Source: Pseudomonadota bacterium
GTDB taxonomy: Bacteria; Pseudomonadota; Gammaproteobacteria; Burkholderiales; Burkholderiaceae_C
Direction of reading: 5' to 3'
DNA length: 64,000 nucleotides
NCBI GenBank assembly: GCA_020161145.1
Contig: JAIUPQ010000001.1
Span: forward strand, 372,001 to 436,000
Position numbers and translations under genes: made by a program
The notes under the pieces: model-generated
The model's input: only the letters and a program-made list of their open reading frames with translations
What the model was told of the DNA's origin: nothing
The model's database searches: none
Shown: in pieces, positions 1 to 64,000 of the stretch
Layout: the number at the start of each line of letters is the position of its first letter
Position numbering within the stretch: position 1 is the stretch's first letter

Positions 1-544
1 GGTTGCAGGTGTCGCGATTGACCACCGGCACCTTGACCTGGCGCAGGATGCTGGAGGGATTGCCACCCGAGCGGGTGTTGCCATAGCCCACCACCACGAG
101 CCTGCGGTCATCGGGCATGTACTGCGCCTCTTCCTCAATGGTGCTGATGAAGCGCACCGGCGTCACGTCGTAGACCGGCTCGGTCAGCGTCAGGACGGCC
201 AGATCGTAGCTGTCGTCACGGCTGCGGTATTGCGGGTGCTTGGTGGCAGAGGCAACGCGGACGCGGCGGCCCTCGCCGCTCTTGAGATCCTGCGAGCCGA
301 TCAGGATGTCGAATTGCTGCCCGATGCAATGGGCGGCCGTCAGCACCTTGGTGGGGCTGACCAGCGAGCCACCGCACCACTGGGCCTTGAAGTTGTCGGC
401 CACGTTCGAAATCAGCAGCGGCACCATCCAGGGGTAGCGGCCGTCTGGGGCGGGTTTGCCGCCGACGATTTCCGGTGCGCCTGCCATGGCGCAGGTGGCG
501 CTCAGGGTCAGCAGGCCAAGCAGGCAGGTTGGTGCCAGTTTCAT
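1..544 (-). CDS. Trypsin-like serine protease, secreted, 3' end cut off by window edge
   Basis: Reading leftwards from an ATG at 544, preceded by an AGGAGAT ribosome site, the frame stays open to base 1 (181 residues seen). Residues 1-20 form a signal peptide ending around CAMAG. The mature part starts APEIVGGKPAPDGRYPWM, resembling the IVGG activation site of chymotrypsin-fold (S1) proteases. The catalytic His lies in LTAAHC (about residue 71) and the catalytic Asp in YDLAVL (about residue 111). The catalytic Ser region would lie beyond the window, so activity cannot be judged. The fold and two of the three triad residues make the family assignment firm. The substrate is unknown; export to the periplasm or medium is inferred from the signal peptide. 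Confidence 0.88.
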   Translation of the reverse strand, partial: MKLAPTCLLGLLTLSATCAMAGAPEIVGGKPAPDGRYPWMVPLLISNVADNFKAQWCGGSLVSPTKVLTAAHCIGQQFDILIGSQDLKSGEGRRVRVASATKHPQYRSRDDSYDLAVLTLTEPVYDVTPVRFISTIEEEAQYMPDDRRLVVVGYGNTRSGGNPSSILRQVKVPVVNRDTCN

Positions 545-641
545 CGGTATCTCCTCGTTGTAGATGGATGCAGCGAATTGCTGCCCTCGCATCAGACGCG
601 GAGGTTCGATAAATTGCCACCCCTAGGTTGATATGGAAAGC

Positions 642-668
642 AAAAAAGCCGCCTGAACAGGCGGCTTT
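642..668 (-). terminator. Intrinsic terminator of the Bax-inhibitor gene
   Basis: A perfect 11-bp stem (645-655 pairing with 658-668, sequence AAAGCCGCCTG) with a 2-nt loop is followed on the minus strand by a run of six U (642-647). It lies 24 bp past the stop codon of the gene at 692-1396. Confidence 0.85.
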
Positions 669-691
669 CGTGGTGGAGGGCGGCCTAGTCG

Positions 692-1396
692 TCAGTCGCG
701 CTCGCCGCCGAAGATGCCCAGCAGGGCCAGCAGGCTCTGGAACACGTTGTAGATGTCCAGGTAGATGGCCAGCGTGGCGCTGATGTAGTTGGTCTCGCCG
801 CCGTCGATCACGCGCTTGATGTCGTAGAGCATGAAGGCCGAGAACAGGCCCACGCAGATCACCGACAGCGCCACCATCATCGCGCTGGACTGCACGAAGA
901 AGTTCACGATGAAGGCCACGAACAGCATGATGGCGCCGACCATCAGGAACTTGCCCATGCCCGACAGGTCGCGCTTGATGACGCCGGCCAGCGCCGCCAT
1001 GGAGAAGAACACCAGGGCGGTGCCGCCGAAGGCCATCATGATGAGGCTGGCGCCGTTGGAAAAGCCCAGGACGGCCGCCAGCATGCGCGACAGCATCAGG
1101 CCCATGAAGAAGGTGAAGGCCAGCAACACCGCCACGCCGGTGGCCGAGTGCTTGGTCTTTTCGACGGCAAACATCAGGCCGAAGGCGCCGACGAGGAACA
1201 CCACCATGCTGACGCCGGGGCTCATGGCTGCCATCACGCCGGTGGCCACCCCGATCCAGGCGCCCAGCACGGTAGGCACCATGGACAGGGCCAGCAGCAT
1301 GTAGGTGTTGCGCAAGACGCGCTGCTGCTCGGTTTGCGAGATGGGGCCGCTCTGGCCTGCGGCCAGGCCGCCGTAGGTCTGCGCGCGATCGTTCAT
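692..1396 (-). CDS. Bax inhibitor-1/YccA family membrane protein
   Basis: A 234-residue integral membrane protein with seven closely spaced hydrophobic segments and few charged loops, typical of the BI-1/YccA/YbhL family. Family members act in the inner membrane; E. coli YccA modulates FtsH proteolysis, and others are pH-gated calcium leak channels. The start MNDRAQTYGG at 1396 is chosen because AGGAG lies about 10 bases upstream; a GTG 48 bases further up is in frame but would include that ribosome site. The gene is monocistronic with its own terminator. ftsH is also in this window (14522), but no physical link between the two is implied. Confidence 0.88.
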   Translation of the reverse strand: MNDRAQTYGGLAAGQSGPISQTEQQRVLRNTYMLLALSMVPTVLGAWIGVATGVMAAMSPGVSMVVFLVGAFGLMFAVEKTKHSATGVAVLLAFTFFMGLMLSRMLAAVLGFSNGASLIMMAFGGTALVFFSMAALAGVIKRDLSGMGKFLMVGAIMLFVAFIVNFFVQSSAMMVALSVICVGLFSAFMLYDIKRVIDGGETNYISATLAIYLDIYNVFQSLLALLGIFGGERD

Positions 1397-1456
1397 AAGG
1401 CTTGGTTTCTCCTGAGTGTGAGGCCGGTTGGAATACGTCGTCACATTTTAGTTCCC

Positions 1457-1462
1457 TATAAT
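1457..1462 (+). promoter_or_regulatory. Candidate -10 box for carA
   Basis: A perfect TATAAT about 95 bases upstream of the carA start, in the divergent interval after the Bax-inhibitor gene. No good -35 box is seen at 16-18 bp (the nearest is TTGGAA at 1428, spacing 23), so activator dependence or a weak promoter is possible. Confidence 0.45.
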
Positions 1463-1556
1463 CCCGGTCTGACCTCATCACCTTGCGCTGCCCAGGTGGT
1501 TGCCTCTTCGCACGCGCAAGGGGCGGGGCTGGGCACGTCTTTCTACGGAGTTGCCC

Positions 1557-2711
1557 TTGCTACCCCAATTGCCCCCCGCCGTGCTTGCGCTTGCAGACGG
1601 CACGGTGTTTCACGGCATCTCGATTGGCGCCGCCGGCCAGACCACGGGCGAAGTGGTGTTCAACACCGCACTGACCGGCTACCAGGAAATCCTGACCGAC
1701 CCCAGCTATGCCCGCCAGATCGTCACACTGACCTATCCGCACATAGGCAACGTGGGCGTCAACCCCGCAGACGCCGAATCGGATCGCGTGCAGGCCGCCG
1801 GCCTGGTGGTGCGCGATGTGCCCCGGCGCCTCTCCAACTTCCGCGCCACGCAGGATCTGCCCGGCTACCTGGCCGAGCAGGGCACGGTGGCCATCGCCGG
1901 CCTGGACACGCGCCAACTCACCCGCCATCTGCGCCTGCATGGGGCGGAAAACGGCTGCATCGCCACCTTTGCCGCCGGCCATACGGTCAGCGAGGCCGAC
2001 GTTGCCGCCGCGCAGGCGGCGGCGCGAGCCGCGCCCAGCATGGCCGGGCTGGACCTGGCCCGCGAAGTGTCCACCCGCACACCCTATGTCTGGACGCAGG
2101 GCGAGTGGCGGCTGAGCCCGCTGGGCTTTGACGAGACGCCGCCGCAGCGCTTTCACGTCGTGGCCTACGACTACGGCGTCAAGCGCAACATCTTGCGCAT
2201 GCTGGCCCAGCGCGGCTGCCGCCTCACCGTGGTGCCGGCCGAGACGCCAGCGGCCGAGGTGCTGGCCATGCGGCCCGACGGCGTCTTTCTGGCCAACGGG
2301 CCGGGCGATCCCGAGCCTTGCGACTACGCGATCGCCGCTGCGCAGGCCGTGATGGCGGCCAACGTGCCGCTGTTCGGCATCTGCCTGGGGCATCAGATCC
2401 TGGCGTTGGCCTCGGGCGCCAAGACCTTCAAGATGAAGTTTGGCCACCATGGTGCCAACCACCCCGTCAAAGACCTGGACAGCGGCCGCGTGGTCATCAC
2501 CAGCCAGAACCATGGCTTTGCGGTGGCCATGGACTCGCTGCCGGCGCATCTGCGCGCCACCCACGTCAGCCTCTTCGATGGCACGCTGCAAGGCATGGCC
2601 CGCACCGACAAGCCGGCCTTCAGCTTCCAGGGCCACCCAGAAGCCAGCCCGGGCCCGCACGACGTGGCCTATCTGTTCGACCGCTTCGTGGCGCTGATGC
2701 GCAAGGATTGA
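1557..2711 (+). CDS. carA: Carbamoyl-phosphate synthase, small (glutaminase) subunit
   Basis: Hydrolyses glutamine and passes ammonia to CarB for carbamoyl phosphate synthesis, feeding arginine and pyrimidine pathways. It is a 384-residue protein (E. coli 382). The N-terminal CarA domain carries [11 protein letters not shown] and [12 protein letters not shown]. The class I amidotransferase domain carries the nucleophile Cys in GICLGHQ and the His/Glu pair in FQGHPEAS. No ATG fits the N-terminus. A TTG at 1557 (start [14 protein letters not shown]) is chosen because GGAG lies six bases upstream; TTG codons at 1551 and 1500 are alternatives. It starts the carA-lysE-carB operon, with 4 bp to the next gene. 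Confidence 0.96.
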
Positions 2712-2715
2712 CACC

Positions 2716-3360
2716 ATGTTCGGCATCACCGATCTGGGCACTTACGTTGCCGGCGTGATCTTCATCGTGCTGCTGCCCGGCCCCAACTCGCTGTACGTGC
2801 TGTCGGTGGCGGCCCAGCGCGGCGTGCGCCCCGGCTATGCGGCGGCCTGCGGGGTGTTCGTGGGCGACACGGTGCTGATGCTGGTGGCGGCGCTGGGTGG
2901 GGCCTCGCTGCTCAACTCCAGCCCCGCGCTGTTTCTGGCCGTCAAAGTGGTGGGCGCGCTGTACCTGGGCTGGCTCGGCCTGCAGTTGCTGCTGGCGGCG
3001 TGGCGCGGCTGGCGCCAGCCGATGGCGCAGCCGGCGCCGGCCCGGCCGGTGGACGCGCGCCAGCCGTTTCGCAAGGCGCTGCTGATCAGCCTGCTCAACC
3101 CCAAAGCCATCCTGTTCCTGCTGTCGTTCTTCGTGCAGTTCGTCGATCCGCACTATGCCTACCCGGCCCTGACGTTTTTGCTGCTGGGCGCCATCATCCA
3201 GTTTTTCAGCTTCCTCTACCTCTCAACCCTGATCTTCGGCGGCGCGCGGCTGGCCACGGCCTTCCGCTCGCGCCGACGGCTCACCAGCGCCGCCAACGCC
3301 GGCGTCGGCAGCCTGTTCCTCGGCTTCGGCGCCAAGCTGGCGGCCGCCACCGCGTCGTAA
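2716..3360 (+). CDS. LysE/RhtB family amino-acid exporter
   Basis: A 214-residue inner-membrane protein with about six hydrophobic helices. The N-terminus has GVIFIVLLPGPNSLYVL, matching the LysE/LeuE/RhtB signature PGPN, followed by a charged central loop and LLISLLNPKAILFL, the second conserved family motif with its Asn-Pro. Members export amino acids such as lysine, arginine, leucine or homoserine. It sits between carA and carB with 4-bp and 12-bp gaps, so it is co-transcribed with arginine/pyrimidine precursor synthesis. A role in relieving amino-acid (perhaps arginine-type) overflow is only inference; the substrate cannot be read from sequence. Confidence 0.9.
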   Translation: MFGITDLGTYVAGVIFIVLLPGPNSLYVLSVAAQRGVRPGYAAACGVFVGDTVLMLVAALGGASLLNSSPALFLAVKVVGALYLGWLGLQLLLAAWRGWRQPMAQPAPARPVDARQPFRKALLISLLNPKAILFLLSFFVQFVDPHYAYPALTFLLLGAIIQFFSFLYLSTLIFGGARLATAFRSRRRLTSAANAGVGSLFLGFGAKLAAATAS

Positions 3361-3372
3361 AACCACACTGAC

Positions 3373-6645
<3,273 letters not shown>

Positions 6646-6667
6646 CAGCGCGCCGTGGGCTGACGGT

Positions 6668-6697
6668 GGGCGTGAGGCGCTAGCGCGCCCCACGCCC
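6668..6697 (+). terminator. Candidate hairpin after carB
   Basis: GGGCGTG (6668-6674) pairs with CACGCCC (6691-6697), and an inner GGCGC/GCGCC extends the stem around a TAGC loop. There is no U-run, so it may stabilise the mRNA end or work with Rho rather than act as an intrinsic terminator. Confidence 0.4.
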
Positions 6698-6813
6698 CGC
6701 GCTCGACCCCACCCAGTCTTGCCCGGCCCTGGAGTGCCGGCATGCGCTGCCGCATGCGCCACCGCCCGAGTCCCACGGACGGCGCAGGCGGACCTGGGTG
6801 TGTAGACCTAGGG

Positions 6814-6852
6814 TTGTCACCAATTTGTGCGATTTTTTCGCATAAATACAAT
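6814..6852 (+). promoter_or_regulatory. Pho-box-like promoter upstream of acid phosphatase
   Basis: TTGTCAC (6814-6820), a 4-base spacer CAAT and TTGTGCG (6825-6831) follow the 7+4+7 layout of PhoB boxes (consensus CTGTCAT repeats). The first half matches the pstS box half-site at 18688 exactly. Candidate -10 sequences follow at 6841-6847 (CATAAAT) or 6847-6852 (TACAAT; with TTGTGC as -35 the spacing is 16). PhoB dependence is inferred from layout and from the downstream phosphatase. Confidence 0.55.
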
Positions 6853-6884
6853 GCGCCATCACCACTTCCGGATCGCGCGACACC

Positions 6885-7691
6885 ATGGCTGCAAGGGCTC
6901 TGATTGGATTTTTGGCGCTTGGACTGCTGACCGTCCAGGAGGCAGGCGCGGCGTCGCCGCAGTGGCAAAACCCGCCGGTCAGCAGCAAGGGCGTCAAGCC
7001 CTATTTCGACAGCACCAGCCTGCACAGCCAGGAGTTACCACCGCCGCCGGCCGTCGATTCGCTGCTGGATCAGCGCGACGTGGCCACCGTGGTGGCGTTC
7101 CAGGCGGTAGACGCTGCGCGCCGCAAAGAGGCGGGAGAAGATGCCCGGTGGCTGTTCGACCGGTTCGAGCAAGCCTTTGGCCAGGGGCCTATTCGCGGCG
7201 ACGCGCGGCCTGCCCTGGTGACGTTGTTGAGCCGTACGCTCAAGCAAGTGGGGGGGCCTACTTTTGCGGCCAAAGCGGTGCATCAGCGCGCGCGCCCCTA
7301 TCAGCGCATGAAGCTGGCGCAGGTTTGCGGACGCGCAGCGGACGGCGTGGACGACGCCGACGCCGACATGCGCACCTCCTACCCCTCAGGCCACGCCGCC
7401 TACGGCTGGGCGGTCGGCCTGGTGTTGGCGCGGGTCGCCCCGGCACGTGCCGAGGCGCTGCTGAGCCGTGCGCAGACCTATGCGGAGAGCCGGGTGGTTT
7501 GCGGCGTGCATTTCCCCAGCGACGTCGAGGCGGGCCGGCAGATGGCCACGGCCGTGGTTGCGCAACTGGATCGCCACGCCGAGTTCCAGCGTGACCTGGA
7601 ACTGGCCAAGGCCGAGCTGACGGCTTCGCCCCCTGCTGCTGCCTCCGCCCCCGCTTCCGCCTCGTCCACTATCCCGGCCCCCGCCAAATAG
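6885..7691 (+). CDS. Class A non-specific acid phosphatase (PAP2 superfamily), secreted
   Basis: A 268-residue protein with an N-terminal signal peptide (cleavage near QEAGAA). It carries all parts of the PAP2 phosphatase signature: KxxxxxxRP as KAVHQRARP (about residues 126-134), PSGH in YPSGHAAYGW (about 165), and SRxxxxxHxxxD as SRVVCGVHFPSD (about 203-214). Such periplasmic enzymes release phosphate from many organic phosphomonoesters. The C-terminal 30 residues are a low-complexity Ala/Pro/Ser tail. A Pho-box-like site lies 54 bp upstream, and the next gene, 19 bp downstream, is a TonB-dependent receptor, suggesting a phosphate-scavenging pair. Alternative starts were not needed. Confidence 0.9.
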   Translation: MAARALIGFLALGLLTVQEAGAASPQWQNPPVSSKGVKPYFDSTSLHSQELPPPPAVDSLLDQRDVATVVAFQAVDAARRKEAGEDARWLFDRFEQAFGQGPIRGDARPALVTLLSRTLKQVGGPTFAAKAVHQRARPYQRMKLAQVCGRAADGVDDADADMRTSYPSGHAAYGWAVGLVLARVAPARAEALLSRAQTYAESRVVCGVHFPSDVEAGRQMATAVVAQLDRHAEFQRDLELAKAELTASPPAAASAPASASSTIPAPAK

Positions 7692-7710
7692 CCCACCCAC
7701 TGGAGTAGAT

Positions 7711-10431
7711 GTGACCTACCGCCTCAACCTGATCGCCCTGGCCTGTGCCAGCCTCGCCCTGCCGGCCCTCGCGGACACCCCCGCCGCAGACGAGCCCAAG
7801 CCGCAGCGCGTGGAGATCACCGGCACCATGATCAAGCGGATCGACTCGGAAACTCCCGCGCCGGTCAAGGTGCTCAAGCGGGACGACATCCTGCGCTCCG
7901 GCGCGACCACGGTGGACGAGCTGTTGCGCATGGATCCCTCCACCGGTGCCGGCGGCCTGGACGACATGGGCACGGGCAGCGGCTTCTCCGCAGGCACGGC
8001 CTCGATCTCCATGCGCGGCATGGGCTCGGCTGCCACGCTGGTGCTGGTCAACGGCCGCCGCATCTCGCCAGCGGCGGTGGTGGACGTCAACAGCGGCCAG
8101 TCCACCATCTTCAACGTCAACTCCATCCCGATGTCGGCGATCGAGCGCATTGAAATTCTCAAGTCCGGCGCCTCGTCCTTGTACGGCTCCGATGCGCTGG
8201 CGGGGGTCGTCAACGTGATCCTGCGCAACAACTACACCGGCAAGCTGATCGAGCTGAACGCCAAGCAGCGCTTCGACGGCCTGTTCAAGAGTCACACCGC
8301 CAACGGCGTCTGGGGTGTGGGCGATTTCGGCGAGGACGGCTACAACGTGTTCGTCGGCGTGGAGCTGTTCAAGCGCGATGGCGTGGGCATCACCGAGGCG
8401 CCCGATCTGGTGCAGTCGGGTCTGCTGTCGTCGCTGTACAGCCGGCTGACGCCCAGCTCAAGCTCCTCCTACCCGGGCAACCTCTACACCTACAACAACG
8501 GCAGCTCGGGCAGCTTTCGGGGCATGCTGTCGCCCAACTGCGCCACCCCGGGGCCTTATTCGGCCACGGTGTCCACGCCGACCTGCCTGTGGGACTCCAC
8601 CCGGTTTGCGCAGTACACGGGGGCGCAGGAGCGTGGCTCGGTCTTCGTGCGGGGCAGCTATGCGCTCAGCGGCGACACCACGCTCAATGCCGAGCTGATG
8701 GCATCCACCACCACCAACGACTACGACGGCGCGCCATCGAGCCGCACCGAAATGGTGACCGCCTGGGGCGATGCCGAGGGCAACACCATCCGCTTCAACG
8801 GTCTGGCGCTGCCGGCCACCCATCCGGACAACCCCACCCGCCTGGCCAGCGTCTCCAATCCGGTCCAGTTGCCCAACTCCAGCGGCGGCATGGTCACTTA
8901 TACGCAGCCCACGGTGCTGGGGTTGCGCTACCGGTTCGCCGACATCCCTTACAGCTACCACACCAAGGCCGAGAACCTGCGGGCCGTGCTGAGCGGTACC
9001 ACCACGCTGGGCGAGTGGGATATCGACGCCGGCCTGCTGCACCACTACCAGCGCAACTCCAAGCGGCTGGGCGGCCGTCTCAGCCTGTCCGGGCTCAACC
9101 AGGCGCTGGCCGATGGCAGCTACCGCTTTGGCGGCAACAACAGCCCCGAGGTGCTGGCGCAGATCTCGCCGATGGTGAGCGACTCGGGCGTCTCGACGAC
9201 CTCGTCGGCGGATCTGCGCGGCTCGCGTCAGATTGGCCAGCTGGCCGGTGGTGCGGCCATGCTGGGCCTGGGCGCCGAGCTGCGCCATGAGGGCTTCGAG
9301 GTGGATGCGGATAGCCGCACCGCAGCCGGCGACATCATTGGCCGCGGCATTGCCGAGGCCAACGGCAGCCGCAACATTGCGGCGGCCTATGCCGAGTTGC
9401 AGTTGCCACTGATCCAAGGCCTGGAGACGCAGTCCGCATTGCGCGTCGAGCGCTACACCGACTTCGGCAGCGCCATCACCGCCAAGCTGGGGGCCAAGTA
9501 CAACCTGAGCTCGGTCGTTGCGCTGCGCGGCTCCTGGGCCAACGGCTTTCGGGCGCCTTCGTTGTCGCAGAGCACGGACTCCACCGTGTTTGCGTTCAGC
9601 TCGGGCCTGCGCGACCCCAAGCTGTGCCCGGTCTATGACCGCACCAACGTCAACTGCGCGTTGAGCATCTCCACCGTGTCGCTGTCCAACCCCAACCTGA
9701 AGCCCGAGAAGTCCGACGCCTACACCCTGGGCATGCTGATCCAGCCGACACCCGAAAGCGAGATCGTGCTGGATGCCTGGTACATCGAGCGCCGCGGCGA
9801 GATCGACCGCCTCAGCTCCCAGGAGGTGCTCAACCGCCAGGACGAGTTCCCCGGCGCGGTGCTGCGGCTGGACAGCGGGCAGGTCTACCAGGTGCGGCGC
9901 TCCTACCTGAACCTGGCCAAGTCCGCGACCACCGGGGTGGACTATGAGTTGAGCCAGCGCTTCAAGCTGGACGACGAGCTGGGCCGCCTGCGGCTGAGCG
10001 TCAGTGGCACCTACATGTTCTCTCGCAAGCGCCAGACCGAGGCGGGCCAGCCGACGCGGCAAACCGTCGGCTACTACCTGGTGCCGCGCAACAAGTTCCG
10101 CGCGGGCGCCAACTGGACGGTGGGCGACTGGTCCAACTCGCTGGCCCTGAACTACCAGAGCGGCTTTCAGAGCTTTGACGCCGGCAACACCTGCGACGCC
10201 ACCCTGGTCAAGGCGGGCTACGAGAACCTGTGCCGCATCAGCGCATGGAAGACCGTCGATCTGTCGGTCAGCTACACGGGCTTTGCGGGCGTCAAACTCA
10301 GTGCCACGGTGCGCAACCTGACGGGCGCGAAGCCGCCGCTGGATCCGAACGAAACGGAAATCGGGGTGAACAGCGCGGTAGCCAATGCGCTGGGGCGCTA
10401 CCTGTCGCTGACGGCCTCGTACGAGTTCTGA
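7711..10431 (+). CDS. TonB-dependent outer-membrane receptor
   Basis: A 906-residue receptor. A signal peptide (about residues 1-21, cleaved near ALA-DT) is followed by the plug-domain start VEITGTMIKR, plug motifs VLVNGRRISPAAV, IERIEILKSGASSLYGSDA and GVVNVILR, then a 22-strand-type barrel with LRGSWANGFRAPSL and SNPNLKPEKSDAYTLGM, ending in an aromatic C-terminus (TASYEF). This resembles the large Xanthomonas-like receptors that import organic ligands rather than classical siderophore receptors; the ligand is not evident. GTG at 7711 is preceded by TGGAG. It is 19 bp after the acid phosphatase, so joint expression under phosphate starvation is plausible but unproven. Confidence 0.92.
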   Translation: MTYRLNLIALACASLALPALADTPAADEPKPQRVEITGTMIKRIDSETPAPVKVLKRDDILRSGATTVDELLRMDPSTGAGGLDDMGTGSGFSAGTASISMRGMGSAATLVLVNGRRISPAAVVDVNSGQSTIFNVNSIPMSAIERIEILKSGASSLYGSDALAGVVNVILRNNYTGKLIELNAKQRFDGLFKSHTANGVWGVGDFGEDGYNVFVGVELFKRDGVGITEAPDLVQSGLLSSLYSRLTPSSSSSYPGNLYTYNNGSSGSFRGMLSPNCATPGPYSATVSTPTCLWDSTRFAQYTGAQERGSVFVRGSYALSGDTTLNAELMASTTTNDYDGAPSSRTEMVTAWGDAEGNTIRFNGLALPATHPDNPTRLASVSNPVQLPNSSGGMVTYTQPTVLGLRYRFADIPYSYHTKAENLRAVLSGTTTLGEWDIDAGLLHHYQRNSKRLGGRLSLSGLNQALADGSYRFGGNNSPEVLAQISPMVSDSGVSTTSSADLRGSRQIGQLAGGAAMLGLGAELRHEGFEVDADSRTAAGDIIGRGIAEANGSRNIAAAYAELQLPLIQGLETQSALRVERYTDFGSAITAKLGAKYNLSSVVALRGSWANGFRAPSLSQSTDSTVFAFSSGLRDPKLCPVYDRTNVNCALSISTVSLSNPNLKPEKSDAYTLGMLIQPTPESEIVLDAWYIERRGEIDRLSSQEVLNRQDEFPGAVLRLDSGQVYQVRRSYLNLAKSATTGVDYELSQRFKLDDELGRLRLSVSGTYMFSRKRQTEAGQPTRQTVGYYLVPRNKFRAGANWTVGDWSNSLALNYQSGFQSFDAGNTCDATLVKAGYENLCRISAWKTVDLSVSYTGFAGVKLSATVRNLTGAKPPLDPNETEIGVNSAVANALGRYLSLTASYEF

Positions 10432-10455
10432 AGGCAGCTCGGCGCTCACGCGCCC

Positions 10456-11313
10456 TCAGCCACCCGATGTGGTTGGGCGGTCTTCATCCTGCGGCCGATC
10501 GACAGGTTCGAAATAGCTTTGCAGCCCGAAGCTGAACCGGATCGTGCCGCCTTGCTGCTGTCCGCGTGCCTCCGCGTAGGCCACCTGGCGATTGAGCATC
10601 CCGCTGTAGCGTGACGAGCAGCGCTTTGCCAGTGCCGTCAACTCATGCACGTCGTCCTGCAAAAGACCTTTGCCGGTGATCGAGTGCAGCAGATGCGGCT
10701 TGCCTTCGGCCTCGGTATGGAAATTGGCCCAGGCCGCATGCATGCGGTCTGCGGCGATGCCGACGGTGCGGCGGTAGCTCTGCAACTCTTCGCCGGCCGC
10801 CCGGTCGGGGTTGGCGCGGCAGACGCGTCCCGCGTCATCCAGCATCACCGCGCCTTGCGCCAGCCAGGCGTCCAGCAGCGCCTTGGGGGGGACGCCTTTG
10901 GTGACCTCCTGAATCAGGTCTTCGAATGACTCCTCACCCGGCGCGCAGCCCGAGCTGCGCTTGGCCAGCGGCCGGGGCGAGCCCGATTTGGTCAGGTAGC
11001 GGGGGTCACCGCTCCACAACTCCATGACCCGGGAGACCAGGCTCTTGCCCGGGCGCACGAAATGGGCCAGTGGATCCTCGCTGCCGATGCGCTTGACGTC
11101 TTTGCGATGGACCCCTGTCAACGTGCTCACGGCCGCGTCGGTGACGCGCCGCTTCTCGCCATTCAGGTGTTGGACAGCCTGCTCGATGTAGGCCCGCTTG
11201 AGCAACTCGCTCATGTCGGTCAGCAGCACACCTTCGCGCACGGCCAGCCTAAGAACCGGCTGCAACAGATCCAAAGCCATCTGGAGCGTCTGCTCCTTGT
11301 TCGTATCGCTCAT
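10456..11313 (-). CDS. DUF6502 family protein
   Basis: A soluble protein of about 285 residues starting MSDTNKEQTLQMALDLLQPV; no signal peptide or membrane segment. An N-terminal helical part (LAVREGVLLTDMSELLKRAYIEQA ... TDAAVSTLTGVHRKDVKRI) looks like a winged-helix or HTH-type region. This pattern is seen in DUF6502 proteins, which are common in Burkholderiales and have no established function. An ATG three codons upstream (11322) is equally possible, since neither has a strong ribosome site. It lies 97 bp downstream of a DMT exporter on the same strand and converges on the TonB receptor. A regulatory role is only a guess from the HTH-like segment. Confidence 0.7.
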   Translation of the reverse strand: MSDTNKEQTLQMALDLLQPVLRLAVREGVLLTDMSELLKRAYIEQAVQHLNGEKRRVTDAAVSTLTGVHRKDVKRIGSEDPLAHFVRPGKSLVSRVMELWSGDPRYLTKSGSPRPLAKRSSGCAPGEESFEDLIQEVTKGVPPKALLDAWLAQGAVMLDDAGRVCRANPDRAAGEELQSYRRTVGIAADRMHAAWANFHTEAEGKPHLLHSITGKGLLQDDVHELTALAKRCSSRYSGMLNRQVAYAEARGQQQGGTIRFSFGLQSYFEPVDRPQDEDRPTTSGG

Positions 11314-11410
11314 GGCAATCATCTGGGAACACGTCGCACAACCCGCACCGCGAGGGGTGCGTCCGTAGCGAACATGGTGCCATGAAGCTCGCTTGCAAGC
11401 CCGAGACGCC

Positions 11411-12301
11411 TCACCCTCGCCCCGCGGGCCGCATCGCCAGCACCAAGGCCGCGCCAATCAAGCCGCCGCCCGCTGCGTGGGCCCAGGTCACCGGCTCGCC
11501 CAACAGCAGCCAGCCCCACAGGACGGCAAAGAGGGGAACCACGAAGGTCACCGTCAGCGCCTTCAGCGGCCCCACATCGGCAATCAGCTGAAAGTAGAGG
11601 ATGTAGGCCAGCGAGGTGCACAGCAAACCCAGGGCCAGCAGCGCCAGCCATACGGTGGGCGTGACGGTGGCCCAATCGGGTGCGTGCACACTGGCATCCC
11701 AGGCCATGAAGGGCGCCAACAGCAGCACGGCGCCAACCTGGCTGCCCAGCGCGACGAGGCGGCTGTCCAGGCCGCCCTTGTCGCCGATCCAGCGCCGGGT
11801 CAGGTAGCCGGCCAGGCCGTAGCAGGCGGTGGCCACCAGGCAGGCGGCCACGCCGCCCAGCAGCGCGGCGTTGACCTCGGCCGGGCCGGTGCGCGTGAGC
11901 AGGGCCACGCCGGCCAGGCCCAGCAGCACGCTGGCCAGCTTGGCGGGGGTCAGGCGCTCGCCAAACAGCGCCGCGCCGATCAGCACGCCCATCAGCGGCG
12001 TGGTGGCGTTGAGGATGGCGCTGTAGCCGGCGGGCAGCACACGTGCCGCCAGCGCGTACATCAGGAACGGCACGCCCGAATTGATGGCACCCAGCAGCAG
12101 CGTGGCGCGCAGCTTGCCGTCGTAGCGCCAGGGCGTGCGCAGCAAGGCCAGCAGCAGCACCAGCCCCAGTGCGGCCAGCACCACACGGCCAAAGGCCGTG
12201 GGCACGGCGCCCAGCACCGGGGCGGTGATGCGCATGAACAGAAAGCTCGCGCCCCAAAGGGCGGCAAGCAGCAACAGGCGGATGAGGCTGGGCAAGGGCA
12301 T
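11411..12301 (-). CDS. EamA/DMT-superfamily permease
   Basis: A 296-residue inner-membrane protein with ten predicted helices in two EamA repeats. Visible family features are the N-terminal [19 protein letters not shown], the pattern [14 protein letters not shown] at the end of the first repeat, and [33 protein letters not shown] near the C-terminus. DMT proteins export metabolites or drugs; the substrate is unknown. It points away from greA, with which it shares the 140-bp divergent interval. Confidence 0.88.
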
Positions 12302-12391
12302 GGTGCGATTGTGGGTGCCCCCAGGCTGGCTTGGCGCCGCAATCGGACGGGGTGGTGCGGCGGCCGACTCTTGGCATAATCCAGCCCCACC

Positions 12392-12426
12392 ACCGCCGAG
12401 GCCATCGCACTCGGCGGTTTGCTTTT
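12392..12426 (+). terminator. Terminator-like hairpin in the greA leader
   Basis: ACCGCCGAG (12392-12400) pairs perfectly with CTCGGCGGT (12410-12418) around a 9-nt loop and runs straight into TTTGCTTTT. It lies between a CATAAT -10-like box (12375-12380) and the greA start at 12442, so it could end a short leader transcript. A -35 box is not clear. Confidence 0.6.
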
Positions 12427-12441
12427 AGGAACCGACTTGCC

Positions 12442-12918
12442 ATGGCCACCATTCCCATCACCACGCGCGGCGCCGAGCGCCTCAAGGCCGAACTGCAGCG
12501 CCTCAAGACCGTGGAGCGCCACGCCGTCATCCAGGCCATTGCCGAGGCGCGCGCCCAGGGTGATCTGTCCGAGAACGCCGAGTACGAGGCCGCCAAGGAC
12601 AAACAAGGCTTCATCGAGGGGCGCATTCTGGAGTTGGAAGGCAAGCTGGCGGCGGCGCAAATCATCGACCCCGCCACGCTGAATGCGGACGGGCGCGTGG
12701 TGTTCGGCGCTACCGTCGATCTGGAAGATGCCGATTCCGGCACGCCCGTGACCTACCAGATCGTGGGGGACGACGAGGCCGACCTGAAAGAGGGTCGCAT
12801 CTCCATCTCGTCGCCCATTGCCCGCGCCATGATTGGCAAAGAGGCCGGTGATGTGGCCGAGGTGCAGGCGCCGGGCGGCTTGCGCTGCTACGACATCGTC
12901 GCGGTGCGCTACCAGTGA
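12442..12918 (+). CDS. greA: Transcription elongation factor GreA
   Basis: A 158-residue protein of normal GreA length. The N-terminal coiled coil (about 1-75, [15 protein letters not shown] to LELEGKLA) contains the tip motif [15 protein letters not shown], whose acidic residues reach RNA polymerase's active site to stimulate cleavage of backtracked RNA. The C-terminal FKBP-like domain (about 80-158) ends [17 protein letters not shown] at 12442 is chosen because the frame upstream runs through the promoter region and has no family similarity. Its stop overlaps the next start (TGATG). The upstream hairpin suggests attenuation. Confidence 0.97.
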
Positions 12919-13352
12919 TGCCGGCCTGGGCCGAGAAGCTGCGCCGCTGGGCGCCGGGCATCTGGCTGGGGGTGGTGTTGACGGTGGGCCTGTTGGCCGC
13001 GCCGGCTGCGTTCGAGGCCCTGGCCCGCGAGCAGGCAGGCGCCTTTGTGCGTGCGCTGTTCGGGCGTGAGGCGGCCACCAGCCTGATGCTGGGGGTGTTG
13101 CTGTTGATGCTGGAGCGCCGTGTGGCCGCACGCAGCGGGGGCAGCCAGTTCAGCGCCAACATGATGCTGGTGGCCGGCGCCATGCTGTGCACGGTGATGG
13201 GCTACTACGGCTTGCAGCCGGCCATGGAAGCGGCACGGCTGGGGCAGGGCGGGGCGCTGTCGTTTGGGCAGTTGCATGCCCTCAGCCTGACGCTCTACGG
13301 CATCAAGGCCTTGCTGGTGGCGGCGCTCAGCCTGCGCGCTTCTTCGGGCTGA
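12918..13352 (+). CDS. DUF4149 membrane protein
   Basis: A 144-residue protein with four hydrophobic helices (about residues 13-33, 51-69, 85-103 and 122-141), matching the small DUF4149 membrane family often found next to greA and yhbY in beta-proteobacteria. The start ATG overlaps the greA stop by one base (TGATG), implying translational coupling; a GTG one codon earlier is possible. Function is unknown. Its 3' end overlaps the convergent yhbY gene by 26 bp. Confidence 0.8.
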
Positions 13353-13806
13353 CGGCTTTGGGGCGGGCGCGTTTGATCTGGCCGCCGGCCGTCACGCGCT
13401 GGTTGCCGTGCACGGTCACGGTCGTGATGTTGGGGCGGCTGCCGGCCTTGGTGAAGTTGACCAGCTTGACCTGGCGCGAGCCCTTGCCTCTGCCCTCACG
13501 CGACGCGGGTGCGGCTTTTTCGGCCTTCTCGGGCTGTGCCCGCCACAACACCAGCAGTTTGCCGATGTGCTGTATCGGCGCAGCCGACAGGCGGTCGGTC
13601 AGGTCGGCCAGCATGCTGGCGCGGGCCTCGCGGTCGCCGTCCAGCACGCGGATCTTGATGAGACCGTGGGCGGTCAGCGCGGCATCGGTGGCCTTGACGA
13701 TGGCGTCGGTCAGGCCGGCCGCGCCTATCATGACCACGGGTTCCAGATGGTGGGCTTCGGCGCGGTGGGCCTTGCGGTCGGCCACAGACAGTTCAATTGC
13801 AGGCAT
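13327..13806 (-). CDS. yhbY: YhbY family RNA-binding (CRM domain) protein
   Basis: A 159-residue protein. Residues 1-95 form a CRS1/YhbY RNA-binding domain: [33 protein letters not shown] with the GxxG-like MIGAAGLT loop, then [17 protein letters not shown]. coli YhbY associates with the pre-50S ribosome. The extra 60-residue basic tail ([17 protein letters not shown] to [15 protein letters not shown]) is absent from E. coli YhbY, could add RNA affinity, and is common in this bacterial group. It is divergent from rlmE with only 15 bp between start codons, so each promoter must lie inside the other gene. Its 3' end overlaps DUF4149. Confidence 0.88.
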
Positions 13807-13821
13807 GGCGCGAATTATCCG

Positions 13822-14466
13822 ATGAAGATCCACACGCAAAGCAAAAAGGTCAACAAGGCCTGGATGGCCAGCCACCTGAACGATCCCTATGTGAAGGCGG
13901 CCCAGCGGGATGGCTACCGCGCCCGGGCTGCCTACAAACTCAAAGAGATAGACGAGCAGTTGCGTCTGGTCAGGCCGACTCAGGTGGTGGTCGATCTGGG
14001 CTCGGCCCCGGGCGCCTGGAGCCAGTACCTGCGCCGCCAGGGCGAGGTGGCCGTGGTGGCGGTGGACTTGCTGCCCATGGAGCCGGTGGCCGGCGTGCAC
14101 TTCATCCAGGGCGATTTTCGCGAGGACGCGGTGCTGGCCGAGGTGCAGGCCGCGCTGGCTGGCCGCCCGGTGGACGTGGTGGTTTCCGACATGGCGCCCA
14201 ACCTGTCGGGCATTGCCGCCACCGACGCGGCGCGCATCAGCCATCTGGTGGAACTGGCGGTGGACTTTGCCGTCCAACACCTGCGCCCGCAGGGCGCGCT
14301 GGTGGCCAAGGTGTTCCATGGCGCCGGTTATGACGAGCTGGTGGCCTTGTTCAGGCAGCAGTTTCGCGTCGCCAAGGTGATCAAGCCCAAGGCCTCGCGG
14401 GGCAAGTCGGCGGAAACCTATCTGGTCGGTATCGGGTTGAAACATGCGCCCGATGGGGTTGCCTGA
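13822..14466 (+). CDS. rlmE: 23S rRNA 2'-O-ribose U2552 methyltransferase
   Basis: A 214-residue RlmE/FtsJ (E. coli 209). The N-terminal basic segment contains [20 protein letters not shown], and the SAM-binding motif is [13 protein letters not shown] (about residues 56-68). The catalytic K-D-K-E set is visible as Lys in [12 protein letters not shown], Asp in SDMAPNLSG and Lys in [10 protein letters not shown]. It methylates U2552 in the ribosomal A-loop late in 50S assembly. ATG at 13822 gives the standard N-terminus. ftsH follows 55 bp downstream, the same order as in E. coli. Confidence 0.96.
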
Positions 14467-14521
14467 CCTAAAATCACCCTCACATGGGCCGAATGCAAGG
14501 CTCCAAGCAAAAGGATACGCG

Positions 14522-16429
<1,908 letters not shown>

Positions 16430-16452
16430 GGCGCACCGGCTGAGTTGAATTC

Positions 16453-16480
16453 CCCGAGGGCGGCCCTGGCCGCCCTCGGG
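16453..16480 (+). terminator. Strong GC hairpin after ftsH
   Basis: A perfect 13-bp stem (16453-16465 pairing with 16468-16480, CCCGAGGGCGGCC) with a 2-nt loop sits between ftsH and folP, followed by CATTTATGGCTTTCT. The U-run is poor, so partial termination or 3'-end protection is more likely than full termination. Confidence 0.5.
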
Positions 16481-16499
16481 CATTTATGGCTTTCTCCGC

Positions 16500-17342
16500 A
16501 TGAGCACCTGGTCCACCACCCGCTTCGAGATCGACCTCGCGCGCCCGCGCGTGATGGGCATCGTCAACGCCACGCCCGACTCGTTCTCGGATGGCGGGCG
16601 CTACCGGCCTGAGGCGCATTGCGACCAGTTGGTGGCAGAAGGGGCGGACATCCTGGACATCGGCGGTGAATCCACCCGCCCGGGCGCGCAGCCGCCGCCG
16701 CTGCACAAGGAGCTGGCCCGCGTGCTGCCCGTGGTGCGCCACGCCGTGACGCTGGGCCTGCCGGTGTCGGTGGACACCAGCCGGCCCGAGGTCATGCAGG
16801 CCGCGCTGGATCTGGGCGCCGACATCGTCAACGACGTGCGCGCGCTGACGCTGCCCGGTGCGCTGGACGTGGTGGCCGGCCATGGCCGCTGCGGCGTGTG
16901 CCTGATGCACATGCAAGGCCAGCCGGCCACCATGCAGCTGGATCCGCACTACACCGACGTGGTGGCCGAGGTGCGCGACTTCCTGGCCACCCGCGTGCAG
17001 GCGCTGGTGGCCCAGGGCGTGACCCGCAACCGCATCGCGCTGGACCCCGGCTACGGCTTCGGCAAAACGCTGGATCACCACCTGACGCTGTTCGCTCACC
17101 AGCAGGCGTTGCTGACGCTGGGCCAGCCGCTGCTGGTGGGCTGGTCGCGCAAAGGCATGCTGGGTCAGCTCACCGGGCGTCCGCCTGGGCAGCGGTTGGT
17201 GGCCAGCGTGGCGGCGGCACTGGCGGCGGTGCAGCGCGGCGCGCGCATCGTGCGCGTGCACGACGTGGCCGAGACCGTGGACGCGCTGACAATCTGGGCC
17301 GCTGCCGGTCTGGGCAACCCAACAGGAGAGGACAACAGATGA
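16500..17342 (+). CDS. folP: Dihydropteroate synthase
   Basis: Condenses p-aminobenzoate with dihydropterin pyrophosphate in folate synthesis; the target of sulfonamides. It is a 280-residue TIM-barrel protein with signatures [16 protein letters not shown] (pterin/Mg site, near residue 18), [37 protein letters not shown] and [13 protein letters not shown] (normal position of the KxxR substrate loop). Its stop overlaps the glmM start by ATGA, so the two are translationally coupled. Confidence 0.96.
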
Positions 17343-18676
17343 CAAGACGCTATTTCGGCACCGACGGCGTGCGTGGCACCGTGGGCCAGGGCCCGATGAC
17401 GGCCGACTTCGTGCTGCGCCTGGGCCATGCAGTGGGGCGGCAGTTGGTGCGCCAGCGGGGCGACCGCCACCCCACCGTGCTGATCGGCAAGGACACGCGC
17501 GTCTCGGGCTACATGCTGGAGTCGGCGCTGCAAGCCGGCTTCAACTCGGCCGGCGTCAACGTGCGCCAGACCGGACCGCTGCCCACACCGGGCGTTGCCT
17601 ACCTGACGCGCGCCTTCCGGCTCGACCTGGGCGTGGTCATCAGCGCCTCGCACAACCCCTATGCCGACAACGGCGTCAAGTTCTTCTCGGCCAGCGGCCA
17701 GAAGCTGCCTGATGACTGGGAGCTGGCTGTCGAGGCCATGCTGGACGAGCCGCCGCAGTGGGCACAAGGCGCCCATGTGGGCCGCGCCTGGCGCATCAAC
17801 GACGCCCAGGGCCGCTACGTGGAGTTCTGCAAGAGCACGGTAGGGGGTGATCTCTCGCTCAAGGGCATGAAGCTGGTGGTCGATGCCGCCCATGGCGCGG
17901 CCTATCACGTGGCGCCCGACGTGTTTCACGAGCTGGGTGCCGACGTGGTCACCGTGGGCTGTGGCCCCGACGGGCTCAACATCAACGACGGCGTCGGCGC
18001 CACCGCGCCGCAAGCGCTGGTGGAAGCCGTGCGCGCCCATGGCGCCGACCTGGGCATTGCGCTCGACGGCGACGCCGACCGGGTGCAACTGGTGGACGCG
18101 AGTGGCCGCCTCTACAACGGCGACGAACTGCTCTACGTGCTGGCCGCCGACCGACTGGCCGCCGGGCAGGAGGTGCCCGGCGTGGTGGGCACGCTGATGA
18201 CCAATCTGGGCGTGGAGCTGGCGCTGCGCGAGCGAGGGGTGCCGCTGGTGCGCGCCAAGGTGGGTGACCGCTACGTGCTGGAAGAGCTGGCCAAGCGCGA
18301 CTGGGCGCTGGGCGGCGAGGGCTCGGGCCATTTGCTGGTGCTGGACAAGCACACCACCGGCGATGGCATCGTCAGCGCCCTGCAGGTGCTGCAGGCCATG
18401 CGGCGCCAGGACAAGGCCCTGCCCGAGCTGCTGGCCGGCGTGACGCTGTCGCCCCAGGTGCTGCTCAACGTGCGGGTGAGCGAGCCGGGCCGCTGGCAGG
18501 ACAACACGGCCCTGGTGGCGGCCTGCGCCGCCGTCGAGCGGCGACTGGGCGGTGGCGGGCGGGTGCTGATCCGCCCCTCGGGCACCGAGCCGGTGCTGCG
18601 TGTCATGGTCGAGGCGCTGGATGCCGGGCAGGCGCGGGCGTGCGCCGAGGAATTGGCCACCAAGGCGGTCATCTGA
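17339..18676 (+). CDS. glmM: Phosphoglucosamine mutase
   Basis: Converts glucosamine-6-phosphate to glucosamine-1-phosphate for peptidoglycan and LPS precursors. It is 445 residues, the usual length. It has the N-terminal [11 protein letters not shown], the phosphoserine loop [14 protein letters not shown] (Ser about 102), metal loop [10 protein letters not shown], sugar-binding loop GEGSGH and the phosphate-binding [12 protein letters not shown] near the C-terminus. The start overlaps folP by four bases. It ends the rlmE-ftsH-folP-glmM group, 12 bp before the Pho box of pstS. Confidence 0.97.
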
Positions 18677-18687
18677 CGGCCAAGGGA

Positions 18688-18721
18688 TTGTCACGATCCT
18701 GTCACAGGCGGTTTTTACAGT
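18688..18721 (+). promoter_or_regulatory. Pho box and -10 element of the pst operon
   Basis: TTGTCAC (18688-18694), spacer GATC and CTGTCAC (18699-18705) form a near-consensus PhoB box (7+4+7). A -10 element TACAGT lies exactly 10 bp downstream (18716-18721), where PhoB-activated promoters place it. The pstS start is 38 bp further on. Confidence 0.88.
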
Positions 18722-18758
18722 GCGCACATCCCCAGGTTTGACACAGGAAACCGCAGCC

Positions 18759-19799
<1,041 letters not shown>

Positions 19800-19816
19800 C
19801 CTAACGAGAGCGCCCT

Positions 19817-19850
19817 GGCGGGCCTGCGCACCTGGTGTGCGCGGCCCGCC
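19817..19850 (+). promoter_or_regulatory. Intercistronic stem-loop between pstS and pstC
   Basis: GGCGGGCC (19817-19824) pairs with GGCCCGCC (19843-19850), with further pairing of TGCGCA against TGTGCGC inside. There is no U-run. Such hairpins after binding-protein genes (as in malE-malF) protect the upstream mRNA and lower downstream expression; that role is inferred here. Confidence 0.6.
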
Positions 19851-19873
19851 GTGCCGCGTCCGGAGCCCCCACC

Positions 19874-20899
19874 GTGAGCACTACACTGCCGGCCAGCCCC
19901 ACGCACGCCCCGCGCGTACCCGCCATGCCCCACACCCAATCGCGTCCGCCCGGCAGGCCTTCGGCCCGCTCGCCCTGGCCGGACCGGCTGTTTGCCATCG
20001 CCGCGCACGCGGCGGCCTGGATCACCCTGGGTCTGCTGGCGGCCATCATCGTTTCGCTGGTCGTCGGCGCTGCGCCCGCCATCGAGGAGTTCGGCCTGGC
20101 CTTCCTCTGGACCACCGACTGGGATCCGGTGACGCAGAAGTTCGGCGGTCTGGTGATGATTTACGGCACGCTGATGACCTCGGCCATTGCCCTCATCATC
20201 GCCGTGCCGGTCAGCTTTGGCATTGCCTTGTTCCTCACCGAGCTGTCGCCGCGGTGGCTCAAGCGTCCGCTGGGCACGGCCATCGAGTTGCTGGCTGCCG
20301 TGCCCTCCATCGTCTACGGCATGTGGGGCCTGCTGGTCTTCGGCCCCATCCTGGCCACCTATGTGCAGCAGCCGCTGCAGGAGCTGGTGGGCGAGACGCC
20401 GTACCTGGGCGCCCTGGTGTCGGGCCCGCCGGTGGGCATCGGCATCCTCTCGGCCGGCATCATCCTGGCCATCATGGTCATTCCGTTCATTGCGGCGGTG
20501 ATGCGCGACGTGTTTGAAACCACCCCGCCCATGCTCAAGGAGTCGGCCTACGGCCTGGGCTCCACCACCTGGGAGGTGATGTACAAGGTGGTGTTGCCGT
20601 ACTCGCGCATCGGCGTCATCGGCGGCATCATGCTGGGCCTGGGCCGCGCACTGGGCGAGACCATGGCCGTCACCTTCGTCATCGGCAACTTCAACCAGCT
20701 CGACTCGCTGTCGCTGTTCCAGGCCGCCAACAGCATCACCTCGGCACTGGCCAACGAGTTTGCCGAGGCGGGCGAGGGCTTGCATCGCGCGGCGCTGATG
20801 TACCTGGGCCTGGTGCTGTTCTTCATCACCTTCGTGGTGTTGGCCTGCTCCAAGCTGCTGCTGATGCGCATGAAAAAAGGTGAGGGGAGAAACGCATGA
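19874..20899 (+). CDS. pstC: Phosphate ABC transporter permease PstC
   Basis: A 341-residue inner-membrane permease with six or more helices. Features are [10 protein letters not shown] before the core, [34 protein letters not shown] split over helix 3, and the EAA-type loop [44 protein letters not shown] at 19874 (VSTTLPASP) is chosen because GGAG lies nine bases upstream; ATG at 19925 is possible but lacks a ribosome site. Its stop overlaps a 21-codon mini-ORF by ATGA. Confidence 0.95.
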
Positions 20900-20961
20900 G
20901 CACGCCGGGCCGCTCCCAAGTTCGAATCCCGCAGCACGCAGTGCGGAGGGTCGTCCAATGA
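20896..20961 (+). repeat. Coupling mini-ORF module, copy 1 (pstC-pstA)
   Basis: A 66-base unit filling the whole gap between pstC and pstA. It reads as a 21-codon ORF ([18 protein letters not shown], stop). Its ATG overlaps the pstC stop (ATGA, 20896-20899) and its stop overlaps the pstA start (ATGA, 20958-20961). The pstA ribosome site GGAGGG lies inside it (20945-20950). The copy at 33948-34013 is identical at about 56 of 66 bases. Whether the peptide is made is unknown. Confidence 0.8.
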
Positions 20962-21830
20962 ATGCCGTTGGCTTGACCATGTCGTCCCATAAGCTGGCGC
21001 GCCACAAGGCCCGCAAGCGCGTCAACGCCATCGCCCTGGTGGCCTCGCTGGCGGCCATGGTCTTCGGCCTGGTGTGGCTGGTGTGGATTCTGTGGGTGAC
21101 GCTGAGCCTGGGCCTGTCTGGCCTGTCGCTGGCGGTGTTCACCGAGATGACGCCACCCCCCATGGCCGAGACGGGTGGCCTGGCCAACGCCATTTACGGC
21201 TCGCTGGTGATGGTGCTGGCGGCCGCCGCCATCGGCACGCCGCTGGGCGTGTTCGCCGGCGTCTATCTGGCCGAGTACGGCCAGAAGACCTGGCTGGGCA
21301 CCGTGGTGCGGTTCATCAACGACATCCTGCTGTCGGCGCCCTCCATCGTCATTGGCCTGTTCATCTACGCGGTGGTGGTGACCCGGTTCAAGTCCTTCTC
21401 GGGCTGGGCTGGCGTGCTGGCACTGGCGCTGATCGTCATCCCGGTGGTCATCCGCACCACCGAGAACATGCTGCTGCTGGTGCCCAACGCGCTGCGCGAG
21501 GCCGCCTACGCGCTGGGCACGCCCAAGTGGCGCGTCATCGGCGGCATCACGCTCAAGGCGGCGCGGGCCGGCGTCATCACCGGCGTGCTGCTGGCGCTGG
21601 CGCGGGTGGCCGGCGAGACGGCGCCGCTGCTGTTCACGGCGCTGTCCAACCAGTTCTGGTCATCCGACTTGTCGGCCCCCATGGCCAGCCTGCCGGTGAC
21701 CATCTTCAAGTTCGCGATGAGCCCCTATGAAAACTGGCAGCAACTGGCCTGGGCAGGGGTGTTCCTCATCACCATGGGCGTGCTGCTGCTCAACATCCTG
21801 GCGCGCGTGCTGTTCAAGAACAAACATTGA
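20958..21830 (+). CDS. pstA: Phosphate ABC transporter permease PstA
   Basis: A 290-residue partner permease of PstC. After a basic N-terminus ([12 protein letters not shown]) come six helices, with [27 protein letters not shown] and the EAA-loop sequence [29 protein letters not shown], and [14 protein letters not shown] near the end. ATG at 20958 is preceded by GGAGGG supplied by the mini-ORF module. An in-frame longer reading through the module gives a Ser/Pro/Arg prefix without family similarity and is rejected. Confidence 0.95.
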
Positions 21831-21844
21831 CGAGCAAGGCCTAC

Positions 21845-22636
21845 ATGACCACGACCTCTCCCCACCCGGTGCTGGCCGGCGAGACCATCAAGGTCTCGGT
21901 GCGCGACCTGGATTTCTACTACGGCGGCTTCCACGCCCTCAAGCGCATCAACCTGGACCTGCCGCTGCACAAGGTCACGGCCTTCATCGGCCCCTCGGGC
22001 TGCGGCAAGTCCACGCTGCTGCGCACCTTCAACCGCATGTTCGAGCTCTACCCCGAGCAGCGTGCCGACGGCCAGATCGTCGTTGATGGCCAGAACATCC
22101 TGGATCGCCGCCACGACGTTTCGCTGGTGCGCGCCAAGATCGGCATGGTGTTCCAGAAACCCACGCCGTTCCCGATGTCCATCTACGACAACATCGCCTT
22201 CGGCGTGCGGCTGTTCGAGAACCTCTCGCGCGTGGAGATGGACGAGCGCGTGGAGTGGGCGCTCAAGAAAGCGGCGCTGTGGAACGAGGTCAAGGACAAG
22301 CTGGGCCAGAGCGGCTCGGGCCTCTCCGGTGGCCAGCAGCAGCGGCTGTGCATCGCGCGCGGCGTGGCCATCAAGCCCGAGGTGCTGCTGCTGGACGAAC
22401 CCTGCTCGGCGCTGGACCCCATCTCCACCGGCAAAATCGAGGAGTTGATCCACGAGCTCAAGAGCGAGTACACCGTGGCCATCGTCACCCACAACATGCA
22501 GCAGGCGGCGCGCGTCTCCGACTACACCGCCTACATGTACCTGGGCGATCTGATCGAGTTCGGCAAAACCAACCAACTCTTCATGAAACCCACCAAGAAA
22601 GAAACCGAAGACTACATCACCGGCCGCTTCGGTTAA
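21845..22636 (+). CDS. pstB: Phosphate ABC transporter ATPase PstB
   Basis: A 263-residue ATPase energising phosphate import. It has Walker [10 protein letters not shown], the PstB-typical NRMFELYP after it, Q-loop [19 protein letters not shown] signature LSGGQQQR, Walker [14 protein letters not shown] and switch His in [12 protein letters not shown] at 21845 has AAGG five bases upstream; a TTG at 21827 overlapping the pstA stop (TTGA) is a coupled alternative adding six residues. phoU follows 9 bp later. Confidence 0.97.
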
Positions 22637-22645
22637 GGATTTGCC

Positions 22646-23359
22646 ATGGCAGACAAACACCTCTCCACCCAGTTCGACGCCGAGCTTGCCGGCGTCTCCA
22701 CCCGCGTGCTCGAAATGGGCGGCCTGGTCGAGGCCCAGGTGGCCCAGGCCATCTACGCGCTGACCAACTTCTCGGGCGAGACGGCCACCCAGGTCATCCG
22801 CACCGAAGAGCACGTCAACCAGATGGAAGTCGAGATCGACGCCGAGCTCTCCAGCATCATCGCCCGCCGCCAGCCCACGGCGCGCGACCTGCGGCTGCTG
22901 ATTGCCGTGTCCAAGACCACCGGCAACCTCGAGCGCGTGGGCGACGAGGCTGCCCGTGTGGCGCGCACCGTGCAGCGGTTGATCAACACCGGTGTCTTCA
23001 GCCGCCTGCGGCTGCCGGTCTCCGACATTGCCTTCGAGGCCGAACTGGCCACGGCGCAGCTGCGCAAGGCCCTGGACGCGTTTGCTCGGCTGGATGCCGT
23101 GCAGGCCGCCGAAATCATCCGGGCCGACAACAAGATCGACCAGGAGTTCGACGGCATGATGCGCAAGCTCATCACCTACATGATGGAAGACCCGCGCACC
23201 ATCTCGGCCTCCATCGACCTGGTGTTCGTCGCCAAGGCCATCGAGCGCGTGGGCGACCACGCCAAAAACCTGGCCGAGCAGATCATCTACATCGTCAAGG
23301 GCACCGACGTGCGCCACAACTCCCTGGAAACCATCGAGACTATTGCCACCCAAAAATAG
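22646..23359 (+). CDS. phoU: Phosphate signalling protein PhoU
   Basis: A 237-residue, all-helical protein made of two PhoU repeats, each with an ExxxD metal-binding pattern (RTEEHVNQMEVEID in the first, RADNKIDQEF in the second) and the GNLERVGDEAARVA / KAIERVGDHAKNLAE signatures. PhoU links the Pst transporter to PhoR and keeps PhoR inhibitory when phosphate is plentiful. It lies between pstB and phoB, ribosome site AAGGA. Confidence 0.96.
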   Translation: MADKHLSTQFDAELAGVSTRVLEMGGLVEAQVAQAIYALTNFSGETATQVIRTEEHVNQMEVEIDAELSSIIARRQPTARDLRLLIAVSKTTGNLERVGDEAARVARTVQRLINTGVFSRLRLPVSDIAFEAELATAQLRKALDAFARLDAVQAAEIIRADNKIDQEFDGMMRKLITYMMEDPRTISASIDLVFVAKAIERVGDHAKNLAEQIIYIVKGTDVRHNSLETIETIATQK

Positions 23360-23386
23360 GCGGTGACCACCGAAAGCTGAGCAGAT

Positions 23387-24085
23387 ATGTCCCGCGTATT
23401 GGTTGTTGAAGACGAAACGGCGATTGGCGAGCTGATTGCCATCAACCTGCGCCATGCCGGTTTCGAGGTCACGCTGGCGCAGGACGCCGGCCAGGCCCAG
23501 GCCGCCATCGACGCGGTGTTGCCCGACCTGGTGCTGCTGGACTGGATGCTGCCCGGCCGCTCGGGCGTGTCGCTGGCCCAGCAGTGGCGCGGCGAGGCGC
23601 GCACCCGTGAGGTGCCCCTCATCATGCTGACCGCCCGCGCCGACGAGCGCGACAAGATCACCGGCCTGGACGCCGGCGCCGACGACTACCTGACCAAACC
23701 GTTCTCCACCCAGGAGCTGCTGGCGCGCATCAGGGCCGTGCTGCGCCGCCGCGCGCCGCAGGCGCTGGACACGGCGGTGGAGATCGACGGCCTGCGGCTC
23801 GACCCGGCCACGCGCCGCGTGCAGCGCGGCGACCTGGAGCTCAAGCTGGGCCCCACCGAGTTCAAGCTGCTGCACTTTTTGATGACCCACCCCGAACGGG
23901 TGCACAGCCGCGCCCAGTTGCTGGACCGCGTCTGGGGCGATCACGTCTTCATCGAAGAGCGCACCGTGGACGTGCACATCAAGCGGCTGCGCGAGGCGCT
24001 GGCGCCGGGCGACCGCGCCCACCTGCTGGAGACGGTGCGCGGCGCCGGCTACCGGCTGGCCAAACCCAGCACCCAGGCGGCCTGA
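23387..24085 (+). CDS. phoB: Phosphate regulon response regulator PhoB
   Basis: A 232-residue OmpR-type regulator. The receiver domain (1-120) has acidic pocket VVEDE, phospho-acceptor Asp in LVLLDWMLPG (about residue 53), Thr in LTARADE and Lys in YLTKPFS. The C-terminal winged helix (about 130-228) has LGPTEFKLLHFLMTHPERVHSR and VDVHIKRLREAL. Phosphorylated PhoB should bind the Pho boxes at 18688 and probably 6814. It is 27 bp after phoU and 13 bp before phoR. Confidence 0.97.
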   Translation: MSRVLVVEDETAIGELIAINLRHAGFEVTLAQDAGQAQAAIDAVLPDLVLLDWMLPGRSGVSLAQQWRGEARTREVPLIMLTARADERDKITGLDAGADDYLTKPFSTQELLARIRAVLRRRAPQALDTAVEIDGLRLDPATRRVQRGDLELKLGPTEFKLLHFLMTHPERVHSRAQLLDRVWGDHVFIEERTVDVHIKRLREALAPGDRAHLLETVRGAGYRLAKPSTQAA

Positions 24086-24098
24086 CCTCCCGCACGCC

Positions 24099-25424
24099 AT
24101 GGTCTGGTTTGCCCCGCGCGTGCTGCTGACCATGCTGGCTGCCCTGTTCGGCGGCTGGCTGGGCGAGTGGCTGGCCACCCAGTGGGCGCTGCCCACCATC
24201 CCTGTCACCCTGATGGGCGCCACGTTGGGCGTGGGCCTGTTCGTGGCCCGGGACGCCTGGCGTGGCAGCCGCCTGTCGGCCTGGCTGAGCCGGCCCGAGG
24301 GGGGGGCGCCGGTGAGCAGCCTGGGCCTGTGGGGTGACCTGGCCGTGCGCGCCGAGCGTGCCCTGCGGGCGCGCGAGCGCGACACCGCGCAAGAGCGCGA
24401 GCGCCTGACCCAGTTTTTGCAGGCCATCGAGGCCTCGCCCAACGGCGTGGTGCTGCTCGATGCCGGCGACCACATCACCTGGTGCAGCCGCGTGGCGGCC
24501 GACCACCTGGGCCTGCAGGTGGAGCGCGACCTGTTGCAGCGCATCACCAACCTGGTGCGGGCGCCGGCCTTCGTGCAATACCTGGCCGATCCCCGGCCGG
24601 AGCAGACCGTGGTCATTCCGGCGCCGCAGGGCAATGGCCAGCTGTCGCTGATGCTGCGCCGCTATGGCACCGAGGGCCAGCGTCTGCTGCTGGTCCAGGA
24701 CGTCACCGTGCGCGAGCGCCAGGAGGCCATGCGGCGCGACTTCGTGGCCAACGTCTCGCACGAAATCCGCACCCCGCTGACCGTGCTCAGCGGTTTTGTC
24801 GAGACCATGCACACACTGCCGCTGACCGAGGTTGAACGCGACCGCGTGCTCGTCCTCATGTCCCAGCAGACCCAGCGCATGCAGACGCTGGTGGGCGACC
24901 TGCTGACGCTGGCCCGGCTCGAAGGCAGTCCGCGCCCGGCCGTTGATGACTGGGCGCCTTTGGCGCGCGTGGGGCAGGCCGTCGAGGCCGAGGCCCGCGG
25001 GCTTTCGGCCGGCGCCCACCATCTCAGCTTCGAATGGGGTGAGGCGCTGGAGGTGGGCGGCGCCGAGGCCGAGCTGGCCAGTGCCCTGGCCAACCTGGTC
25101 AACAACGCCGTGCGCTACACCCCGGCCGGTGGCACGGTGCGCATCAAGGCCCAGCGGGCCCACGACGGCGCGCTGCACATCGCCGTGACCGACACCGGCC
25201 CCGGCATTGCGGCCGAGCACCTGCCCCGGCTGACCGAGCGCTTCTACCGGGTGGACAGCAGCCGCTCGCGCGAAACCGGTGGCACCGGGCTGGGCCTGTC
25301 CATCGTCAAGCACGTGGCCCAGCGCCATGGTGGCGAGCTGCGCATCGACAGCCTGCCGGGCCGCGGCTCCACCTTTACTTTGGTGCTGCCGCCGACCCGC
25401 CTTCGCGCCGCCACACCCCGGTGA
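24099..25424 (+). CDS. phoR: Phosphate regulon sensor kinase PhoR
   Basis: A 441-residue histidine kinase. It has two short hydrophobic segments at the N-terminus (about 4-22 and 29-50) without a large periplasmic domain, as in E. coli PhoR, a PAS domain (about 105-205, FLQAIEASPNGVVLLDAGD), H-box NVSHEIRTPLTVLSGF (His about 221), N-box LVNNAVRYTPAGG, G1 DTGPGI, F-box RFYRVDSSRS and G2 GTGLGLSIV. It senses phosphate via PstSCAB-PhoU. The last 50 bases overlap the convergent glycosyltransferase gene. Confidence 0.96.
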   Translation: MVWFAPRVLLTMLAALFGGWLGEWLATQWALPTIPVTLMGATLGVGLFVARDAWRGSRLSAWLSRPEGGAPVSSLGLWGDLAVRAERALRARERDTAQERERLTQFLQAIEASPNGVVLLDAGDHITWCSRVAADHLGLQVERDLLQRITNLVRAPAFVQYLADPRPEQTVVIPAPQGNGQLSLMLRRYGTEGQRLLLVQDVTVRERQEAMRRDFVANVSHEIRTPLTVLSGFVETMHTLPLTEVERDRVLVLMSQQTQRMQTLVGDLLTLARLEGSPRPAVDDWAPLARVGQAVEAEARGLSAGAHHLSFEWGEALEVGGAEAELASALANLVNNAVRYTPAGGTVRIKAQRAHDGALHIAVTDTGPGIAAEHLPRLTERFYRVDSSRSRETGGTGLGLSIVKHVAQRHGGELRIDSLPGRGSTFTLVLPPTRLRAATPR

Positions 25425-27060
25425 TGTACTGACGATCGGTGGGTTGGCGCACCAAGGCCACCAACTGCCAGCCCGGACGCACCGGTTGGGCTCGGTCCAT
25501 GCGCCAGCGGCTGACCGAGAAACCGCAGTCCGTCGGCGCCACGAGTTTGGTATGCACCTGCCAGCGGTCGGCCGTCACCAGCGCCGCCACGAAGGGGGGC
25601 GGCAGGCCTGTCTGCACGCAAGCCCCCGCCGGCACATGCGGTGCTACCCGGTTGACCCAGGGCGCCAGGCTGCGGGCATAGTTCAGCGGCGGCATCAGCA
25701 GCGTCATCACCAGCAGCCAGGTCAGAGCCACGCCGCCAGCCGGCAGCGCCAGCATCTTCCACAGCGCGTGGCGGTGGCGGGCCGTGCGCCAGCGCACCAG
25801 GGCCAGCCAGGCGATGGTGGCTGCCAGCGCGGGCACCAGCACCCAAAGCGAGATGGTTTGCGGCGCCTTGAATCCGGGCGCCAGCCGCATGATGTTGGCC
25901 AGCGGCTGCGCCGGCACGCCCAGGTAGATGGAGGCCGCCACCACCCAGACGGCAATGGCCGCCGCCGTGAAGAAAAAGACCGAAAACCAATCCATGGCGG
26001 CGCCGGTGCCGCGTGCAAACGTGGGCAGCGCAAACGCTGCCAGCACCGCCAGGCCGGGCAGCATCAGCAGCATCACGCGGTCGGAGCCACCCATGGCCAG
26101 CCAGGCCGGCACCAGCACCGCCAACGTGGCCAGTGGCACCGAGATGTGGCGCTTGCGCAGCTGGCGCCGCCAGCGCCACAGCGTCCACAGCGCCAACGGC
26201 CAGACGGGCCAGGTGAACCAGATGCCGGCGCGGGCCATTTGCAGCAGTGTGCGGGCGTCGTCCGGCGCCACCAGACGCCAATGCCAGGCGCCCAGGCCCA
26301 ACGCCACCAACACGGCGGCCAGTGCGGCGAGAGCCAGCCAGGGCACCAGCGCCCGGGCCGTGGCGTGGCTGCTCAGGGCGCAGACCACGGCCGCCGTCAG
26401 CGCCAGCATCAGCGCCAGCGCAGGTGCACCGCTGGCGGCCAGCATGGGCAGCAGCAACAGCACCGCCGTGCGGGCCAGACTGGGCCGCTTGGGCACCACG
26501 GCCAGCGCCCAGATCAGCCCGGTGACCAGCGCCAACTGCATCAACTCGGGCGTGGTCTCGTGGCCCAGCTCCAGCAGGCCCAGCGAGGCCATCAGCGCCA
26601 GCAGCGCACCGTCGGCCAGCGCGCGGGCGTAGTCGACCTCGCTGGCCTCGCCGCCAAAGGCAAACGCCACCGGCAACGCGGGCTCGGTGCGCGCCAGGTG
26701 GTAGGTGGCGTACCAGACGCCGCCCAGGCAGGCGCCCAGCAGCAGCGCAAACGGCAGCCGCACCGCCAGCGCCGCGTCCAGCCAGGGCGTGGTCAGCCAG
26801 ATGGCTGCGGCGCCCAGCCAATGCGGCAGCAGCGCCGCATCGGGGTGGGCGCCGCCCAGCGTCGGCGCCAGCCATGGGCTCTGGCCATGGGCCAGCGACC
26901 ACATGTAGCCGTAAGCCGTCAGGTCGGCGTTGCGCCAGGGGTCGCGCCCCAGCACGCCCGGCAGCACATAGGCGGCGATCAGCGACCACAGCGCCCAGCG
27001 CGGCAGGCGCGCGGCTGCGCGCTGGGTGACGAGGGCGGGGGAGGGTTGGGTGCTGCTCAT
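25375..27060 (-). CDS. Polytopic membrane glycosyltransferase-like protein (GT-C fold, ArnT/PMT type)
   Basis: A 561-residue inner-membrane protein with roughly a dozen hydrophobic segments. The first long loop carries GRDPWRNADLTAYGYMWSLAHG, similar in place and composition to the acidic active-site loop of ArnT/PMT-type lipid-linked sugar transferases, and the C-terminal 100 residues are soluble (ACVQTGLPPPFVAALVTADRWQV onward). It may glycosylate lipid A or another surface acceptor; donor and acceptor are unknown. It is convergent with phoR, overlapping by 50 bp. Its start at 27060 is 10 bp from the L31 terminator, so it likely has its own weak promoter or depends on read-through. Confidence 0.7.
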   Translation of the reverse strand: MSSTQPSPALVTQRAAARLPRWALWSLIAAYVLPGVLGRDPWRNADLTAYGYMWSLAHGQSPWLAPTLGGAHPDAALLPHWLGAAAIWLTTPWLDAALAVRLPFALLLGACLGGVWYATYHLARTEPALPVAFAFGGEASEVDYARALADGALLALMASLGLLELGHETTPELMQLALVTGLIWALAVVPKRPSLARTAVLLLLPMLAASGAPALALMLALTAAVVCALSSHATARALVPWLALAALAAVLVALGLGAWHWRLVAPDDARTLLQMARAGIWFTWPVWPLALWTLWRWRRQLRKRHISVPLATLAVLVPAWLAMGGSDRVMLLMLPGLAVLAAFALPTFARGTGAAMDWFSVFFFTAAAIAVWVVAASIYLGVPAQPLANIMRLAPGFKAPQTISLWVLVPALAATIAWLALVRWRTARHRHALWKMLALPAGGVALTWLLVMTLLMPPLNYARSLAPWVNRVAPHVPAGACVQTGLPPPFVAALVTADRWQVHTKLVAPTDCGFSVSRWRMDRAQPVRPGWQLVALVRQPTDRQYITGVWRREGGSAAAPK

Positions 27061-27069
27061 GGGGTCAAC

Positions 27070-27096
27070 AAAAAAGGCAGCCTGGGCTGCCTTTTT
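27070..27096 (-). terminator. Intrinsic terminator of rpmE
   Basis: AAAAAGGCAGC (27071-27081) pairs perfectly with GCTGCCTTTTT (27086-27096) around a 4-nt loop, with U-runs on both sides. It is 30 bp past the L31 stop codon. Confidence 0.88.
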
Positions 27097-27126
27097 GATG
27101 ATAGCGAGTGATGTGCTCGCAACCGC

Positions 27127-27387
27127 TTACTTCTTGCCGCTGAGGTGGGCAAACTTGTTGCGGAACTTCTCGACGCGGCCGCCCAGCGTGTCCACGCTCT
27201 TTTGCTGGCCGGTGTAGAAGGGGTGCGACTCGCTGCTGGTTTCCAGCTTGAAGAGGGGCAACTCGCGGCCGTCATCCATCTTCACCATCTCTTTGGCCTG
27301 CGCGCACGAGCGCGTGACGAACTTGAAACCGTTGGAGAGGTCCACGAAGCAGACGTCGCGGTAGTTGGGGTGGATGCCTTCTTTCAT
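27127..27387 (-). CDS. rpmE2: 50S ribosomal protein L31, type B
   Basis: An 86-residue L31. The N-terminus [27 protein letters not shown] matches the type B (zinc-independent) group: the CxxC zinc ribbon is absent, the protein is longer than type A (about 70), and the tail [20 protein letters not shown] is typical. ATG at 27387 has AAAGG upstream; an in-frame start 24 codons earlier lies in the promoter region. In this order of bacteria it commonly lies after rho; here a MATE gene and an outer-membrane protein gene separate them. Confidence 0.95.
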
Positions 27388-27485
27388 GGCCTGGCCTTTC
27401 GCTCTTCTTTCGCGTGTTCGCGAGTTGCTGCGGCAGCCACCCGGCACCATGCCAGGCACTTGCCACCACTAGGGGGGAACCGCGC

Positions 27486-27491
27486 ATTATA
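27486..27491 (-). promoter_or_regulatory. -10 box upstream of rpmE
   Basis: A perfect TATAAT on the minus strand about 100 bases upstream of the L31 start. No convincing -35 box is seen at the proper spacing. Confidence 0.4.
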
Positions 27492-27505
27492 GCCATAATG
27501 CCACG

Positions 27506-28267
27506 ATGATGCACCCTGTCTTGTTCGCGGCGGCGCTGCTCGCGGCCGTCAACGTCCACGCCGCCGAGGCCTTCGACGCCGACCGACCGGACGAGTCCGA
27601 GTCGGCCGAGGTGGTGGGCGACGGGTATTTCCAGGTTGAGACCAGCGTCATGTCCGAGCGGGTCAGGGCCGACGACGGCCGAAGGGTCACGCGCCAGAGC
27701 ACGCCCACGCTGCTGCGCCTGGGCGTGGCCGAAGACTGGGAGCTGCGGCTGGAGACGGATGGTCGGCTGCGCGAGGGCGGCATCAACGGCTGGGCCGACC
27801 TGTCGCTGGGCGTCAAATGGCACAGTCAGGACGGCGACGAAGAGGCGTGGCGCCCCAGCATGGCCTGGCTGGCGCATCTGGACTTGACCACGGGCGCGGC
27901 GGCCTTTCGTGCGCCCGGCTTGCGCCCCTCGCTGCGCGTGGTGGCCGAGTGGGAGTTGCCGGCGGGTGGGTCGCTCTCGGTGATGCCCGGCGTGTTCAGC
28001 GCCCGCGACGAGGCCGGCGCGCGGTATGTGGGCGGCATCCTGGCCGTGGCGTTGGGGCGCGCGTTCACACCGCGCCTCAAGGGCTTTGTCGAGGTGGCTG
28101 CCGGGCAACTGGCCGGCAGCCGCCATGGCGGCGACGAGTGGCTGCTGGATGGCGGCCTGATCTACCTGCTGACGCCCACCGTCCAGATCGACGTGGCCCT
28201 CTACAAAGGGCTGACGGCCAGCGCGGCGGACAGCGGCTGGACGGCGGGGCTGTCGGTGCGCTATTGA
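27506..28267 (+). CDS. Predicted outer-membrane beta-barrel protein (phenol MetA-pathway/transporter-like)
   Basis: A 253-residue protein with a signal peptide (cleavage near VHA-AE), then alternating short beta strands: FQVETSVMSERV, TPTLLRLGVAEDWELRLETDG, LSLGVKWH, ending in aromatic [11 protein letters not shown], the usual C-terminal signature of outer-membrane barrels. The N-terminal DADRPDESESAEVVGDGYFQVE pattern matches the broad family annotated as transporter/putative MetA-pathway of phenol degradation, whose function is not established. ATG at 27506 is doubled (ATGATG); the ribosome site is weak. It overlaps the convergent MATE gene by 7 bp. Confidence 0.7.
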   Translation: MMHPVLFAAALLAAVNVHAAEAFDADRPDESESAEVVGDGYFQVETSVMSERVRADDGRRVTRQSTPTLLRLGVAEDWELRLETDGRLREGGINGWADLSLGVKWHSQDGDEEAWRPSMAWLAHLDLTTGAAAFRAPGLRPSLRVVAEWELPAGGSLSVMPGVFSARDEAGARYVGGILAVALGRAFTPRLKGFVEVAAGQLAGSRHGGDEWLLDGGLIYLLTPTVQIDVALYKGLTASAADSGWTAGLSVRY

Positions 28268-29595
28268 CGAGCCAGTCGCTGCGCGCTGCGATGAAAGCGC
28301 CAGCCCAGCAACACGGCGGCGCAGACGAGACCTGCGATCAGGCCCAGCCACATGCCACGCGGTCCCCAGCCCAGGCCCAGCCCCAGCAGCGCGCCCACCG
28401 GCATACCCACGCCCCAGTAGGCCAGCGCCGCCAGCAGCATGGGCACGCGGGTGTCTTTGAGGCCGCGCAGCGCGCCGGCAAACAGCACCTGAATGCTGTC
28501 GGGAAACTGGAACACCGCCGCATGCAGCAGCAGCAGCGCGGCCAGCGTGGCCACGGCCGCGTCCTGGGTGTAGCGGGCGACGATGGCGTTGTGGCCGAAC
28601 AGCAGCAGCAGGCCGGTCACCGTCGCCATGACCAGTGCCAGCGTGAGCCCGGCGCGAGCCGCCTGGCGCACGCCATGCGCGTCGCCCCGTCCCACGGCAT
28701 GACCCACGCGCACGGTGGTGGCCTCGGCGATGCCGAACGGAATCATGAAGCACAGGCTGGCCACGTTGATGGCGATCTGGTGGGCGGCCGCCGGTACCTC
28801 ACCCAGGCGGCCAATCAGCAGCGCGGTGGTGATGAAGAGGCCGCCCTCCATGGTCACCGTCACGCCAATGGGCAGGCCGGTGGCCAGCAGGCTGCGCAGG
28901 TCGGCCCAGCGGGGCGGCTCCAGGTGGGCGAACAGCCCCAGATCGGCAAAGCGCCGTGTGCGGCGCAGATAGAGCGTGAAACCCAGTGCCTGTGCCCACA
29001 TCATCAGGCTGGACGCCAGGCCCAGGCCGCCCGCGCCCATTTCGGGCAGGCCCAGGCGGCCGAACGTCAGCGCCCAACCAAGAGGCACCAGCAGCGCCAG
29101 GCCGGCGAAGCCCAGCACCAGCGTGGGCACGGACCAGTGCAGGCCGTCGCACAGGTAGCGCATGGTCAGGTAGACGGTCAGCGCGGGCATGCCCCAGCGG
29201 ATGCCGTGCAAAAACGCCGTGGCGCCGGCGCGCAACTCGGGCGCGATGCCCAGGTGGCCCAGCCCCAGCGGCGCCAGTGTCAGCAGCAGCGCCATCAGCA
29301 TGCCCAGGCCCAGGGCCAGCCACAGGGCCTGGCGAAACAGCGGCGCAATCTCGGTGCGCCGGCCGGCGGCATCGAGTTGCGACACCGACGGCGGCAGCGC
29401 CATCAGCGTGCCCAGCACCACCAGCAGCGGCAGAAAGTAGATGGCCGTGCCCACCGAGACGCCGGCCAACGTCGCCGTGCCATGCTGGCCGGCGATGATG
29501 GCGTCCACCGTGCCCACGAGGCCGGTGGCCAGATGGCCACCCACCAGTGGCAGCGCCAGGCCCGCGGTGCGGGTCAGATCGTGGCGCAGGGTCAA
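28261..29595 (-). CDS. MATE family multidrug/Na+ antiporter (NorM-like)
   Basis: A 444-residue membrane protein with 12 predicted helices in two related halves. Family marks include [24 protein letters not shown] at the N-terminus, [37 protein letters not shown] in the second half, and [19 protein letters not shown]-like [17 protein letters not shown]. NorM proteins expel cationic drugs using Na+ or H+. The start is a TTG at 29595 overlapping the rho stop (TTGA), with AGAGG just upstream inside rho, so it is probably translationally coupled to rho. Confidence 0.9.
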
Positions 29596-30857
29596 CCGCC
29601 TCTTCGCATCATGTCGAAGAAGTCGAGGTTGGTCTTGCTGGCCTTCATCTTGTCGAGGATGAACTCCATCGCCTCGATCTCATCCATGTTGTAGAGCAGC
29701 TTGCGCAGGATCCAGCTTTTTTGCAGGATCTCGGGCTTGAGCAGCAGCTCTTCGCGGCGCGTGCCGCTCTTGTTGATGAGGATGGAGGGGTAGACGCGCT
29801 TTTCGGCCATGCGGCGGTCGAGGTGAATCTCGCAGTTGCCGGTGCCTTTGAACTCTTCGTAGATCACCTCGTCCATCTTGGATCCGGTGTCGATCAGCGC
29901 GGTGCCGATGATGGTCAGGCTGCCGCCTTCTTCCACGTTGCGGGCGGCGCCAAAGAAGCGCTTGGGGCGTTGCAGCGCATTGGCGTCCACACCGCCAGTC
30001 AGCACCTTGCCCGAACTGGGCAGCACGTTGTTGTAGGCGCGGGCCAGGCGGGTGATGGAGTCCAGCAGGATGACCACGTCCTTGCCCAGCTCGGTCAGGC
30101 GCTTGGCGCGCTCGATGACCATCTCGGCCACCTGCACGTGGCGGGCGGCCGGCTCGTCGAAGGTGGAAGAGATGACCTCGCCGCGCACCGTGCGCAGCAT
30201 CTCGGTCACTTCTTCGGGGCGCTCATCGACCAGCAGCACGATGAGGTGGATCTCGGGGTGATTGGCCACCAGCGCATGGGCGATGGACTTCATCATCTCG
30301 GTCTTGCCGGTCTTGGGCTGGGCCACCAGCAGCGCGCGCTGGCCTTTGCCGATGGGCGCGATCAGGTCGATGATGCGGCCGGTGATGTTCTCGTCGCCCT
30401 TGAAGTTCTCACGCTCCAGCCTGAACGCCTCTTTCGGGAAGAGCGGCGTCAGGTTCTCGAACATGATCTTGTGCTTGTTCTGCTCGGGCGTCAGGCCGTT
30501 GACCCGGTCCACCTTGACCAGCGCGAAGTAACGCTCGCCGTCCTTGGGCACGCGCACCTCGCCTTCCACCAGATCGCCGGTGTGCAGGTTGAAGCGGCGC
30601 ACCTGGCTGGGTGAGAGGTAGATGTCGTCCGTCGACGCCATGTAGCTGGTGTCGATGGAGCGCAGAAACCCGAAACCATCGGGCAGCACCTCGAGCACGC
30701 CGTCGCCGAACACCTGTTCGCCGGCCTTGGCGCGCTTTTTCATGATGGCGAACATCAGCTCCTGCTTGCGCATGCGGCTGACGTTTTCGATTTCGAGCGC
30801 CTCGCCCATTTCAATCAGGGCAGAGACGTGCAGGGCTTTGAGTTCGGCAAGATGCAT
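29592..30857 (-). CDS. rho: Transcription termination factor Rho
   Basis: A 421-residue hexameric RNA helicase. The N-terminal helical domain starts [19 protein letters not shown], the cold-shock-like RNA-binding domain contains DGFGFLRS (about 60-67) and [12 protein letters not shown], Walker A is [11 protein letters not shown] (about 176-186), and Q/R-loop motifs are [13 protein letters not shown] and [14 protein letters not shown] at 30857 gives the standard N-terminus. It lies downstream of trxA in the same direction with a 153-bp gap, and its stop overlaps the MATE start. Confidence 0.98.
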
Positions 30858-30935
30858 GGCGACGGCACCTGGTTGCAGGTGGTCCTGAAGCATGAGGAAG
30901 AAGGGGAAGGGGGCGGCCAGCTTGCTGGCCGGGCG
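30858..30935 (-). promoter_or_regulatory. Pyrimidine-rich rho leader with stem-loop
   Basis: On the minus strand the sequence before rho has a stem-loop (CGGCCAGC/GCTGGCCG, 30914-30931) followed by an almost G-free C/U tract (about 30892-30913, CCCCCTTCCCCTTCTTCC). Such tracts resemble rut sites; E. coli rho is autoregulated by Rho-dependent attenuation in its leader. Confidence 0.4.
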
Positions 30936-31010
30936 GGCGCCGCATCCGCTGGGGAGAGGCGCCTCGCAGGGCGACTCCGCGCGCTTGGCACGGGCCGCCT
31001 TGGGAAGAGA

Positions 31011-31340
31011 TTATAGATTGGCGTCTATGAACTGCGTCAACTGGGCCTTGGAGGCCGCGCCAACTTTGGTCGCCACGGGTTGGCCGCCCTTGAACAGCAT
31101 CAGCGTGGGAATGCCGCGGATGCCGAACTTGGCCGGCACGTCGCGGTTGGCGTCCACGTCCAGCTTGGCAATCTGGAGCTTGTCGCCATAGACCGGCGCC
31201 AGCTCGTCCAGCACCGGGGCAATCATCTTGCACGGGCCACACCAGGTGGCCCAATAGTCCACCAGCACGGGGGTGGGCGAATTCAGCACGTCGGCTTCAA
31301 ACGAAGCGTCGGTGATGTGTTTGATCAGGGGGCTGCTCAT
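31011..31340 (-). CDS. trxA: Thioredoxin 1
   Basis: A 109-residue thioredoxin, the same length as E. coli TrxA. The active site WCGPC is in [20 protein letters not shown] (about residues 31-35), the cis-Pro loop is [11 protein letters not shown] and the helix-4 tail is [13 protein letters not shown]. It reduces disulfides in cytosolic proteins such as ribonucleotide reductase. ATG at 31340 gives the standard N-terminus; reading further upstream in frame runs into the opposite-strand addB gene. rho is the next gene downstream. Confidence 0.97.
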
Positions 31341-31404
31341 CGCGAATCCTTGGCAGAAAGGCGCCCGGCGGCTGACCGCGGGCAGGGCAGAATGATTGTG
31401 ACAT

Positions 31405-33951
31405 ATGGCCCCATCGCTCGCGCCCACCACCCGAGGTCTGCCGCCAGGCCCCGCCGACGCAGCCTGGTGGCGCACGGCGGCCCAGGCGGTGCTGGAGGCC
31501 GCCCGGGCGCAGGGTTCGTTGGCGCGCGATGCCGTCTGGCTGTTGCCGTTTGCGGCCTTGCTGCCGCTGGCGCGCCGGGCGACGGTCGAGCTGGGCGGCT
31601 GGCCGCCGCGCATCGAAACCCCGCAGACGCTGGCTGCCCAACTGGCTCCTGCGCCGGCCACGCCGCCCGGGGCCTACAGCGGCGATGCCCGGCGTGATAC
31701 GTTGCGTGCCCGCCAACTGATGCGTGCCACCGCCTGGGGGCGTACCTGGGCGCAGCGCGACGCCGGGGCGTTCGACGCTGCCCAGGCCAGCTTGCTGACC
31801 ACCGCCCGCACACTGGCCAGCCACGCCGCCACGCTGGCGCCGGCCGAGCGGCCGGCCTGGTGGCAGGCCGCGCGTGAACTGCTTGCGCCCCAGGCTGCCT
31901 ACCGTGAAGGGCAGCTCGCGTTGCTGGCCATCGACTGGGTGGCCGCGCACGACGCTGCGGCCACCGACGTGCTGTTCGACCTGCGCCCCGGCTTGCTGGT
32001 GGCGTTGCAGGCCGGCGGTGCCGACGCCCTGACCGAGCGCCTGCTGGCCGCCCAGGCCGCGCGCGGCGCTGCGGCGCTGCGCCTGCTGGCCGATGCGCCC
32101 GCCAGCACGCCGTGGTGGACCGTGGCGTCCGCTCCGCCGGCTCTGGCCGCGTTCACCGACGCCGAGACCGAGGCCCAGGCCGTGGCCGCCCGCGTGCTGA
32201 CCGAGTTGCGCCAGGGCCAGCCGGTGGCGCTGGTGGCGCTGGAGCGGCGCGTGGTGCGCCGCGTGCATGCGCTGCTGGCGCGGGCCGGCGCGGCGGTGCA
32301 GGACGACACCGGCTGGCGCCTGCCCACCACCCGGGCTGGCGCCCGGGTGATGCAGGCGCTGCGCGCCGCCCGGGCGCGGCCTGAGGCCACCGACGCCGCC
32401 AGCCGCGACGCCTGGCTGGCCTGGCTCAAAGACACCGACTGGGCCGCGCCTGCTGCCGTCGATGCCCTGGAATCCGCCTGGCGCGGCCGCTCGCTGGCCC
32501 TGGCCCGCCGGGAGCAGGCCGAGGCGCTGTGGGCCGAGGCCGCCGCACACCTCGCACCCTGGCACGACCAACCCCAGCGTCCGCTGGCCGACTGGCTGGC
32601 CTTGCTGGCGCAGGCCGTGCCGACGGACGCCGCCGACCCCGCCGCCGCCGCCGTGGCCCTGGCGCTCACCGCGCCGTCGGGGCTGGTGGCCACGTTGCGG
32701 CTGGACGCCTTCATCACCTGGGTGGATGCCGCGCTGGAGCAAGCCGTCTATGTGCCCCGGCTGACCACGGCGGCCCAGGTGGTCATCACCCCCTTGGCGC
32801 GCGCCATGCTGCGGCCGTTTGCCGCCGTGCTGGTGCCCGGTGCCGATGCCCAGCGCCTGGGCCAAGGCCTTGCCGACGCGGGCCTGCTCACCCCGGCCCA
32901 GGCCGCGCGGTTGGGCCTGCCCACGCCCGATGCCCAGCGCCTGCGCGAGGCCCAGGTGCTGGCCCAACTGTTGCGCCAGCCGCGCCTGGCGCTGAGCTGG
33001 CACCAGGCCGAGGGTGGTCGGCCGCTGGCGCCCAGCCCGCTGCTGGAGCGGCTGGCACTGGCGCAGGGCGGCGGTGCGCTGCCCGCCTGGGATGCCGCCC
33101 CGCCGCAGCGCGCCTGGCCGGCCACGCCGTCCGCGCCGCCGCAGCCCGATGCCTCGGCCGCCGCCTGGCCGGCCTCGCTGTCGGCCAGCGCACTGGCCGC
33201 CTGGCGCGCCTGCCCTTACCAGTTTTTTGCCCGCACGCTGCTGGGTCTGGCCGAAGACGCCGAGCTGGAGGCCGACCGCAGCCGCGCCGACCACGGCTCC
33301 TGGCTGCACGCCACGCTGGATTGCTTTCATGCCAGCCGCAGCGGCATGGACGACGCGGCCGAATTGCGGGCCGCGGCCCGCACGGCGCAGGCCGACCTGG
33401 GCCTTACCGATGCGGCGCTGCTGCCGTTTCGCGCCCTGTTCGACTCGCTGGTGCCGCGTTACCTGGACTGGCTGCACGCCCGCGACGCAGAGGGTTGGCG
33501 GGTCGCGCACAGCGAGGCCACGCGGCGCGGCACGGGCCTGCATGGGCGCATCGACCGCATCGACACCGGCCCCGCCGGCCGTGTGCAACTGCTGGACTAC
33601 AAGAGCGGCAGTGCCAGCCGGTTGAAAGACGGCCTCAAGGCGCCTCTCGAAGACACGCAGTTGATGGTCTATGCCGCGCTGGCCTTGCAAAGCGGCGATG
33701 CCGTGGCCGATGGCCTGGCCGCCGCCTACCTGCCGCTGGGCGAGCGCAGCGGCGCGCTGACCGAGCTGCCCAACCCCGACGTGGCCGAAGCGCTCAGCCT
33801 CTGGTGGCCGGCGGTGGCGGCCGAACTGGCGCGGGGCCGGGCGGGTGAGCCGCTGCGCGCACTGGGTCAGGGCGATACCTGCACCCACTGCCTGGCACGC
33901 GGCCTGTGTCGCCGCGACGCCTGGGCCGACGACGTGGCGCCGTTGCCATGA
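31405..33951 (+). CDS. addB: PD-(D/E)XK nuclease subunit, AddB-like (double-strand break repair)
   Basis: An 848-residue protein. The N-terminal two thirds are Ala-rich and resemble an inactivated helicase. The C-terminal RecB-type nuclease domain (about 590-848) shows [19 protein letters not shown], His in [16 protein letters not shown], Asp-x-Lys in LLDYKSG, and QLMVYAAL. The Cys of ACPYQFF plus [10 protein letters not shown] near the end give the C...C-x2-C-x5-C pattern of the AddB iron-sulfur staple. With AddA it would resect DNA ends for recombination. A 21-codon mini-ORF overlaps its stop. Bacillus AddB is longer; this matches the shorter proteobacterial form. Confidence 0.88.
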
Positions 33952-34013
33952 GCGCGCCGGGCCGCTCCCAAACGCGAATCCCGCAGCGCGCCGTGCGCAG
34001 GGTAGGGCAATGA
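33948..34013 (+). repeat. Coupling mini-ORF module, copy 2 (addB-addA)
   Basis: A 66-base unit between addB and addA, homologous to 20896-20961. It encodes a 21-residue peptide ([18 protein letters not shown]). Its ATG overlaps the addB stop (33948-33951) and its stop overlaps the addA start (34010-34013). Five residues differ from copy 1 at most; rare Arg codons CGA and AGG are kept in both. Confidence 0.8.
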
Positions 34014-37000
34014 ACTACCAGATCGACGGCCGCCCCGCCAGCGACACCGCGTTCTACGCCGTGGCCTGCGACCCCGCACAAAGCGTGGTCGTGGAGGCCT
34101 GCGCGGGTGCGGGCAAGACCTGGATGCTGGTCTCGCGCATCGTGCGTGCGCTGCTGGCTGGCACCGCGCCCAACCAGATCCTGGCCATCACCTTCACCCG
34201 CAAGGCCGCCGGCGAGATGCAGCAGCGGCTGCACCAATGGCTGCGCAGTTGGGCCGCCGCCGATCACGGCACCCGCGTGCAGGAGCTGCGCCTGCGCGGC
34301 CTGGACGCCGCCGCCGCCGAGGCCGCCGCGCCGCGCCTGGCGCAGCTGTGGGACGAGTTGCTGGCCAGCGGCAGCGGCGTGCAGGTGCGCACCTTCCACG
34401 CCTGGTTTGGCCAGTTGCTGCGCATGGCGCCGCTGGCCGTGCTGGAGGAGCTGGGCCTGCACCCGGGTATGGCATTGATTGAGGACACGCGCGAGCTGCA
34501 CGCGCCGCTGATGCAGCGCTTTGCCCGCGCCGTGCTGGCCGACGCCCAGGCCAGCGCCGACCACCTGGCGCTGGGCCAGCGCGTGGGCCGCGACACGCTG
34601 GGCAAGTGGCTGGAACAGGCCTGGAGCCGCCGCATCGAAATCGAGCGCGCCGACGCCGCCGGCACGCTGCAAGGCGCCGTGCCGGCCCCTGCCACCGCCT
34701 GGGCCCATCCGCTGGACGGCTGGCCCCAACTGGTGCCGCTGCTGACCACGGTGGCCGCCGCGCTGGGCGCCGCCAAGGGTAAAAAGAGCCAGGACGCCGC
34801 CGCCGCCCTGGTGGCCGCGCTGGCCCTGCCCGATGCGCGCTCCGCCTACGCCGCCGCCCGCGAGGCCTTGTTCACCGCCAAAGGCCCGCGCAAGCTGACG
34901 CAGGAGCCCGCACCCGAGTTTGTGGCAGGCTGCGACGCGCTCGACACCCTGGCCACCGCGCTGGCCCAGCAAGATGCCCACGACGACCACCGCCGCATGG
35001 TGACCTTGACGCGCCTGCTGCTGGCCGAGTGGCGCACCCTCAAGCGCGAGCGCGGCCTGGTGGACATGAACGACCTGGAAACCCTGGCCGTCACCCTGCT
35101 GGCCGACAGCCAGTGGGCGCCCTGGCTGCACGAGCGGCTGGACATGCGCTTTCGCCACGTGTTGCTCGACGAGTTCCAGGACACCAGTCCCCTGCAATGG
35201 CAGGCCCTCGCGCCCTGGCTGGCTGGCTACGCCGGCGCAGGCGGCGGGGCGCCGTTCAGCGTCTTCATCGTGGGCGACCCCAAGCAGAGCATCTACCGCT
35301 TCCGCCGCGCCGAGCCGCGCGTGTTTGCCGCCGCCCAGGATTTCGTTGCCACCCTGCTGGCCGGCCGGCGCCTGGCCGCCAACCACACGCGGCGCAACAC
35401 GCAAACGGTGCTGGACACCGTCAACGCCGTCTTCGAGCAGGCCCAGGCCGCCGGCCAGTACGCCGGCTTCGTGCCCCACACCAGCGGGGCCACCGAGGTG
35501 CCTGCCCTGCAAGGCATTTACCACCTGCCGCTGGTGCCGCGCCCCGACAGGGTGGCGGCCGACGACGCCCCCGCCGCCTGGCGCGACAGCCTGACCACGC
35601 CGCGCCACGAGGTGCGCGAGCCGCTGCTGGCCGAGGAAGCGCGCCGCATTGCCGACGCCGTGGCCGCCCTGGTGCGGCCGGCAGACGGTCGCCCGGCCGT
35701 GCCACCCGGTGCCATCCATGTGCTGGCGCGCCGACGCCTGGTGCTTGCCGAGGTGGGCCGTGCGCTGCGCGCACTGCAGGTGCCCCACGTGCAGGCCAGC
35801 GACCTGGTGCTGACCGACGTGGCCGAGGTGCGCGACGTGCTGGCGCTGCTGGACGTGCTGGCCTCACCCGGCCACGACGCCGCGCTGGCCCAGGTGCTCA
35901 AAAGCCCGCTCTTTGGCGCCAGCGACGCCGACCTCATGGCCCTGGCCGCCCGCCGCGCACCCACCTGGCTGGAGGCCTTGGCGGGCCAGGCCAGCCCGCC
36001 CTTGAAGCGTGCAGGCGAGCTGCTGCCGCGCTGGGCGGCGCTGGCCCGCCGCTGGCCGCCGCACGACGTGCTGGACCACCTGCTGCACGAGGGCGACGGC
36101 CTGCCCCGCCTGCTGGCCGCCTGCGCCGCGTCCGAGCGCGCCCAGGCCCAGGCCGCGCTCACTGCCCTCATTGAAGAGACGCTGGCGCTGGACGGCGGCC
36201 GCTACCTGACGCTGTACGCCTTTGTGCGGGCGCTGAAAAAGCGCCTGCACAAACTGCCCGCCGTGCCCACGCCGGGTGCCGTGCAACTGCTGACCGTGCA
36301 CAGCGCCAAGGGCCTGGAGGCCGACGTGGTCTTCCTGGCCGACACCCACCCCAACGCGCGCGGCGGCGCCCAGCCCGAGTTGCTGGTGGACTGGCCCGTG
36401 ACCCACGCCCACCCGGCGCGCGCCGCCTTCGTGGCCGGCGCCGGCACCGTGCCGCCCAGCCTCCAGGCATTGGCCGAAGACGAAGCCACCCTGGCCGCGC
36501 GCGAGCAGCTCAACCTGCTTTACGTGGCCCTGACCCGCGCGCGCGGCGCGCTGGTGGTCAGCGCCGTGCAACCCCACCGCCGCGCCAGCGCCGACGCCAG
36601 TTGGTGGGAGCGGCTGGAGGCGCTGACCCAGCCCTGGCCCGAGGCCTGGCAGGCCGCGCCCGCCGCCGCCGCGCCGGACGCACCGGCCGAACTGCCCGAC
36701 TGGCGAGCGCTGGCCGCGCCACCTGCTGTGCCGTTGGAGACTGCGTCCACCTCCACCATCGGCCGCACGGGCGAAGCCTTTCATCGGTTGCTGCAATGGG
36801 GCCGCGCGGACGATGCGGCGGCGGCGCAAGCGGCGGTGGCATTCGAGCTGGACCCTACCGCTGCCGCCCAGGCGCAGGCGGCGGCGGTTCGCGTGCTGGC
36901 CAGCCCGGCGCTGGCCGCGCTGGAGCAGGGCGCCGACTGGCGGGCTGACGAAGTGCCCATCGTCTGGCAAGGCCAGAGCCTGCGCATCGACCGCCTGCTC

Positions 37001-37174
37001 AAGCGCGGCGACACCTGGTGGGTGCTGGACCACAAGCTGCATCACGCTCCGCAGCACAACCCGCTGCTTTGCGCGCAGTTGGCCACCTACCGCGCGGCGG
37101 TCCAGGCGGCCGAGCCGGGGGCCGAGGTGCGTACGGCGTTCGTGACTGGGGCGGGCGAGATTGTCGTGCTGTAG
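34010..37174 (+). CDS. addA: UvrD/RecB-type helicase-nuclease, AddA-like
   Basis: A 1054-residue SF1 helicase. Walker A is EACAGAGKTWML (about 29-40), motif Ia ILAITFTRKAAGEM, motif II VLLDEFQDTSPLQW, motif III VGDPKQSIYRFRRAEP, motif V TVHSAKGLEADVVFL and motif VI LLYVALTRARGAL. A C-terminal nuclease domain is visible: His in GEAFHRLLQWG, IDRLLKRGDTWWVLDHK and QLATYRAAV, so both subunits of this AddAB-type complex keep nuclease motifs. It acts on double-strand ends, loading RecA after a regulatory sequence. The start at 34010 follows AGGGTAGGGCA from the mini-ORF; the longer in-frame reading upstream is rejected. Confidence 0.9.
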   Translation: MNYQIDGRPASDTAFYAVACDPAQSVVVEACAGAGKTWMLVSRIVRALLAGTAPNQILAITFTRKAAGEMQQRLHQWLRSWAAADHGTRVQELRLRGLDAAAAEAAAPRLAQLWDELLASGSGVQVRTFHAWFGQLLRMAPLAVLEELGLHPGMALIEDTRELHAPLMQRFARAVLADAQASADHLALGQRVGRDTLGKWLEQAWSRRIEIERADAAGTLQGAVPAPATAWAHPLDGWPQLVPLLTTVAAALGAAKGKKSQDAAAALVAALALPDARSAYAAAREALFTAKGPRKLTQEPAPEFVAGCDALDTLATALAQQDAHDDHRRMVTLTRLLLAEWRTLKRERGLVDMNDLETLAVTLLADSQWAPWLHERLDMRFRHVLLDEFQDTSPLQWQALAPWLAGYAGAGGGAPFSVFIVGDPKQSIYRFRRAEPRVFAAAQDFVATLLAGRRLAANHTRRNTQTVLDTVNAVFEQAQAAGQYAGFVPHTSGATEVPALQGIYHLPLVPRPDRVAADDAPAAWRDSLTTPRHEVREPLLAEEARRIADAVAALVRPADGRPAVPPGAIHVLARRRLVLAEVGRALRALQVPHVQASDLVLTDVAEVRDVLALLDVLASPGHDAALAQVLKSPLFGASDADLMALAARRAPTWLEALAGQASPPLKRAGELLPRWAALARRWPPHDVLDHLLHEGDGLPRLLAACAASERAQAQAALTALIEETLALDGGRYLTLYAFVRALKKRLHKLPAVPTPGAVQLLTVHSAKGLEADVVFLADTHPNARGGAQPELLVDWPVTHAHPARAAFVAGAGTVPPSLQALAEDEATLAAREQLNLLYVALTRARGALVVSAVQPHRRASADASWWERLEALTQPWPEAWQAAPAAAAPDAPAELPDWRALAAPPAVPLETASTSTIGRTGEAFHRLLQWGRADDAAAAQAAVAFELDPTAAAQAQAAAVRVLASPALAALEQGADWRADEVPIVWQGQSLRIDRLLKRGDTWWVLDHKLHHAPQHNPLLCAQLATYRAAVQAAEPGAEVRTAFVTGAGEIVVL

Positions 37175-37178
37175 GCGC

Positions 37179-37234
37179 CCCGCCTCCCTCGGACCGCAGC
37201 CAGCCCGCCGGTCTGGACCCCGAGGCGGGTTTTG
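37179..37234 (+). terminator. Terminator-like inverted repeat after addA
   Basis: CCCGCCTC (37179-37186) pairs with GAGGCGGG (37222-37229), which runs into TTTTG. The loop is long (35 nt) but holds further complementarity (GGACC/GGTCT). Confidence 0.5.
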
Positions 37235-37420
37235 CAATTCAAAACTAGCGTAAATACCTAGTTAATTGTCACAAATTTCCTACTTCAGGAGGATGTCCCT
37301 CCGTCGTGCGGTTTCGTAACGTTTCGCTCAGAAGTGGCGCGGCCTAGCCGCCACGCTTCAACCCGGTGGAGCAGGTTCGCTCAGCCGGCTGTGTAGCCAA
37401 CGTGAATGTGGAGGATGACG

Positions 37421-37921
37421 ATGAAGAAATCCATATGGCCAGCCCTGCTGGCGGCGGCGCTGGGGTCCTTGGGAATGTCGGCGCAGGCGCAGGCGCAAAA
37501 CCCAGAGCCGACGGCCTTTTCTAGCTGGGAGCCCGGTCGTTATTGGCTCGTGAGGGATCGGCAAGGTGACAAGCGCGCAAAAAGATGCATTGAAATCGAC
37601 GCTAATGGCCAATGGAAAGCCAAAGCGCAGTACTGGAGGGAAGATGTTCCCTACGTAATGGGGCTATGGACTGAAGACGATCGGTATGTTTATCTCCTTG
37701 GTGATATAGTTTACACTGATTTGGGTCCGCCATATGGTAGACAGATGCAAACCTATATCATTGACAAGAAAAAGCGAAAAGATGGCACCCCAGAGGAATA
37801 TTTCAATGGTATGGGATCAGCGAGCGCAGTCCTGATTGATGCCCAGCCCCAAGAATGGATTTCTCACCGCATGGGCTCAATGATGGTTTACAAGAATAGC
37901 CATTATGAATGTCATTTCTGA
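37421..37921 (+). CDS. Unknown secreted two-cysteine protein
   Basis: A 166-residue protein with a clear signal peptide (KKSIWPALLAAALGSLGMSAQAQAQ). The mature part has only two cysteines: one in RCIEIDANG and one three residues from the end (ECHF). Aromatic, strand-like stretches (RYWLVRD, YVMGLWTEDDRYVYLLGDI) suggest a small beta fold with one disulfide. The base composition is plainly more AT-rich than the neighbours, which hints at horizontal transfer. It shares C-xn-DANG, VMGxW and a Cys at position -3 with the next gene. ATG at 37421 is chosen over 37415 and 37406 because GGAGG lies about 7 bases upstream. No family is recognised. Confidence 0.7.
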   Translation: MKKSIWPALLAAALGSLGMSAQAQAQNPEPTAFSSWEPGRYWLVRDRQGDKRAKRCIEIDANGQWKAKAQYWREDVPYVMGLWTEDDRYVYLLGDIVYTDLGPPYGRQMQTYIIDKKKRKDGTPEEYFNGMGSASAVLIDAQPQEWISHRMGSMMVYKNSHYECHF

Positions 37922-37949
37922 GCTTCAGTCCATAAGGAAAGGATAGACG

Positions 37950-38396
37950 ATGAAATTCGAACAATTGAAGGGCGCTGTGTTGATCGCGCTGGTGGCCCTT
38001 GTCTCATCGGGCGCAAACGCCCGGCCCACTGCGGCAGGTTGCTATACCGTGAACTGGTTTGACGCCAATGGCGCCATCGTTCGAACCCAGGTTCTTACAC
38101 TGGGCAGCAATGGGTTGGCATATAACGGCACGGAGCCGAGTGTGATGGGTTCCTGGCAGCAATTCCATGGCGCGGTTCAGATTCAGGAGATACAAGAAAT
38201 CGACACTCCCCGCGAATATTCAGAGGATATACGCAGTTACTGGTTGGAGCTAACAAATCCGGACAGTCGGATGTCAGGTAAGTTGATTTATAAATATGAA
38301 CATACTAACCGTGATCCCTACGTGCAGACCAAAATTTATGAGGTTTACGATGCCCAAGGGTCGTACACACCCGACGACCCATACTGTGTCCGTTAA
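37950..38396 (+). CDS. Unknown secreted two-cysteine protein, probable relative of upstream gene
   Basis: A 148-residue protein with a signal peptide (GAVLIALVALVSSGANA-RP). The mature chain has exactly two cysteines, in AGCYTVNWFDANG and at position -3 (YCVR), and shares SVMGSW with the VMGLW of the upstream gene, so the two look like diverged tandem copies. An AAGGAAAGG ribosome site precedes ATG at 37950, 28 bp after the previous stop. It is AT-richer than the surrounding genome. No function is recognised; a periplasmic or surface role is inferred only from the signal peptide and the likely disulfide. Confidence 0.7.
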   Translation: MKFEQLKGAVLIALVALVSSGANARPTAAGCYTVNWFDANGAIVRTQVLTLGSNGLAYNGTEPSVMGSWQQFHGAVQIQEIQEIDTPREYSEDIRSYWLELTNPDSRMSGKLIYKYEHTNRDPYVQTKIYEVYDAQGSYTPDDPYCVR

Positions 38397-38406
38397 ATAA
38401 GGTCTC

Positions 38407-38427
38407 GCGGCGGGCCAGGCCCGCCGC
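38407..38427. terminator. Hairpin between convergent genes
   Basis: A perfect 9-bp stem GCGGCGGGC (38407-38415) / GCCCGCCGC (38419-38427) with a 3-nt loop lies between the secreted-protein gene and ilvE, which converge here. It lacks a U-run on either strand. Confidence 0.4.
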
Positions 38428-38433
38428 CAGGCC

Positions 38434-39468
38434 TCACACCTTGACCACCCACCCCGCCGGTGCCTCGCGGTCGCCGTACTGGATGCCCACCAGCTCGTCG
38501 TAGAGCTTGCGGGTGACGGGGCCGATGTCGGTCTCGCTGTGGAAGATGTGGAAGTGCTCGCCGTGCTGGATGCCGCCGATGGGGGTGATGACGGCGGCGG
38601 TGCCGCAGGCGCCGGCTTCGGCCCAGTCGGCCAGGCTGGCGATGGGCACGTCGCCCTCGATGGCCTCCAGGCCCAGCCGGTGCTGGGCCAGCCACAGCAG
38701 GCTGAGCTTGGTGATGCTGGCCAGGATGCTGGGTGAGCGCGGGGTGACGAAGCGCTTGCCGTCCTTGCTGATGACGAAGAGGTTGGCGGCGCCGACTTCC
38801 TCGATCTTGGTGTGGGTGGCCGGGTCCAGGTAGATGGCGTCGGCAAAGTGCTTACCCTTGGCCTCCATGCCGGGCATCAGGCTGGCCGCGTAGTTGCCGC
38901 CCACCTTGGCGGCGCCGGTGCCCTGCGGCGCGGCGCGGTCGTAGGGGGTGGTGACGAAGTTCTGGGGCTTGAGGCCGCCTTTGAAGTACGGCCCCACGGG
39001 CACGCAGAACACGCTGAAGATGAACTCCGGCGCGGTGCGGATGCCGATGTTGTCGCCCACGCCGATGACGAAGGGCCGCAGGTAGAGGCTGCCACCCGAG
39101 CCGTAAGGCGGCAGGAAGCGCTCGTTGGCCTTGACCACCTGCTTGCAGGCGTCGATGAACTGGGCCTCGCTGACCTCGGGCATCAGCAGCCGCTCGCAGG
39201 AGCGCGCCATGCGCTTGGCGTTTTCGTCGGGCCGAAAGAGGTTGATGGAGCCGTCTTTGCAGCGGTAGGCCTTGAGGCCCTCAAAGCACTGCTGGCCGTA
39301 GTGCAGCGAGGTGGCGCCCTCGGCGATGCGCAGCGTGTTGTCCTCGGTCATGGTGCCGGCATCCCAGGCGCCGCCCTTCCAGTGCGCGCGGTAGCGCCAG
39401 TCGGTGTTGACGTAGGCAAAACCCAGGTTGTTCAGGTCCAGGTCGGGGGCGTCGGTGCGGATGTGCAT
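38434..39468 (-). CDS. ilvE: Branched-chain amino-acid aminotransferase
   Basis: A 344-residue fold-type IV PLP enzyme that interconverts Leu/Ile/Val and their 2-oxo acids. The PLP lysine is K188 in GAAKVGGNYAASLMPG. Other family motifs are SLHYGQQCFEGLKAYR, LYLRPFVIGVGDNIG, KIEEVGAANLFVI and ACGTAAVITPIG. Its length and the N-terminus LNNLGFAYVNTDWRYRAHW match the longer group of bacterial and eukaryotic BCATs rather than the 309-residue E. coli IlvE. It is 44 bp downstream of ftsB, same strand, but is functionally unrelated. Confidence 0.94.
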   Translation of the reverse strand: MHIRTDAPDLDLNNLGFAYVNTDWRYRAHWKGGAWDAGTMTEDNTLRIAEGATSLHYGQQCFEGLKAYRCKDGSINLFRPDENAKRMARSCERLLMPEVSEAQFIDACKQVVKANERFLPPYGSGGSLYLRPFVIGVGDNIGIRTAPEFIFSVFCVPVGPYFKGGLKPQNFVTTPYDRAAPQGTGAAKVGGNYAASLMPGMEAKGKHFADAIYLDPATHTKIEEVGAANLFVISKDGKRFVTPRSPSILASITKLSLLWLAQHRLGLEAIEGDVPIASLADWAEAGACGTAAVITPIGGIQHGEHFHIFHSETDIGPVTRKLYDELVGIQYGDREAPAGWVVKV

Positions 39469-39512
39469 GGCAGGCTCGGTTCAGGGTGGAGGGCCGGCCA
39501 GAGGCCGGGGGG

Positions 39513-39797
39513 TCAGCGTCCAGTGGCTGCGGGTGTGACCACCACCAGCAACTCGCCGTCGCGGATCATCGACAGCTCGGTGCGGGCCCGCTCTTCGATG
39601 ATTTCGGTGCCGGATTGCAGGTCGGCCACCTCGGCCGCCAGGCGCTCGTTGCGCTGGCGGGCGGCTTCGTTGGTGGCGTCCTGGGCGGCCAGTTCGGCGC
39701 GCAGCGCGCGCGTGTGCGGCACGCCGCCCTTGCCCAGCCACAGCGCGCCCTGCACGAGCACGAGCAGGGCGATGAGGATGTAGGGCAGGGCTTTCAC
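39513..39797 (-). CDS. ftsB: Cell division protein FtsB
   Basis: A 94-residue bitopic protein with a short cytoplasmic N-terminus, one membrane helix (YILIALLVLVQGALWLG, about 5-21) and a coiled coil (LRAELAAQDATNEAARQRNERLAAEV, shown in part), the FtsB/DivIC layout. It joins FtsL and FtsQ in the divisome. A GTG start at 39797 is used because it lies 18 bp after the eno stop and leaves the membrane helix at the right place; no strong ribosome site is visible, so coupling to eno is possible. The eno-ftsB order is conserved in many proteobacteria. Confidence 0.9.
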   Translation of the reverse strand: MKALPYILIALLVLVQGALWLGKGGVPHTRALRAELAAQDATNEAARQRNERLAAEVADLQSGTEIIEERARTELSMIRDGELLVVVTPAATGR

Positions 39798-39814
39798 GGG
39801 GCGTGGCGGCAGGC

Positions 39815-41128
<1,314 letters not shown>

Positions 41129-41983
41129 TCAAGAAAAATCGGTTTCCAGCAGCGGCTGCGCCTTGACCACGCGGTCCAGTTGCAGCAGTTGCTCCAGCAG
41201 TGGGCGCATCTTGTGCAGGGGCACGGCGTTGGGGCCATCGGACAGCGCGTGCGCGGGGTCGGGGTGGGTTTCCATGAAGAGGCCGGCCACGCCCACGGCC
41301 ACGCCGGCGCGCGCCAGCACCGGCACGAACTCGCGCTGGCCGCCGCTGCTGGTGCCCTGGCCGCCAGGCAGTTGCACCGAGTGGGTGACGTCGAACACCA
41401 CCGGCGCGCCGGTCTCGCGCATGATGGCCAGGCTGCGCATGTCGGAGACGAGGTTGTTGTAGCCAAAGCTGGCGCCGCGCTCGCAGGCCATGAAGCGGTC
41501 TTCGGACAGGCCGGCGTCGCGGGCGGCGTCGCGGGCCTTCTGGATCACGTTCTTCATGTCGCCAGGGGCGAGGAACTGGCCCTTCTTGATGTTGACCGGC
41601 TTGCCCGATTGCGCCACCGCGCGGATGAAGTCGGTCTGGCGGCACAGGAAGGCGGGCGTCTGCAGCACATCCACCACCGAGGCCACCTGGGCCACCTCGG
41701 CTTCGTGGTGCACGTCGGTGAGCACCGGCAGGGCCAGCTCTTTTTTCACCTTGGCCAGGATGTCCAGGCCCTTGTCCATGCCCGGGCCGCGAAAGCTGGT
41801 GCCGCTGGAGCGGTTGGCCTTGTCGTAGCTGCTCTTGAAGATGAAGGGGATGCCCAGCTCGGCGGTCATCTCCTTGAGCCGGCCGGCCACGTCCATCTGG
41901 AGCTGCTCGCTCTCGACCACGCAGGGGCCGGCGATGAGGAAGAAGGGCCGATCAAGCCCGATGGGAAAGCCGGTGAGGTTCAT
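41129..41983 (-). CDS. kdsA: 3-deoxy-D-manno-octulosonate-8-phosphate synthase, metal-dependent type
   Basis: Joins PEP and arabinose-5-phosphate to make KDO-8-P for LPS. It is 284 residues. It has [22 protein letters not shown] (split: [16 protein letters not shown]), [26 protein letters not shown] and [15 protein letters not shown]. The N-terminal motif [13 protein letters not shown] has Cys where E. coli KdsA has Asn; this Cys is the metal ligand of the metal-dependent class (as in Aquifex), so this enzyme should need a divalent metal. It is in the pyrG-kdsA-eno-ftsB order typical of beta-proteobacteria. Confidence 0.96.
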
Positions 41984-42025
41984 GGCAGCAGCAGAGGTTG
42001 GTCGCGTGGACGGGTTGAAGGGGCA

Positions 42026-43840
<1,815 letters not shown>

Positions 43841-45658
43841 TCAGTTCGGCTGATGCTGCGCCGCCACGTTGCTCAGAAAGGCGCGCAGTTGCATCGGGCG
43901 CACCGGCTTGTACAGCACGGCCACGCCGGCCTGCCTGGCCTCCTGGGCGCGGGCTGAGCCGACGTCCCCGGTGACGATGGCGGCAGGCCACTGCGCACCC
44001 AGGGACCGGCGCAGGTGCTGCAATACGTCCAGGCCATCGCGGCTGGCCAGGCCCTCGGCCAGCCGCAGATCGATCAGGCCGCAGCCGGGCGGTGTGGCAA
44101 CGTGCGGGGGGTCGATCCGGGCGATGGCCTGCTTCGCGCTCGCGGCCTCTGCGACGAGGCAACCCCAGGATGTCAGCAGTTGCACCAGGGCGGTGCGCGC
44201 GAAGGCATCGTCCTCCACCACCAGCACGCGCAGGCCACGCAGCGCATCGTCCGCAGCCGGTGTCAGTGGCGCGGCATCCGCCTGCTCGGAGGTGGCCGCA
44301 GGCAAGCGGATGGTGAACCGGCTGCCCCGCCCCACCACGGAGGCCACCGCAATGTCCAGCCCCAGCATGTCCGACAGCCGCTTGACGATGGCCAGGCCCA
44401 GGCCGACACCCAGCGTGCGGTCGCGCCCCGGGTTGGCCACCTGGTAGAACTCCTCGAAGATGCGCGCCTGCTCCGACTCGGCCAGGCCAATGCCGGTGTC
44501 CTCGACGGCCACCGTCCAGCCCCCTTCCGCCAGCGGTGTGGCGCGCAGTGTCACCAGGCCCCTGGCGGTGTAGCGCACGGCGTTGGACACCAGGTTGGAC
44601 AGCACGCGCCCGATCAGCGCGCGATCGCCCAGGGCCACCCCCGGCGGGGCGATCAGCACCAGACGCAGGCCTTTGGCGCGCGCCTCTGGTTCAAACAGTG
44701 CCGTGGTCTCGGCCAGCAGCGCCTGCAGATCGAAGGGGGCCGGCCTGGCCTCCAGGCTGCCGCTGTCCACACGCGACAGCTCGATCAACTCGTCGAGCAG
44801 ATGGCCCAGGCTGTCCACGCCTTCCACCAGGCGCGCGCCCAGGGTGGTCGCGTTCGCCGCGCCATAGGGGCTTTGCAGCGTCTGCGCCAGCAGGCCAATG
44901 GCGTACAGCGGCTGGCGCAGGTCGTGGTTGGCCGCCGCGAACAGCCGGGTGCGGGCGGCGCTGGCCTCTTCGGCGCGCTGGCGTGCCGCCTCGGCCACCG
45001 CGTTCTCGTCCTTCAGCGCCGAGGCCAGTTCGGCATTGCGCCGCCGCTGGTCGTAGACGTCGTGGGTCATCGCCTGCTGCACCCGGCCCAGGCGCAGCGA
45101 GTAGTACGCAATGATGCTCAGCATCGTGGCCAGGATCAGGTGCAGCACGCCGCCGATGGCCACGTTGCGCGCCACCAGCGGCACCATGGCCAGCAAGATG
45201 TAGTTGCGCAGCACCGGATAGAACGGTGAGAGGTGGATGTTGGCGCCCAGGCACATGGCGATCACCGAGATCTGCAACACCGTTTCGGCCAGCGGTGCGT
45301 CAGGCCGCCACAGCAGCACGCTGATCAGCCCCCACATGGCCGCATGCAGCAGTGCCAACCGAAGGCTGCGCACGCACAGCCGCCGGGCCTCGTCGCCGCG
45401 AGGCTGGCGGCGCAGGTACTGGCTGCGCCACACCAGCCGCCACAGGGAGATGAGGAGAAACACGGCCAGCCACACCTTCAGCGCCGCGCCGTTGGGGTGG
45501 TTGCGGAACACGATCACGGTGAACAGCGCGCCGGAGGTGGTGCCCACGACGATGTCGTTGATGACCTTCATCAGGCCATCGAACTGATCCTGCTCGATGC
45601 CTTCGGTGGCTGCCCTGCAAGGCGTCAGCCAGGTGCGCAGCGGGTGGGCCTGGGTCAC
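43841..45658 (-). CDS. Hybrid sensor histidine kinase with C-terminal receiver
   Basis: A 605-residue membrane kinase. The N-terminal third holds about six hydrophobic segments (residues 35-190) with no extracellular domain. A short coiled coil leads to the H-box [19 protein letters not shown] (His about 245), N-box [13 protein letters not shown]1 [11 protein letters not shown]-box [15 protein letters not shown] and G2 GVGLGLAIV. The C-terminal receiver (about 480-600) has VVEDDA, Asp in [10 protein letters not shown] and Lys in VLYKPVRP. The GTG start overlaps the stop of the upstream regulator (GTGA), so the two form a cognate pair. The signal is unknown. Confidence 0.92.
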
Positions 45659-46296
45659 AGCAGGCCGGTTTCGCGTGCCCGCACCAGCAGATGCGTGCGG
45701 TTGCGTGCGCCCAGCGAGTCCAGCAAGCCCGTGATGTGCAGCTTGACCGTGCGCTCGGCAATGCCCAGCTCAAGCGCGATGCGCTTGTTGGGCTCCCCTT
45801 TGGCCACCAGCTGCAGCACTTCCAACTGGCGCGGGGTGGGATCGTTGGTGCGGATCCCATCGGCAGCCGGCCATGGACGGATCGGCTCCGGGGCAGTCGG
45901 CAGTCTGCGGGCATCGAACACGGTGCCGCCGTCGGCAATATGCCGCAAGGCGGCCAGCAGCACGGGCAGGGGCAGCGATTTGCCCAGGAAGCCGCTGGCC
46001 CCGGTCACGCGGGCCCGGGCCACCAGATCCGGGCCTTCGTCACCCGAGATCAGCACGCGCGCCACCAGCGGATGGCGTGCGCCGAAATGAAAAAGACCCG
46101 CGATGCCACTCTCGGCGGCGCTGCTGCCCAACCGGTAGTCGATCAGCACGATGTCGGGTTCGTACCGCGCGGCGGCGGTCAGGCCGTCGGCAAGGGTGAG
46201 GGCCGTCCGCACCGAGACGCCCGAGTCGGCCTGCATCAGCGCATGCATCAGCCCGACGCCGAACAGGGGGTGATCGTCGATCAGCAAGATATCCAT
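45655..46296 (-). CDS. LuxR/NarL-type response regulator
   Basis: A 213-residue regulator. The receiver domain (1-120) has [12 protein letters not shown], phospho-acceptor Asp in [10 protein letters not shown] (about residue 53), Ser in LISGDEG and Lys in FLGKSLP. The C-terminal HTH (about 148-210) reads [20 protein letters not shown] and [22 protein letters not shown] at 46296 is chosen over in-frame starts further up, which lie in the divergent promoter region. It is translationally coupled to the hybrid kinase and divergent from a universal stress protein gene, a likely target. Regulated genes cannot be read here. Confidence 0.93.
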
Positions 46297-46441
46297 GCGT
46301 CCACTGTAGGCAATACCGGACGCGTCCACCCCCCCCATTGGTGCGATAACCCGGTGCGGTGCGCAAGAGGATGGAATTCCCATAGGCGCAGGTCGGCGGC
46401 AGCGGGGCACAATGGTTCAAGCCATCTAGGAGACCATGACC

Positions 46442-46879
46442 ATGATCATCCTGCTGCCCGTCGACGGCTCGGAGCTGTCGCTGCACGAAACCCACTTTGC
46501 GCTGCGCCTGGTGCGTGAGGGGCTGGCCGCCTCGTTCGTGCTGGCCAACGTGCAGGAGCCGGCTTCGTTCTACGAAATCGTCACCGCCCGCAACGACGCG
46601 GCCCTGCTGGCCGGCGTGGCGCGCGGGGCGGGCGAGGACATGATCGCGCCGGCCGCACGGCTGCTGGAGGATGCCGGAGTGGCCTTTGCCACCGCCGTGG
46701 TCACCGGCGAGCCTGTGCAGGCCATGCTGGAGCTGATCGAGGTGCACCGCTGCGATCTGGTGGTCATCGGCTCGCGGGCGCTGGGGCCGCTGCGCGCGGC
46801 GCTGGAAGGCTCGACGGCCGCCAGGCTGGTGCATGCCGCACCGGTGCCGGTGCTGCTGGTCAAGCCGCCGGCGGAATGA
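46442..46879 (+). CDS. Universal stress protein (UspA family)
   Basis: A 145-residue single-domain Usp. The N-terminus IILLPVDGSELSLHET has the conserved Asp of the nucleotide pocket. The C-terminal loop GSRALGPLRAALEGSTAARL aligns with the ATP-binding G2xG9xG(S/T) motif, but the second Gly is replaced by Ala, so ATP binding may be weakened. AGGAG at 46428-46432 fits the ATG at 46442 (nine-base spacing) better than the ATG at 46436 (three). It is divergent from the response regulator, with a 145-bp shared promoter interval. Confidence 0.88.
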   Translation: MIILLPVDGSELSLHETHFALRLVREGLAASFVLANVQEPASFYEIVTARNDAALLAGVARGAGEDMIAPAARLLEDAGVAFATAVVTGEPVQAMLELIEVHRCDLVVIGSRALGPLRAALEGSTAARLVHAAPVPVLLVKPPAE

Positions 46880-46896
46880 CCACCGCCACCGTGCTG

Positions 46897-46933
46897 GCGC
46901 ACGGGCGTGCGGGATCAGGCGAGCCCCGTGCGC
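46897..46933. terminator. Inverted repeat between convergent genes
   Basis: GCGCACGGG (46897-46905) pairs with CCCGTGCGC (46925-46933) between the universal stress protein and the convergent hydrolase. There is no U-run; it may mark the mRNA ends. Confidence 0.35.
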
Positions 46934-46943
46934 GGCCGGGGCG

Positions 46944-47750
46944 TCAGGCTGCCATCGACTGGATCTGATCGAGCACCCAGCGCGCCGTCTCGTCCGGCTT
47001 CTCGAACGGGTAGAGGTGCGAGCCCTCGATGGTGGCAAAGCGCGGCCCGGCCAGCGCGCGTGAGGCGGCGCTGCCACCCTGGCGCATTTCCTCGGAGTCG
47101 GTGCCGGCCAGAAACGCCACCGGGCATTGCGGCGGGTAGCGCTTGAGCAGGCGGCCCACGTGGTGAGGCAAGGTGTCGTAGATGCGCGTCTCCACGTCGC
47201 GCGCGAAGGCCAGCCGCTGGCGGTCGCCCGCGCCATCGGGCTCGAAGCCGCTGGCCACATAGTCGGCCAGCACGCGCGCATCCCAGGCGGCAAACTTGGG
47301 CTTGGCGGCGAAGTGCTGGTGCAGGGTGCTGGCGCTGTCCCAGCTCTCGCGGCGGCGGCGTGACACCTGACCCGGCGAGACGCGGCCGATCAGCCGCGTG
47401 GCCTTGGCCAGCCGCACCGCCTGTGCGCGCCAGCCGGTCACCAGTGGTGCGTCCAGCATCACCAGGCCTTGCGCCAGATCGGGCCGCCGGCAGGCCACCA
47501 GAAAGCTCAGCATGCCGCCCAGCGAGTGGCCGGCAAAAACGGCCCGCTCGCCTGCCGGCAGCTGGGCCTGGGCAAACGCAATCAGCTCATCGCGCAAATG
47601 GGGCCAGTTGCTGCTGACCGGGTAGCGCGGATCGTGGCCAATGCGCGCCAGCGCATGCACCTGCCAGCCGGCCGCCCGCCAGTGTTCGAACAGCAGGCGG
47701 TAGCAGCCGGCGGGAAAGCCGTTGGCGTGGGCAAAGACGAGGTGATTCAT
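46944..47750 (-). CDS. Alpha/beta-fold hydrolase
   Basis: A 268-residue soluble hydrolase. It has the oxyanion/N-terminal strand HLVFAHANGFPAGCYR, nucleophile elbow FAGHSLGGMLS (Ser about 92), acid region VAFLAGTDSEEM and likely catalytic His in IEGSHLYPFEKP. The overall pattern is that of small esterases or thioesterases; the substrate is unknown. Its ATG overlaps the stop of the mechanosensitive channel gene (ATGA), so it is the third coupled gene of the mutS operon. An in-frame longer start within the channel gene is rejected. Confidence 0.88.
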   Translation of the reverse strand: MNHLVFAHANGFPAGCYRLLFEHWRAAGWQVHALARIGHDPRYPVSSNWPHLRDELIAFAQAQLPAGERAVFAGHSLGGMLSFLVACRRPDLAQGLVMLDAPLVTGWRAQAVRLAKATRLIGRVSPGQVSRRRRESWDSASTLHQHFAAKPKFAAWDARVLADYVASGFEPDGAGDRQRLAFARDVETRIYDTLPHHVGRLLKRYPPQCPVAFLAGTDSEEMRQGGSAASRALAGPRFATIEGSHLYPFEKPDETARWVLDQIQSMAA

Positions 47751-50700
47751 GGCACCGGGCGCTCTGCAGCAGCCGGCGGAACCAGCGCGGCACCATGCCC
47801 AGGCCAATCCCGCACATGCACGTCCATCTGCGGGAAGGCGATGTCGATGCCTTCGGCGGCAAACACCTCGGTGATGCGGGTCAGCATCTGGTGGCGCGTC
47901 AGCAGGCGATCGCCGAGGTGGCCCACGTACAGGCGCAGCTCGAAGTCCAGCGTGCTGGCGCCCAGGTCCATGAACCAGCAGTTGGGCGGCGGCTCGGCCA
48001 GCACCAGCGGGTGTTCGCGCGCAATCTGCAGCAGCAGCTCGCGCACCTGCTCGGGCGGGCTGCCGTAGGCCACGCCCACGTTCAGCGTCAGCCGGGTGAC
48101 GTCGTCCGACAGCGTCCAGTTGGTCACCTGGCCGGTGATGAAGGTCTTGTTGGGGATGACGATTTCTTTGTTGTCGTAGTCCAGCACCGTGGTGGCCCGG
48201 GTGTGGATGCGCGTGACGGTGCCGGTCAGGTCACCAATGGTGATGGTGTCGCCCACGCGGAACGGCCGCTCCACCAGCAGGATCAGCCCCGAGACGAAGT
48301 TGGCGAAAATCTCCTGCAGGCCAAAGCCCAGGCCCACGGTGAGCGCGGCGGCCATCCACTGCAACTGGCCCCAGCGCAGGCCCAGGGTGCTGAAGGCCAC
48401 CAGCACACCGGCAATCACGATGGCGTAGCGCGCCAGCGTGGTGGTGGTGTAGCGGGTGGCGGCGGTGATCTGCGGGTAGGGCGTGAGCGCCAGCTCCATC
48501 AGGCCCGGCAGGTTGCGCGCCAGGCTGGCCACCAGGGCCAGCAGCAGCAGGGCGGCCAGCACGTTCATCAGGGTGACGGCATTGCCGTCGCTGCTCCACA
48601 GCCGGATGTCCTCAAAGCGCGCCAGCGCCGGCAACACGTCGGCACCGGCCCAGAGCAGACCCAGCAAGACCAGCATGATGCGCAGCAGCCGCAGCAGCCG
48701 GCGCGACTGCGCGCTGATGGCCACCAGCGTCAGCGCCCCATCGTCTTCGGCCGCGGCGCCATCGGCCACGCCGGTGTCGGCCGGTGGCGCCTGGGCGCGG
48801 TTGCGCTGGGCCAGCCGCTGCTCGCCCAGCAGCAGCCAGCGCCGCAGCAGCCCGTCGATGACCGCCACGGCCAGCAGCACGGCCAGGCATTTCTGCAGCG
48901 CGTCCAGCACCAGAATGCCCGAATACAGGTAGCCGGTGACGGCCATCAGCGCCGTGCTGGCGAAGGCCGCCGGCAGCAGCAGCAACGGCGCGCGGCGTGC
49001 CAGTGTGCGCGGCTGGCCGGGTGTGCGCGGCGGCAGCAGGTGCGAGGCCACCCAGAAGGTGGCCGCCGCCATGCCCAGGCCGTAGACGATGACGGCCGTG
49101 CGGGCCCAGGTGTCGATGGCGGCGGCGTTCTCGCTTTGCAATGCCAGCAGCACGGCGAAGCCCGACGGCACGGCCAGCCACCGGATGACGCGCCAGCCCT
49201 GGTAGAGCACCCGCAGGCGCTCGGGTGGCCAGCGCAAATGGCTGTCGGCCAGCCCGTCGGGGCGCAGCAGCACCAGCGTCAGGCTCAGGTAATAGAGCAC
49301 GTCGCCGAGCTGCTGCAAGGCCTGACCCAGCGCCTCCAGCCCCCGGTTCTGGCCCACGCTCAGCTCGTGCACCAGCGCGCCCACCATCGACACCGCCAGC
49401 GCGGCGGGCGTGGCGATGAGCAGGCTCCAGCCCAGCGCCGCCAGGGTCAGGCGGAAGCGGTCGCGCGCCGGGTCGGCCACGGCCTGCGCCAGCTCGCGCA
49501 GGCGGCGGATGCCGCGCCAGCGCAGCAGCAAGGCCAGCACCACCAGGACCGCCACCGTGGCCCAGATGCCCCACTGTTGCTGCAGGTTGCGCTTGATCAG
49601 GAGCCGGGCGGGCGCGTCGTCCCAATCGGTTTGTGCGGACGGCGCCCAGCGGCTGAACCAGGCCGAGTCCATGGGCAGGTGGCTGGGTGTCCACAGCAGT
49701 TGCCGCGTCATCAGGCTTTGCAGCTGGCCACCGGCATCGGCAATGGTCTGCAGCGCGGCGTCGGCCCGCTCCAGCACGTCGATGCGACGGCGCAGCAGCG
49801 GGTCGAGCTGGTTGTACAGCTGGACCTGGGTGGCGCGCAGCGCGCGCAAGGCGTCGCTGTCGGGGCTGGCGGCCGGGCTGGGCATGGAGCCGGCCTCGGG
49901 CGGCGCCAGTTCGCTTTCGCCCAGCACCTTGGGCGTCGGGCTGGTGGACTGGACCTGCTGCCCCTGCGCCAGCAGGTCGCGTGCCTTGGTGTTGTTGAAC
50001 AGTGCCAGCCGCAACTGGCCCAGGCGCTCCTGTATGCCTTTGCGCTGCAGCCGCAGCGTGGGCAGCGAGGGCGTGGCCAGCCGCTGCTGCCACAGCCACT
50101 GGCCAATGGCGGTGCCGCGCCCGCCCACGCGCAGCCGCGCTTCGGTGTCGCGCAGCGCGTTGGTCATCAGCTCGCGCGTGCGCTCCTGTTCGGCGAGCGC
50201 CTGGCGCTCGGTGTTCAGCTCGGTGCTTTGCGTCAGCAACTCGGCGGCCAGATCGGCGTTGGCCTGGGCCACCACGCGCTCGTTGCCGGCCGGCAGCGCG
50301 GCGGCCTGCGCGGCCAGATCGTCGGCCTGGGCCGTCAGCGAGGCCAGGCCCTCGGTGGCGATGCGCTGCTCCAGCCAGTTGATGCGGGGCAGGTGCTCGT
50401 CCAGCTGCTGGCGCAGCGTGAGCAGTTGCTGCTCCAGCCGAACCTGACGGGCCTGGGCCGTGGTCTGCTGGGCCTCGCGCAGGGCCAGGTCGGCCAGCGC
50501 CTGGCGTTGGTCGGCCCCGTGTTGCAGCAGGCGGGCCTGGGTCAGGGCGGCGGGCTCGTCGTCGGCCGCAGCGGGGGCCGGGGCCTCGGCGCGCTGGCGC
50601 AGCGCGGCCACGGCGGCTGGCGCGGTGGCGGGGCGGGAGATCAGCGCGGTGAGCTGCTGCGAGGCCTCGTCGATGGCGTGGCGGGTGTCGGCCACGATGG

Positions 50701-51076
50701 CGTGCTCGCTGGCCAGCAGGCGCTCCAGCCCGGTCACGTCGGCACTGGCGGGCAGGCGGCCTATCCACTGCTGCAACTGGCGTTGGCGGTCGGCGGCCGA
50801 AGGCGCCGCCGGGGCGGCGGCGGTGGGCGTGGCTTCGCTGCGCACCTGGGCGATCTGGCCGACCAGGCCCTCCGCGGCCTCGTCAAGCTGGGCGGCCGCG
50901 TCCAGGGCCTTGACGGCGCTGGCGCGCTGGGTCTCCGTCAGCGCCGCGCCGTCCAGCGCGGCGCGGGCCTTGGCGATGGCGGGGGCCACGCTGGCCGGGG
51001 GATCGCCGGGCGTCGCGGCGGAGGCGGCCAGGGGGGTGAGCAGCGCGAGGGCCAGTGCCGCCAGCAGCCGCCTCAT
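47747..51076 (-). CDS. Large mechanosensitive channel, MscK/MscM-like
   Basis: A 1109-residue protein with signal peptide ([19 protein letters not shown]), a long periplasmic Gln/Ala-rich coiled-coil region (about 20-480, e.g. [19 protein letters not shown]), about eight membrane helices, then the MscS core. The pore helix region is [30 protein letters not shown] and the beta domain [20 protein letters not shown] (both shown here in part), [15 protein letters not shown]. These channels open under hypo-osmotic stress. The ATG at 51076 overlaps the mutS stop (ATGA), and its own stop overlaps the hydrolase start (ATGA). An apparent longer in-frame reading into mutS is a shadow. Confidence 0.9.
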
Positions 51077-53673
51077 GCCTGGGCTCCCAGGGCCTTGAGC
51101 CGGTACAGCGCGTCCAGCGCCTCGCGCGGGCTGAGGGCGTCGGGCTCCAGCTCGCGCAAGGCGGCCAGCAGCGGCGATGGCACCTCGGGCAAGGCCTCGG
51201 GCGCGGGCGGCGGCGCGGCAAACAGGTCGATCTGCGGCGCGTCGGCGCTGGCCTTGCTCTCCAGCGCCTCCAGCGTGGCGCGCGCCTGGCGGATCAGCGC
51301 CGACGGCATGCCGGCCAGCCGCGCCACCTGCACGCCGTAGCTGCGGCTGGCCGGGCCGGGCTGGATGTCGTGCAGAAAGACGATGTCCTCGCCCTGCTCG
51401 GCGGCCGAGACGTGCAGGTTGACCGCGTGCGCATGGCGGGTGGGGAAGTCGGTCAGCTCGAAGTAGTGGGTGGCAAACAGCGTGAAGGCACGGCTCTTGT
51501 CGTGCAGGTGGCTGGCGATGGCGCCGGCCAGCGCCAGGCCGTCGTAGGTGCTGGTGCCGCGGCCGATCTCGTCCATCAGCACCAGGCTGTGCGGGGTGGC
51601 GGCGTGGATGATGGCGGCGGCCTCGGTCATCTCCAGCATGAAGGTGGACTGGGCGTTGGCCAGGTCGTCGGCCGCGCCAATGCGGGTGTGGATGGCGTCC
51701 AGCGGCCCCAGCCGGCAGCGCCGCGCCGGCACGTAGGCGCCCATGGCCGCCAGCAGCGCAATCAGTGCCACCTGCCGCATGTAGGTGGACTTGCCGCCCA
51801 TGTTGGGGCCGGTGACGATGGCCAGCCGGCTGCGCGCGTCCAGCCGGCAGTCGTTGGCGATGAAGGGGCCGCCGCCCGCCTCGGTCAGGCGCGCCTGCAC
51901 CACCGGGTGGCGGCCGGCCTCGATGTCGATGGCCGGGTAGGGCACGAACTCGGGCGCGCACCAGTCCAGCGTCTGCGCGCGCTCGGCCAGCGCGGCCACG
52001 GCGTCCAGCCCGGCCAGCGCGGCGGCCAGTGCGGCCAGCGCGGCCAGATGGGCCTGCAGGCTGTCCAGCACCTGCTCGTACAGCCACTTCTCGCGCGCCA
52101 GCGCGCGCTCCTGGGCCGACAACGCCTTGTCCTCAAAGGCCTTGAGCTCGGGCGTGATGTAGCGCTCGGCGTTCTTCAGCGTCTGGCGGCGCTGGTAGTC
52201 GGCCGGTACTTTGCCGGTGTGCGAGGCGGTCACCTCAATATAGAAGCCGTGCACCTTGTTGTACTGCACGCGCAGATTGGGGATGGCCGTGCGTGTGCGC
52301 TCACGCGCCTCCAGCGCCAGCAGGAAGTCGTCGCAATGGGCGGCGATGCCGCGCAGCTCGTCCAGCTCGGCATCGAAGCCCGGGGCCAGCACGCCGCCGT
52401 CGCGCAGCAGCGCGGCCGGCTCGGTGGCAATGGCGCGGCTGAGCAACTCAACCAATGCCGCGTCGGGCGCCAGCCGCAGCTGCCACTGGGCCAGCAGCGG
52501 GGCGCCGGTGGGCACGGTGGCGGCCAGGGCGGGCAGCGCGGCCAGCGTCTCGCGCAGGCCGGCCAGCTCGCGCGGGCGCACCTGGCGCAGCGCCACGCGG
52601 GCGGTGATGCGCTCCACGTCGGCCACGCCGCGCAGCGCGGTGCGCAGCGGCTCGAAGCCGGCCGTGTGCAACTCGGCAATGGCGGCGTGGCGCGCCTGGG
52701 CCAGCGTGCGCTCGCGCAGCGGCTGGGTCAGCCAGTGGCGCAGCGCCCGGCTGCCCATGCCGGTGCGGCAGGTGTCCAGCAGCGACAGCAGCGTGGGGGC
52801 GCGCTCGCCGCGCAGCGTCTGCGTCAGCTCCAGGTTGCGCAGCGTGGCGGGCGGCAGGTCGATCAGCTCGCTGGCACGGCCCACGGTCAGGCTGTGCACA
52901 TGGGTCAGCGCGCGGCCCTGGGTGTGTTCGGCATAGGTCAGCAGCGCCCCGCCAGCGGCATGGGCGGCGGCCAGCTCGTCGGCCTGCCAGCCCGCCAGCG
53001 AGGCCACGCCCAACTGGGCGCAGAGCTGGCGGCGGCCCAGCGCCGACTCAAACTGCCAGGGCGGCCGGGCGGCGCGCGGTGCAGGGCATTGGCGCAGCGC
53101 GGCGGGCAGGGCGGCATCGGCCACGGCCTGGCTGAGCAGGATCTCGGCCGGCGCCAGCCGCGCCAGCCAGCCGGCCAGTTCGGCCTCGCCGCACTCGGCC
53201 AGGCCCAACTGGCCGCCGGCCATCGACAGCCAGGCCAGGCCCCAGACCGGCTGGCGCCGGCCCAGCGGGTGCAGCGCCAGCAGCAGCGTCTCGGCGCGCT
53301 CGTCCAGCAGTTCGGCATCGGTCACCGTGCCGGGGGTGACCACGCGCACCACCTTGCGCGCCACCGGCCCTTTGGCGGTGGCCACGTCACCCACCTGCTC
53401 GGCCACGGCCACGGCCTCGCCCAGCTTGAGCAGCCGGGCCAGATAGGTCTCCACCGCATGCACCGGCACGCCGGCCATCACCACCGGTTCGCCCGCGCTC
53501 TGGCCGCGCGTGGTCAGCGTGATGTCCAGCAGCCGGTTGGCCTTGCGCGCGTCGTCGTAGAACAGCTCATAGAAATCGCCCATCCGGTAGAACAGCAAGG
53601 TGTCCGGATGGGCGGCTTTGAGGCCCAGATACTGGGCCATCATGGGGGTGTGTTCGGCGGCGGCGGGGGTCAT
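51073..53673 (-). CDS. mutS: DNA mismatch repair protein MutS
   Basis: An 866-residue MutS. The N-terminal mismatch-binding domain has the Phe-x-Glu motif in [17 protein letters not shown] (about residues 28-44). Lever/clamp regions include [18 protein letters not shown]. The ATPase domain carries Walker [15 protein letters not shown], Walker [17 protein letters not shown] and the dimer-interface His in [11 protein letters not shown]. It binds mismatches and recruits MutL. ATG at 53673 gives [20 protein letters not shown] second, start-less copy of this 5' end lies 1.6 kb upstream at 55237-55298, next to the lipoprotein gene. The first of three ATGA-coupled genes. Confidence 0.97.
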
Positions 53674-53696
53674 CGGACGCTATGTTAGGCGCCCGC
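53624..53696. repeat. mutS 5'-junction repeat, copy A (functional side)
   Basis: Covers the first codons of mutS and its upstream spacer, from CCCAGATACTGGG to GTTAGGCGCCCGC. It matches 55237-55298 in direct orientation at 56 of 62 aligned positions, apart from about 11 gap bases mostly around the mutS start codon. Similarity seems to continue with gaps to CTAGC..GCACCC.GCTG at 53707-53725 versus the lipoprotein stop region. Confidence 0.85.
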
Positions 53697-53871
53697 TGCA
53701 CCGGCTCCTAGCTGGCACCCAGCTGCCCATCGACGCTGACCTGGCAGCCCTGTGCGCGCTACCCGAGCGAGCGCTCGGGCGCATCGAGGGCTACATCGTC
53801 GCCCAGATCAAGGCTGGCACCGCCACGCAGGCGCGCCCAAGGCTGCTGGCGGCCAGCGGGCCGTAGCCTCG

Positions 53872-54183
53872 GTGGGGTTGATTGACCGCCTTTGCCAGGC
53901 GCTGGCAATCGAGCACCGACTGACCAAACCCAGGACGCCGCGCACCAGCGGGATGGTCGAGCGCTTCAACGGCCGTATTGCCGACGTGCTCCAGACGCAC
54001 CGCTTTAACAGCGCCGAAGACTTGACCCAGACGCTGCATCCCTATGTGGCGCTGTACAACCACCAGCTACCCCAATCTGCCCTGCAAAGCCTCACGCCCA
54101 TGCAGACCATGAAGAACTGGTACAAATCCCATCCTCACCTGTTCCACAAGCGTCCCTATGATCATCCGGGATGTGGCAGATGA
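53872..54183 (+). pseudogene. 3' fragment of an IS481-type transposase
   Basis: About 100 C-terminal codons resembling the DDE integrase domain of IS481-family transposases: DRLCQALAIEHRLTKPRTPR, then TSGMVERFNGRIADVLQTH with the catalytic Glu, LYNHQLPQSALQSLTPMQTM and the terminal KSHPHLFHKRPYDHPGCGR. The N-terminal two thirds, including the HTH and the first two catalytic Asp, are missing; the sequence upstream (53710-53870) reads in other frames as LPIDADLAALCALPERALGR and is not recognised. It is a decayed insertion sequence with no clear terminal inverted repeat. Confidence 0.82.
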
Positions 54184-54234
54184 GCTATTCCCAAAAAATA
54201 CAATCGACCCCATGGACAGCAAACGCAGTCCACC

Positions 54235-54268
54235 GACGCCCCCCGGTTGCGGGGCTCTCCGAGGAGAT
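54235..54268 (+). repeat. Leader repeat 1, ahead of the 47-residue ORF
   Basis: A 34-base element ending CTCTCCGAGGAGAT, similar (about 26 of 34) to 54461-54493. It contains a strong GAGGAG ribosome-site-like sequence and a CCCC/GGGG mini-hairpin. Confidence 0.55.
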
Positions 54269-54285
54269 TGAAAACGGAACGCGAC

Positions 54286-54429
54286 ATGGACGCTCTAAAA
54301 GTCAAGGTCGAGATCAGCAAGATCATGGCCGAGACTGTCAAGATCAACAGCGAAGCGCGCTGGTACCCCGTGATGGTGCTGGCCGCCGTCGTCGGCTTCG
54401 GTGCTGCCCTCGCCAAGCTGTTCCTCTAA
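54286..54429 (+). CDS. Small membrane protein, 47 residues
   Basis: The N-terminal half is an amphipathic helix (DALKVKVEISKIMAETVKIN), followed by an aromatic hinge EARWYP and a single membrane helix (VMVLAAVVGFGAALAKLFL) to the end. The layout resembles small single-span proteins found in phages and plasmids, but no family is named with confidence. ATG at 54286 has GGA six bases upstream; a TTG at 54268 next to GAGGAG is a less likely start. It is the first of four co-oriented small ORFs in the inserted segment. Confidence 0.55.
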   Translation: MDALKVKVEISKIMAETVKINSEARWYPVMVLAAVVGFGAALAKLFL

Positions 54430-54460
54430 CCCGGCCCGGCTCCAAAAAGGGGCCGTTACC

Positions 54461-54493
54461 GATGCCCGGCGGTTCTGGACTCTCTGAGGAGAT
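54461..54493 (+). repeat. Leader repeat 2, ahead of the 57-residue ORF
   Basis: A 33-base element ending CTCTCTGAGGAGAT, similar to 54235-54268. It supplies the ribosome site (GAGGAG) of the ORF starting at 54498. Confidence 0.55.
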
Positions 54494-54497
54494 CCCG

Positions 54498-54671
54498 ATG
54501 TTCTGTCTCGTCCGCACCCAAGCCACTTCGGCCGCAACGACCGAGCGTCAGTTGCTGGGTTTGTACGCCAAGGCTGATCGCGCTGGCTTCATCGCCAAGA
54601 CCGCCGGCGCTTGGTTCAATGGCGTGGACAAAGCGCTGAACTGCAGGTTCACCGCCCAAGTCGTTTTGTGA
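54498..54671 (+). CDS. Small protein of unknown function, 57 residues
   Basis: Starts FCLVRTQATSAATTERQLLG and contains AGFIAKTAGAWFNGVDKALN; one or two short helices are likely, with no membrane segment. A good ribosome site (GAGGAGAT) lies six bases before ATG 54498. Its stop overlaps the next ORF's GTG (GTGA), which supports it being translated. No family is recognised. Confidence 0.5.
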   Translation: MFCLVRTQATSAATTERQLLGLYAKADRAGFIAKTAGAWFNGVDKALNCRFTAQVVL

Positions 54672-54898
54672 CCGGAAAACATCGAAACTGGCACAAAGCC
54701 TGGCGCCGTGACGGCGCCAGGCTTGTCCACGACAGCGGTCTGGCCGTCGAGTACGACAACCAACTGGGCTGGACGACAATCGGCGCCACGACTGAGGCTT
54801 GGTCGGCGTGGGAACTGGCGCGCGGCGTCCCCATGCATGATCTGCACGCCCGACTCAAACGACTATTGTCCGAGGCATCCAAATGGCGCGACCCATGA
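54668..54898 (+). CDS. Small protein of unknown function, 76 residues
   Basis: GTG at 54668 overlaps the previous stop (GTGA). The product reads TGKHRNWHKAWRRDGARLVH, then GLAVEYDNQLGWTTIGAT, and a C-terminal helix LARGVPMHDLHARLKRLLSEA. It is rich in Trp and Arg and has no signal or membrane segment. A 12-bp perfect hairpin lies inside its 5' part (54696-54724). Its end overlaps the HTH ORF. No family is recognised; translational coupling of the set suggests a small operon. Confidence 0.5.
   Translation: MTGKHRNWHKAWRRDGARLVHDSGLAVEYDNQLGWTTIGATTEAWSAWELARGVPMHDLHARLKRLLSEASKWRDP
54696..54724. repeat. Perfect hairpin within the small-ORF cluster
   Basis: AAGCCTGGCGCC (54696-54707) pairs perfectly with GGCGCCAGGCTT (54713-54724) around GTGAC. 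It lies inside coding sequence and has no U-run, so it is not a usual terminator. Confidence 0.6.
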
Positions 54899-55122
54899 TC
54901 GACCTCCTCGCCGACCTCCCAGAGCCAACAGGCGCCGAATTCCGCGCGATTCGGCTCGCGGCCGGCCACACCCAGCGTCAGGCCGCCGGGGCCTGCGACC
55001 TGACGGCCAACTCAGTGGCGCGAATCGAGTCCGGCAATCATGGCGCACCGTCACGCCAGACCATGGCGCTGTACCTGCTGGCCACCGGCCAGCACCCGTG
55101 GGTGCGGGTGGTGAGCCGCTGA
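54883..55122 (+). CDS. XRE-like helix-turn-helix protein, 79 residues
   Basis: Contains an HTH pattern FRAIRLAAGHTQRQAAGACDLTANSVARIESG (shown here as its parts AAGHTQRQAA and LTANSVARIE), typical of Cro/C1-XRE DNA-binding domains, with a short N-terminal extension. ATG at 54883 has GAGG eight bases upstream; ATG at 54895, which overlaps the previous stop (ATGA), is an alternative giving 75 residues. It is the last gene of the small cluster and could repress it, as antitoxins or phage repressors do; that is inference. Confidence 0.65.
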   Translation: MARPMIDLLADLPEPTGAEFRAIRLAAGHTQRQAAGACDLTANSVARIESGNHGAPSRQTMALYLLATGQHPWVRVVSR

Positions 55123-55236
55123 CGCCCTGTCGGCGCCAGGCCAGCGCCTACCCCCACCGTGTAAAACGGGTTCAAATTGAACTGCGATGTGGGGCTTGGT
55201 GTAGGTTTTCCAATCGATGAGCCGATTCACCACCTA

Positions 55237-55298
55237 CCCAGATACTGGGTCGCCATGGGGTGTGCTCGGCGGCGGCGGGCGTCAGGTTAGGCGCCCGC
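55237..55298. repeat. mutS 5'-junction repeat, copy B (vestige)
   Basis: A 62-base direct repeat of 53624-53696. Read on the minus strand it encodes TPAAAEHTP, as at the MutS N-terminus, but has lost the start codon and then runs out of frame. The copy also forms an 11-bp inverted repeat (GGCGGCGGGCG/CGCCCGCCGCC, about 55270-55302). It is 12 bp from the stop of the lipoprotein gene. Confidence 0.85.
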
Positions 55299-55310
55299 CG
55301 CCTGTGCCCG

Positions 55311-56177
55311 CTAGCGCACCCCGCTGGTGTACGACCAGGCCTGGCGGCTGATGTCCACGGTGGCGGTGATGAACTGCAGCTTGCCGCCAGCCAGCGGCAA
55401 GGCAATGCCCACGCCTTGCTGCACGCTGCCCGGGGCATCACACGGGGCCGGGCCGATGGTCAAGGCAATGTCATAGACGTTCTTGCCCGACGCGCGGGGC
55501 GTGGCCGTGCCCTGGGCGGTGCAGCCGTTGGACTGCCAGCTGAAGCTGCCGTCCGCGCCGACGTGGGCGGTGCCCGGGCCGCCGCCCAGCTTCTGGATGA
55601 CCCAGTCGCCCATGACGGTGGTGACTGTGGCCGGGGTGGCGTACTGGTAGGGGGCCAGGGCCGCCGTGGTGCCATCGAAGGTGGCGGTGCTGCCGCTGCT
55701 GGTCATGCTGCCCTGGGTCGAGACGTCGGGCACGAAGGTGGCCGTGATGGTGGCGTCGGTGCGGGTGCGCGGGCTGAAGTCACGGGCGTCGGTGCTGGTG
55801 AACTCGCTGTTGTCGCCGTTCACCGTGCCTTGACCTTGAACGAAGCCGGCCGAGGTGAACGAGCCATCGGTGGCGCCGCGGTTGCCGTACAGCGTCCAGT
55901 AGCTCAAGTCCTCCAGCACGATCATCACGTGGGCGTTGACGCCAGGGGTCAGGCTGTTGTGGATCTGACCGCCGAACACGCCGTCGGCCCGGCCGACCGA
56001 CCCGGGTGGGGGCGGCGGCGGCGGTGGGGGAGGTGGTGGCGATGGCGCCGGTGGCGGATTGGTCCCGGTGCCCGGATCCGGGGTGCTGGAGCCGCCGCCG
56101 CCGCAGGCCGCGAGCGCGGCCGTGAGACACAAGGTCGCCAGATAAGCCGGGCGCGGCACTGATCGAGCAGGGATCAT
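55311..56177 (-). CDS. Putative lipoprotein with polyproline linker
   Basis: A 288-residue protein. A signal peptide ends in the lipobox LAACGGGGS (Cys about 25), then comes a Pro-rich linker (about 36-58) with a run of twelve or more prolines, and a beta-rich domain from VGRADGVFGGQIHNSLTPG to the end (e.g. YWTLYGNRGATDGSFTSAGF and GDWVIQKLGGGPGTAHV). It is likely anchored to a membrane facing the periplasm. No family is recognised and its role is unknown. It probably lay directly upstream of mutS before the 1.6-kb insertion. Confidence 0.75.
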   Translation of the reverse strand: MIPARSVPRPAYLATLCLTAALAACGGGGSSTPDPGTGTNPPPAPSPPPPPPPPPPPPGSVGRADGVFGGQIHNSLTPGVNAHVMIVLEDLSYWTLYGNRGATDGSFTSAGFVQGQGTVNGDNSEFTSTDARDFSPRTRTDATITATFVPDVSTQGSMTSSGSTATFDGTTAALAPYQYATPATVTTVMGDWVIQKLGGGPGTAHVGADGSFSWQSNGCTAQGTATPRASGKNVYDIALTIGPAPCDAPGSVQQGVGIALPLAGGKLQFITATVDISRQAWSYTSGVR

Positions 56178-56332
56178 GAGCGGGTTCCTGGGTTATGTAA
56201 CTATTTGTGATGCTAGCGGAGGTGACGTGACCCGCGCACGCCGGGTTGACCCTGGGTCACCGGCTTTTTAAGGTTCCAGAAAGGTTGGCCGCCCAGGTGG
56301 GGGGCGGACCATCTCCTGGGGGCTGGGGGCGC

Positions 56333-56965
56333 TCAGAACCCCAGGCTGGCCAGCAAGTCGTCCACCTCGCCCTGGTCGGCCACCACGTCGGTGCGGCCTT
56401 CGGGGTTGACGACGGGGCCTTGCAGCAGTTCGGGGGCCACTTTCTCGCGCTGCTCGGGCGGAACCACCTGCACCAGCAGCTTGACCAGACCGTCTTCGAG
56501 GTCGTTGGCCAGCTTGACCACTTTGGCCACCACCTGGCCGGTGAGGTCGTGGAAGTCCTGCGCCATCATGATGTCGGTCAGGTGGGCGTCGATGCGGCCG
56601 GTGCTGACCTCCACCTCCCGCACGAAGTTCAGCACGGCGCCGCTGGCCACGGCCCGCACGGGGTCGGCCACCAGCGCCGCAGCCAGCTCCTGGGTGGCGG
56701 CGGTGATGTGGGCATGGTCGGCCTTGGCCGCGTCCACCGAGTTGAGCACCTTGTTGGCGGCGTCGGCGGTCTTGGTGGCGATGTAGGTCAGGCGGCTGCG
56801 CGCATCGGGCAGTCCGTCGGCGGCGTTTTGCAGGCTGGGCATGACGCCCAACTGCTGCATGGTGTCGTGCAGGGCGCGGGTGAGGATGCCCAGTTGCTGA
56901 AACACCTCGGGCGAGACGCTGTGTTGGGCTTGGGGGTCCAGCGAGGCCAGGTCGTTCATCTTCAT
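56333..56965 (-). CDS. cheZ: CheY-P phosphatase CheZ
   Basis: A 210-residue helical protein. The catalytic helix carries MMAQDFHDLTGQVVAKV, with the Asp/Gln pair D140 and Q144, and the C-terminal tail EVDDLLASLGF is the CheY-binding peptide. It removes phosphate from CheY-P to end a tumbling or reversal signal. The ATG has AAAGGGAC upstream. It lies 32 bp after cheY, the usual cheY-cheZ order. Confidence 0.95.
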   Translation of the reverse strand: MKMNDLASLDPQAQHSVSPEVFQQLGILTRALHDTMQQLGVMPSLQNAADGLPDARSRLTYIATKTADAANKVLNSVDAAKADHAHITAATQELAAALVADPVRAVASGAVLNFVREVEVSTGRIDAHLTDIMMAQDFHDLTGQVVAKVVKLANDLEDGLVKLLVQVVPPEQREKVAPELLQGPVVNPEGRTDVVADQGEVDDLLASLGF

Positions 56966-56997
56966 GGCGTTGTCCCTTTGTTTGTGCTTGTGGGTGG

Positions 56998-57393
56998 TCA
57001 GGCGGTGGCCAGTTTCTGCATGATTTTTTGCACCTTCTCTTCCAAGGTGGCCTTGGTGAAGGGCTTGACGACGTAGCCGGCGGCGCCGCTCTGGGCGGCC
57101 AGGACGATGTCCTCCTTGCGCGCCTCGGCGGTGACCATCAGCACCGGCAGGTGTTTGAGGTTGGCGTCGGCCTTGACCGCCTTGAGCAGGTCGAAGCCGT
57201 TCATGTTGGGCATGTTGATGTCGCTGACGACGAAATCGAACTTGCCGGTCTTGAGCATGTTCAGCGCCACCTGGCCGTCTTCGGCCTCCTCGCAGTTGTT
57301 GCAGCCGATCTCCTTGAGCAGGCCGCGCACGATGCGGCGCATGGTCGAGAAGTCGTCAACGACCAAAAACTTCAGGTCAGCGGGGTTGGTCAT
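56998..57393 (-). CDS. cheY: Chemotaxis response regulator CheY
   Basis: A 131-residue single receiver domain. It has the acidic pair in [15 protein letters not shown], phospho-acceptor Asp in [13 protein letters not shown] (about residue 59), Thr in [11 protein letters not shown], Tyr in [10 protein letters not shown] and Lys in the same motif. CheY-P binds FliM to change flagellar rotation. Its start lies inside the 3' end of motB (17-bp overlap), so motB translation may affect it. The kinase cheA is not in this window. Confidence 0.97.
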
Positions 57394-58327
57394 GGCTAGG
57401 ATCCTTCGATGGGCTTGGTTCGTTATCGGCCGCAGCCGACTCGGTTTGAGGCTCGGGCGCAGTGCGAAATACGCGGTCTTCGGCGTCGCGGTTCATCACC
57501 ACGATGCTGATGCGGCGGTTGCGCGGGGCGTCGGGTGCCTCGTTGTCCAGTGGCTGGCTGTCGGCCAGGCCTTGCACGCGCAGCACGCGCTTGGGCGCCA
57601 CGCCGGCCGCCATCAGTTCGCGGCGCGCGGCGTTGGCGCGGTCGGCCGACAGCTCCCAGTTGCTGTAGCCACCTTCACCGGCCGAGAACGGCGTGGCGTC
57701 GGTGTGGCCTTCCAGCGTCAGCAGGTTGGGCACGTCGGCCAGTGCCGGGGCGATGGCCTGCAGGATGTGGCGGGTGTAGGGCAGGGGCTGGGCGCTGCCC
57801 GAAGGGAAGAGCGGGCGGTTGCCCTCATCGACGATCTGGATGCGCAGCCCGTCGCGCGTCATGTCCAGCCGGATCTGGCCGGCCAGATCCTTGATGCGGG
57901 CATCGTTGCTCAGCTGCGTCTCGATGCTGGTCTTGAGGTCTTGCAGCCGCGCCGCCTCGGCGCGCTGCTGCTCGGCCTTGAGCGCCGCCAGGTTGAGCGT
58001 GCGTGGCGGCGCGGGCACGTCGCCGCGCTTGACCTGGCCGGCGCTGCGGGTGAAGTCCTGGCCGCCGCCTTTGATGACGTGCGAGGCATCGCCCGCGCCG
58101 GAGCCGCCCTGCATGGCAATCTTCAGTGGCGAGCCGAAGTAGTCGGCCAGCCCTTTCTTGTCGCCGTCGGTGGTGGAGCCCAGCAGCCACATCAGCAGGA
58201 AGAAGGCCATCATGGCCGTCACGAAGTCGGCGTAGGCAATCTTCCAGGCCCCGCCATGCGCGCCGTGACCGCCCTTCTTGACCTTCTTGACGATGATGGG
58301 CTGGAGTTTCTTGGCGTCACCCGCCAT
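57377..58327 (-). CDS. motB: Flagellar motor stator protein MotB
   Basis: A 316-residue protein with a basic N-terminus ([16 protein letters not shown]), one membrane helix with the proton-binding Asp in [20 protein letters not shown] (Asp about 34), a plug/linker region, and an OmpA-like peptidoglycan-binding domain (about 170-285, [13 protein letters not shown] and [17 protein letters not shown]). It anchors the stator to the wall. It follows motA by 63 bp, and its 3' end overlaps cheY. Confidence 0.96.
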
Positions 58328-58390
58328 CTCGAGCTCCTATGCCGGCGGCACGACCTGGGGCCGTGCGGGCGCGTGCGGGGTGGGGTCGCA

Positions 58391-59248
58391 TCACTTCTTC
58401 TTGACGTGGCCTTCGAGCTCGCCGAAGGTGGGGCGTTCGGTGGAATACAGCACCTTGCGGCCGAATTCGATGGCCACCTGCGGCGCATAGCCCTGCATCG
58501 AGGCCAGCAGCGTGGTCTTGATGCACTGCAACTCCTTGCCTTCCTCGTCGATCTTCTGCTCCAGCAGGCCGGCCAGGGGTTCGGCAAAGCCATAGGCCAG
58601 CAAGATGCCCAGGAAGGTGCCCACCAGCGCCGAGCCGATCATGCCGCCCAGCACGGCGGGCGGCTGGCCCACCGAGCCCATGGTGTTGACCACGCCCAGC
58701 ACCGCGGCCACGATGCCGAAGGCGGGCAGGGCGCCGGCCAGGCGCGCGATGGCGGCAGCGGCCGAGTGGGCCTCGTGGTGGTGGGTTTCCAGCTCGGTGT
58801 CCATCAGCGACTCGATCTCGTGCGCGTTGAGGTTGCCCGAGACCATCATGCGCAGGTAGTCGGTGATGAATTCCGTCACGTGGTGGTCGCTGCCCACGGT
58901 GGGGAATTTCTGGAACAGCGGCGAGCTGTGCGGGTCCTCGACGTCTTTCTCGATGGACATCAGCCCTTCCTTGCGGGCTTTTTGCAAGATGTCGTAGAGC
59001 AGGGCCAGCAGCTCCATGGCGCGCGCCTTGGAGTATTTGCTGCCCTTGAAGCACTTGCCCAGGCCCCGCATCGTGGCCTTGAGCACCTTGGGCTGGTTGT
59101 TGGCCACGAACGCGCCCAGTGCGCCGCCAAAGATGGTGATCATCTCGAAGGGCAACGCCTTGAGGATGACGCCAATGTTGCCGCCGTGGACGATGTAGAC
59201 CCCGAAGATGCAACCGATGGCGACCAGCCAACCCACGATGACGAACAT
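58391..59248 (-). CDS. motA: Flagellar motor stator protein MotA
   Basis: A 285-residue protein with four membrane helices and a large cytoplasmic loop after helix 2. Family features are VGWLVAIGCIFGVYIVHGGN at the N-terminus, FLGILLAYGFAEPL, and the conserved prolines near GQPPAVLGGMIGSALVGT. MotA with MotB conducts protons to drive the rotor. ATG at 59248 gives MFVIVGWL; a longer in-frame reading enters the tandem repeats upstream and is rejected. It is separated from flhC by the repeat/terminator array. Confidence 0.96.
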   Translation of the reverse strand: MFVIVGWLVAIGCIFGVYIVHGGNIGVILKALPFEMITIFGGALGAFVANNQPKVLKATMRGLGKCFKGSKYSKARAMELLALLYDILQKARKEGLMSIEKDVEDPHSSPLFQKFPTVGSDHHVTEFITDYLRMMVSGNLNAHEIESLMDTELETHHHEAHSAAAAIARLAGALPAFGIVAAVLGVVNTMGSVGQPPAVLGGMIGSALVGTFLGILLAYGFAEPLAGLLEQKIDEEGKELQCIKTTLLASMQGYAPQVAIEFGRKVLYSTERPTFGELEGHVKKK

Positions 59249-59363
59249 GCGAACCCTTTGCGGACGGACGAAAGCTACTGTCCTATCGGAAGCACTGTGA
59301 CGCAGCTTGAGGTGGCGTGCTCGGTGGTATTGGGTGGCAAAACGCGCGCAAACGTGGCCGCTC

Positions 59364-59475
59364 GCCAGAAAAGAAAAGGGCGACCGGCGGGCACCGTTCG
59401 CCAGCAAAGAAAAGGGCGACCGGCGGGCACCGTTCGCCAGCAAAGAAAAGGGCGACCGGTTTGCACCGGTCGCCC
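59364..59475 (-). repeat. Three tandem 36-bp repeats forming terminator-like hairpins
   Basis: Units at 59364-59399, 59400-59435 and 59436-59471 share GCCAGCAAAGAAAAGGGCGA and a following CCGGcgggcACCG segment. On the minus strand each gives a GC hairpin followed by TTTTCTTT. The first met after flhC is a perfect 11-bp stem (59450-59460 with 59465-59475, loop of 4). They lie 90 bp past the flhC stop and 115 bp before motA. Confidence 0.8.
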
Positions 59476-59564
59476 AATGGCACGTCGGGCGTGCCAGGAG
59501 GAGACATCACAGAACAAAGACAGCGACTCTCGTCATGCCGTTGATCGGCACGGCGGCGGAAAAC

Positions 59565-60119
59565 TCAAGCGGCGCAGGTCTCGCCCATTTGCAGGCTGCC
59601 GCTGGCGCGGCTCTTGCCGGCGCGGGCAGGGGGGTTGCACAGGCCGCAGACGTAATGGCGGGCAATCTCGTGCGGGTGGGTCACGTAGTGGCCGCTGCAC
59701 TTGGTGCACTTGGTCATGGTCAGCATGCCGTTGTCCACGAACTTGACCAGACGCCAGGCGCGGGTAACCGACAGCAGCGCCTCCAGACCCTGGGCCTGCA
59801 CCTGCTCCTGGTAGAGCTGGTAGGCCTTGATGACGGTGTCGATCTCTTCGAGCTCCGAGGTCTTGTTCAGGTACTCGTGGATGTTGAGGAACAGGCTGGC
59901 GTGGATGTTGGGCTGCCAGGTCATGAACCAGTCGGTGGAGAACGGCAACTGGCCTTTGGACGGGCTGCGGCCGGCCACTTCCTTGTAGAGGCGCAGCAGG
60001 CGCTCGTAGGACAGGTCGGTCTCCGACTCCAGCACCTGCAGGCGCGCGCCCAGGTGAATCAGCGTCACCGCGCGTTCGATCTGCTTGGCTTCGGTCAGGA
60101 TGCTCTTGGTGCGGGCCAT
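59565..60119 (-). CDS. flhC: Flagellar master regulator subunit FlhC
   Basis: A 184-residue protein starting ARTKSILTEAKQIERAVTLI. The zinc site is visible as CTKCSGHYVTHPHEI and CGLCNPPARAGKSRA (four cysteines, about 139-162). FlhD4C2 activates class II flagellar promoters. ATG at 60119 is fixed by homology; longer in-frame readings run into flhD. It is 41 bp after flhD, as usual. Confidence 0.96.
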   Translation of the reverse strand: MARTKSILTEAKQIERAVTLIHLGARLQVLESETDLSYERLLRLYKEVAGRSPSKGQLPFSTDWFMTWQPNIHASLFLNIHEYLNKTSELEEIDTVIKAYQLYQEQVQAQGLEALLSVTRAWRLVKFVDNGMLTMTKCTKCSGHYVTHPHEIARHYVCGLCNPPARAGKSRASGSLQMGETCAA

Positions 60120-60160
60120 GTCGGTTCTCGGGTAGTCAGGGGAAAAAGGCCGTGAACGGC

Positions 60161-60484
60161 TCAGGCGGCTTCCTGGTGACGGCCGGCCATCAGGATGGAG
60201 GCGTGCAGGCGCGAGACGCTTTCGTTGGCGGCCGGGCGATTGCGGTTGGTCAGCAGGCCCCAGACCATCTCGTCGTCGGCGCGCATATGGCACAGCAGCG
60301 TGTTGCCCGAGGCAATCTTCATCATCTGGGCCGGCGTCAGCGCGGCGATCAGGTTGGCGCTCTCTTCGGATACGCCCAGGCGATACAGCGCCTGTTCGCG
60401 GTCGGCGCGGATCAGGCTCTGCGCCAGCATCAGGTACGACAGGTTGGCTTCACGAATCTCGGCAAGGATCTGGGCTGCTTCCAT
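60161..60484 (-). CDS. flhD: Flagellar master regulator subunit FlhD
   Basis: A 107-residue helical protein (E. coli 116-119). It starts EAAQILAEIREANLSYLMLAQ with QSLIRADREQALYRLGVSEE and LTPAQMMKIASGNTLLCHMR, all conserved in beta-proteobacterial FlhD. It partners FlhC. ATG at 60484 has AGGAG nearby upstream. The 200-bp interval to the divergent glf gene should contain its promoter, but no clear sigma-70 boxes were found. Confidence 0.95.
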   Translation of the reverse strand: MEAAQILAEIREANLSYLMLAQSLIRADREQALYRLGVSEESANLIAALTPAQMMKIASGNTLLCHMRADDEMVWGLLTNRNRPAANESVSRLHASILMAGRHQEAA

Positions 60485-60684
60485 CTGGTTTCTCCTGTGG
60501 GTGGGTCGATGGAATGGACTGTAGGCACGGATACGTTTGGCAAACATCGGGGTGTTTCCAGCGCTTGAGTCTGGTTTGTGCCAAGGGGCGTGTAGGAATT
60601 TGCCTGACAAAGCCCGGATTCGAGGGGCCAAACCCCCGCTTATCCGGCGGGTCTCGGGCGCTGCCCTCTCTAGAGTGCGCGGAC

Positions 60685-61794
60685 ATGGACTACCTCATCG
60701 TTGGCGCCGGCTTCGCAGGCGCCTGCAGCGCCCGCACCCTGGCCGACGGCGGCAAGCGCTGCCTGGTGATCGACCGCCGCCCCCACATCGGCGGCAACGC
60801 TCACGACCACCTGGACGCACACGGCGTGCTGGTGCATGCCTATGGGCCGCACATCTTCCACACCAACAGCGAGGCCGTGTTCGAGTGGCTGTCGCGCTTC
60901 ACCGACTGGCGCCCCTACACGCACCGCGTGCGCGCCCAGGTCGGCGCGCACGAGCTGCCCATCCCCATCAACCGCACCACCATCAACACCCTCTACGGTC
61001 TCGATCTGGACGAGGACGGTGTGGCGGCGCACCTGGCCCGCGTGCGCGAGCCTCGCGAGCCGCTGCGCACCTCCGAAGACGTGGTGCTGGCCAGCGTGGG
61101 GCGCGATCTGTGCGATCGCTTCTTTGCCGGCTACACGCGCAAGCAATGGGGGCTGGAGCTGCACGAGCTGGCCGCTGGCGTGGCCGCCCGCATTCCCACG
61201 CGCACCAACGACGACGACCGCTACTTCGGCGACCGCTTCCAGGCCATGCCGCAGCAGGGCTATACCGCGCTGTTCGAGCGCATGCTGGACCACCCGCTGA
61301 TCGAGGTGCGCACAGGGGTGGCCTATGAAGACGTGGGCGCCCGGATCGACCGCGCCGCCACGCTCTTCACCGGCCCCATCGACAGCTACTACGGCCACCG
61401 CTTTGGCCGCCTGCCCTACCGCTCGCTGCGCTTTGCGCACGAGCACCGTGCCCACGTCGGGCTGGTGCAGGCCGTGGGCACCATCAACTACCCCAACGAC
61501 CACGCCTACACGCGCTGCACCGAGTTCCGCCACCTGACCGGGCAGGTGCATACCGGCACCTCGCTGGTGCGCGAATACCCCGAGCCCCACACCGAGGCCA
61601 ACGAGCCCTACTACCCCATCCCCAACCCCGCCAACGAGGCGCTGTACCAGCGCTATGCCGAGCTGGCCAGCGCCGAGCAGGGGGTGCACTTCATCGGCCG
61701 CCTGGCCCAGTACCGCTACTACAACATGGACCAGGTCTGCGCCGCCGCGCTGACGCTGGCGCGGCGGCTGCTGGCGCCGGCTCCGGTGGTCTGA
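60685..61794 (+). CDS. glf: UDP-galactopyranose mutase
   Basis: Converts UDP-galactopyranose to UDP-galactofuranose, a precursor for O-antigen or other surface glycans. It is a 369-residue flavoprotein: FAD-binding DYLIVGAGFAGACSARTLA, DRRPHIGGNAHDH, YGPHIFHTNSEAVFEWL, KQWGLELHEL and FTGPIDSYYGHRFGRLPYRS, plus C-terminal YPIPNPANEALYQRY and RYYNMDQV. ATG at 60685 is fixed by the N-terminal dinucleotide-binding strand. It heads a plus-strand group with two glycan-related genes and is divergent from flhD. Confidence 0.96.
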   Translation: MDYLIVGAGFAGACSARTLADGGKRCLVIDRRPHIGGNAHDHLDAHGVLVHAYGPHIFHTNSEAVFEWLSRFTDWRPYTHRVRAQVGAHELPIPINRTTINTLYGLDLDEDGVAAHLARVREPREPLRTSEDVVLASVGRDLCDRFFAGYTRKQWGLELHELAAGVAARIPTRTNDDDRYFGDRFQAMPQQGYTALFERMLDHPLIEVRTGVAYEDVGARIDRAATLFTGPIDSYYGHRFGRLPYRSLRFAHEHRAHVGLVQAVGTINYPNDHAYTRCTEFRHLTGQVHTGTSLVREYPEPHTEANEPYYPIPNPANEALYQRYAELASAEQGVHFIGRLAQYRYYNMDQVCAAALTLARRLLAPAPVV

Positions 61795-61853
61795 CCGCGA
61801 TTGGTTGGGCTTATCTGCCCATCGCGGTGCCGGCCTGGCGCCACCATGGCAGC

Positions 61854-62597
61854 ATGAAAGTCGCTGTCATCACCCCCTACTACAAAGAGCCCCGCACCTG
61901 GCTGGAACGCTGCCTGCTCAGCGTGGCCGGCCAGCGCCATGCGGCCACCCACATCGTCGTGGCCGACGGCCATCCGCAGGACTGGATCGACGAGTTGCCC
62001 GTGCGCCATCTCAAGCTGGACCAGGCCCACGGCGACTACGGCAACACCCCGCGCGCCGTGGGCGCCATGCTGGCGGCCAGCGAGGGCTTCGACGCCGTGT
62101 GCTTCCTGGACGCCGACAACGCCTTGACGCCCACCCACGTCGAGAGCTGCGTGGCGCTGGCGGCGGCCGACCCGCTGCTGGACTACGTCACCACGCGCCG
62201 CCACATGGTGCGCGAGGACGGCAGCATCATCCCGCTGCGCATCCGCGAAGACCACGACAACAGCCACGTGGACACCAACTGCTTTTTCCTGCTGCGCGGC
62301 GCCATGCACACGCTGGCGCGCTGGGCGCTGATGCCCCGGCCCATGGCCGTCTACGGCGACCGCGTCTACCTGGCCTCGCTGCGCGAGGAGGGGCTGCGCA
62401 GCGCCTGCACCGAAGAGCGCAGCGTGCTCTACCTGTGCACCTGGGCCCACCTGTACCGCGAGGTGGGCGAGCCGGCCCCGGCCTTTGCCAAGGAGCCGCT
62501 GCCGCTGGCGCAACTGCCGCGCTGGTACGCCGGGCTGCCGCCGCGCGAGCGCGAGGTCACCCAGCGCCTCTCAGGCATGGCCTGCCCGGTGGCCTGA
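61854..62597 (+). CDS. Glycosyltransferase, GT2-like
   Basis: A 247-residue soluble protein. The N-terminus KVAVITPYYKEPRTWLERCL matches GT-A fold family 2 enzymes, and the metal-binding DxD is in CFLDADNALTP (about residue 86). Further shared motifs are REDGSIIPL, HVDTNCFFLL and RWALMPRPMAVYGDRVYL, which recur almost unchanged in the partial gene at 63528-64000, so the two are paralogues. Acceptor and donor are unknown; the adjacent glf makes UDP-galactofuranose a candidate donor. ATG at 61854 is set by the first beta strand. Confidence 0.82.
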   Translation: MKVAVITPYYKEPRTWLERCLLSVAGQRHAATHIVVADGHPQDWIDELPVRHLKLDQAHGDYGNTPRAVGAMLAASEGFDAVCFLDADNALTPTHVESCVALAAADPLLDYVTTRRHMVREDGSIIPLRIREDHDNSHVDTNCFFLLRGAMHTLARWALMPRPMAVYGDRVYLASLREEGLRSACTEERSVLYLCTWAHLYREVGEPAPAFAKEPLPLAQLPRWYAGLPPREREVTQRLSGMACPVA

Positions 62598-62623
62598 GCC
62601 CCCATTCCGACCGAGTCACGTCC

Positions 62624-63505
62624 ATGCAAGACCAACCCACCCGCAAACACCTCATCATCGTGCGCGCCGGCGACGCCTCGCTGCACGAGGGCTGGCTGCC
62701 GCCGCCCGATGCGCCGCGCAGCTTCGATCTGGTGGTCAGCTACTTTGGCCGCGACCCGGACCGCTACCGCCGCGCCGACATCCCCCGGCTGGACGGCGCC
62801 GGCCCCAAGTGGCGCGGGCTCTACGAGCTGCTGGCCAGCGGCGCCGTCAACTGGTGGGACTTCGACTACATCTGTCTGCCCGACGACGACCTGGCCGCCA
62901 GCCCCGAGGTGTTCGAGACCCTGTTCGCGCAGGTGCGCGCGCACGAGCTGGCGCTGGCCCAGCCCGCGCTCACCGCAGACAGCCACATCAGCCACGCCAT
63001 CACCGTGCACAACCCGCGCTTCCAGCTGCGGCGCACCAACTTCGTCGAGGCCATGGCCCCGGTCTTCAGCCGCGAGCTGCTGGCGCGCGTGCTGCCCACC
63101 TTCGTGGCCAACGACAGCGGCTGGGGCATCGACTGGCTGTGGCAGCAGTACCTGGACCGGCCCCAGCGCGACAGCGCCATCATCGACGCCGCCCAGGTCT
63201 GCCACACCCGCCCCGTGGGCGGCCCCAACTACGAGCGCCTGGTGGCCGAGGGCCGCTCGCCGCACGACGAGATGCGCGCGCTGCTGACGCGCTATGGCTT
63301 GATGGGCATGCCGCAACTGTGCTGGAGTGCCGTGACCCTGGATGGGCAGGAGTTGCGCCTGGCCGGCGGCGAGGCCGAGGCGCTGACGCTGCTGGATCAG
63401 GTCATGCAGGTGGCGCGCCCACGCGTGCGCAACGAGGGCGAGGCGCGCTGGTTGCTCTGGTCGCACGTACAGGCCAGCCCCGCGCTGATGGCGCTGGCGA
63501 GCTGA
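62624..63505 (+). CDS. DUF707 family protein, probable glycosyltransferase
   Basis: A 293-residue protein. It contains FDLVVSYFGRDPDRYR, FDYICLPDDDLAASPEVF (DDD, probably metal-binding), HNPRFQLRRTNFVEAMAPVFS and NDSGWGIDWLWQQYL, the pattern of DUF707 proteins, which look like GT-A glycosyltransferases but lack a proven reaction. It follows the GT2 gene by 26 bp and is likely co-transcribed with glf. A role in a surface or protein glycan is inferred from context only. Confidence 0.78.
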   Translation: MQDQPTRKHLIIVRAGDASLHEGWLPPPDAPRSFDLVVSYFGRDPDRYRRADIPRLDGAGPKWRGLYELLASGAVNWWDFDYICLPDDDLAASPEVFETLFAQVRAHELALAQPALTADSHISHAITVHNPRFQLRRTNFVEAMAPVFSRELLARVLPTFVANDSGWGIDWLWQQYLDRPQRDSAIIDAAQVCHTRPVGGPNYERLVAEGRSPHDEMRALLTRYGLMGMPQLCWSAVTLDGQELRLAGGEAEALTLLDQVMQVARPRVRNEGEARWLLWSHVQASPALMALAS

Positions 63506-63527
63506 GCGCGCCTGCGCCCCGCGCTGC

Positions 63528-64000
63528 TCAGGTCGCCAGCGCGCAGCCGGTCAGCCGCCGCACCACCGCCAGATCGCCCGGCTGCAGCCGAGCCAGCCAG
63601 TTGCGCACCGGCTGGCCGTCGATGTTCTCTTTGGCAAACGCCGGCACCGGCTCGCCCAGCGCGCGGTAGAAGCTGCTCCAGGTGCACAGGTAGTGCACCG
63701 TGCGCGCAGGGCTGCGCCCGGCGCGCAGGCCGTCGGCCAGCAGGCCTTGCAGGTAGAAGCGGTCGCCCAGCAGCGCCATGGGCTTGGGCATCAGCGCCCA
63801 GCGCGCCACGCTGTGGAAGGCGCCCACCAGCAGGAAAAAGCAGTTGGTGTCCACGTGGCTCCAGTCGCCGTCGTCGCTGGCGTGCACGGCCATGATGGAG
63901 CCGTCCTCGCGGCACAGGTGGCGGCTGGCCGTCACGTAGTCGCAGCCGGTCTGCGCGGCCACCTGCACGCAGGTGGCGATGTGCTCCGGGGCATACCAGT
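63528..64000 (-). CDS. Glycosyltransferase, paralogue of 61854-62597, 5' end outside window
   Basis: The frame is open to the right window edge, where it reads WYAPEHIATCVQVA, so the start and the N-terminal catalytic part are missing. Visible residues (about 157) align with the C-terminal two thirds of the GT2 gene at 61854: REDGSIMAV, HVDTNCFFLLVGAFHSVAR, MPKPMALLGDRFYLQGLL and YLCTWSSFYRALGEPVPAFAKEN. It converges on the DUF707 gene from the opposite strand, so it is separately transcribed. Confidence 0.8.
   Translation of the reverse strand, partial: WYAPEHIATCVQVAAQTGCDYVTASRHLCREDGSIMAVHASDDGDWSHVDTNCFFLLVGAFHSVARWALMPKPMALLGDRFYLQGLLADGLRAGRSPARTVHYLCTWSSFYRALGEPVPAFAKENIDGQPVRNWLARLQPGDLAVVRRLTGCALAT

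Follow-up and report, generated by a model that had tools for sequence, protein, structure and literature searches.

A dispersed, probably mobile repeat element at stop/start junctions of Burkholderiales operons

Why does nearly the same short sequence separate pstC from pstA and addB from addA, in two unlinked operons of one Burkholderiales genome? We analyzed both junctions in a window of 64,000 nucleotides, the whole stretch of DNA under study, and compared them with further copies in the same genome and in relatives. We consider it likely that the shared module is a dispersed, non-autonomous and probably mobile Burkholderiales element that inserts at coupled operon junctions and passes ribosomes from one gene to the next.

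Results

Two copies in the window

The two modules (Table 1) align without gaps at 85% identity over 68 nt. A 35-nt core pattern matches the window at these two places only, and gave no match in 100 shuffles. The original prediction described homologous modules of 66 bases with ATGA at each end, each holding a mini-ORF of 21 codons plus stop; the sequence (ATGAGC...ATGA) and the reading of its ORFs bear out the homology, the ends and the mini-ORFs. The length needs correction, as the repeating unit is 62 nt, the RTGA being common to neighbors. A ribosome-binding site for pstA had also been placed inside copy 1, where GGAGG can indeed be read; copy 2 lacks this GGAGG and has GCAGGG instead.

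Table 1. Features of the two element copies, in window coordinates
Feature	Position	Strand	Remarks and basis
Element copy 1 (62-nt unit + terminal ATGA), pstC-pstA	20896..20961	+	21-codon mini-ORF; structured model R2, E 5e-28
pstC stop TGA, within first ATGA of copy 1	20897..20899	+	
Copy 1 hairpin 1, element positions 5-28	20900..20923	+	Alignment, covariation; pair 6-27 broken in copy 1
Copy 1 hairpin 2 with outer pairs, element positions 34-54	20929..20949	+	Covariation
Copy 1 GGAGG ribosome-binding site, 8 nt 5' of pstA ATG	20945..20949	+	Sequence inspection, per-position variation
pstA start codon, overlapping copy 1 mini-ORF stop (20959-20961)	20958..20960	+	
Element copy 2, addB-addA	33948..34013	+	21-codon mini-ORF; structured model R2, E 3.7e-24
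addB stop TGA, within first ATGA of copy 2	33949..33951	+	
Copy 2 hairpin 1	33952..33975	+	Alignment; pair 8-25 broken in copy 2
Copy 2 hairpin 2	33981..34001	+	Alignment, covariation
Copy 2 GCAGG at ribosome-site position (element 50-54)	33997..34001	+	Sequence inspection, alignment
addA start codon, overlapping copy 2 mini-ORF stop (34011-34013)	34010..34012	+	

Copies across the genome and empty sites

The genome contains 18 full copies, including the two in the window, at 15 sites when tandem copies are joined (three sites are tandem). At 12 of the 15 sites the upstream stop coincides exactly with the element's RTGA, and at 13 the terminal RTG is the downstream start, with a -4 overlap on the downstream gene. 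The double stop/start overlap expected genome-wide is found at each end of most sites and does not extend to all, as four of the 15 fit inexactly at one end or both. By comparison, co-directional overlapping gene pairs, counted at any overlap length, amount to only about 15% in most prokaryote groups, according to an excerpted survey (PMC6728339).

The flanking genes are real, as all 20 submitted flanking segments (from 11 of the 15 sites) matched Pfam families, and these matches assign the host operons to unrelated functions. The proposal of a linker dispersed among unrelated operons, probably mobile and with a stop/start overlap at both ends, is supported. At one site the upstream gene encodes a YhcG nuclease; no empty site was recovered there.

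Relatives of the element are present in many Burkholderiales. The predicted family, widespread and visible as an annotated N-terminal prefix, does occur in many genera of the order, with PhnK of a Variovorax plasmid as an example of the prefix. Copies within the genome studied here diverge by a mean of 0.121, compared with 0.211 from those of genome G010 and 0.237 from those of genome G020; within G010, copies differ by 0.261, a distance comparable to that between genomes.

At the junctions compared, the element is missing from congeners, with the exception of one murE-murF site. Clear RTGA stop/start overlaps are present at 26 of the 29 empty sites recovered from them at three junctions (13/13 at pstC-pstA, 11/13 at murE-murF and 2/3 at addB-addA). 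Thus, we conclude that the unit was added at pre-existing overlaps.

Hairpins and the ribosome-binding site

Conservation in the element falls on two hairpins, on the RTGA at each end and on most of the ribosome-binding site. Among 81 copies hand-picked from 129, 97.8% of 1053 hairpin cells are paired, and double changes number 99 against a shuffled mean of 29.7, with far lower values in slid controls. When the set is extended to every copy with a 60- or 62-nt unit (113 in total), 1400 of 1469 cells still pair. In a mutual-information scan run without guidance on the 62-nt copies, pairs 40-48, 41-47 and 7-26 ranked highest. G-U cells outnumber A-C cells in the hairpin pairs (18 versus 4 in the 81 rows, 28 versus 13 in the 113), as would be expected for a structure formed in the sense strand. 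Single copies folded no better than shuffles in the three sequences tried, so covariation is the sole source of support for the hairpins. The idea that hairpin 2 masks the ribosome site and that translation of the mini-ORF frees it was not supported, as folding of 60 copies gave 0.37 versus 0.38 unpaired.

Mobility and enzymes

The pair of hairpins on a single strand, the RTGA at either end, the tandem copies and the strand-specific wobble pairs are also what might be seen in a REP-like or IS200/IS605-type element, and the element may resemble IS200/IS605 ends. A Y1 transposase would copy such an element, cutting after RTGA and recognizing the hairpins as single-stranded DNA, and the position in operons would reflect only the survival of harmless insertions. 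Y1 genes are present in 8 of 10 genomes searched, which fits this reading, but Y1_Tnp is absent from the genome that carries the 18 copies, and the Y1 genes of the eight other genomes have no strong copy next to them, with a weak match (E 0.061) at a single locus. The concentration of sites on stop/start overlaps in the own genome also argues against it. The Y1/RAYT link is therefore unsupported, and we regard this alternative as unlikely, although it is the strongest competitor. No mobilizing enzyme was found. In a plasmid search, a 62-nt copy gave no matches and a 60-nt copy gave three; a viral collection held no exact match to the element pattern.

The covarying hairpins and the excess of G-U over A-C cells in the sense strand could alternatively point to a structured RNA regulator, either a protein-binding site or an mRNA-processing signal, recruited between cistrons and only incidentally mobile. 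The host operons, however, are functionally unrelated, congeners, apart from one murE-murF site, do without the element at these junctions, and Rfam returned no match up to E 1 for the seven loci searched. We consider such a regulator improbable.

Reading frames and the encoded peptide

The original prediction treated the 21-residue peptide as the conserved entity, and this did not hold. Over 60 distinct 62-nt copies, pN/pS computed pairwise without a tree is 0.92 in the peptide frame, versus 1.02 and 0.61 in the other frames, and the comparison of synonymous with non-synonymous changes thus yields no sign of purifying selection on the peptide. The 21-codon frame, expected throughout the genome, is exact in 14 of its 18 copies; the other four have 9 codons (owing to an internal TGA), 22 or 42, or have no start. 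There is also a second class, comprising 53 of the 129 distinct copies, in which the unit is 60 nt and lies in frame with the downstream gene. The stop/restart geometry of the mini-ORF, present in the 62-nt form, is absent from this 60-nt form. On the basis of pN/pS and the existence of the 60-nt form, we reject selection on the peptide. A functional small-protein family, with the peptide itself as the selected product, is accordingly very improbable: frame 1 is open in 59 of the 60 copies and is retained by some copies with 59- or 65-nt units, but frame 3 is just as open (59/60), the peptides vary widely among clades (for example, MSAAPGRSQASSHRSALHGGFQ), 60-nt copies lack such a peptide and hairpin covariation alters its residues.

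Host reading frames were also compared. In other genomes the upstream frame is open at 81 of 96 sites, versus 11 and 57 in the wrong frames, and the downstream frame at 47 of 63, versus 0 and 39; on both sides one of the wrong frames is often open as well, which weakens this comparison. The spacing of the two RTGs modulo 3 is 0, 2 or 1 at 22, 14 and 1 of 37 sites and at 18, 7 and 2 of 27 sites, a bias that is not independent evidence because copies take over their frame length from master copies. For sites that have lost the terminal RTG, the element's ATG was considered as the sole start; at 23 of 40 the reading in frame with it stays open past the element, versus 15 and 26 for the other frames, and the count therefore proves nothing, whereas single cases are suggestive.

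Discussion

Proposed mode of action

Under the mobile-element reading, the unit would settle at an RTGA where an upstream stop overlaps the next start, leaving RTGA on both sides. The stop of the upstream gene would be retained, and the former ribosome-binding site and start would now serve the beginning of the element. In the 62-nt form, the type seen in the window, ribosomes may translate about 21 codons, terminate at the closing RTGA and then reinitiate on the next gene, probably helped by the GGAGG-like site that the element carries. With the 60-nt form they could read through, giving the downstream protein some 20 additional residues as a prefix. Spread of the element would in this way cost the host operon little.

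More tentatively, and with somewhat less than even confidence, we suggest that Burkholderiales carry selfish elements that evolved independently and have coupled gene junctions as their niche. Every copy might be a structured ribosome hand-off device with two frame states, restart or prefix fusion, and the family might rewire coupling and N-termini genome-wide. The element can account for puzzling N-terminal prefixes in gene annotation. It also offers natural before/after pairs, since the same junction occurs both empty and occupied and murE-murF occurs with each of the two forms; such pairs could be used to quantify the effect of stop/start coupling on protein ratios.

Comparison with known systems

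Rickettsia palindromic elements enter coding frames and add a peptide to host proteins, as the 60-nt form may do (excerpted in PMC10969869); the Burkholderiales element differs in lying at gene starts and in having an out-of-frame form. REP/RAYT systems likewise have repeats with hairpins that are scattered between genes and at times form arrays (excerpt of PMC2817692), but differ in the Y1 findings given above and in that the copies studied here sit on stop/start overlaps.

BRE, a betaproteobacterial repeat reported in 2011, may belong to the same sequence family, a comparison made by description only. The excerpted report describes a GC-rich, partly tandem repeat of Bordetella and Comamonadaceae, 75-91 bp in Bordetella with partial copies of about 40-60 bp (Hot et al. 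2011, PMC3110155). Some copies overlap ORF ends by a few bases, some lie within coding sequence and some loci lie between convergent genes; one adjoins lexA, and a B. pertussis repeat is placed at 3605317-3605401. Stop/start linkage, hairpin covariation and a ribosome site are absent from that description as excerpted. A LexA motif, sought because of the lexA locus, was not found in the loci fetched. Bordetella copies of our element usually have a unit near 60 nt, a length that the 66-position search model favors.

The closest known analogue, on its published description, is MIRU, the mycobacterial interspersed repetitive units. These reportedly follow a DTGA target rule (Supply et al. 1997). 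In excerpted accounts, MIRU insert at start codons, carry an ORF that is coupled, at a spacing of -4 nt, to the gene found there, and seem mobile, the coupling probably limiting the cost of insertion (PMC12548453); they vary in copy number and tandem arrangement (PMC2734929). As far as these excerpts go, the element is similarly a short dispersed and tandem repeat, and shares start-codon insertion with a -4 overlap at most own sites and RTGA at most empty sites. In the 62-nt form a short internal ORF is so placed that it might be coupled to the next gene, while the 60-nt form is in frame instead. The element differs in its host, Burkholderiales rather than mycobacteria, and in the two covarying hairpins, ribosome site and in-frame 60-nt class shown for it. 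The element would thus extend a MIRU-type way of living from mycobacteria to another phylum, with evidence from structure and empty sites.

Two copies of a dispersed element in the window

The original prediction described two homologous modules in the window, each a 21-codon frame with ATGA at both ends, and sequence comparison (85% identity, 68 nt compared) and a pattern search confirmed them. They are copies of a dispersed element, a 62-nt unit plus a shared RTGA, at the pstC-pstA and addB-addA junctions. The core pattern matched only these two copies in the window and nothing in 100 shuffles; a structured model recovered the same two, and its two further listed matches were weak (E 0.18 and 2.4). 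The window also contains a 36-nt repeat in three tandem copies (59358-59474; 87-96% identity to the first) and a 315-nt inverted repeat, 75% complementary with a spacing of 1131 nt (62181-62495 and 63627-63941).

Element copies in the window, and misfit sites and flanking genes in the same genome (C8 and C13 are contigs)
Feature	Position	Description	Support
Element copy 1	20896-20961	ATGAGC...ATGA, open 21-codon frame	structured model, E 5e-28
Element copy 2	33948-34013	ATGAGC...ATGA, open 21-codon frame	structured model, E 3.7e-24
Misfit site	C13:33609	upstream stop 8 nt earlier	
Misfit site	C8:335738	upstream stop 11 nt earlier	
Misfit site	C8:429678	truncated start, clear genes absent	
Misfit site	C8:367278	upstream frame 126 codons, without downstream gene	
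Flanking pair		sigma-54 regulator / hydrogenase small subunit	Pfam
Flanking pair		two Mur ligases	Pfam; MurE and MurF assigned by order and by eye
Flanking pair		two branched-chain transport permeases	Pfam
Flanking pair		SapC / glycerol-3-phosphate acyltransferase	Pfam
Flanking pair		YhcG nuclease / glycosyltransferase 28	Pfam; MurG by eye
Flanking pair		MliC / LMW phosphatase	Pfam
Flanking pair		DUF934 / PAPS reductase	Pfam
Flanking pair		aldehyde dehydrogenase family / LemA	Pfam; ProA by eye
Flanking gene		histidine kinase	Pfam
Flanking pair, Pst site		two transport permeases	Pfam
Flanking gene		AddA helicase	Pfam

Host junctions across the genome

BLAST identified 17 strong copies in the genome, and the sequence and structured models 18 each; one decayed copy is also present. 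With tandem copies counted together there are 15 sites. Genome-wide copies had been expected to keep the 21-codon frame and the double overlap. The mini-ORF (the element's short frame) is exactly 21 codons long in 14 of the 18 copies, an upstream frame 80 or more codons long stops at the TGA of the first RTGA at 12/15 sites, and a downstream frame opens at the terminal RTG at 13/15. The expectation failed in the remaining sites and copies, the latter having 9 codons (internal TGA), 22 or 42 codons, or no start.

All 20 flanking segments submitted, drawn from 11 of the 15 sites, had Pfam matches. The element-bearing operons have no functions in common, and these assignments bear out the proposal that the hosts are unrelated. 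At one locus (L266 6184-7325, contig C3) a YhcG-type PDDEXK nuclease gene lies directly 5' of murG in the dcw cell-wall cluster, and the junction between them holds an element copy. The DNA matches flanking this YhcG stretch abut in five or more congeners (G001, G006, G010, G011 and G014).

Insertion at existing stop/start overlaps

The pstC-pstA region was matched in 14 of the 15 other genomes of the genus, and all 13 junctions obtained (one of the 14 is missing, perhaps dropped as identical) are direct ATGA or GTGA overlaps. The murE-murF junction, recovered in 14 genomes, has a clear RTGA in the murF reading frame in 11; it reads GTGATG in G004, where two readings are possible, and CTGATG in G012. 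In G015 it is occupied by a 60-nt form of the element (L105 1611-1674) versus the 62-nt form in our genome, suggesting either that the insertions were independent or that the form changed. The addB-addA junction was recovered in three genomes (two ATGA, one TGATG). Clear RTGA overlaps thus make up 26 of the 29 empty junctions at these three places combined, which argues that the element was added at a pre-existing stop/start overlap; insertion there would leave RTGA on either side. For most prokaryote groups, a published account (PMC6728339) puts overlapping co-directional pairs, of any overlap length, at ~15% of all gene pairs.

Two main forms and their reading frames

Copies pooled from the genus, relatives and named genomes (at least 119 stretches and at least 138 matches) gave 129 distinct copies with RTGA-like ends among the matches listed, those lacking such an end being omitted. 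Unit lengths among the matches listed, under an end-picking rule that favoured 60 and 62 nt, were 62 nt (60 copies), 60 (53), 61 (6), 59 (5), 63 (4) and 65 (1). In the 62-nt form the downstream RTGA terminates the mini-ORF; the 60-nt form has its first ATG in the reading frame of the downstream gene, yielding prefixes such as MSPPGRPKGEYRSAQHEGTPVS. In two further genomes of the bacterial family a 65-nt form predominates and the peptides differ. Tandem arrays of 4-5 copies occur in Bordetella genomosp. 13 (L446, L423, L445), and several 60-nt arrays (L124, L164, L235) have lost the start codon of the inner RTGA.

The RTG-to-RTG distance fell in frame classes 0, 2 and 1 at 22, 14 and 1 of 37 sites where both flanking frames have at least 100 codons, and at 18, 7 and 2 of 27 sites in a second set (mostly Bordetella; flanking frames of at least 100 codons). 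The rare class is the one sending ribosomes out of frame into the downstream gene, and its rarity would agree with translation through the element, an agreement weakened by shared ancestry of the lengths. The upstream frame at first-copy sites was open in the expected frame in 81/96 cases (other frames, 11 and 57) and the downstream frame in 47/63 (0 and 39), although open frames by themselves test translation weakly, as the genomes are GC-rich.

Conserved hairpins and the encoded peptide

The 21-residue peptide, originally proposed as a conserved feature, did not hold up: across 60 copies, pN/pS was 0.92 in the peptide frame, the other two giving 1.02 and 0.61, and 59/60 copies lacked stops in frame 3, as many as in frame 1. 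No selection on the peptide is visible. Unlike the peptide, two covarying hairpins (element positions 5-28 and 34-54) are conserved. The top pairs in an unguided mutual-information scan were 40-48, 41-47 and 7-26 (62-nt copies) and 39-47 (60-nt copies). In a hand-picked set of 81 of the 129 copies, 97.8% of 1053 cells in the named structure pair; double changes number 99 against a shuffled mean of 29.7 (0/500 shuffles reach 99), and slid controls score far below. Over the full 113 copies whose units measure 60 or 62 nt, 1372 of 1469 cells are Watson-Crick and 28 are G-U. G-U cells exceed A-C cells (18 vs 4 in 81 rows, 28 vs 13 in 113), which is consistent with a sense-strand structure, the related rows being non-independent.

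A GGAGG or GAAGG lies 5' of the terminal RTG and is conserved for the most part, with one of its positions more variable. Masking of this site by the second hairpin until ribosomes open it found no support in folding (0.37 vs 0.38 unpaired).

Range and mobility

A strict search of 200 genomes of the order, ours included, found copies in 10. Matches with E ≤ 0.01 occurred in 16 of 40 relatives, strong and full-length ones in 8 of these 16, and four genomes labelled Bordetella had 13, 77, 10 and 118 matches. The family is widespread, as originally supposed: copies occur in many named Burkholderiales genera, including Ramlibacter, Rhodoferax, Rubrivivax, Piscinibacter, Rhizobacter, Ideonella, Castellaniella, Achromobacter and Bordetella, and PhnK of a Variovorax plasmid is annotated with the 60-nt-form prefix, its start codon overlapping the stop of PhnJ within the ATGA of the element.

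Copy divergence was 0.121 within our genome and 0.211 and 0.237 between it and G010 and G020, respectively; within G010 it was as high (0.261) as between genomes. No mobilising gene was found, a Y1_Tnp search of our genome returning no gene and the flanks of 8 Y1 genes elsewhere a single weak element match only. Viral contigs gave zero exact element-pattern matches.

The CGCCGGGCCGCTCCCAAG block is likewise the opening of a terminator-like repeat, one that has a CCCCCTCGGGGGG stem, at three loci of our genome (L018, L019 and L020, ~1501-1580 of each), and comparable hybrids occur at L125, L166, L200, L208, L216 and L218. This repeat and the coupling element may represent separate branches of a single family.

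Comparison with known repeats

A literature search with most subscription papers outside its reach turned up no Burkholderiales repeat described as stop/start-linked. A BRE repeat of Bordetella and Comamonadaceae, published in 2011 without a proposed function (PMC3110155), may belong to the same sequence family, although its stated length, 75-91 bp, differs from that of the Bordetella unit found here. The closest known kind is the mycobacterial MIRU, which a 2025 review (PMC12548453) describes as apparently mobile, inserting at start codons and carrying an ORF coupled to the gene at -4 nt spacing. In build, the element looks like a MIRU.
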